Assembly (NCBI GenBank): GCA_916610825.1
Contig: OU744446.1
Span: 30,022,445-30,086,444, forward strand
Source of the DNA: Haliclystus octoradiatus
Lineage: Eukaryota; Cnidaria; Staurozoa; Stauromedusae; Haliclystidae
DNA length: 64,000 bases
Direction of reading: 5' to 3'
Shown here one piece after another: positions 1 to 64,000 of this stretch. The notes under the pieces are model-generated. The model saw nothing but the letters and a program-made list of their open reading frames with translations, had not been told where the DNA came from and did not search any database. Made by a program: the position numbers and the translations under genes. Within the stretch, counting starts at the first letter, position 1. Each line of letters opens with the position of its first letter.

Positions 1-365
1 TTTTCAGAAAATCCTTCCTCATGCATGTATAGTCATCCGTATCTTTCAATATTGCATTCAATTTCTAGATTATCACGCGTATTGTTCAATTTTGGTCGTA
101 AGTTATCACACGCTAGATACCCTGATCACCATTATCGTTCAATAATTTGAAAAAGCCCGAATCATCGAACCATGATTCAAAGCGGTTATTTGTTTACCCG
201 GGTTACAGTTCGTCATAAATTGAAGAGCATGTGTGTGTTGTTTCATTGGCTGTGTTTCGAAGGGTTTTAATGAAAGTTTCATAATTCATTCTATTTTATA
301 AAAGCTGATATTGTAAATTAGTAACAACTGAAGTGACAGTGCTTCCATCATGCATTTTTATTTAG

Positions 366-16544
<16,179 letters not shown>

Positions 16545-18177
16545 ATATGTAGAATATGTAATATAAAAAATAACATTGCTATGTTTTTAAATCAATTCAT
16601 ATTAGGTTTTTATTTAAATTCAAGCTCTCTTGAAATTAAGATGCAGTGGAATATTTCTATTTCTATAGCTGATGCCGCATCAAAGTCAACAGTTTGGTCG
16701 TTAAAGACAGGGATGACTCTTCTTTTCATTTAATACAGGGGCGAAGTCTGTTTTATAGAAATGTTCCATTCTTTATTTTAACTTTATATATAAAAATACA
16801 GTTGCTGCCACAATATGTTCAAATGAAATGTAAATGTTTCAACAAGAATATTTTCCGTTTCTTTGATTTATTTTTTGAGTAGGAAATTGGATTACGTCCT
16901 ATTCATCATAAAAAAGTAAAATTATTCATCATATTCCCGGCATAATCCCAACGTATTTGCCATAACATTAGATAGCCAAACAGAAACGATGTTCTACGTG
17001 GCAACTTTATCGCACACATGAATGTGTATACTGTAGTTCTTCCTGCATACATTCACTGGATGACATATCTTGGGACAGACTATTGCAGAATTTGTTGTGT
17101 AGTAGCTTCTTAGAGTTGGGGACACTGGTTGAAGAAAGCTGATCAGGGATGAGGGAACCGTATATTCTTCTCTGTCAATAAGCTCATTCCCCGAAAACTC
17201 TTAGTATAACAAGAATAACAGGAGTCAAGTACAACATAGCAATGAAACATGGCAGTACGGTGAACTGCACCCCCTATTCTGTACTATAGGGCAAGGTCTT
17301 GCCAGGACATTACTGCATACTTAGACTATGTGGAACACGCATGGTTGTGATCTTACCTCTAATATACATCCCTACCCTTCCTGTTGTAAATGAGTTTACG
17401 AAATGCGTGACTCAAATAACTATCGTTGTGCGTATTTGATGGTGTTTCAATACATAAACTACTATAAACACTACTGCAAATATATGATCTATTGTTTTCG
17501 TAAAGCAATTAGCGTAAAGTTAATTCGAACTGATATTGTAATTCAGGGTACAAAGTTTTTCTTCGCTACAAGCGGATGCTCTTCATTTTCCGTCAGGCAA
17601 CAATACTCCGTTGTCGAATAATAATAATGCTTGTTTATGAATTGACGTTCGAAAAGGTTATTGTTTATCATTAAACTTTTTACATTGCTTTGTGGAATAT
17701 GTGTTGTCTATCTAAACAGCAGGATTTATTCGTACACAACAGAAAAGCCCGCAGACAGAGTTCTCATTAGCGCTTTTTGTCAGTGTGAAAAGTCGATCGC
17801 CCGCAGCTCAATCACTTTTTAATTGCCTCTCTCCAAATACATTTAAAGTATTCCAACAACTGAAAGGGAGTTACTCAAAGGATTTTAAGCTAGTAATTAT
17901 TATTTGGAACCTGCTATTGCATTTCAAGGTCAACGATTTGGAGAAATAAGGTAAATATATTTTATTATTTATGCTCGATACTGTGTTCTACTTAATTATT
18001 TCTTTCGTTCTATTTACAAATATTTCTGCTTCTAATACACAACAAATCTCAGGATAGATTGTAAGTTATATAATAAAGTGCTGTTCTGTAATCTATATAA
18101 TTTTAAATTAATTTTAGAGCTAGTGCAATTATTGAATTTCCGCATTATGATAGGCTAAATCTGGCTAAGGATTTGGC
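16545..18177. other. Intergenic, nothing recognised
   Basis: AT-rich sequence after the NT5C3 stop codon. No clear AATAAA was found close to the stop, no long frame, and no named repeat. Confidence 0.6.
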
Positions 18178-18180
18178 TAA

Positions 18181-18962
18181 GGCCTGGATTATACAGCGCG
18201 CTTTCGAGCGTGCCGTGCTTTCGTTTACAGTAAATTGAAAGTTGGCTCGCTGTCGGCGCGCCCGTCTAACTTGACACGGCTCGCTGTCATTAGCACGGCG
18301 CGCTCCAAATCGAAAGCTCGCATAGGAAGAGCGTGCTTTCACTTGAAGGCGAACTTTCATTTCGACATTCCAGGGATTCCTCTTACCATATTTGGTAAAA
18401 ACCGGGGGTTGATGTCGAGAAAGAAATGTCTAGCCTCTTTTTCTCGGCCGTTGCCTAGATACAGTTCCGTTTTGCAAATAAACAGATGAATAAACATTGA
18501 TTTTCTTTCGAATTATAATCGAAATCCACAAAATAATAATAGGGAAACTACTCAGAGCATCTGTACTTCTCAATTGAAGAGGAGAAAACTTTCAAATAGT
18601 ATTAATTAGACAAGGTTATATATATGCTCTGCAGATTAGATATAAGCCACTGTCTTGTATTTGTAGGACCATGGTAGGTTAAAAAAACTATCATTGTACG
18701 ATAATCACAACTATTTGATGGCGAATTGTGATAAAAATCACTTTTTGAAGCAATAAATTTATTTCACGAAAAGCGTATACTTGTCAATCAAAAGTCTTGT
18801 GAGATATTTTCTTACACGTCATCATGTAATTCAAAGGAAGTTTTTACACAACTTTTGAGGACGGCTCGCTGTATAACTAGACATTTTCAAAAGCGCGCGC
18901 CTTCAAATGAAAGCGCGCTCGAAAGCACGGCACGCTCGAAAGCGCGCTGTATAATCCAGGCC
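18181..18962. mobile_element. PIF/Harbinger-like non-autonomous element, 782 bp
   Basis: Both ends carry the inverted repeat GGCCTGGATTATACAGCGCG, continuing to about 44 bp (left 18181-18224, right 18919-18962). It is flanked by TAA on both sides (18178-18180 and 18963-18965), the 3-bp TWA duplication expected of PIF/Harbinger. The terminal 100-180 bp are GC-rich and packed with GCGCGCTTTCGAGCG-type subrepeats, unlike the AT-rich core and flanks. No transposase frame is present. Confidence 0.8.
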
Positions 18963-18965
18963 TAA

Positions 18966-20450
18966 GAGAGCCAAAATCAGAACGTAATTTTTTTACAAAT
19001 TTTAATACGGAACCAACTACTATTTTGTTTCGCTAATTAGAGCAGGAACAATATGCTCGTTTTCAGTTTCAACGACGATATAATCTTGAAGAGGTCAAGC
19101 ATACACAGAACGGTTTGTTTTTTATTCAATACTCTGATTTTCATACCGTCAGACGGTGACGATCAGTTTGCTTTCGCCTACGCGTTGATCCCATTGTTTA
19201 TGAACGTTTTGTTGACATTTTTGAACGCACGTGAAACGTAAGAAGATATGAAAAGCGGCGTATGCTTCAATTAGCCTGCTCGTAGACACTCTACACAGTA
19301 GTCTATCGAAGTTGGGATTCACATAATAATGAGTGTTGTTCATCTAGTTAAAGAATTAATATCATGCTGTAATCAAGAAATATAGACAGAGTGCATATAG
19401 GACTATGCTAAATGGATTTGGATTTGAAAAACTGAAATTCTCATGCTCGCGATGTTCCTGATATCAAACCGTATGGAATTAAATTGGATTCCAATCAGTT
19501 AAGAAACCAACATTTAAATGGATTACAAAACAATCCAAGTTACATTGTTGGACAGCTGGGAAACTTTAAAGTGCTATTTGTCCTTATAACTTTACAAGGC
19601 CTAATCCATTCACCATATATGCATATCTGTTACAATGCAACATTTCCATTTTCATTTATAGCCTTTAATATGAAATTTATAACTTTTGGATTCTGAACTG
19701 AAACCTTTTTTCATTATCTGCTATGTTCCGTTTACTTATGCAATATAGATTGTTCCCCAGGCCCCAAGTAAAGCCCCCAACTCTGGGTCTGTTGGGAGCC
19801 TATAGGGTTGGGCATCATTCAGCAACTTTCACCTGCGTTGCAGGCCATCTGTTGGTTTAAGTAAAACCGCCCCGATTCTTTAAACAAAAACAATCTTTTG
19901 GATAGATGTGTATCTTCAGATTTTATATGTTATCTTTATTAAGACCAATCTTAAAATTTGATGCCTCGATTCGTGCTCTGATATATATCAAGAATTGCTA
20001 TAATAATCCAGTAAATGGTTTGTGTACTATATTTGATTAATTGCTATAAAAACAATTATTGACGTAATGCTGTATGATCTACTGTGCTAGATCGCGTGGT
20101 AGCTGCCAAGCTACAGAAAACGTCAAATGTCATGTAGTATTATTTATACGTGACTCGCGTCATTTTTTTACTCAGTTCAAAACGTTATCTATACGCACAT
20201 TTTCCCTATCTCAATCAATTATATATATATATAAATATATATATATATGTAATATGGTGAGCTGGGATGATATAGCCTAAAGTAAATGCGGTCTTTCGTG
20301 TTCTTGTTTAGTATTTTATGCAACCCTTTTCTATCGAATTATTATACGTCGTTGCAAAATTTATTCATACCATGACGTCATGTTAAACCTGTCTCAGACT
20401 TCTAAATTCCCTGCCACCCGCTTGTTAATTTATCTTTACATAACAATTAG
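18966..20450. other. Intergenic, only a (TA)n tract
   Basis: No gene recognised. An imperfect (TA)n tract lies at about 20220-20248. Confidence 0.6.
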
Positions 20451-20456
20451 CGGGCT

Positions 20457-20465
20457 TATAAAAAG
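20457..20465 (+). promoter_or_regulatory. TATA box of the gene starting at 20590
   Basis: TATAAAAAG in a locally GC-richer stretch. A start site about 30 bp downstream (near 20490) would leave a 5' UTR of about 100 nt before the ATG at 20590. Inferred from position and match only. Confidence 0.5.
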
Positions 20466-20589
20466 CATAGCGAACCTGGTCAGAGCGGCTATTGTCGTCA
20501 TGACACGCTATAACGAAATATTTGAAGAAATTCTTTCAAATGATTGACTAAATGTAATTTTTACTGACATATTTTCAGTCAAATTGAAC

Positions 20590-23500
20590 ATGATGGACGA
20601 GCGGACAACAGCTGAGGAGAAAAATGGACAGCAAAGAGTACGACGTTTAACGCCAGCGTCACAATTTAATGCAGGAAAAGTCAAATCAATGTTATCACAT
20701 CGTAAGTTGAACATTTCTACTCGATTACAGTACGGGCCATTAAGGGATACTTGGAGAGTAAAGATTTGTTTATTAGTTTATTCGTGATGGTTGTGACTGC
20801 TTTCTGGTATCAAATATAATCCTGAAATTTTTTATCAATTACAGCAGGCCTGAATTACAGCTCTGCCATTTATGACATTGAGCACATATTCTTTGCTATT
20901 AGATAACATCTAATAATATATTTCTATATATCTATATATTAAAGACCAGACGTTGTCTCCGTTACTCAGAGTTTGACTTTATTTCTATACTGCTCTGCAT
21001 ATCTGCATAGAGGATTCTATTGATGTTTTGCCACCAATAAAGTTATATTGTATATATTATGTAGGCCTCCCCACTTTCAAATCCGATTCACACAATGCCG
21101 AAAATCCACCCAGATTATACTTTAAATGACTACAGATGATTGAGGCCTATTTTAAGACCTATTAATAATTATAATACGGTGATTATTCGTTTGAAATTTA
21201 TTTGATTGGTAAATTATGGTAGTCCCTACAAGATGTTTTTTCTAAAATGCAGTGCGCTGTTTCTTGATGTCGGATCTTCATTGTCATACGATAAATAAGT
21301 CAACATTTAAATGTATTTTTGATTCTTTGTTTGTGTTTATATTTTTTCAAAGAATTGATATCTTTGAATAAATTTGCACCTAAATTATTGTTTTCTCCTG
21401 TCACTACGTACATACCACTTTACTCACGTAGAATATTGTATATTCTGTTAGTTGGTTTTAGCCTATATATTTACGCCCGATTCTGCGCAAACATTCAAAT
21501 GCATTTGTAGATACAATATTATATGTATAGTATAGTATAATTGTATGTTATTTGTATATTTATAATGTATTTCATTTGTATATTTAAAATTTATTTGTAT
21601 TTATTTATTTGAATGATCGAATTTTTTTTGTTTTTGCAAAGTAATCAAAACTCAACATTTGTTAGCAAATTCGATATAAGACTCAATACATGGGCGATTT
21701 AGAATATGGTAGAAATATTCTGTTAGTTGGTTTTATAGTGGTATCTGCCAAAGATTTCCATGGCACCATAGAGTTGATCAACTCATTGATTATATAATGC
21801 ATAGAAAATACTAAATTTTTCAGATCTCAGCAAAAAAAAAATGGTTATCAACAATGTATTGATAATTTGTTTAAACTTTTAATTTTAATTGATCTATACA
21901 TTTTTGTTCTATATTTAGTTACGAAGTAATGTTTTATAGCTATACGCCGAGCTTGCTTTGTTTTTACGCCCCTCATGTTGTAACCAAGATACAGATGATA
22001 CAAATGTTTACTTCTAATCATCATAGTCTGCCTTGTACCATCCAGTTCCATTTTGTAGATGTAATCTTCTAGCTGCCTGTATCTGCTGCTATATAACATT
22101 CTACGGTCCATTTGATTGGGGTTATTTCAGAACATATATTGTTATCATCTAGTCAGCATAGCTTAATTTAGAGCAGTGATATTTAAGCTAGTCAAGTTTT
22201 AATTAAATTTAACAAACACTAGCAGATGGAAACATTCACGGTCAATTAAAATTATTCAAAGATCTTTCATTCAAAGCTTGCAAAACTATGTGAAATTGAT
22301 TCTTTGTGTATGTTCTGTTATGTTACAGAACTTTCAAATCTCAATCTACTTTATTCAACAAACGAAGAAGAAGATAATGAGACCATTTCAACAACTAAAC
22401 AAGAACACCATTATCAGTTGCCTAGCGACGTAATGTCTTACAAAGATAATGAAGATGAAGGCTTTAGTAAGAGTGTAGATTGTTCGCCGTTTCATCGGCA
22501 GGCATTAATTACAAATCATCAGAATGGACATCGTCGTAGATCAACAAAAGATTCTGGTTATGATGGTGAAATCCTAAATTCTGCTGATGAAGACGATTTC
22601 GATGATCATACTACTATTAAAATGCAACCGATTACCGAACGACAATATTCGCACGATGGTAGTGTCAGTTCCGATTGTAACGATGAAGCAATGGAGAGCC
22701 TTAGCTCTGATTGTGGTTCAATTGAAAATGTAAGAATGTACAGTCTATGTAGGGGCTATATATGCGTTATTTTAATCGTACATTTTAAATTCTTCGATTG
22801 ATTCATTATATATTGTATAAGCTTAGCGGCATTTTGAATTTTTTTGATGCTTTATCGCAATGTTCGCAATTTGCTTGAGTATGTCGCACTTTGAAAATAT
22901 GGTGTTAAAATACTAAAATACTATATTTCGATTAAATGTTTTCGAATCTAAAATATTTAATATTCCTTGATACAAAAATAATCTAACGTTTCACCATTCT
23001 AAGAAAAACCATGGAAAAAGGTACCTATATATATGAGATATATTTTATGGAATCCAAAATACAGCTGCATCTTGTTAGATGTGTATACACAAACGATTAG
23101 ATTGTTTTTTTCATTCCGGGCTGATATCATTCATGTAACTGGTTCTATTATTTTTGCCTCTATTTGCTGTAGTCTCTCATCAATACAAGGTCAATTTGAA
23201 TATGGTCTGAAATTACGCTAACATGTCATTTTTAACAACAGTAATAGCTTTATTCTGGTTTTATCTCCATACAAATGTATTATTATTATCACATGATTAT
23301 TCTATATTGGACTGGACATATGATGCCTGGCCGATAAAGGAATATCATTTACTTCCGCCATTTTTTATAGACAGACATTTGAAATGTTTAGTACATGTAC
23401 GAATATAATTTTTTTATCATTGTAAAAGAAACAATTTCCAAATATCCGGGATATATATAACTTTTATTTGTTAAGTTTTCAGTTCCGATCAACTCCTATA

Positions 23501-26500
23501 ATTCTACGTGACATGCCTCTTCGCCAATCGTGTCAAATCAATGTAAACGAGAGGAATTTCCAATGACATTGTGAATGATGTAAAATAAAATTGCACACAC
23601 ACGCATTATTCGATTTTATTAATAGTTTCTATAGTAGTTACTTTAGCTATTTTAACAAGCTGTATGTTGTTGTTGTTGTTGTTGTTGTTGTTTTTCTCGT
23701 TCATCCTCATTTTCCATACTGTTTTCCAGAGCCCTTATACAACCAGACGCCGCCGAGTTACTCCCGTACCATTATCAGCAAGCAAAATGAAAGAAGGTGA
23801 ATTGCGTCAAAGTTTATAACAAACCGCTAATCACATTATCTGTTTTTACTTATATATAACTATTAAATCAATAATTGATGTAAATTGTTTTTATTGCTTA
23901 TATCAGCTTTGCAGATGCAGTTTCGAGACTCGTCAGAGTGTATGTTTGTCGAAGAAGAAGACATTGAAGATGTAGTACAGTTCAACTCTGATAACGATTA
24001 TGTTGGCAGTACCATCAATATGAAGGTAACCTTTCATGTTTCCATGGGAACATTTATCACCATAGCGACACTATGTTTCTATAGTTAAAATTTTCTCTTA
24101 TATAGTCGCCACGAAGAAAGAAGCAGCGAGGAGGCTATGTCAAAAGTTCTTCATTTGATTGTTTGCGTTTAGGTGAGAATATGGTAATTTTTTATCAATT
24201 CCTAGTAGTTTCACAATAATGTTGATCCAGGAGGTATGTAGTCTGCGTTACAGACCGCGATTCATTCACAAAAGAATAGGCGCGTGAATGAATCGCGTTC
24301 TGTGACACATGCTAGGAGGTATGGTAATGACAATATTTAATTTCCGTTTTTAATGCTTTCAGCTGTTGCAAAGTCTTCTACTCGAAATCACCGGTTTTTG
24401 TCGCATAGCCTTGGTGATGGCCGTGGTTGTTCGACGGATGACGAACATTCGGATGATGTTGGTTTCCGTCCGTTGGAAACACGCTCGTTAAACTGCAGTC
24501 CTGTTTTACGCAGAAACCCACCTTTATCGGGACGACCGTTTTATTATCGCAATAGTGGTTTTGGCCGTCTCGACAACCCCGCAAGTAATCCACAAGGTGA
24601 GAAAATATCTACGATAGATGTGTTCCGATATCCGTGATTACAATTGACCTCAAATGATTAGTGACTAGAAAATAACAAGATAGAACCATAGTCACATGGA
24701 ACAGCAATATGCCGTTTCAATTATCCTGGATTTCAATTTCTAATCTATCGAGCAGTGATCTTGAGTAGCCAGACTTAACATGCAGATAATCTTCTTAGGT
24801 TTATTGGTCTAACTCAACCTACTAGCATTACTAAAATATTAATGAATTGCTTAATCTTCTTTGAAGGACCAAGAAGTTCAACGATATCAAGTAGTGATGA
24901 TGACGAATGCCCCCCTTTTACAAACCCCAGATTGATTTCACCCCGTGATGATAATAACGATACAGCTAATCTGCCATTATGGATGATAGAGGCACAAGCA
25001 AGCATAGATGATGATGCTAGCCAATCAGAATGTGATGGAACTCATGTAAATGTCAATCAACCGTCAAATGATCGCCCTATCTCACCATCAAGTCCACTCT
25101 TTGTACATCGAAAAGTAGACAAGGTGTGTTATCAGTACGAAAAATGTTACGAACTATGTGTGTATGCTGTTTGGGGACTAATTGGTTAATCGCTCTGAAT
25201 TTGTTGGCGCCCGGGGGGCTATTTCCGTACTTTAAGTATACGGCGTATTACAGAGTACTTTTTCAAAAATTTAGAAAACAAATTTTGGTATTCTTTGCCC
25301 ATGGCAACTTTTGAGGTTTCTTTGATTATGGTCTGAATTTTTATTTGCTCATTCTGCCAATTTCCCTTTTGGACAACCCCGTCGATGCACAATAAAAGTT
25401 GCCCCCTCCAATGTTGGCGCACCATCAATGTAATATGCCGCTCTGATTTGCTCATACTTCCTTCTTGAATCTGTGCTAGTTTCATGTGTTTGAAAATTGC
25501 CATTTACGATATCCAGCACTTATCAGTGTCCATAACTTCATTCTTCTGACTGCAGTAGTTCTGTGTCTCATCAATGAGACAATATTGTATGCAAATATCA
25601 TGAATTCAAATGTCTGATTATTTAATTATTTACTTTCAGACTTCAATTGATCCTCCACGGCTCATGTCTCCAACCAGTCGAGGTGAGTAGGCCTATCGCT
25701 TGCAAGTGTACTCATGCGTTACTGATTATCTCATGTAATTTATTTAATTTGTGCATTTATCGGAAAATGCCATCTAGAATAACGCGCTTTGACGAAATCT
25801 GCAGAATCTCCTTTTTCTGTGTTCAAAGATAGCATACGTCGTGTTCTAAGTATATACAAACTAGTACTATAGGAACTCTATAGGACCTCTGCCGAACGTT
25901 CATTAAAAGCTCATCCTATTGGCTTTTGGTGCCTGGATGGAATGATATGATATGATAAATTTGTCAATTAATCTGACAGGCAAATAAAGGGAGACTTAGG
26001 TAATAGACAGCCTACAAAAGTTGAAAATAATCGGAAGTGGAAGCGAATAATCAATATCTGCATTAGACCAGCTAAATAATGCTACCTATAAAGTATCAAA
26101 AACCTAAAAAAAGTTCTTCAAATTGTTTTAATATTTTTCAAAGTTCTTCGAAGTCTCTTCAAATTCAATTTTTTTCTTCTAAATTTTCTAGAAGTCGAAA
26201 AGGAGACCCAAAAGGTTCCAAAACCGAATTTTTCCTTTTTCTCTCACACCAAATAGTGGCACATTCCCGTATACAGCCGTCACATGGAAGTTTCCCATCC
26301 CCTGGGATTACATGATGTAGATTATAATGGCCAAATATTTGATTGGAAATGTCCTCCTTTCCCAAACTCTTCATTCTATTTTTTCCCTTCAATGACTTCA
26401 ATAACCATACCATTTATTTTTGTGTAGATGACAGTGACGATAATTGCGGGAGCTTTATTCTACGGTTAAAGAAAACAGCAAACCGAAAGGTAAAACACGA

Positions 26501-26745
26501 GATTATTTTTCTTAATAATATTTACTCGCATCATCTGTGTTTTATGTTATCATAAAACAGCGTAGCGTATCTACGTACCGTGTCTCTGCTGTCCGATTAT
26601 GTTTACGTCTTTTTCCGACTCTTTACATGTTTTCATTCTAATTTCATTTATATTTTGATGTAGAAGCCAAGTAGTGCACGAAGGAAGCTCACGCCGTCGT
26701 CGACAAAACCAGTCAATTTAGGTAACATTCGCTTTATCATTATTA

Positions 26746-26780
<35 letters not shown>

Positions 26781-26944
26781 TTAATACATCTGAAGGGTGT
26801 GACCGATATCGCAGTATTCAACTTTTACAAATACGGAAAAATATAATTATTATCACTTTAATCGCTTCAGCAAGAATAGCTCAGACTACGATGCGAATGC
26901 AATTATTAACGAAATATTTGAATAGCATATTTGTATTTTTGTAA
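20590..26944 (+). CDS. Unrecognised acidic, Ser/Asp-rich protein, 497 aa, 11 exons
   Basis: Exons: 20590-20701, 22329-22729, 23730-23796, 23907-24025, 24106-24172, 24363-24596, 24867-25123, 25640-25682, 26428-26489, 26664-26721, 26871-26944. Every junction has AG/GT signals, and phases (1,0,1,0,1,1,0,1,0,1) join into one open frame of 497 codons plus stop, which is strong evidence for a real gene although I cannot name it. The protein is mostly disordered: acidic clusters (NEEEDNE, ADEDDFDD, EEEDIEDVV, SSSDDDE), basic stretches (TTRRRRVTP, SPRRKKQRGG, RRKLTP) and many SP/TP sites that look like proline-directed kinase targets. A phosphodegron-like DSGYDG occurs in exon 2. The last exon encodes a short hydrophobic tail ending YLNSIFVFL; it is the least certain. 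No catalytic domain is seen. A nuclear or cytoskeletal regulatory protein is only a guess. Confidence 0.75.
23662..23692. repeat. (TTG)n microsatellite in intron
   Basis: About nine TTG/GTT units, about 40 bp upstream of the acceptor of exon 23730-23796. Confidence 0.9.
25211..25411. mobile_element. MITE, CCCGGGGGG-end family, copy 1
   Basis: About 200 bp in an intron of the 497-aa gene. The left end is CCGGGGGGCTATTTCCGTAC and the right end GTTGCCCCCTCCA, roughly inverted. The direct repeat TGTTGGCGC flanks it (25202-25210 and 25412-25420), so an insertion is likely. Related to the elements at 31.8 and 51.9 kb. Confidence 0.55.
26742..26781. repeat. (ATT)n microsatellite
   Basis: About 13 units in the last intron of the 497-aa gene; a short counterpart of the 1 kb tract at 841-1853. 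Confidence 0.9.
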
Positions 26945-27218
26945 ATTATTGCGCAGACGACACTCGAATCTGACTACAGCAATTCCTTCTGAAAATACTG
27001 TTATGGTTGATTTTGGTCAGATTTTATGTTCTGATTATTACATTTTACTTATCCTTCTTTTGCTCTTACAAGAGTTTTTCTCCTCTGCTTTTATCATTCC
27101 TTGATCCTTCCATTTGATTCCCTGCCTAACTGGTCTGGTTTTATGACTGACGTCACTGCGAATTGTGCAGTTCAAATTCGAAATGGATCTGCACTCTACT
27201 TGTACAGACTACGAATTT

Positions 27219-27468
27219 CAGGGGTGGCACCAGGATTTCCCCGACGAGGGGGCTGGCATCCCCGACATGGGGGCTATGCCAAATTTCCACGTTACATAGA
27301 AATAATTTGGCAATAGTCTCTAATACTGGAATGGAGCTAATTCCAATTTTTTTTTACGAAATAGGTTGAAAAAATTCCCCGACAGAAAATTTAGTCTTCC
27401 CCGATGGGGGGCTGAGCATCCCCAACCAGAGGGCTGTAGCCCCCTGCCCCCCTCTGGTGCCACCCCTG
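27219..27468. mobile_element. hAT-type MITE, 250 bp, with perfect TIR and 8-bp TSD
   Basis: Terminal inverted repeats CAGGGGTGGCACCAG match exactly. The 8-bp direct repeats ACGAATTT at 27211-27218 and 27469-27476 are the length and type made by hAT transposases, and CAGGG ends are typical of hAT. The interior has repeated CCCCGAC/GGGGGCT motifs and no gene. A decayed copy lies at about 48731-48921. Confidence 0.88.
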
Positions 27469-27476
27469 ACGAATTT

Positions 27477-30400
27477 ACATAAATATCAATAATATGTGCT
27501 ACACGTGAGACGACACGAGGAATCGAACATCTGCCTCCTGCACATGCGCACATTGTGAGGACACTCCGATTTATTTGAAATTATTTTTTCAAAAAACCCG
27601 AACAAGTAAACAATCTAGTCCTATATATATATATACCGTAGTAGCTTTGCATTCTTGATTTTATCCAGATTTTTATTTTTTTCTGTAGACAAATTACATT
27701 CACTTCGAGATCATTTATCCAAGTGCACACTGACAGAAGAATAGAAAACAATTGAAACACCCAATTTTTTGTTGCCAAGCAACAGTTAGTTTATTAACTT
27801 TTTTCCCTTTATTGGAATTGTATTATCGTTCAAAACGAATTTATAAGAATAATCTGTAACTATTGTTAAATAATTTCATTTTGGAATATTTGAATTCATA
27901 TATTCATGTTAAGGCTATGTATATCACTACACGTTTTCAATTTAATATGATAATTAACATGCAGTTGTTTTAACAAGTATGTATAATTATTATTTATTCT
28001 TTCATTATATTTTGATTCATCGTCAAAGGTTGGACAAAAGGGTTGTAATTTTCAAGGAGACCAAAAAAGTTTCAGAATCTGAAATTTCCTATCCAAAAAG
28101 TATTTATCTCAGCTGGAATATGGACCGAACAAAATGACAACTTTGACCGTGGCTTTTAGAATAAAATTATATTGTCTCTAAAAGATTTCTACATAAAATC
28201 ATGAATGATCCATGAGAACAATTTATGAAAACGTAATGAATGGAAAATAAGTCGTTTGATGTTCATGAACTGTTCACGAGTGGTTTACGAATTGTTAATA
28301 TAATGTTCATGAACAGTACATGAGGTTCAAGAATAGGGACATTTTTCGAATGAATGGTAAACAAATATCTGAATCTTCTACTTACCTGAAAAACAGAACA
28401 TAATTTTAATCTAAAAGTTTCTACGTAACATCGATCCAAATGCATTCTCAACCGGACTATAACCGTGCAGTACATGCTGTAGCACCTCCATCACTTGATA
28501 CAGACCTGACTTCACAGTATCAGTTATTATAGCTTCTAATATTATGACGGTGGACAGATGTTGAACATTTTAACATCGTATCAGTCCTGTGAAAGTTCTA
28601 TGTGAGCTTATCAGGTCCTGAATAAATGATGATGATGATGATGATGAGTTTGTTGAAGCTAAGCTGAAAGTGACAGTTCGAAGTTATAATGCCCTACTAT
28701 ACACCGACTATCTGTACTTAAATATAAAGATGAATGAATGAATCACCCTCAGTAAGAGATTGCAATCATTTCATAAGGACATAATACTAAATGCTTTAAA
28801 ACTGAATGCTTCATTGATAACTAATTAGCAACACCAGACGTATTAAATCGGTAGAAAAAAAATCCGGAATCAGAGATGATTTTGTCTAAACTATTGCAAA
28901 ATAAAGTCATTATCAAGATAATGAGAGGCGGGACTATGATTCGCAATTTCTAGTAAAATTAGGAAAGTAATGCCTTTATTTCATCAATTAGTCTGTAAAC
29001 TCATAAAAGCTATCTCTATCTATGCTAATTTCTAGTAGGAAGTAATGACTTTATTTCATCAACTAGTCTGTAAACTCATAAAAGAAATCAGCTCAGGTAA
29101 ATCTAGGCATTCTTCAAGCTTCATATTTTTAATGTACGACTCCCAATTTCTTGCTTGATACGATATAAACACGACGTTTCAATTGATATGCAAGCATAAT
29201 GTGTCTAGCCTGGCAAAAGTGCGATTCTGCTTCATCATTCGAACTATATGTGTCATGCCAATTATCCGTCAGTTTCAGACGAATGTCTGGCTTACTAGAC
29301 CCTTTGTGTCTGTCTCTGACCGTGATTTGTGACGTTCTTTGTGTAGCAAATATGTTGGGCGTAAGAGAGACTATAATGTGAATGTCTATACTACTGCTGT
29401 GTCTTGTCACAGAATTATAGTCTGGATTCTGGAATGTAAAGATCCATACAATAGTTCGTACAATTCCATACATTTCCAAAGATGTAAATACGTACATTGT
29501 ACAGAACATATTTTACACGCCTGCCCCTCTTGACCGATCCTCATCGTAAGTTCGTAACACACAGCTAATTGTATCCCGGTTTGGAAGTCACATGTGTTTA
29601 GCACTACGAAAATGTGAACCAAATTCTGCTTAGGAATGATCCTCATCAATTATAATTTGTTACATTCTTCATTACTCAGCATATCAAGCAGTAAGGCCCG
29701 AGAGCTCTCAGAGCTAACATGACATGTTAAACAGCCCTATTTCGCTATATTGCTTCAGCATAAAAATCTATGCAGTATGCGGGCTTTCTCGAGGTTTTTC
29801 ATACAATGGACAAATAAATCTGTGAGTCTATAGCCTCATGTCTTGTACAATACTGTTAATGACAGTTGAGGCCAGGATGTATTACTCGTCGGCTTGCTAA
29901 AGGGCAATTTCAAAAACAAATCCAGAACATATCTAACAGTCAACTTTCTTGCATATAGCTCATTATTAATAAAATATTTGAATTACAAATTTATTTACAG
30001 TATACTTTTACAATTCGTAAAAAGTCTATCAAAATATATTTCTCTCTTTTAAATATGATGAATAAATAAAATATAGCGATGAATTCATTACAAATCTATA
30101 ATATTTCAGTATGTACATTTCTTCGCTGTCGTTGAATGTTAGTTTCACCTGTGATGTTAGACACTCCATAAAACTAGAGTGACGTATTACATTGAGAATG
30201 AGTGGCAGCCCATTCAGGATTTCGATATGATCGGATATTTGGATACATCATTATAAGTGATCAGATTTCATGGAAGGGTGATATTTTTTAAAATGATGAT
30301 TAATCAGATGATAATATAAGTTCAATGTTGCATTGAACAGCAAACGTTGCTAGATTTGATTAAGTAAAGTCACATCGAATAGATTGTATATGTTTCATCC

Positions 30401-30596
30401 GATGCGATTTCAATCACGTTTCACCGCCAACACTATGTAGTACGAAGCAACTTTTATTGCAATCGGATTATCTTAATCGATTATGTTGTTAAAGATCTTC
30501 CCCATTCAGTTATAATATCTATCCATTAGAATTTAATCCGATATGCAATATGATTTATGATATTCTCATCTCTATACAGAGAGATCATGAGGATAT
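27477..30596. other. Intergenic, no gene recognised
   Basis: Contains two GTTCATGAAC palindromes near 28261 and 28305, and a retroposon-like 3' tail at about 28612-28650 (AGGTCCTGAATAAATGATGA followed by (GAT)n). A similar tail is seen near 44336, and in inverse near 31200-31240. A 126-codon minus-strand frame at 29129-29509 has no recognisable domain and is not called. Confidence 0.55.
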
Positions 30597-31139
30597 CTAA
30601 TAACAAGTTCTTTGATCACATTGGCAAGAATGGATGATCTCAATCTTTCGATGTCGGATTTTCTTGATCCGATCGTAAGGACATACAAAACGTATCGTAG
30701 CAATCGACTTATTCTTTGGATAACATACTGAACATCCTTCTAATGGGTATCTTTGATCGGGTATGTAAATTGAGTTACATTGTCCATAACAGTAATTATT
30801 TTGTATTACAACTGGTAAACAATTATGATGTCTTACTGTTAGATTAAATGATTTTGCTTTACAAAATTCAGGTTGCCAGTCATCTGCATGCATTATCATT
30901 GTACCTTTACTACCACCAGCTTTTTTAATAGCATCTTTTGCATCTTTATCGTCGTTAAGATTGTTTTGAGACGAAGACGATGATGTTGATGATCCTGACG
31001 ATGACGGAGACGATGGCAAAGATGATACAAATGATTGATCGAATACCGGTATTGCATCAATTTTTGATAATATCAATGTCATAGTAATGATATAATATGA
31101 AAATACTTTCAAATTCAATATTGACATCTTCTTGTTCAA
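30597..31139 (-). CDS. Gremlin-like DAN-family secreted BMP antagonist, 180 aa
   Basis: Single open exon, as in vertebrate gremlins. The N-terminus has a hydrophobic signal-like stretch (about residues 7-29, VFSYYIITMTLIL), then a low-complexity Ser-rich linker (about 36-62). The DAN/CTCK cystine-knot domain (about 90-180) has ten cysteines, in the order FC, NC, YCYGQC, GCSVC, VC, SCQC, TC. The block NNYCYGQCNSIYIP is very close to the gremlin signature, and a basic stretch (RIKKIRHRK) before the last cysteines fits heparin binding in gremlins. Two possible N-glycosylation sites (NLT, NKS) lie in the domain. The family binds BMP ligands outside the cell and blocks receptor access. Start could be Met1 or Met5. 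Cerberus or NBL1 relatives are less likely alternatives. Confidence 0.87.
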   Translation of the reverse strand: MNKKMSILNLKVFSYYIITMTLILSKIDAIPVFDQSFVSSLPSSPSSSGSSTSSSSSQNNLNDDKDAKDAIKKAGGSKGTMIMHADDWQPEFCKAKSFNLTVRHHNCLPVVIQNNYCYGQCNSIYIPDQRYPLEGCSVCYPKNKSIATIRFVCPYDRIKKIRHRKIEIIHSCQCDQRTCY

Positions 31140-31197
31140 GTCTTGTATAATTTAAGTTTATCCGGGATAAGGTGAAATTGAATCTACAAAAAGAATC

Positions 31198-31226
31198 ATT
31201 ATCATCATCATCATCATCATCATCAT
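31198..31226. repeat. (ATC)n microsatellite
   Basis: About nine ATC units followed by CCAGGACCT, the reverse complement of the (GAT)n-tailed retroposon end seen near 28.6 kb. Confidence 0.85.
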
Positions 31227-31770
31227 ATTATCCAGGACCTACACGTTCACATAAAACTTTTTTTTTCAGAAAATTTATTAAAAACATTTTAGGGCTATAG
31301 GATTTTGATAAATTAGAGAACTTTAATTTAGCAATATTATGTAAAGAAGTATATATATATAGTAGGGAATATTCCAACGCTCGCTCATCTCCAAGCAATT
31401 TTTCAAAAATAGATAGGCGACACGTCATTGAATGTCCACGATTTCTACTGCGCGATGATTTTTATGCCTAAAGAATTTGTGCTTGTACATTTAATAGTAT
31501 TTTTTGAAAGAGAAGAAAGATTCAGAGTAGTAATACCATGCATATTCCTTAAAATTAATAAAAAGGAATCTGGATGATATCTGGATGATATCTGGAACAG
31601 CAGTATATATAGTGTATACGGAGTTTGATAGCTTTCATCAGTTTTGCTCCAGACAGGGGCCACAAAGTGCAATCCAAGGCATATATCTAGAATATTAAGG
31701 AGGATAATATAGGCCACTATTGTATTCAAACGCCTGTTCTGATCATATGACAATGAACTAGTACATTATG

Positions 31771-32104
31771 CGAGCCCGGGGGCTAACTTCCATACTTGGA
31801 TGATGAGAGACGTCCAAATATTAGAGCGGGTGCGTTACAAAAATTCTAGGATATGCGTTACCAGAATAAATATATGAGGTATATATTTTACTTTAACTTG
31901 GCCTAAATTTTTTTAAGCACAATAATGTTTCATTTTTGCAAAAATAGATGTTCTCCTTTTTCCATGGCTATATGTCCTTTTTAAAAGAACTACAATGTTT
32001 GGGATATCTTTTTCATGAGTTGCGGCATACTTGATATTGTCCTCCTTCCAAATTTCTATTTGAACTACTCCGTCGAAGCGCAATGGAAGTTATCCCCCCG
32101 GGGC
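31771..32104. mobile_element. MITE, CCCGGGGGG-end family, copy 2
   Basis: The left end GCCCGGGGGCTAACTTCCAT and the right end are inverted (GGAAGTTATCCCCCCGGGGC). ATGCGA occurs directly outside both ends, a probable short target duplication. About 334 bp, no gene. Confidence 0.7.
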
Positions 32105-35100
32105 ATGCGATATGATCAGTACTGTTATGACGCAAATGTCGATGGTTCATTTGGAATCAATTCAACGGCCCATCCCGCGATTCCCGGCCAATTTTGACAA
32201 CAAGAGAACGTGACTGCTGGATACCGTTATATAGAAGAGCATGCACCCATTCGAAACTGTGTTGAACGTATAATGATTATAATGCCTGCCGCAGTATAAC
32301 GTATAAAAAAGAGTCCGGATGCATAAGTAAGTCTCTAAATCTTTGTTGTAGCTCATTTTCATTTTTTAAGTGCGCCCACCCTTTAATCATCACATGATGC
32401 TGTCCATAGATATAATTAACATTTATTTGTCTTTCTTGTTGTTCGTATAAAACAGAATTGAATTCGTATTGTTGTCTGAGAATGTGCAAAATACTGTTGT
32501 ATTGAAATATGCAAAACAAACCAAGTTACCGGTGAAATACACGTTTCAACAAAAATATATAACCTGTTTTGATTTTGAAAAAATTGATGAAGTCAATGAA
32601 ATGTTCTCTATCCATTAAAAAATCATGGCCCATGTTGTTGATCCGGGGGGCGGGGGTTGATAATTACTATAAATACCGTGTATGCATAACCGTCACATGC
32701 AGGCTACTTCTATTACCAGAGAAACATCATCACAGATAAGTTTGTAAACATTCAAGCTTTAGCGAATCATTTATAATCCTAGTAAAAGCTGCTTTGAATT
32801 AATTTATTGTTGATTTGGATTTGAAAATTGCTTGAAGATTTTCATGGTCCGAGCCTTATGAACAGAAATCTCCAAACGAAACTTGGACCACTGGATGTGA
32901 AATTGCGGATCTTGCTTATGGGAAGGCCTTTAAGGTAATGAGTCATTAGAAGACTGCAAGGTAACAAGACTAATGCAGGTCTCCAACGTCAAAGTTTCTC
33001 ATTAAAATACTTAGCATTTTGCATGTAAACAAAAAATTTAGCGGCAAACGACAAAATAATTGTCATCTTCGATAATCACTTTTGACATAGAATTATTGAC
33101 TTCATAATCTTAATCATTAGGTATACGTATCTTTGACAATAGTGTCTGTCTGTCTGTCTACGTATCGTACGGCTATATATTATCTAACCGGGAGATCTTA
33201 GATGTTTATGATGACGTTATACACATCGGTTATCTATAACAGCGATATCAAATAATCATTATTAAGATATCTGGTAATGCAAATACAGTAGATTAATTTG
33301 AAATAATCTCATATATTTTCTTATATTTGAATATCTCGTGCATGCCTTGAGATAAATTATAATTATTGGTATGCATTACTTCTACTAATAGCTAGTTATT
33401 TACCGATTAACTTACAAAACATTGATGAGGGTCTTATAGAGGAGAAAGGCGTTGTCAAACAAAGAAAATACGAACGGTCTAGAAAATTAGACGGTTTTTC
33501 ACAATTATTTGAAATTTGTGAAAAAAAATGTATTAAGAGCCGCCGACAGAACACAACGTTGATTGTACTTCAAGTCAAAAATAAATAACTCTATTATTGC
33601 TGTTTGATGTTTGATAAGGTAAACAAACTATAAATATGTGATTTGTCATTACTTATTCCATCTAAATATATATTGCGTGTACCGACTGTAGCATTATGTA
33701 TTACTCGGTAATTTATAATTATTCATAATTATTGAAAACAATCGTGCGTATTACATATATTAGCATATCATAGCGTTGTGAATATGTACCCTATTCAAAT
33801 CTAAATTGTATGAATATTGAACATTTATTTAACATGTTATGTATGGTGGCATTCTAAATTTAGCACAAGTCTGGGCAATTCTAAATAAAAGAAGCAGCCG
33901 GCACGTTCCTATTTTATAAGACATCATTTTCGCTCATCATCTCTCCGCAGAAGCCAATCATCGCTGAATAATTATTGCACCCATACCGACACATGATAAT
34001 ACTATGGTATACATGAATACGCACGCCCGGTTATAAGAGTGGACTTACATTTATTATTTTACTCCTTTTATTAAGAGCTTAACAATTGCTGTTTGAATCT
34101 AAAGCACAATGTATCCTCACTATGCATCACTATACATCATCATTTAAATGCGATATCAATTATATTACATCTCTACTGATGAGAAATTCGGAAAATCGCT
34201 TTTAAAAAGTCTACTATAGTGATATAACTAGCTCAAGTTTGTATATAAAGCGATAATTATAACTTTTTTACTCACTTCAGTTATCTTATAAAAAATTTGT
34301 GAACTGGACCAATGCCTGTTAAACTATACAAAGTTCGGTGGAGTGAGGTGAGCGTATAAGGCCTCGAGACTATACGCATGGTTAATAGCTTAAGAATCGT
34401 TAGAGTTGGTTTCCACATTAAGCTCATAGCAGTAACGTAATGTAAGCCTCCGTTGAAGAATTCAGAGCAATTAAAAGTTAAAAGATTTCATGTTATCAAA
34501 TATATCAATGTTTCAAACTTACCGTATATATTTAGATCTTTAATTCCAAAAAGTCCGTTTTATTCAAATGCACACTTATAAAGGTCCTACGTCTAGCATA
34601 GGCACGTCCAGACTAACCCAACCATTACTCTATGAACAATCTTCAATAAATATGACGTAAGGTCTGGATTGAGTTAATTTCATAAACGAGGCTGAAGTTG
34701 AAAGTATATGGTTTGGATTGCAGCCTCCATTTCTAAATTTCATTCATTCAAAAAGTATCCATACGATTCAATGCTACAGTACTATTTGCATAAAGAAATT
34801 GCTGAGCAAATAGTCAAAGTTCTAATAGACAATTATTTCATCCTTTACTTTCAATTATTGGGAGAAAGTCTCAAACTAGGCCGAATACTATTTGAAATAT
34901 TTTTGGAGATTTTTCAAAAAGGGATCTGCTATATAGTCGATAATATTTACCATAACGCCACAGATTGACCCTATACACATACAGTTATTTTTCCTATTGA
35001 ATTAAAGATTCCCCCTGATGTCAGACAATATTGTGTGTACAAGTATCCTTTTGTTTCAAATAAAATCTACGGAATTCCGGGGGACAAGAAAAATATGTTT

Positions 35101-38100
35101 CAACATTGTTAAAATTTCATCAAAGCAAAAACATGCTTACACCGTTACACGAAAAAATTCTGCCGAACAACAACTAATTATTAAGCAATTCAATATATTC
35201 ATTAAGACTCGTAGCAGATTTACTATAGGCGATATGCAAAATATTGTGTATAACACATATTTACTTTCTTATGACACATATACACTTTCTCATAACACAC
35301 ATTCTCATGATTAGAAATATACTGTAGATTTCTAATTTAGTTGAGTGATCTATAGTGTTAAGCAGTGTCTGAGCTGTTCTGTAAACATTGATACAAAGTA
35401 TTTCCTAAAGTGGTTGTGTAATAAATGGCATGATTTCAAGATAAGACTATATAGTTTAAACATATAGCTCAAAGGTAGCTTAGCAACTTTGGAAAGGCAT
35501 TTTATGAAGAATTCCACACGCCGGTAATTACTTTCTTTGTCGGCTAAAAAACACGTTTTCCGTTTTAAATTTGTTTTATAAATTGTATCTGATTATAGAT
35601 TAAGCATTTATGGTCGATTAGGCTCCTAACTAATCCAATCTTGGCAACTTTCAAGCTCTCGATCTATTAGTTATTGAAAATGTGAACCGAGAAATGTACG
35701 TTATATTTTATTCCTGAGGCCATCTAAGGGGTCCTGTACAATGATATCGAATCAAGTAGCAAGATAGCATTAATTAAACTACTAATACCGAAGCAAGTGG
35801 TGCGTATACGATGATATCGATAGTTGTAAAAATAATGATGAATTTTATTTTGTCAACATATAGCTGAAATCGTATGATTACTAAGTTATATCGGCCTATT
35901 ATATCAACTTTATACCCACTAACATACTTCTAATCTATATTTTGTTAATGGGTCGAAATAAATATGGTAAAACGTTTTTATAAGAAGTCAACTGTTTTGA
36001 AATATGATTAGTAATATTGTGCCGTTGAAGAAAAAAGTTATTGCTATGAAGAATGAAAACAAAATTCTATAATTAACCGTCACTCATCTCAATTGGGAGT
36101 TTAAAATCAATGATATGAAGAATTGCAATAGCATGTATTTAATATTAGCTACTAGTATGGCCACGTGTCAATGTCAGAATATGTCTATCGCAACACCGTG
36201 CAAGAAAAACCATGACCTAGCTTGCATTTATCAATTTTTTCGATTCTGCGCACTAACTGTCTCAAAACAAGAAATGGTTCATTCATAATGATTGAAACAT
36301 TTTAATTTTTTCTTGAAATCCATTTGTTTAAAATGAAAAATTCTTTGCGAGATTGGAATAATCTTTTTATTGTCCTGAAGCATTACAAAAATATTTAGAC
36401 TTCCCTAACGGATACAAGGGCTATATATCTATATAGTGAAACATGAAAGCAGCCTATATTATAGTTTCGGATAAATAATAAAATATAGTCACTGCGTGAT
36501 TATCGTCTGGAGTCTCGTACTCAGTGTTTTCCAGACCAGAATACTGTATTAGTATATAAACAATTTAAACAAACACAGTATAGACAGTGTATTCGGTTAC
36601 TTAAACCCATGGAAAGCCTAGTTGAAAGTGCACTGTATATAAGACCCCTATTATACATATCTTTTAATTATTTGATTGAGAGAATTGAGACAAAAGAGAG
36701 GCCAAGAATATACTTTGTTGGCATGATGCCTTTACTTGGCTAACTATCTCAAGCTGTTAAACTTTGAAATATGAAGCTTATTGCTGGGGAATAGGTATAG
36801 AGATGTCATTTATGTATGTATATAGAAGTTAACTGAGCTGATTTGATGTTTTTGTTGGATGCCTTACTAGGTCGTCAACTTATTATATTCTACTCTGCTG
36901 TAGTATTAAATAGATATATATATATATATATATAGCATACTAAACTATAAAGGAACCGTCTGATGAACGCAATGCAAACGCGTGAAACTCCGAGTAACGG
37001 AAAAGGCCTTTGCCTCATCTTTGTGTCTATTCTAGCATACTGAACTATAAAGGATTGCCGAAGCCTGCAAGAATAAGAAGGAGGAAAGCTTATAATTATA
37101 TATTTAGGGATTCGATTGATTGATGGAATGATTTATTTATATACAGTCGGATATGTTTGGTATGTAATCTGGATCAGACATTCGGGCGTTAATACAAGAT
37201 CAATCATATAGTATCGATCGAGAAATTAGTTATTTCTATAACACGAATCAATCATACTGACTTTGAAAGTATAAATAATGATTGATTGAATAGTAATCTT
37301 TATTTTGTGAGGGTTAAACCTGTTAAGCCATTTTCCCTCTTATACTGCAGGGCCATCGTTGAATGAGACCACCTAACATGCTAAAATCCTCCTAGTTTGT
37401 GAAAACTACAGGAAACCGTATCGGTGTGTAATACTCATGTTTATGAAATCATGGAATGTTTTCCGAGATATGATTGGCTGAGAACCATTTTGAAAAAATC
37501 TTTATACAGATTAGAATTGGGATATACAGTTTAATGTTGGGATAACGATGATGGCAACGTGACTCGAAAGAATCGGAATTTCTCAGGGTTTTGTAAACAT
37601 AAAAGATTCAATATCAAGGGTATTTTCTATTCAAAATTAAAAATGTATTTCATAAATGCAATATGGAACTTGGTAATACGGGTGCTATGAGACACGCGAA
37701 AAGCTAAAAATCACTCGCTTACCGGCTCATGATTTTGTAACGCTCTTCTTGTGTTTCACTACGCACCGCTCGCGTTAAAAAACACGATAAAGCCCTCTTA
37801 CCCGTTCCATATCGCATAAATATGGAACTTATGCCAGGAAGAGAAATGATTAAGAAGATAATCAGAGAGCCATGCACCTTCAAATATGGGATCATGGATG
37901 ATTGTCATTCAAGACTGTAAATCCAAATCTTAGATTTGAAATCTATTTGTAGATACTTCAGATAAGAACCTGTAATTTGTAACAGGTAATCAATATAGAG
38001 TTTTACTTCAACAATTTAAGCATTACATAATGCAATTACTAAACATTGTTGACGTCAAGCAGTATTGCTTGTCTGTTTGAGGGACGCAAGGCTAGTTTAC

Positions 38101-38524
38101 TTGATTGATGTGAAACATTTATAGTCAAATTGATGATAATAATAATTGTTGGGAATTAGATATAATTTTGAAATATAAAGAAAGACTAGAAATCAGACTT
38201 GGGTTGAAGAACAAAAGGTGCAAACATTGCAGTTTTTGATGGTACATTGGCTATAATATTGATCAGTTAGATAGGACCTCAAGTCTGCTGAGAAATGCTC
38301 CGCAGTGACAAGTATATCGACAGAGGGATCTGCTATTCCATGATAATGGCATTGACTGTAAATGTGAACTTTTTGCGAAAATGAACAGGTTTGAAATGAA
38401 AAATTGACTTCATGAGAGGAGGGAAATTTGTCTAGGGCACATTTTTGGAGAAGTGAGGCAGACTTTTGCTAACACAAATCATCAATACGAAGAATGTTAA
38501 GTTTTTTCATTAACGGTTCACTAT
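32105..38524. other. Gene desert, 6.4 kb
   Basis: No coding region or named element recognised on either strand. Small items: (GTCT)n at about 33147-33160, (TA)n at 36912-36934, and a 22-bp near-direct repeat TAGCATACTAAACTATAAAG at 36933 and 37033. The 80-98-codon frames here have no family signature. Confidence 0.55.
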
Positions 38525-39104
38525 GAGACAAGCGTCTTACTTGCATCACAATCGAACACAATTTTTTTGTAATGTTAGAAGCGATCCAATGTGAGCACTA
38601 GCACCCCAAACTACAATCCCATACTCAAGGTGTGGTTTGATGATTGCCGAGAAAATCAGCAATTTATGTGATTGCGATAAAATTTTCGCAGACGAATCAA
38701 TGTAAAAATGTGCTGCTTGATCTTGGAACAGACGTAAGAAATATGATGCTTCCAATTTAGCTTATCATCAATATAAGAACTCCTAAAAACTTTACGGTTT
38801 CATTTCTACAATTTGAGCCACATCTGTCAATTTTGACGCCATTCAAATAAATGTTGATTGGGTTTGTGTTTACTGTACCATGTTTAAATATGATCTACTT
38901 TGATTTATCAGGGCTGATGGTGAGATGGTTATAACAGAACCATTGGGAGACTAAAGCTAATTCTGAATTTACAGCAGTTTGTAGATCAACATCATTGTCG
39001 GAGTACCACTGCAGAGTGGTGTCATCAGCAAAGAAAATTGACTGGAGCTCAGTACATCGAGGAAAATCATTTATAAATATATTAAATAATAGCGGACCTA
39101 GAAT
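38525..39104 (-). pseudogene. Decayed non-LTR retrotransposon reverse transcriptase fragment
   Basis: On the minus strand the sequence encodes, across several frameshifts and stops, the C-terminal part of a LINE reverse transcriptase: LGPLLFNIFINDFP, the catalytic FFADDTTL motif, LTISPDKSK, and IIKPHLEYGIVVWG near the end. This order is that of Jockey/CR1-type elements. Both ends are truncated and no endonuclease is present. Confidence 0.85.
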
Positions 39105-40197
39105 ATAGAAGTGACAATATCTTCATAATACGATTGAGAAAAATCTATTTTGGAGCTTCAAGTTTTCGACTGTAGTAATCATTTACAAACTGTAGCCACA
39201 TACACATCATCCATGCATTATCTTATACTATGCCTTCACTAATAAGAAGGAGATATGCACTGGAATGGCAACAGACACAGTCAAGTACTTTATATAAACT
39301 CAATAATATTATATCTTATCGCGGGCAATTTCCTTCTATTTCATTAAAATTGCCAGCAGTACATCACAATTACCATAACTGCTGGTATTGAATAGGGGTG
39401 TCAGATTTTCTATCAAATTGACCCCAGGATTGTCATTGAAGTTTAAGATAAGCCTGAGAACGTCCCACTTCAGGATATCATTCTTCACAGTCCTTTCCTC
39501 TGAGGTATGCAATTCAGAATTGTAAATAAATAATCTTTGAAGCTCCTATATAGTCTGCTTCTTACTACTGGCATTGCTTATCATTCTCCATACAGAGAAA
39601 AACGAAGGATAACTTCATTGAATATATACTGTGACACCTGGATAACTTTAAATAAAGCTTCCTAGCCGTCTGAAAAAGTTTGTTATAAAACTAGGTTGCG
39701 GATTCAACTATTTCAGTTCAATCAAGGCTCAATTAAGCAGATTCGTTTCTCACAGTAGATTTAGCAATTGGAATTTTAACATTTTAATCTTGACAAGTAA
39801 TAATTGAAAGAAGTTATCTATCGTAACTGGTGAGAAGTAGTCAAATGCGTTCCTCGTTCGAAGCCCTTCAAAGACTGAGTATCGTAATCCAGAGAGGCAA
39901 CTGCGCAATCATTTTGGGAAATTGGCTATATTGTGATGGTTTTAACGAAATTTTTAAAATGTAAATATAAAATGAAGTTATTATCTTTTAATTTAGAATA
40001 ATGTTATAAGTAATAATGTTTTAGATAAAACATTTTAATCTTTATTTCATAGTAATAATGCATTTAGATACTTCAGCAGAATCTTAGAATTTTCAATTCA
40101 GAAGCTGTATATATATAATTATAAATGTGTGAGGCAAAACATCAATGAGAACTCGTAATCTTTGAGTCATAATTTCTAGCTGTATATATATAAAGTC
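39105..40197. other. Intergenic, nothing recognised
   Basis: No gene or named repeat seen. The missing 5' exons of the PAN/fibrinogen gene could lie here, but no signal-peptide exon was identified. Confidence 0.5.
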
Positions 40198-40412
40198 AAG
40201 GAGGATTATAGCTCGCTCAGCTGATGGCAGAGTAACCGAACTTCAGATCGGATCATATCTGATTTGATCTGATCGATTGTGGTTCGAATCCCCCGAAGGT
40301 CAACTCAGCCTTGATTTTATCTGAAACATCAAATGAGTACCATCTGAGGATGGTGGATGGAATGGTCCAGCCAGAGGGAATTGCACTGTGAGAAGCTGCG
40401 GCGCATCATTGC
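40198..40412 (+). mobile_element. tRNA-derived SINE, copy 2
   Basis: Same family as 3841-4032, opposite orientation. The B box GGTTCGAATCC (40281-40291) is intact; the A-box region has a small insertion. The shared body reads GAAGGTCAACTCAGCC through CATCAAATGAGTACCATCTG to TTGCACTGTGAG. The 3' end is not sharply defined; unrelated sequence continues to the PAN exon. Confidence 0.75.
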
Positions 40413-40619
40413 GCATTGACAATCGAGACCTATTTGCCATGAAACCTGTTGACTGATCTATAAGTCCCGCTTTGATACGCCGCAATTTGACGAGTGGTAA
40501 GCATATCAAATCGTCATAGTAAAAAGTGAGACTTGGGTAAGTCAATGAAACCTGTTGAAATACATCTGCAGTGTTGTGATTGAGAATCAACAAAGAGCGT
40601 TAAAAATCATTGCTCTCAG

Positions 40620-42850
40620 CGAAAAATGCCACTGCTCTAGAAATAAGAGTCCTTTACTTGCTAGTTATTCTATCTGTACTAATAAATCTTTGATCGCTGA
40701 ACCAGTTTTAATAACTTCATCTGATTCTGTAACAGAATGCTTAATAAAGTGTTTGAACACATTTTTCTGTTTCTCTCTAAATGCCATGAAAGAAACGTTA
40801 GTATCTGGAAGTACTACAATTACATGCTACTTATCTAATGTTACCCATCACAATCTTCTACCATTGAATTTCGTTGGAAATAATTCTATTAATCATTTCA
40901 CAATTACCGAGGTAGGAATAAAATAAATATATTTGTAAAAGTGAAAATCCACATATTTTCAAGTTCGAATTTTTGCATGTATAACCTGCAGTATGGTCAC
41001 TATAATTAGTCAAAGCAAAATACTATAATTAGAACTAGCTTAAAATTGTGACAGAAGGCTGCAAATTGAAAGAGATATGGATTTCCTGAATTCAAATCCC
41101 ACATTGAAACCAGCAACGCGGTTAACTCATTTTTAGCAGAATATAAGTACAGGTTTTCTATTTTTATATAGACGTGATATCAAGTGATGTCCAAACTTTA
41201 TTGAAAAATAATGGTTTTCAAATCGATTCTTATTGTGACATGGAGACAGATGGTGGACGTGAGATTCCAGGGATGTGGGAGCTGCAGACTTCCGGATGTC
41301 CGAACACCTCGACTTTTGAGTCCTTGCCCTACACTCAATCTATTATTCTGTTGCTTTGTAAAATGAAGAAGTAGAATATGATGTACAATAGCAACATATT
41401 GGCGAGCATATAAATGTCGTGGCGGGAAAAAGTAGACTTTTAAAACCACGGCAATAATTAAATAGGCCTCATGATTAATTGTTTCTCGTATCGCTCTTTG
41501 TATTCGTTTTTGTACTCTTTTGTATTCCAATGAGATCGTCTCATGAATCAGAATATTATAGGTATTCGAAAAATATGAATAGTAAATCCGTTTTGTAGCT
41601 GCGTGTTAGAAAATTATTTTATATTTCGTTTTTCGAACATACCAAAAATGCAATTATTCTTAAACCTGCTATTAACCAACATTGTTTTTGCTAGGCTGGA
41701 CAGTTATCCAGAAACGTTTTAATGGGATTGTTGATTTTAGTAAACCATGGGTTGATTACAAGAATGGATTTGGTGATGTAAATGGTGAATATTGGTTAGG
41801 TCTTGATGCCATGCATGAATTAACTAAAAATGGTGATTCTACTTTACGATTTGACATGTGGGATACTGATGGTGTTCATGCTTACGTTGAGTATAGCAAT
41901 GTAACAATTGGTAATGAGACTGAAGGCTACCGACTTGATTATGAAGAATTTACTGGAGGTAAGTTAAGACACGTGCAGGAGATTTATGCCAGAGATCCCT
42001 TGATCCGGATATTCGATACCAGATCCGAATCTCTAATTCCAGTAATGACCCCGAAGGATAACAAGCAGCTGAAAGGAGTCACAAGAAAATAAGCTACGCA
42101 ATATATTGAATCTTACATATTGATGATGCAAAGTTTTACGAGATTTTGTAATCATTGAATAAAATTATCCGACCTATAAAAAAGTAATCCGATTTTACCG
42201 AAGCCAGACTATTTTTGATTGTTTTTCAATACTGCAATCCGGACTGTAACATTATTTAATTGTAAATTGTTATATAGTTATTTTTTTTTAATCTTAGTGA
42301 CTTATTAGTAGTTATGGCAGGCGGGGGTAGCTCCCTATAATACGTTGCTGGATGTGATTTCATTTTCTGGAAAATCAACAAACTTAAAAACGAAATCCTA
42401 AAAAGTGTCATTTGGGGCTACTTTTCAGGATAATTGCAAAATGGTCCAAAACGCTGATGCAAATGCCTGTCTGCCCAAATGGAAATGTGTAATATTAATG
42501 TGCCGCTGTTATATATTGACTTATAATCTGACTTTGTTGATAAATGTATGACTGATAGATCATATACGTTGTTTTTGTATGCAGCATTATGAATATGATA
42601 GTTTATATTCTTGCAAAGGAATGAGATTTTTAACAATGGATATCGATAACGATCAATAAGCCTCTGCGTCATGTTCAGCTTCAAGAAAAAATGCTGGCTG
42701 GTTTGCAGGATGTGCATATGTTAATCCTAATGGAGAATATCATACGCAAGGTGTAAGATCTGATATATAAGTGGTTTGAGTTGGAAATCGTTTCGCGGAG
42801 GTAGATATTCACTTTCAAAATTTGAAATGAAAATAAGTCGAAATCAGTGA
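40620..42850 (+). pseudogene. PAN/apple plus fibrinogen C-terminal domain (FReD) gene, last exon damaged
   Basis: Visible exons: PAN exon about 40620-40911 (the start could be 40641 or 40665); FReD exon 1, ending 41258 and starting 41172 or 41153; FReD exon 2, 41695-41958; terminal exon 42585-42850. The PAN part has the cysteine pattern C-x20-C-x3-C-x5-C. FReD exon 1 ends YCDMETDGG and exon 2 continues WTVIQKRFNG, the classic fibrinogen junction in matching phase 1. The terminal exon keeps recognisable blocks (DSLYSCKGMRFL, DIDND, AGWFAGC, NPNGEYH, SWKSFRGGRYSL, FEMKIS). It carries an in-frame TAA (42657-42659) and a 2-bp frame shift near 42765-42768, and its acceptor phase does not fit exon 2. 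Secreted FReD proteins bind sugars or matrix in innate immunity and adhesion. No signal-peptide exon was found, so this may be a fragment. Confidence 0.8.
42158..42163 (+). terminator. Poly(A) signal AATAAA after the read-through end of FReD exon 2
   Basis: Reading on through the donor at 41959 gives 45 more codons ending at 42092. This AATAAA is 66 nt further on, so a shortened transcript ending here is possible. Confidence 0.4.
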
Positions 42851-42991
42851 GAATGGCAAGTCATATAGCTTGAAGGTTTGGAACTTAATGAACATATGGT
42901 ATAGGCTTAAAACACATCTATCTTGATTTAGAAGATTACCACACTCATGTAATATCTATAAAAAGTTGAACCCTTAATCGCTAATTGTTTA

Positions 42992-42997
42992 AATAAA
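42992..42997 (+). terminator. Poly(A) signal AATAAA of the FReD gene
   Basis: Lies 142 nt after the ancestral stop codon (42848-42850), the expected distance for the full-length transcript. Confidence 0.45.
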
Positions 42998-43397
42998 GAT
43001 TTCTTGTGATTGGCTGATGTCTGCTGCTATTATAACTATTTTATCATTGATTTCAAGCTAATTGAATTTAAATCAACATTGAACAGTTTTTTTCTTTAAT
43101 TACTAAATTCAAGTATCACCTTTTAAAAATTATATACCAGTCATAATTTGGCTTAATTATTTCATTGAAACATTCTTATAAATTAAACCATTGATTAGAA
43201 TTATCATTATTACGAAATTACCATATATAATTTACTATAAATAGGCCGGGATTGTCCTTATACGGCATCTGTCTAATCACATCAAACTACACTTACAAAT
43301 TGGTGTGTCATATGCACATATTAATGTTAGATAATTGTATAGGGGATACTAAGCGATAATCTATAATTGCTAGTTGCTTAATGTTGGAACTTAGAAT

Positions 43398-43781
43398 GTG
43401 TCTTCTCTGTTTACTACCTATTCGTTTTCACTATCTGATGTTCATGTGTCTTCTCTGTTTACTACCCATTCGTTTTCACTATCTGATGTTCATGTGTCTT
43501 CTCTGTTTACTACCCATTCGTTTTCACTATCTGATGTTCATGTGTCTTCTCTGTTTACTACCCATTCGTTTTCACTATCTGATGTTCATGTGTCTTCTCT
43601 GTTTACTACCCATTCGTTTTCACTATCTGATGTTCATGTGTCTTCTCTGTTTACTACCCATTCGTTTTCACTATCTGATGTTCATGTGTCTTCTCTGTTT
43701 ACTACCCATTCGTTTTCACTATCTGATGTTCATGTGTCTTCTCTGTTTACTACCTATTCATTTTCACTATCTGATGTTCGT
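43398..43781. repeat. 48-bp minisatellite, 8 copies
   Basis: Unit begins GTGTCTTCTCTGTTTACTAC and is 48 bp (16 codons), repeated eight times almost without change. Because 48 is divisible by three, two frames stay open for over 140 codons; neither has a recognisable protein feature beyond the repeat. Confidence 0.95.
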
Positions 43782-45770
43782 AATTGTAATTCCATTCCTG
43801 TTTCATATATATGTGTTAAGCATTAAATACATTTTCTGATTCTGTATATACGATCTCAATCCTATTCACATAACATTGTCAATTTGTCATTATTTTCTTC
43901 AGCAGCTTTAATTCGGCTTCATATAATTTAGGCATGGTTAAGCTCAGTCATCTATGTTGTTTTTAAAATGGATAGAATTTTGTGGCTATAACCGGAATTT
44001 GTCGTAATTTGGGGGGTCACATAGACTTCGATTCTAACTTATCCTTCAAGGCCATTGGAAAAATAAAATAATTATACAAACCGCCGGTTTTCAGCATTCG
44101 AATACCGGACGAATTGCAGAAGACATAACTCCTGAAGCTCTGAAAATAGTCATCGAGTCGACTCTCTGTTCTCTATCTGTCTGGTAATCCTGCAATACGG
44201 TAACAGGGCAACTTTCAAACGTCTCCTTGAGAAGTATTTTCACGGAAAGACGGAATAACATAGTTTATTGAATCAAATCGTTCTTCCAATATCTATATAA
44301 ATCAGTCTAGTAAAAAAAGTTTTTCAGCTTATTCAAGTCCTGAATAAATGATGAGATGATGTTGATGTTTGTATGTGGAGCAATATTTTTACTGCTATTT
44401 TGAGGGGGGAGGGTCTCATTATGATGCCTGAAAATGATATAGCAATCAATCTATAACCATAATTGTATCAATATTATTGGTCGGATGAGAAAAGAATAGC
44501 TATTCCCAGAAATGCTACAGTTTCCATTCAGTACAGAAATATTAAATATTAATTGAAGGAAAAAATGCATTGCATATTACAGTTCTAGCCTTCAGTGGCG
44601 TGCTCGCAGATTCGTGTAATTTGTTAATAAGCTCAATACTATGCCCATATATTATAATTAATACACACAGGTTCAATATGTATGATGGTGAGTCAACTGT
44701 TGAATTTCAGAGTCGAAACATTGTACTCATGGATATAGTAAAGCTGTAAGATATCTTGAATGTTAAAAACACAACCGATCCGCAAGGGTTTCATAATTAA
44801 TTTAGAGTACTGATACAGTATAGTATCTATGGTAAAAACATGCGGTATGGTATTTGTATTACTAATTAATGCGATACATGAGATTGTTCTGTTACATTCA
44901 CTAATAACCAATCAGAAGCGATAAGAACCAATACTAACCCAATCACTACATAGCAAAGGTTCGTCATTAAAATAGGTTTGCTAAAATAGATATATTTTAT
45001 ATTTTAAAAGGTATCAACTAGTGTTTGATATCATCTGGAAATGAAAGTCGAAAATGAGAAATAAGAACTGAAAATTGAGATCACCACAATTAACCGTGGG
45101 AAATTTATGGTTGACGTATGTGCACCGTGACCAGAATTCACTATACTACCGCGTTCTTAGTCTTTGAGAAATCAAGGTTGGGAATTTGTCATACGATGTT
45201 GCCTAGCAACTCTTCATCATGTGAGACCTGTTATAATGGGGAACCCCTGATCAAAGATCGTTCTTGGTATTCCGTTTCAACCTATAGTAGTTAATAATGG
45301 TTTGTTTAGCTTATGCTGGGGTAAGCGAAATTTAACACTTATAAAATAAACCATTCTATTATCTTCAAAACGTTTAGTATTATCGCTTTAATACTAATGA
45401 ATACAAAAATTGTTAATTATATGAATTGTTTTGCCAAATAAATACATCTTTACATAATAACTGATTTGAATCTTTACATAATAACTGAACGATGAGTGTG
45501 TATAAGTCGGTCTTGTTCCGGGCATTGTCTGTGGATTTAGTGGGCGATACATTATACGCCTATATAGCATATATTGTATAATTGTCTATATAAACTATCA
45601 TGACTTATACATTCCTTAATAAGGAATCGGATTCTGCATAGTTATGCATATATAATCTATACTTTCAACTTCCGGTTTGTCGATCTTTATCTCTTTAAAA
45701 AGTAGAGGATTTCCCGGCAAAAATCAAACTTAAAGATTTTTTAAACTATCGATCTGTGCAAAGAGGAAAT
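43782..45770. other. Intergenic, no gene recognised
   Basis: One retroposon-like tail (TCCTGAATAAATGATGAGAT) near 44338. No coding signature seen. Confidence 0.55.
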
Positions 45771-48700
45771 ATGGAATTTACAAGGAATATTTTAAAGTTT
45801 GCAATCTTGCTTATTTCCTATCAGTTGAATGGTGAAGTTAACGGAAGAGGTAAGTGTTGTATTTATTAAAAAAATATTTATACCATTTTTAACTATTTGA
45901 CATAATTTATTTTTAATTATTACATTTAATTTGTTTTGCTATAATCATTTGAAACTATACGCTTTTAAAATCAATATATAGTACAAAATGTAAAACGGGT
46001 TATGCTTTATACAAATTCCTGACAATCTGAAGCATCAGTTATAAATGATTTCATCGTCCACTGTGCATAATTAAAATACTGGGGGAGGGGTATCTTCTAC
46101 TACTATGATGCTATTGACGTACCTGACTTGTAAACATTCACGGTGGGGGAGGATAATTATAAATAATACAAACATCGTTTCATTGATATGCTCAGCTGAG
46201 TATATTTCTTTCTATAACAGCCCGGCATATTATGCTTAATTAATTACTCATATTTGTGTCTGGCATTTATGATATTCAAACTGATATGTTACCTTCGATG
46301 CTGCAAATATTCACGATTTGTTTATGAATCAATAATTTGAATACCGATGACTCTTTTGAATACTTTATCTAGCTCAAATTATTCTCGCAAACCTACTCAG
46401 GTGACAAGTTAGTTAGGTACATCTAGAGCCATATGCTAGGGCCAATGCAAAACACATACATTGCCAAATGCCATAAAATACTCATTATAATTTCAATTTC
46501 AATTTAATATTCAGTCCTTCGTATTCATGCAAACGAGCTTTTCATATATCTCATATGGTTTGATATATACATGTAAAATTTTCCAAATAAAAAATCACAC
46601 ACATTTATTGAGTTAAGATTCCATTAAAAGTGACGTCATTCATTACCATGGTAACATAGAGGTCGTTTGAATTGATGTTGTTGTTGTGGGAGTTGTTTTT
46701 ATGGCTCGCTCAAGTAAGCACAATGGAGGGTGAAGCATGAAAAGCGGGATGAAAAGTATCGTTTATCTCGTTATTTCTAGCATTAAAGATGGGAATAACG
46801 CGTCTTGGTGTCGAGAGTAGGGATATCAATCGACGTGGTGAGTATTATGTAGGAATAAATACTATTTAACTAGGTTTACATGTGGCTAAAGTTACATATA
46901 ATTATCCTTCCTATAAACCTTCCGTAAATCCTTAACGTAAAACAACATTAGATAGAAAATGCTTGTTGACGTGACATTGTCAGGTTTTATTTACGTCATG
47001 GCATACAATCAAACTTTACTAAATAAATTTACTCGATGATTCATACCTTTATAATTATGTTTATGCTGACATGGGCATTTAATAACTGATTGTCAAACAT
47101 CTGTATTCTGTTCCACGAAGCTCCATTAAAAATTAGCATATTGAGCAGTTAGATACTATAGATATAGATAGGCAGCTGTATACCTCCTATCTTAAAGCCA
47201 TATTTTACACTGAGCAGTTCCACTATTGGTTAATATGTTACTCAAGATATTATCTAGTTCTAATTATAATATCTTGATATTATATTATTATATTTGACAG
47301 TTATCTATTAATAATTATAGACGTTTATAGTAACAGATGGTACTATATTACTGCAGCAGTACTTGATTGACGCTTTGATTGGTTATTTGAATTTTATTGA
47401 TTATATTTAGTTAAAGCACTGTTTTGCATGCATTGTATAATAGCACTGTATTACATGTCCAGCATAGGCGTAGGGGCACATTTCCAACCAGGGGGGCAAA
47501 AATGGTTTTTCCTGAAAAATTTTTTCCGGGAAATGTTGTTATAAGAGGTAACTCACATGCAAAATTGCAGAAGATGTATCACAGGATACAAACACAGACA
47601 TCACAGGCCTCCTTCAGCCCCACAAATTTCTTAATACCGTCATTAAATATATTCATTTTACATTAATTTTAAGCAATAATATGATTATATAATGTTTTAC
47701 TGAATTCAAAAAGCCGTTATCAGCTATTCCATTCCTCCTGCAACTTAGCTTTACGGTGTAAATAATAACGTTCATTTCTCCCTGTAGTGGATCGTTATAA
47801 AGAACGTTTTAGTCATACCTGGCTCGTCATATAGGTCATCCTATTTTAGGTATTTACTTTTATTTCCTGAGAATGTTTAGACACCTTAGAGCAGAATATT
47901 TTGCTGCATATAGCAGTGTATTTTAGGCACCGTAAAATACACTTTCATATGCAGCACTGGGTTATGTATTTAATTTGAAAGAGCGAGACAAGCCTATTTT
48001 ATGGCAAATAGTGATCTGCTTCACTAATCCCTATATGATCTGATGCGAAGAATTGTTGCGAGCAGAGCGAGCAAAAAAATTTGGATTATTGTTTACTGAT
48101 ATTTTTCAGGACAACGTTACGTATAACCTGCGAAATATTGAATGACTGATTAATTTCATTTGCAAAGAGATATAAGAAATAGCTTGATCTGCCCGAAAAT
48201 TGACCTAAAAATTTCCACTTACACATTTGGGTCAATGTAACATTTCTCATGTCATCACGGTCTTAATCTTTTTAGACGTTAATATATAAAGCGTGTAGAT
48301 GAGTTCTGGATATTTTATATTGCAAAACGAGTGGAGGTGGAGTCTTCAAAATAATTAAGCGATATAGCAATAATAATTATTGCATAAAATTATGAATATT
48401 AGATTGGAACATGATAAGAAGAAAGCTTGCCAGTAGGCTTGCAATGCATAGTATACTCCTGTTCATAAAACTGTTTTTGTGAAGTGTTGAATTTTATTAA
48501 TACACAATAAATTTCCTGAACACTTTCGCTGTACCACAAAAGACTTGTAATTTGTTGATTTGCCCGAAAAATTGCCCGAATTTTTTTCTCAAATGCGTTT
48601 GGGGGGCAAATGCCTCCCCTGCCCCCCCCCAGCTCCTACGCCTATGAAATTGTCCAGTTATATACAAACTTACGGTAGATATAAACATCTACTAGAGTTG

Positions 48701-50648
48701 TAAACAAATGGACACAATTTAAATGGGACACGGGTGACACAAGAATTTCCCCAACAAGGGGCTGATGAGGGGGCAATTCATAGAAAATATTTCAAAAAAT
48801 GATTGAAAAAGTTCCAACCTTTTCCCTAAGAGTCCAAACAACATTTTATCCCGAAGAGGGGACTGATTGTCCGTGTCCCTGACAGGGGGATGTACCTCCT
48901 TTCCCCCTCTGATGCCACCCCTTTCATCGTGGCCTTCTTATGATAGATATCAAAATCGTCTGTAAACATCTGACAATAACTCCTGATCCATAAAGCCTTT
49001 GGAGAACAAGTCTTTCCTGGTTTCCAATGCAAAGTTACTAGAATATTCTATTAAATTTGACCCATGCCAAAACTATTCCTTGGGAGGTTGGAGTTAAGTG
49101 GTTCGGACTCATCTATCGCAAGGATTTATCCTGTAAAGATACTCAAACAATTATTCTAAACGTTATTGAAAATGATTTAAACAAACATTTACAATTCATT
49201 TAATGGAATTATAGGTCTAATTCCAAGTCCTTCCAAATCAAACTGAATCTAAATTTGAGGAACATATTTATTAATGCCACACATAATAGCCATGGAATAG
49301 CATTAACAAAATTTGTTAATATTACAAAACTAAGAATATTAAGTGCACGTAAAATAATTTAACCGTCCAAACAGCAAGGCACTAATATACATATGTGTTC
49401 CCATGTCTGCCACGCGGCGTCTATTTTCGTGAATTTTCGCCATTTATTCAGGAACTGATTAAAGCTGAGAAGATTTTTTAACAAGGCTGATGTATATAAA
49501 AACATTACAATTTTACAACAATATATTTTACAGGATAGATATTTGAAGAACCTTTTGTTTTCACTTAATCTCTATATACTAACAGTATTGTCTGTTTGTT
49601 ATTTGTTACAGACGACGTCTAATCGTTATTAGTTTTCTATTTTGTTCAATTTTACAGATGTGCAACAACAACCACCTGTTATTCTGCAAGAAATGCCAAG
49701 GATTCTAACAACATGGGTTGACGATGTTGTTGATTTGATATGCGAATTCAATGTTTCACCCAAAGTTGATGTTGATTGGTATAGAGATGGAGTACCATTA
49801 CAAGCAGAAGGTCGTTTTAAATTTATACCATCTGACACAGGAAGCACATTGCGAATTGCTAGATGTCGATTAAGTGACTCTGCTAATTACAAATGCGAAA
49901 TCAAGAATTCTGCTGGTCATGCATCTACCAGTTCTCAAGTCGACGTAACTCGTAAGTATATAGCCGTCAACATTTTTAAATGATCTGATACCTCCCTATT
50001 AATATAGAAAATGAAACGGTTAACAAAATTCATAAAATTAATCCATTAAGGTCATCCATCCATATATAATATTCAGTCAATGGCTAACTGATCAATTTTG
50101 TGATACATATAGCATGAGCTTTGATATATTTAAATGCATCAGAAACGCAATAATCCGTTGCGTCTATACGCCATAACGGTTAGAAAACACAGAGCAGTCA
50201 ATACAGCTTATGAGTTCACCGCTGTTCCACCAATCGAATTGCTCGATTTTCGTATTGACCTGTTTCTGATATTATCTGCCATTAGGGACAGTAGGTTTTT
50301 CAATGCTCTTTTCACTTATTCCTTTCAGCTTATCCCTTCATGACAAAACCTGAAATCCTGCGTGGTCCTGCTGATACTATCGCAAAGCGTGGTACAACTG
50401 TTGTATTAAGTTGCAAAATAGCATTCTCACTGGCGGCAATGGATGCGTTTTCATGGCAAAAAGATGGCCAAGTCGTAGACGAAACAGCAACGAAAAAATG
50501 GGACGAACATATTATCGATTCAAGGACAAAAGTTGTTTATTTAAAATTGAGAAACATTGATCATGCTGATGCTGGTACCTACACCTGTTTGGCTTCGTCA
50601 TTTTTAGGAGCCATTGCGAAGAAGTCTGCAACCATCAACGTGATATAA
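45771..50648 (+). CDS. Secreted protein with two Ig (I-set) domains, 230 aa
   Basis: Exons 45771-45849 (signal peptide), 49658-49951 (Ig 1) and 50329-50648 (Ig 2 and stop). All introns are phase 1, the usual arrangement for Ig-domain exons, and the joined frame is open for 230 codons plus stop. Exon 1 encodes a 26-residue leader (MEFTRNILKFAILLIS). Ig 1 has LICEF, VDWYRDG and the tail SANYKCEI; Ig 2 has LSCKI, FSWQKDG and DAGTYTCLA, so both have the paired cysteines and tryptophan of the fold. No membrane segment or GPI signal is seen after Ig 2, so it should be secreted. Partner unknown; such small I-set proteins are often adhesion, matrix or receptor-decoy molecules. A 57-nt optional exon may exist at 46781-46837. 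Confidence 0.85.
46781..46837 (+). other. Possible in-frame cassette exon of the Ig gene
   Basis: Bounded by TTATTTCTAG and GTGAGT. It starts and ends in phase 1, is exactly 57 nt, and stays open when joined between the leader and Ig 1, adding 19 residues that end SRDINRRG. No direct proof of use. Confidence 0.4.
47463..48650. mobile_element. DNA transposon remnant, 1.19 kb, CATAGGCGTAGG ends
   Basis: The left end CATAGGCGTAGGGGC is inverted at the right (CTCCTACGCCTATG). TGTCCAG occurs at 47456-47462 and 48651-48657, a probable target duplication. Near both ends lie GGGGGGCAAA-type and CCCGAAAAAT/CCTGAAAAAT-type motifs in inverse order. No transposase frame remains. Lies in the long intron of the Ig gene. 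Confidence 0.65.
48731..48921. mobile_element. Decayed hAT-type MITE, second copy
   Basis: Shares CGGGTGACAC, AATTTCCCC, AGGGGGATG and the right end CTCTGATGCCACCCCT with the intact copy at 27219-27468. No TSD is readable. Confidence 0.6.
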
Positions 50649-51067
50649 CTATATGGCAATGCAACCAAATTTACGTGGCTATGAAAGCAATGATCCCATT
50701 TCGAACGACTATCTCAGATCAGATCCGAAATGGAGGATGTTGAATGGCTAATTAATTATTAAATGGTGCTTCTTAGTTGCTGCAGATGGGTTTATCAAAT
50801 GATGTCTCTGCTTTACTAATATATATTTGTTTTACGTTATCAAAAGTGTTTTGGCTTGTTTACTATGTACTCTTTCACTATTATATCACAGTTATCATAT
50901 AATTACTTTCATAATGGTATTATTATGGTACTTCTTTCCGAAAACAAATATAGCAGATCATACCTTGCCATATTCCCCGCTGGATATATACACCGGCACT
51001 ATTGTTTTTCATTGACGGTTGTTGGTCAATATCAATGGTAGGCCTACTTATTGTATGGACTCCGAGA

Positions 51068-51073
51068 AATAAA
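51068..51073 (+). terminator. Poly(A) signal AATAAA of the Ig gene
   Basis: Lies about 420 nt after the stop at 50648, the first clear AATAAA downstream. Confidence 0.4.
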
Positions 51074-51868
51074 AATGGATCCACGTGCTGATTAATTGAT
51101 AGGATATCAAACGACGTGACTTTAGATCACAAGACATTGATTGAAATTTGTTTAACATTTACATATTTATCAAACGGTTTTTATATAATAGTGTATAGTT
51201 TTCATATTTAAAATAGATTTTTTGAATGCCATATGATAGGATCTGTAAATCAAACATTGCTTTAGTAACCTAAGAAACAAAACAGTCCATTCTGATAGGA
51301 AAAAGGACATGAATTAGAAACTATTCAATAACGTATCAAGAATTAGGTAGGCTCATCAGAAAGACCAAAAACAATACCGTATGGTCTCGTACCATATACG
51401 AGTACCGTATGATATTTAAATGAGTGCAACATCAAATTGCTTAATCGATTATTTCATTGCCGATACTTTTATCAGTAAACGTCAGACGCCCTTTATAACT
51501 GAAACATTTCCTAGTTATACACACGTATATCAGTGGCATAAATAAAACTGAAGCAGCAGATCGCCTATAATCATGCTATAATACGATCAATTATATGCCA
51601 ATATGTCGCCTTCAAACCGTTACTGTGGAGTGAACTTGTAGCAGGTCCTTGTACAGTATATAGATTATAGACTCCCTTTCGTATAGTCTCATTCTCGTGT
51701 ATATACTGAGTATATATATCAATTTGAAATACATGTATGGGAATGACATACGTAGACAACATATGTTCAGGCCTGTTCATAGAGGGCCTATCAAGCGAGA
51801 AGGAAATTAATGTAGGAATGTCTCCGGCCTTTCATGTGAAAATTATACGATCCTGATGCAATAGGGGT
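51074..51868. other. Intergenic, nothing recognised
   Basis: No gene or named repeat seen between the Ig gene and the next MITE. Confidence 0.55.
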
Positions 51869-52148
51869 GACCCGGGGGGTGACTCCCATACTCTGCTATA
51901 CGGGGACGTGACACTTTTTGGGTCCCTATTCCAGCTGAAAAATACGCTTCTTGGGTAGGAAATTTTAGAATATTAAACGTTTTGGGTCCCATTTCGATTT
52001 TCTAGAGAATTTGGGAAAAACTTGACTATTGAAGGCTGAAAACTGAAAACTGGATTTGAAACAAATCAAATTTTTACCCATAAAATGGAACATCCCCGCA
52101 TAGAGCCATCAATGCGGCACTTGGAGTTACCCGCCGGGAGGGGGTGAC
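51869..52148. mobile_element. MITE, CCCGGGGGG-end family, copy 3
   Basis: The left end GGGGTGACCCGGGGGGTGAC and the right end GAGTTACCCGCCGGGAGGGG are roughly inverted. The CACTA element is inserted directly at its right end. Confidence 0.6.
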
Positions 52149-52151
52149 CTA

Positions 52152-52177
52152 CACTCTTAGCAAAAAGGGTACCGAAG
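52152..52177 (+). repeat. Left terminal inverted repeat of the CACTA element
   Basis: Matches the right end in 25 of 26 positions; the mismatch is GGGTACC versus GGGTACT. Confidence 0.93.
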
Positions 52178-53264
52178 CATGTAAAATGGGGGTACTGCTG
52201 CCATATGTACCCTTTTTTTGCGAATTCGGTTCCATTTGTTTTGCTTCTGGTTCCCTTTCAGGAGTAGTCGGCAGAAGCATAATGAAAAGGTGACCAAAAT
52301 TTTATTTCTTTTGTTATATTGGCCAATGGATGAGGACTATTTCAGCCTCTTACTGAATCAGCTTTAAACCCCTAAATTAATGCGGGAAAGTAATTTAGCA
52401 ATGGCGGAATGAAGCCGTTACAGATTTTGGAGATTTTTGATTTCCTTGCAAACTTGTTTGGGTTACTTGCAGAAGATTATTGTGGATTCGAAACAGGTTT
52501 GATCGTTTTAATTTTTGTTTGTTTGTGTTATGTTTTATTGTGCTGGCTTTTTTTTGCAAGCAGACGGTGAGCAGCGTTCGTTTACGAAAGAGGAAGACCA
52601 AGGTCCGTGTTGCTTTGGAGTTTTACACATCTCAAGACAAAACAAAATCAGTTGATAAATGACAATCACTATTTATGCATGCCTACTCACTCAATAACTT
52701 CTCTATTTTTCAACATTGAAATGCTCATTTTACTTGAAAATTAGTTGCCAATCAACAAATACCGTAGGCGTAACTATGATGACTAATGTCTTGCTTCCCC
52801 ACGTCACGAAGGATACACCCTAACCACTACTAGGTTTGTTGACTTGACTACTGTCATAATATTGCATTGATATTCCTTTTTTGGCTTGCAGTTAAAACGA
52901 CACCTTGTTCAACAATTTATGTTGCTATGTAAACATCTATAACTACCTCTTTTATTGACGTCAAAACATATCTATATAACCTGCACTTTTTTAGAAATTC
53001 AATCACACTCCTTTGGATCATTGAGCTAGACCTGTTCCTGTTCATTGCTCTGTTACTCCTTAGTCTTTACACTCTTAAAATTCAATACATTGTTGAGTGA
53101 GTAGAGTGCATACATAGTGTTTTTTCATGCAACTGGCTGGCATCGTCTTTGTCAGTGGTTAACATCCAAGGGTTTGCTCAAGAATAATAAGAAGAAAAGT
53201 CGCTGATCAATTCAATTCAAATCGGTGAGAATATTGTTCATGGAATTTATTAATTTCGTTGTAG
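52178..53264. other. CACTA left subterminal region and transposase leader
   Basis: Contains GTACC-type subterminal motifs to about 52265. A small basic frame ends at 52662 (VRLRKRKTKVRVALEF), preceded by an acceptor-like TTTTTTTTGCAAG; it may be a short leader exon or nothing. A TTTCGTTGTAG acceptor just before 53265 suggests that the transposase mRNA has a spliced 5' UTR. Confidence 0.5.
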
Positions 53265-53274
53265 ATCTACCATA

Positions 53275-55854
53275 ATGTCACTAACTTGCAATAGCTTTGT
53301 ATGTACATTATGTGGTCATTCAGAAGACACATTTTCTAAACTTCTAAGGCATATTTCTGTGTCACACAACAATTTGAGTGATAGGAATATTGCATGTGGA
53401 ATTGACTACTGTAATAAAACTTTTCAAACTGTCAATGCATTTAGACAGCATGGCTATAGAAGTCATACTAACGCTGTTAAAAAAGGTCCACAACTTATAA
53501 ATTCTCCTCTAGCAACGATCAGCAGTAGTCCTACCACAGAGTATGATAAGGATGATGCCCTACTGTATGATGATAGTGAATATCAACCCATTATTTCAAA
53601 TTCCTCATTAAGGCCTTTGGATGAAAATCCTTCAGTTTCTTTCCTTCCGGAAAGTTCTGATACTCTTACAAACAATCCTTCAAGTCAAATTAACTCTTTT
53701 CAAAACACATTTTGCCAACTTGTTAGCAAATTATTTGTAAATGCGCGTGAGAAAAATCTGCTACCGGATTCAACATCTAAAAGACTTTTTGATAACTTCC
53801 GACTGATGTTTGATTTATATCACAATGAATTAATGTCTCTATGGCAGCTTTCTTTAAGTGACCATGGTCTTCCTATTAATCAAGATTATTCTGAATTGTT
53901 TAACACAGAAGAATTTATTTCTTCCATTTTTAATAATATTTCAACACCCTCAAATGTCCAGCGCTATATCAAAGAGAATATGCCTTACGTCCCACCATTT
54001 TCCAAGTTAGTAACTGATACCAGTGGGAACACATGTAAATTACAGTATGTATCTGTACGCTCTATTTTAGAATTAGTTTTGAGTATTGATAGCATATTTT
54101 CCGAAGCAAACAATTACTTGCATAATTTTCAATGCTCAGATCAATACTTTTGTGATTTTTTTGATGGTGAAGAATTTGCCAAACGGACAAGTCATGCTGG
54201 AGATTGCATTGTTCTTCCTCTTGTATTTTATACGGATGAGTTTGAGGTTTGTAATCCGATTGGCAGTAGTAAGGGTAAATGCAAGCTTGCTGCTGTCTAT
54301 TTCCAGTTAGGATTCCTTCCACCTCACTTACGCCATCAACGTTGTCTTACTTTTCTGTCTTGTCTATGTCTTGACAAGGATAGAAAATTATTAGGTTATA
54401 GTACAATTTTAGAATGTCTATTGCAAGAAATGTGTGAATTCTCATCAAAACCTATAATTGTTGAGAATACAAAATTTCTACCTAGGTTTTTTTTTCTCAG
54501 TAGTGATAACCTTAGTGCTCATGGTCTTGGAGGTTTCCAAGGCTCTTTTAGTTCAGGCAAAGTATGTCGCTTTTGCATGATTTCTTACGCTGATATCTCT
54601 ACTATCAAATATTTCAACACTGATAAACTCAAGTTGAGGAACACTGCAAAACATAATTTACATATAATGAAATCAAAAGGAGTAGAAAATATGTGTGCTA
54701 TCACTGGAGTTGTTTCTTCCTCTTGTTTATTGCAGTTAGGTACATCTGACCCGACTTTTGATATTCTGAAATCTCTTCCTCCTGATATCATGCATGATTT
54801 TTTGGAAGGAGTTGTACCCATTGTTGTATCAGTAGTTATTGATAATTTTATTAGAAAAAAAGAAACAACAATGGAAATTGTTAATGCAGAGATTATTGCT
54901 TTTTCAAAAATTAGTCATTTTACTGATTTAAACATTTTTAACATTTTATTAACTAGAAAACATATAAAAAATAGGAGATTTCCTGGAACTGCTTCCCAGA
55001 AGTGGTTTTTGATAACATATTTGCCATACATTTTGTGTCCCTTTGTTGGAAATAAAAATAGCATTGCTTGGCGCGCTTTAATAAAATGTAGAGAGTTATC
55101 AGATATTTTACTTTCTCATTCTATTGATAAAGATGCTATTGTATATTTGCGTGTGATAATCCATGAATTGCTTGGCCTTCTAAGAATTCTTTCTCCAGTT
55201 TGCCTCACACCAAAATGTCACTTCATGCTTCACTATCCAACTTTTATAACATTTTATGGCCCACCGCGACTTTTTTGGACGATGCGATTTGAAGGAATGC
55301 ATCAATACTTCAAGCGCATAGCTAGACAAACTCAAAACTTCCGAAATATTGCGCTAACACTAGCTCGTCGTTTCCAAAATAACGTGGCAGCTGCTCTTTC
55401 TGATTTTGAAGTATCATGTGATGTTGAGGTTGGTCCTGGAAAATTAATTCTGCGAACAGATATAAGTCAAAATCTATGTGATGAGATTGTAATCGCACTT
55501 GATTTATCTCTTTTTGACAATTATTCCACTGCTCTTTCTGTTTCTTGGATTAAAATGAAGGGATATAAATACCAGGTTAACTGTACTGTGGTTTGTGGTA
55601 TGTGTGAGGAATGGGATCTTCCAACATTTATGAAAGTTGATCATATTTTCAATATTCATGATGAATGGATACTATGTGGTGTTGCCTACCACACAATAAA
55701 TTTTGATGAGAACTCTTGGTCTTATGTTTGTCAAGAAACTGGAAGGGTAATCGTTGTGTCAATTAATAATTTATATCAAAATAGACCACAAACTATGTAT
55801 ATTAGAGATGGTAAAAGCCATGCCATACTGCCATATCAAATTACAAAATGTTGA
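53275..55854 (+). CDS. TNP2-like CACTA transposase with N-terminal C2H2 fingers, 859 aa
   Basis: Catalyses cut-and-paste movement of the element; acts in the nucleus by binding the ends. Single uninterrupted exon; the ATG at 53275 follows an acceptor-like site and is the first in frame. Residues about 9-33 form a C2H2 finger (CTLCGHSEDTFSKLLRHISVSH) written here by its cysteine and histidine ends; residues 40-66 form a second, looser one (CGIDYC...HGYRSH). About 411-436 reads DNLSAHGLGGF then SSGKVCRFC, about 501-513 PPDIMHDFLEGV, and about 648-690 HFMLHYP, FYGPPRLFWTMRFEGMHQYF and NFRNIAL. These blocks, in this order, are those of the animal TNP2/Transposase_21-type proteins. No stop or frameshift is present, and length is as expected. 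A cellular zinc-finger gene is excluded by the flanking TIRs. Confidence 0.9.
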   Translation: MSLTCNSFVCTLCGHSEDTFSKLLRHISVSHNNLSDRNIACGIDYCNKTFQTVNAFRQHGYRSHTNAVKKGPQLINSPLATISSSPTTEYDKDDALLYDDSEYQPIISNSSLRPLDENPSVSFLPESSDTLTNNPSSQINSFQNTFCQLVSKLFVNAREKNLLPDSTSKRLFDNFRLMFDLYHNELMSLWQLSLSDHGLPINQDYSELFNTEEFISSIFNNISTPSNVQRYIKENMPYVPPFSKLVTDTSGNTCKLQYVSVRSILELVLSIDSIFSEANNYLHNFQCSDQYFCDFFDGEEFAKRTSHAGDCIVLPLVFYTDEFEVCNPIGSSKGKCKLAAVYFQLGFLPPHLRHQRCLTFLSCLCLDKDRKLLGYSTILECLLQEMCEFSSKPIIVENTKFLPRFFFLSSDNLSAHGLGGFQGSFSSGKVCRFCMISYADISTIKYFNTDKLKLRNTAKHNLHIMKSKGVENMCAITGVVSSSCLLQLGTSDPTFDILKSLPPDIMHDFLEGVVPIVVSVVIDNFIRKKETTMEIVNAEIIAFSKISHFTDLNIFNILLTRKHIKNRRFPGTASQKWFLITYLPYILCPFVGNKNSIAWRALIKCRELSDILLSHSIDKDAIVYLRVIIHELLGLLRILSPVCLTPKCHFMLHYPTFITFYGPPRLFWTMRFEGMHQYFKRIARQTQNFRNIALTLARRFQNNVAAALSDFEVSCDVEVGPGKLILRTDISQNLCDEIVIALDLSLFDNYSTALSVSWIKMKGYKYQVNCTVVCGMCEEWDLPTFMKVDHIFNIHDEWILCGVAYHTINFDENSWSYVCQETGRVIVVSINNLYQNRPQTMYIRDGKSHAILPYQITKC

Positions 55855-57236
55855 CGTTTCAAATAGTCATTTTTTTCTGTTTGCCAATCAATGATGACAA
55901 AAAACAAATGTTGAATAACTATAAATTTAAATATAGACTAATAAATATAGGTGATTGGTCACACTAGCAATATTGCTGTTTATAAATAGACAGTAGTAGC
56001 AGACGTAAATACATGAGTAAGAAGAAACGATTCTTAGTAAAAATTAACACACTTATTCTATTTTACTGTTGTTTCTAGTTAGTTAAGTAGGAGCCTATAC
56101 TGTACAATTGCATATTTGTCATGCATTGCAAATCAGAAGCTTGATGTAATGTTATAAAGTTTTATAATCATTAATCATATAGGCTACATTGACTGTTTTG
56201 ACTTTTCCATGCTTTGTTAATTAAATGTTCATCAAAGTAGACCACAAACATGTATCTTGGAGATGGTCAATGGTAGGCCTATGTCCTATACTACCACACC
56301 TAATTCCAATTTTACAAAATATTTTGACGTTTTGAGTAATAGCATTTTCTGTAGGCCTAATCATTAATGACAATAATGAATGTTGAATAACTTGGAACAT
56401 TTTAATAATATTATAATTAATAAAATATTCACTTAAGAATGGCACAAGAAAATGTGTTGAAACGTTGTGAGAAATTAGTTGTGTAAATATTCTGTGTTAA
56501 ATTTTAATAGAGACTAACAATTATAAGTGCTTGACACTAGCAATATTTCTGTTTATAAATAGACAGTAATAGCAGACGTAAATTTGAGTAAGAAGGAACG
56601 ATTCTTATTAAAAATAAACACACTCTGACTGTCAATACACAATCGCCAAACAGTGAATCTAATTTTTATATAAATAACTGTATCTCTTAGAAAGCAAATA
56701 TCTTTAAATAACAATGCTTTTTACATCTCCTTCATGGTTGAATTTTATTTTACTGTTGTTTCTAGCTAGTAGTTAAGTAGGAGCCTATACTGTACAATTA
56801 CATATTTGTCATGCATTGCAAATCAGAATGTAATGTTATAAAGTTTTATAATCATTAATCATATACATTGACTGTTTTGACTGTTCCATGCTTTGTTAAT
56901 TAAATGTTCATCAAAGTAGACCACAAACATGTATCTTGGAGATGGTCAATGGTAGGCCTATGTCCTATACTACCACACCTAATTCCAATTTTACAAAATA
57001 TTTTGATGGTTTGAGTAATAGCATTTTCTGTGGGCCAATCATTAATGACAATAATGAATGTTGAATAACTTGAACATTTCAAGAGAGACTAAGAATTTTA
57101 AGTGCTTGACACTTAGCAATATTGCAGTTGATGTATAGACAATAATAGCAGACGTAAATATGAGTAAGAAAAAACCATTCATAGTAAAAATACACACACT
57201 TTGACTGTCAATACACAATCAACAGACAGTGGACAT
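55775..57236. repeat. Triplicated transposase 3' end
   Basis: The end of the transposase frame and its 3' flank (from AGACCACAAAC, 55783) recur at 56239 and 56918, each followed by the same downstream sequence (TGTTGAATAACT, TTGACTGTTTTGAC and others). Copies 2 and 3 are more alike to each other than to copy 1 and no longer code. Spacings are about 456 and 679 bp; copy 2 carries extra sequence. Confidence 0.85.
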
Positions 57237-57309
57237 TATTTAATAATATTTTAATGTAATATAAATTCGAAATATAGTTTCTATTGATGATGTATTCTTC
57301 TTTTCAGCC

Positions 57310-60300
57310 ATGCCTCTTCATAAAAGAATTCCTGTCTGGCGCCTTCGAAATCCTGATTTAAGAAAATTTGCACAGACTAGTAGCTATGGCTCCTTTTTAG
57401 ATGATGGTAAGATAGATGTCAATGGGTTGACATTTACTAGTTTGTTCATAGCTGGTTATGTTTACAATTTCTTATTATCCTGACCTCAATATCTGTATAT
57501 TATCGGTATTGTAGGCTCCACTTTTTATCAAGAGATTGTATTTTAAGTCTAAAATTCTTAACATGAGACTTATGTGGAGTAGACACCATATCAGAATTAA
57601 GAAAACGATATCCTTATCTGTAGGCAGGTGCTCTATATACACAGTATTTATTCAGTAGAATGCTGTTTCTTGTATATTTTAATATGCTATGTAGAAGTGA
57701 CTGCTATACAACATATTGTACTGAACTGTATTGTCAATACAGGTCTATGCGTGATGTATTCTATGGTCTAACTTGCTGCTAATATTTCACATAATTGAAA
57801 ACTGTAGGATACTTGTTTTACTGAATTTAATGGTAGACTATTTAAACATTGATATTTTGAAGTTATCAACAAATTTAATCTGGATTGCGCCCCTACTGAT
57901 CTGAAGTTGTTCACTACTGGCGTCAAACCTACTGAAATAGAAGAAGAGGATTTTGATGATATGATGGATGTTGTAGATGAGATGATATTCAAATGCACTG
58001 ATGACGACTCTCCTAGCAATTCACAACAGTAAGTATTAATGGCTGTTATTGATTGATAGAGGACTTAGAGGCCTAGGCCTACTACTGTGCATCATGTCTT
58101 TGTGCCTACTGTGCATCATCATGCCTACGGCTGTCATTAATGCTGGTCCAAGCGCTCATCTAACTTATTTGTTGCTATTCACAGACAAGCAAGGGAGTTA
58201 TCACCCCCTCAAGTTCAAGGAGAAGTTAGTGAAGATTCCCTTTTGAATGCCAGTAACCAACTACCAAGGTAGATTGCCAATATTCTCCTTGAACATGTCT
58301 ACATGTCAAATACATGTTGCAATTCCTTCACCGTTTTAGTTCAATTACTCTCACTTTCAGATCAATATCCACTCCTGTAATTGTTGCCAGTGTACAGGAA
58401 CCATCATCTGATCCGAATTCATCAGATGAACCGATCCAACAGAGGTGCCCCGTTTATCATTATTTACAATAATAATTAATCACAAATTTGATAGCTATTC
58501 GTTTCACTGACTTTCAAGTTTGTCTGATCTTATTTATTTGATCAATGTAGATTTCCACTTGTTTACAAGTTACCTGTGTTCCAAGAAGAAGTGATCCAAG
58601 CACTGTCATCAAAGTCACCTCTGATTAAACTCGACCACGGTGTAACTGGTAGCATCATCAAACGCTTGAGAGATGATATAATTAGACTCCGTTGTGGGGA
58701 TCCGTAAGTAGGATTTTTACTTCTGCAATATCATGTATTTATATAATTTTGCAGCGCAACTTCATTTCCTTTGTTCTACAGGAAACCTACTGCAAATCAG
58801 TACAAGCAAGTTTGCCATGCACTAATCAGAAAGTACCCATTCCTTGCAGATGATTCTTCTTCTGGGAACGGAATGTAAGTATTATACCTGTAGTCTTTTC
58901 TGTTTGTAGAAAGTAGTTCTAAGAAATGGGTAGAAGAAGGCACATTATGTTTTATTGAGATTTTATCAAAAAAGACTTTATTGGCTGCATAACCCCTTTG
59001 AAAATGTTCATCAGTTCATGAGTGTGAATTTTCAAATTTTCATTCAATATTTCAATGAACAGTTCAGGAAAGTTCATGAAGAATTCAGACATTGTTCATG
59101 AACTGTGCATGAACTGTTCATAAACGTTCATCAACCGCTCAATTAGCTAATCATAATGTTCAATAGGTTCTTGTTTCTTCTTTGAACTGTTCTCTGTCTT
59201 CTGTTATAGAACTTTGTTTAGGGAGAAGCTGAAGAGATGTTTTAAAACATACAGAACAAATAACCCGTCTCCAGAATTAGAAGAACAGAAAGAAAAGTAT
59301 GGCAAGTCCTCAGTTGGTCTTAAGAGACCTGCATCGAAACTGGCTCTTTCATCTAAACCAGTAAAGTGTGCTGTCATCCAGGTAATTTATACAATCAAAT
59401 ATTTTCATTCTGAAGCAAGCTGAACTTTGACAATAACCTGATAATATCTTTATGTTGTTCCTATAGGTAGAAACAACAGAGCCTATCCCTGAAGAAGATA
59501 CTCATGACGTAACATTTAGGATGGAGCATGAAACGTCTAAACAGCTTCCTGACAAATTTTTTATTTTCAAAATTCTTAAAGACTGCAGATCGTTGAGGGC
59601 AAAGAGGGTTGCAGATCCCGACATTGACTTGGTTACTGAATTCAAGTTTTGGCCTTCTTTGAGAATTAAAGAAGTGGTAAGTATAGTAGGACAGCTATTT
59701 TTAACTATCCTAAGGCTCATATGGACTGCAGTGTTTGAGATTTTACCATGACTATTACATATTTACTGATTTGTTTCACAGGTATACATGGAAGGTATTG
59801 AAGTGATGAGAGCTGTCATTCAAAGTCATGAGCTTGAAGAAGCGGTGAACTGCCTTATGACTTCTGTTGCTGTCCATTTGCAGTCAAAGCTTGCCAGATA
59901 TGTGCAATACAATGAACTCGCTGTGAGATACAAATCAGGTTCGTTTATAGGAAACGTTAATCATTTAAACTTTCTAACTTCGTTATCACCGAATTTTTTG
60001 ATAATGTCAATCTCTATTTAACAGAACCTCTCCTCCTTGCCTATGTGTCATTGGCCATTTACTTCAGGGAACAGAAGGAGCACTTGATGTGCCTCGAGGA
60101 AGATTTCAATGTATCCACTGTAAGTTTTTATTGGATTCAATTTTTGATTATTATGGGATTGTCAAATAGGTAAATATGTTTCTTCATTGCAAACATTAAA
60201 ACCAAAACAGTTTTTTCCTTTCACCAAACTGTGATTTTAAATATTCTCCTATTAGCCATATATGCTATACATTGCTTGTCTATTGATGATGTATAATTAT

Positions 60301-60820
60301 AAGACTTGCAGTTTATGATGTTAACTCAAAGCTTTTATGTATTGCTATAGATAACTGATCTCATATAATTAATGAAGTTAACTTTTTAACAATATGAGAT
60401 TATCCTTATGATTGAATATAGGTAGGATCTGAAAAATCCTATCCAATCATATGTAGCATGTCAGCATTTACAACTTGACCACAGCAGTGCAGTATAAGGA
60501 ACCATGAAGACATAGTATTCCTCATTTTGAAATTGATTTTTATTGTTTTCTTTTAGGAAATGATATCCCGGCAACTCATTATACAACTTAATGTGGACAA
60601 GACATATTCACTACTACTAAACCATGAGGAGTTATTCTCTGGTATTCAAACAGCAGCTTCTGCAATAGCATTGCATCTTTGTATACCTTACATTTTAAAC
60701 GTGAAATATGGCTGTCCAAAGGCAACTGGAATGCTCCAAAGATATATTGGGGTAAAAACTCATTACAAGCCAGTATCGAGGTTGATGTCTCAGCTCAACT
60801 TGAAACAATTTGCTTCTTGA
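57310..60820 (+). CDS. CACTA second protein (SAMD3-like family), 524 aa, 11 exons
   Basis: Coding exons: 57310-57406, 57863-58028, 58185-58268, 58361-58444, 58551-58703, 58782-58874, 59210-59381, 59467-59676, 59782-59938, 60025-60119, 60557-60820. Phases join exactly, giving 524 residues plus a stop with no lesion. N-terminus (MPLHKRIPVWRLRNPDL) is followed by an acidic, Ser-rich region. The core, about 145-265, has FPLVYKLPVFQEEVIQAL, NQYKQVCHALIRKYPFL and FREKLKRCFKTYR, the pattern of proteins annotated in fish and cnidarians as sterile alpha motif domain-containing 3-like. C-terminal 250 residues are helical and conserved-looking (LPDKFFIFKI, DIDLVTEFKFWPSLRIKEV). In plant En/Spm a second product binds subterminal repeats and helps the transposase; the same role here is inference. 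A TTTTCAG acceptor at 57301-57307 suggests an upstream non-coding exon or cotranscription. Confidence 0.85.
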
Positions 60821-61457
60821 TTACTCATTGTGATTTGTGGAAATCAAGTTCTCACGTCCACAATGTAAGGTATACAAAGTTGTGAAGCTGTTATACCAGC
60901 TGTTCTTTGTATGGAATTGCATCTACTTTAACTACTTTTACCAATTCACTATATGGAACTTTAGTATCACTATATGGAACGTTAGTATCCTATATTATCG
61001 TATTTTTCCTCAGAATTATTCTGTTTTACCTACATACTCTACAACACTTATGAATAGGTTTAGAGTAAGAGTGTTCAGGTATGTTATTTCATAAGAACAC
61101 AGATTCAAAGCATGACATTTATAACGAATAATAACGAATTATGTCAAGTAATCAATAGTAAATTTACTTTTTAGTTTGTAACACATATCTTAAAAAGGCA
61201 ACTCAATTCTTTTGCAGGATTTGTCATTATGTAATGTTCAAGCAATAATATAATGTAATAATGTAATCAATACTCTGTAGATTAACATTTCATGATTTAT
61301 TCATTATATAACTCAACTTATTTAGATTTTCTATGATTCTCTTATCTTTTCTCAATGCTATTTCCCTGCCCTATCAACTGTCTCACGTGACTCTGACTGC
61401 TTGAGGCTAACAAATTCTCAATACGGAACCTATATAGAGCTAAACAGCACCTGTACC

Positions 61458-61565
61458 TTTTTTGGTACCTTTCGGCAAAGGTACCGAATTCGGTACCCCC
61501 TGAAAAAAAAGGGAACCTATATAGTCACAAACCAGCGGTACCCTTTTTGGTACCTTTTTTGACAA
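61458..61565. repeat. Subterminal GGTACC repeats of the CACTA right end
   Basis: Five GGTACC palindromes within about 100 bp, including the larger palindrome GGTACCGAATTCGGTACC. Subterminal repeats in CACTA elements are transposase-accessory binding sites. The left end has only one GGTACC plus several GTACC/GGTTCC relatives. Confidence 0.7.
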
Positions 61566-61591
61566 CTTCAGTACCCTTTTTGCTAAGAGTG
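61566..61591 (-). repeat. Right terminal inverted repeat of the CACTA element
   Basis: Inverse of 52152-52177 with one mismatch, ending GCTAAGAGTG. Confidence 0.93.
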
Positions 61592-61672
61592 TAGTGACGT
61601 TGAAACTTGAATACTAATTTTGAGAAAAATCAATGTGATGCGTATGAGATTACGACAGTTTCGTTCTTTCAG

Positions 61673-61794
61673 GTCTTACTAAATATGCGGATGTGAAAGA
61701 TGTCCTTCCTTACTTCCTTCTGCGAGCACGTGACATTCTAGGAAATGCTATTACAAACTCGAAAAAATACATTCTAAAAGATAACTTTATTTGA
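61673..61794 (+). other. Orphan terminal-exon-like segment outside the CACTA element
   Basis: Preceded by a good acceptor (CGTTCTTTCAG). Phase 1 entry gives 40 open codons and a stop, including LTKYADVKDVLPYFLLRARD. It has protein-like composition, but no upstream exons were found and the family is not recognised. Confidence 0.35.
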
Positions 61795-61953
61795 TTTGGC
61801 ATAAGAATGTAAAGTTGTTTTGTTGACTTCTTTGACCTTCTTTTGACGACGACAACACACGTGACACAGAAATTTATGAATGACAATCCTGCAATGGGTT
61901 GCGATGGATCAAGTGCTGTTCCTTCCTTACGTCATTTTACTATTTTAAAAATA

Positions 61954-62160
61954 TGACGTCATCGTCCATATCTCTTTCCTGATTGGTCTAAAACATATGA
62001 CCAGATTTTGGGAATATCAGGACGCCAGCGTCAACAATATCTCTATGACAAAAGACATTGGACGTCCTCTAGAAAGAAAGTATGTCCGTAGACGTTTCAT
62101 TACAACGGCCTTTCTATCTTGCGTGCATCAAACTCGTGATCTTCCTCCTTCCGCCATTTT
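61954..62160 (+). promoter_or_regulatory. Possible TATA-less promoter: CRE, inverted CCAAT, YY1/ETS
   Basis: TGACGTCA (61954-61961), ATTGG (61982-61986) and CTTCCGCCATTTT (62148-62160) fall in the order and spacing common at housekeeping promoters. Inference from motifs only. Confidence 0.35.
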
Positions 62161-62177
62161 TGAGGGCGAAGCACACA

Positions 62178-62446
62178 CGATGAAATTGACCTGCTAGAAA
62201 ATGTATTTAGTCAGCTTATATCAACCCCAAAACAAAGATCATCAACATCAACAGGTGAATTAAAATCATGCACATTGCCACTATTATTTTTTAAGCAGTA
62301 AATACGAAACACGATTTTAATAGAATTTTGTATACTTCATTTTCCTTTATTTTAGATTTGCTACCGCGACCTGAGCAAGAGCAGGATAACATCAGCTGCT
62401 TCAAATCAACTCCCATAATAACATATTCAAGATTAATAGGTAAACT
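62178..62446 (+). other. Candidate exons upstream of the 202-bp array
   Basis: A segment ending in the donor CAACAG|GTGAAT (exon end 62251) and a second segment 62355-62446 (acceptor TTTTATTTTAG, donor GTAAAC) join in phase 1. The open frame includes DEIDLLENVFSQLISTPKQ and LLPRPEQEQDNIS. The first array unit would add NRSRQALRHAI and a stop. No in-frame ATG was found, and the family is unknown. Confidence 0.35.
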
Positions 62447-62514
62447 AAAATCAGGCATATCGCTACGATATGATTTAATTTTAGTTTTACTAATTTTATT
62501 TTCATTTTCTTCAG

Positions 62515-64000
62515 ATTTTAACCGCTCGCGGCAGGCTCTACGGCATGCAATCTGAGAAAAATTCCCTCTGTTGCTTTTAAAAAACTCTAAATTTCACAAA
62601 AATCACAATAAGAGGTAAATAATATTCATATCCATTAGTAGGATTGATTTTCAATGTAATATTTACGAAGTATGATATATATTGAATTGTATTAATTTTA
62701 TTCTCATTTTCTTCAGATTTTAACCGCTCGCGGCAGGCTCTACGGCATGTCATCTGAGAAAAATTCCCTCTGTTCCTTTGAATCAACTCTAAATTGAACA
62801 AATTTTACAATAAGAGGTAAATAATATTCATATACATTACTTGGATTGATTTTGAATGTAATACGGCATGTCATCTGAGAAAAATTCCCTCTGTTCCTTT
62901 GAATCAACTCTAAATTGAACAAATTTCACAATAAGAGGTAAATAATATTCATATCCATTACTTGGATTGATTTTGAATGTAATATTTACGAAGTATGATT
63001 TCTATTGAATTTTACTAATTTTATTCTCATTTTCTTCAGATTTTAACCGCTCGCGGCAGGCTCTACGGCATGTCATCTGAGAAAAATTCCCTCTGTTCCT
63101 TTGAATCAACTCTAAATTGAACAAATTTCACAATAAGAGGTAAATAATATTCATATCCATTACTTGGATTGATTTTGAATGTAATATTTACGAAGTATGA
63201 TTTCTATTGAATTTTACTAATTTTATTCTCATTTTCTTCAGATTTTAACCGCTCGCGGCAGGCTCTACGGCATGTCATCTGAGAAAAATTCCCTCTGTTC
63301 CTTTGAATCAACTCTAAATTGAACAAGTTTCACAATAAGAGGTAAATAATATTCATATCCATTACTTGGATTGATTTTGAATGTAATATTTACGAAGTAT
63401 GATTTCTATTGAATTTTACTAATTTTATTCTCATTTTCTTCAGATTTTAACCGCTCGCGGCAGGCTCTACGGCATGTCATCTGAGAAAAATTCCCTCTGT
63501 TCCTTTGAATCAACTCTAAATTGAACAAATTTCACAATAAGAGGTAAATAATATTCATATCCATTACTTGGATTGATTTTCAATGTAATATTTACGAAGT
63601 ATGATCTCTATTGAATTTTACTAATTTTATTCTCATTTTCTTCAGATTTTAACCATTCGCGGCAGGCTCTACGGCATGTCATCTGAGAAAATTCCCTCTG
63701 TTCCTTTGAATCATCTCTAAATTGAACAAATTTTACAATAAGAGGTAAACAATATTCATATACATTACTTGGATTGATTTTCAATGTAATATTTACGAAG
63801 TATGATTTCTATTGAATTTTACTAATTTTATTCTCATTTTCTTCAGATTTTAACCGCTCGCGGCAGGCTCTACAGCATGTGATCTGAGAGAAGTTCCCTC
63901 TGTTGCTTTGAATCAACTCTAAATTGAACAAATTTTACAATAAGAGGTAAATAATATTCATATACATTACTTGGATTTATTTTGAATGTAATAATTACGA
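62515..64000. repeat. 202-bp tandem array with exon-like borders, runs off the window
   Basis: Units start at 62515, 62717, 63040, 63242, 63444, 63646 and 63847; a shortened unit lies near 62863. Each full unit starts just after TTTTCTTCAG, holds about 100 nt beginning ATTTTAACCGCTCGCGGCAG, ends at AAGAG|GTAAAT, and has an AT-rich remainder. The preceding 62313-62514 is a diverged relative. In the frame entered in phase 1 each unit has an early stop, so it is at most a terminal exon. Confidence 0.9.

Follow-up and report, generated by a model that had tools for sequence, protein, structure and literature searches.

A probably autonomous, recently mobile two-gene transposon of the CMC clade, inserting at TA, in Haliclystus octoradiatus

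A 9,440-bp segment with inverted terminal repeats, occupying positions 52152..61591 on the plus strand of a 64,000-nucleotide stretch of Haliclystus octoradiatus DNA (referred to here as the window), raises the question of whether it is a complete and mobile element, to which group of transposons it belongs, and what the second of its two genes contributes. We read it as an autonomous, recently mobile cut-and-paste transposon of the CMC clade that inserts at TA and whose second gene (gene 2) may encode an accessory factor, and we give this reading a confidence of about 0.87, because of its terminal inverted repeats (TIRs), the TA duplication, the dispersed copies, an empty site on C11, the intact transposase and gene 2, and a two-gene plan that is kept in a sister element.

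The TIRs measure 26 bp inside the flanking TA, at 52152..52177 (plus strand, first letters CACTCTTAGC) and 61566..61591 (minus strand), and differ by one mismatch; an inverted-repeat search of the window returned them within arms 52149-52177 and 61566-61594, which are 97% complementary. The terminal 22-mer (three mismatches or fewer) is present twice in the window, compared with 0.00 expected from 100 shuffles; across the 262-Mb genome it has 12 occurrences and the reversed control pattern 0. The shuffles and the reversed pattern rule out chance TIRs. The TA target-site duplication lies at 52150..52151 and 61592..61593. Close to the ends there are GGTAC/GTACC motifs, at 52168..52211 on the left and in a cluster at 61453..61575 on the right, the latter being a candidate protein-binding array. 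Sixteen of the element's 19 motif starts (each GGTACC being scored twice) fall within the terminal 2 x 250 bp, four on the left and 12 on the right; shuffling the termini 5,000 times gave 0.73 on average and at most 9.

The transposase gene (53275..55854, plus strand) is a single uninterrupted open reading frame of 859 codons carrying catalytic motifs. From their position in these motifs, D321, D411 and E673 are the probable catalytic residues of a DDE triad; they are invariant with respect to the sister element, as are C431-x2-C434 and H649-x3-H653, which represent the C(2)C and H(3)H motifs. Two C2H2-like fingers, sub-threshold in Pfam, are found at the amino-terminus. A search of PDB sequences with the transposase gave 0 matches, a scan of viral and prokaryote contigs found no relatives, and the single-sequence fold prediction has a mean pLDDT of only 34.7. 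The intergenic region (55960..57258, plus strand) contains direct repeats spaced about 570-690 bp apart (173 nt at 98%, 59 nt at 98% and 145 nt at 80%). Gene 2 is a predicted gene model, built by hand from splice motifs, with 11 plus-strand exons spanning 57310-60820 and GT-AG borders at each of its introns, ten in number; the 524-residue product has no internal stop. This product has no Pfam match at E up to 10, hence no SAM domain, and 0 matches in a PDB sequence search; the SAMD3-like name given to it earlier is thus tentative, though its carboxy-terminal part may resemble fish proteins. The first-pass annotation had described an intact two-gene, CACT-ended transposon with an open transposase and a cleanly spliced second gene, and that description stands.

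Three further full-length copies with the same TIRs were found, so that the case of an element with no other copies in the genome does not apply. The four copies (window, C11, C5 and C7) are on different chromosomes, have the same ends, and are bordered by TA on both sides in every case. Relative to the window copy, the C11 copy has six substitutions in 9,440 bp and lacks indels (99.94% identity), the C5 copy has 25 substitutions and the C7 copy 168. Comparison of 500 bp per side finds nothing in common between the flanks of different copies (E 1e-3); the copies are therefore separate insertions, and segmental duplication is excluded. The C11 copy sits inside a satellite array, and its flanks plus one TA reproduce the monomer two units away at 200 of 200 positions, an exact empty site; in flanks of about 1 kb to either side, all ten monomers that span the site are unoccupied. 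The C5 target is the edge of a dispersed repeat; with 40 of 108 candidates scored, 36 of the 38 other matches listed (78-84% identity) run across the junction unoccupied, although to its left they cover only about 11-24 bases. The same check at the window copy (40 of 262 candidates scored) gave no empty site: of the 48 other matches listed, none crosses the junction. By these sequence comparisons the element is almost certainly a transposon and a mobile one, and its recent mobility is close to proven. The possible activity suggested earlier is to that extent borne out, as recent activity, by the TA duplication, the near-identical pair and the perfect C11 site.

It might nevertheless be supposed that the copies are relics, whose mobility is over or whose movement was driven in trans by a different CMC element in the genome. 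Damage to two of the four full-length copies speaks for this view (C7 has lesions in both genes, and C5 has a broken gene 2 and an open transposase), as does the presence in the genome of further transposase families that are related and have open frames. We consider it very unlikely, given that the window and C11 copies, the only two in which both genes are open, encode identical transposases and differ at six of 9,440 positions. One gene 2 replacement (F315L) separates these two copies. The C5 transposase has four replacements relative to that of the window. Between the window and the dead C7 copy, dN and dS are 0.0124 and 0.0263 for the transposase and 0.0176 and 0.0162 for gene 2, with no purifying selection on gene 2 in this pair, which counts against our reading even though C7 is dead.

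The element had been called CACTA, a label that survives in a broad sense: its catalytic signature places it in the CMC clade at large, and not in classical CACTA/EnSpm. A C(2)C and an H(3-4)H motif between the second D and the E define the CMCT group in the available part of its description (PMC12730594), and the window transposase has both along with the DDE triad; the termini of this group (5'-CA..TG-3' with a 2-5 bp duplication) correspond to CACTC..GAGTG and TA in all four copies and in the sister. Classical CACTA/EnSpm elements differ in their CACTA terminus, in a 3-bp duplication (here TA, 2 bp, with which the C11 empty site agrees) and in Transposase_21, which we could not detect. The window transposase has no Transposase_21 match in Pfam at E up to 10. 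Transposase_21 loci do occur elsewhere in the same genome. Its 36 Transposase_21 matches do not overlap the 62 matches of the window transposase's family, a shallow profile comparison of the two was negative, and among six pairwise alignments with three Transposase_21 loci, one score was reached by 2 of 300 shuffles and each of the remaining five by between 19 and 293 of 300. On these grounds a Transposase_21/TRC assignment was rejected; the CCC terminus of the TRC element SmTRC1 is likewise absent (CACTC).

Judged by the published descriptions that were available in part, the closest systems appear to be the TA-targeting CNEST and ESTA elements, which share the TA duplication and, for CNEST, the CAC terminus. 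CNEST of Cryptococcus neoformans belongs to the CMC supergroup as a proposed new superfamily, in a clade that includes unclassified animal transposases, and resembles our element in its CAC-ended TIRs (33 bp, CACGG), CMC core, few full-length copies and length of several kilobases; it differs in being fungal, about 7.2 kb long and annotated with a single gene of about 4.4 kb, a second gene being unmentioned in the accessible text (PMC12810828). ESTA, an EnSpm-like element of rust fungi, has the C(2)C and H(3-4)H motifs and falls within the CMCT clade, but the extra gene described for it encodes a TET/JBP dioxygenase rather than a 524-residue protein without Pfam domains (PMC12730594, in the part available). 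Maize En/Spm, according to the part of PMC4158355 at hand, is also large, with CAC termini and a transposase accompanied by a second open reading frame that supports excision. The TRC elements (SmTRC1 of Schistosoma, PMC1636069; Spongebob of Hydra, PMC4298943) are animal, distant relatives of CACTA with a 2-bp duplication, and SmTRC1 makes several spliced transcripts; they differ in their CCC termini and, for SmTRC1, in having Transposase_21, and no counterpart of gene 2 is seen in the accessible portions of these two reports, the SmTRC1 transcripts encoding other proteins.

The role of gene 2 is best approached through the sister element (C7:10.90-10.91 Mb), which has CACTCTTA ends with TA on either side and a stop-free transposase frame 41% identical to that of the window. 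Gene order and orientation are the same, and nine gene 2 exons are recognizable and collinear. Exons 5 (58551..58703, 153 nt), 6 (58782..58874, 93 nt), 9 (59782..59938, 157 nt), 10 (60025..60119, 95 nt) and 11 (60557..60820, 264 nt including the stop) agree in length and phase; exons 7 (59210..59381; 172 nt and 169 nt in the sister) and 8 (59467..59676; 210 and 219 nt) agree in phase; exon 1 (57310..57406) has 97 nt in both; and exon 2 (57863..58028) has 166 nt and its counterpart 148. Sister counterparts of exons 3 (58185..58268) and 4 (58361..58444) were not identified. Seven intron phases are kept. The start of the sister transposase has no close upstream splice acceptor; the other three starts have one. 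The amino-terminus of the sister gene 2 protein, 28% identical to that of the window, matches Pfam CIDE-N with 23.5 bits (E 5.9e-5, equal to the cut-off of 23.5) as an 81-residue fragment, 23.2 bits (cut-off 23.5) as a 73-residue fragment and 18.4 bits for exon 2 alone; it has 0 matches in a PDB sequence search, and the window protein has no CIDE-N match. Relatives of exon 11 occur at six distant loci, four of them 4-11 kb downstream of a related transposase on the same strand.

Because gene 2 is kept in place with its intron phases in so divergent a sister, it behaves like a core component, which runs against the cargo role first proposed for it: casual cargo appears unlikely, and retention by a distant sister suggests that gene 2 has a function in the element instead of simply being carried along. 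We put the chance that it is an accessory transposition factor at even odds. Maize En/Spm encodes TnpA and TnpD and, like the window element, has subterminal repeat arrays; its TnpA binds these repeats and brings the ends together. By analogy, the gene 2 protein may be TnpA-like, acting on the subterminal repeats. The transposase would bind the element ends (with its zinc fingers as candidate binders), cut them and join them at a TA, and the gene 2 protein would self-associate, bind the element's own GGTACC array and bring the ends together.

Two other roles have to be weighed against this accessory role. Gene 2 could have been taken up from the host as a SAMD3-like or CIDE-N-like gene and be carried passively, all the work being done by the transposase; in keeping with this, additional TET/JBP genes of CMC-clade elements in fungi move from one superfamily to another (PMC12730594, available part), the C5 copy combines an open transposase with a gene 2 that is broken, and two of the six distant exons (C1:6116418 and C4:21641323) have no related transposase beside them among the matches listed. 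The order, orientation and phases common to the sister, and the transposases adjoining the other four loci, argue against capture, which we regard as unlikely. Gene 2 could instead be a regulator or anti-silencing factor (a repressor, or a means of chromatin or piRNA escape) outside the strand-transfer machinery. Transposon-encoded TET/JBP in fungi has been read as aiding escape from methylation-based silencing (PMC12730594, same part), and the CIDE-N match of the sister suggests protein-protein contact compatible with either role; the subterminal array, however, favors some end-binding protein, be it gene 2 or another, no observation on this element points directly to silencing, and we hold a purely regulatory role to be somewhat unlikely.

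With the accessory role preferred, a broader proposal is possible, if doubtful: TA-targeting animal CMC transposons may form a lineage with an obligate gene 2, an ancient accessory protein with a CIDE-N-like self-assembly domain that would recognize the subterminal array of each particular element, and animal host genes annotated as SAMD3-like may descend from gene 2. In the open-licence literature searched (titles and abstract openings, with Repbase outside the search), no paper listed dealt with a transposon of this kind carrying a SAMD3-like or CIDE-N gene. CMC-clade members of animals are poorly described, and the near-identical complete pair, the exact C11 empty site and the open state of both genes make the activity of this one directly testable. 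Its conserved gene 2 provides a specific candidate for the animal equivalent of TnpA in plants, and families resembling gene 2 in annotated animal genomes may consist of transposon genes.

The element occupies positions 52152-61591 of the window (C1:30022445-30086444), and its 9,440 bp are bounded by 26-bp terminal inverted repeats (TIRs) that start with CACTCTTAGC and differ at one position between the arms, with TA immediately flanking either end. Across the genome searched (261.9 Mb in 33 contigs), the terminal 22-mer occurs 12 times at three or fewer mismatches, and a reversed 22-mer control pattern does not occur at that threshold. Four copies are full-length (on contigs C1 [the window copy], C11, C5 and C7), all with TA on both sides. 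Relative to the window copy, the C11 copy has 6 substitutions and no indels; the C5 copy has 25 substitutions and, within gene 2 (the multi-exon gene downstream of the transposase), two indels, with 53 bp deleted and 5 bp inserted; and the C7 copy has 168 substitutions and 14 indels. The C7 copy carries insertions of 1,154 bp (at window-equivalent 55130, inside the transposase) and of 390 bp (at window-equivalent 61482); the latter, judged by eye, includes a tRNA-like stretch and is SINE-like. The transposase frame is open in all but the C7 copy, and gene 2 is interrupted at codon 257 in the C5 copy and codon 92 in the C7 copy; two of the four copies, those in the window and on C11, keep both genes open and so are complete. 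These two encode identical transposases and gene-2 products one residue apart. The first-pass annotation's picture of one element with matching TIRs, an uninterrupted transposase and a lesion-free spliced second gene is borne out, and further copies of it do exist in the genome.

Older or partial copies are also present on C4 (main pieces about 90-95% identical) and on C8, the latter a deletion derivative at C8:11824925-11826819 (93% identity). The derivative lacks the transposase and gene-2 exons 1-4, so that 151 bp of left end adjoin gene-2 sequence corresponding to element position 6416 and beyond; its right end was not found within the stretch fetched. Related ends at C4:28897499 and C4:33434744, with the GGTACC subterminal motif kept and the TIR diverged, belong to another subfamily.

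The copies are genuine insertions, each with its TA target duplicated. On C11 the element sits inside a tandem satellite array; its flanks, joined through one TA, agree at 200 of 200 bases with a monomer from that array, an exact unoccupied counterpart, and none of the 10 monomers spanning the site (flanks of 1,065 and 1,000 bp) contains the element. On C5 the insertion is at the border of a dispersed repeat, and its junction is crossed by 36 of the 38 other listed matches (78-84% identity; best 40 of 108 candidates), weaker evidence given a left-side overlap of no more than about 11-24 bases. For the window copy an empty site was not recovered, with none of the 48 other listed matches (best 40 of 262 candidates) spanning the junction. 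Flanks of different copies, compared over 500 bp per side, share no common sequence. Other repeats in the window are a TAT microsatellite (840-1853; 338 copies, 99% matches), a 101-bp satellite (4852-10081; 52 copies at 98%), a 48-bp repeat (43396-43779; 8 copies) and an array of approximately 202-bp units reaching the window end (62491-64000).

The element is a two-gene, TIR-bounded transposon with a TA duplication, but it lacks the features of classical CACTA elements in terminus, 3-bp duplication and Transposase_21 alike. In Pfam, the transposase N-terminus gave weak, sub-threshold C2H2 finger matches and nothing else, and the transposase of a sister element (described below) gave no match. 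With invariant residues defined by alignment to the sister protein, the D1-D2 and D2-C spacings are 90 and 20; three Transposase_21 frames elsewhere in this genome have similar values (92 and 18-19). Alignment scores to these frames are mostly not above shuffles: of six pairs, one had its score attained in 2 of 300 shuffles and the remaining five in 19 to 293 of 300. A TA duplication and CAC ends, as in the window element, are described for the fungal CNEST (PMC12810828), and its clade includes unclassified animal transposases. Transposase_21 (TRC/CACTA-type) frames and fragments form a separate lineage of 36 genome matches. More distant transposase families (28% identity, open frames of 727-775 amino acids, among the best 53 of 73 candidates) lie at C2:37422979, C10:819820, C10:6558498, C2:35979382 and C6:12554221; some are multi-copy, and they are possibly further mobile CMC families.

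The sister element, a second complete two-gene element distinct from the C7 copy, lies in the region C7:10902300-10913500 (10.90-10.91 Mb) and spans 9,496 bp with CACTCTTAAAA ends, TA on both sides and a GTGTAAATGC-type subterminal motif, versus GGTACC in the window element. Its transposase frame is stop-free and 41% identical to that of the window (43% over the protein alignment used to define the invariant residues). Gene 2 of the window is modeled as 11 exons with GT-AG introns encoding 524 amino acids, with no match to Pfam (including CIDE-N) or PDB, and a selection test between the window and C7 copies was negative. Its intron 6 holds a dispersed repeat (approximately 58990-59145) rich in GTTCATGAAC-like palindromes, with many genomic matches elsewhere at about 70-90% identity. 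The sister gene 2, intact as far as traced, has counterparts of window exons 1, 2 and 5-11, none being identified for exons 3 and 4. Detailed comparison of eight exons (1 and 5-11) shows equal lengths for six (1, 5, 6, 9, 10 and 11) and length differences of 3 and 9 nucleotides for exons 7 and 8; intron phases after exons 1 and 5-10 agree in 7 of 7 cases, and from exon 5 onward the two proteins share 122 of 379 aligned residues. An AG (a potential splice acceptor) closely precedes both window start codons and the sister gene-2 start, and none closely precedes the sister transposase start; a shared leader exon with alternative splicing of the two genes is possible. Six distant gene-2 terminal exons occur in the whole genome, four with a related transposase 4-11 kb upstream on the same strand (C7:10.90, C7:17.75, C10:8.96 and C6:8.96 Mb). 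The other two (C1:6116418-6116684 and C4:21641323-21641589) have none among those listed (best 53 of 73 transposase candidates), and may be solitary or domesticated copies.

The two genes have been kept together, in the same order and intron phase, across transposases as little as 41% identical and changed terminal arrays. Such co-retention would be expected if gene 2 encodes a protein that binds the ends and works with the transposase; as rival readings, gene 2 could be cargo, as the first-pass annotation took SAMD3-like proteins in animal genomes probably to be, or an anti-silencing factor. The sister gene-2 N-terminus matches Pfam CIDE-N at the cut-off (23.5 bits, E 5.9e-5; a shorter fragment, 23.2 bits); two clear CIDE-N matches elsewhere in the genome fit an animal host. 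On the conserved order and phase and the sister's CIDE-N match, we propose, at about even odds, that the gene-2 product is an accessory protein analogous to TnpA, which would oligomerise in support of transposition.
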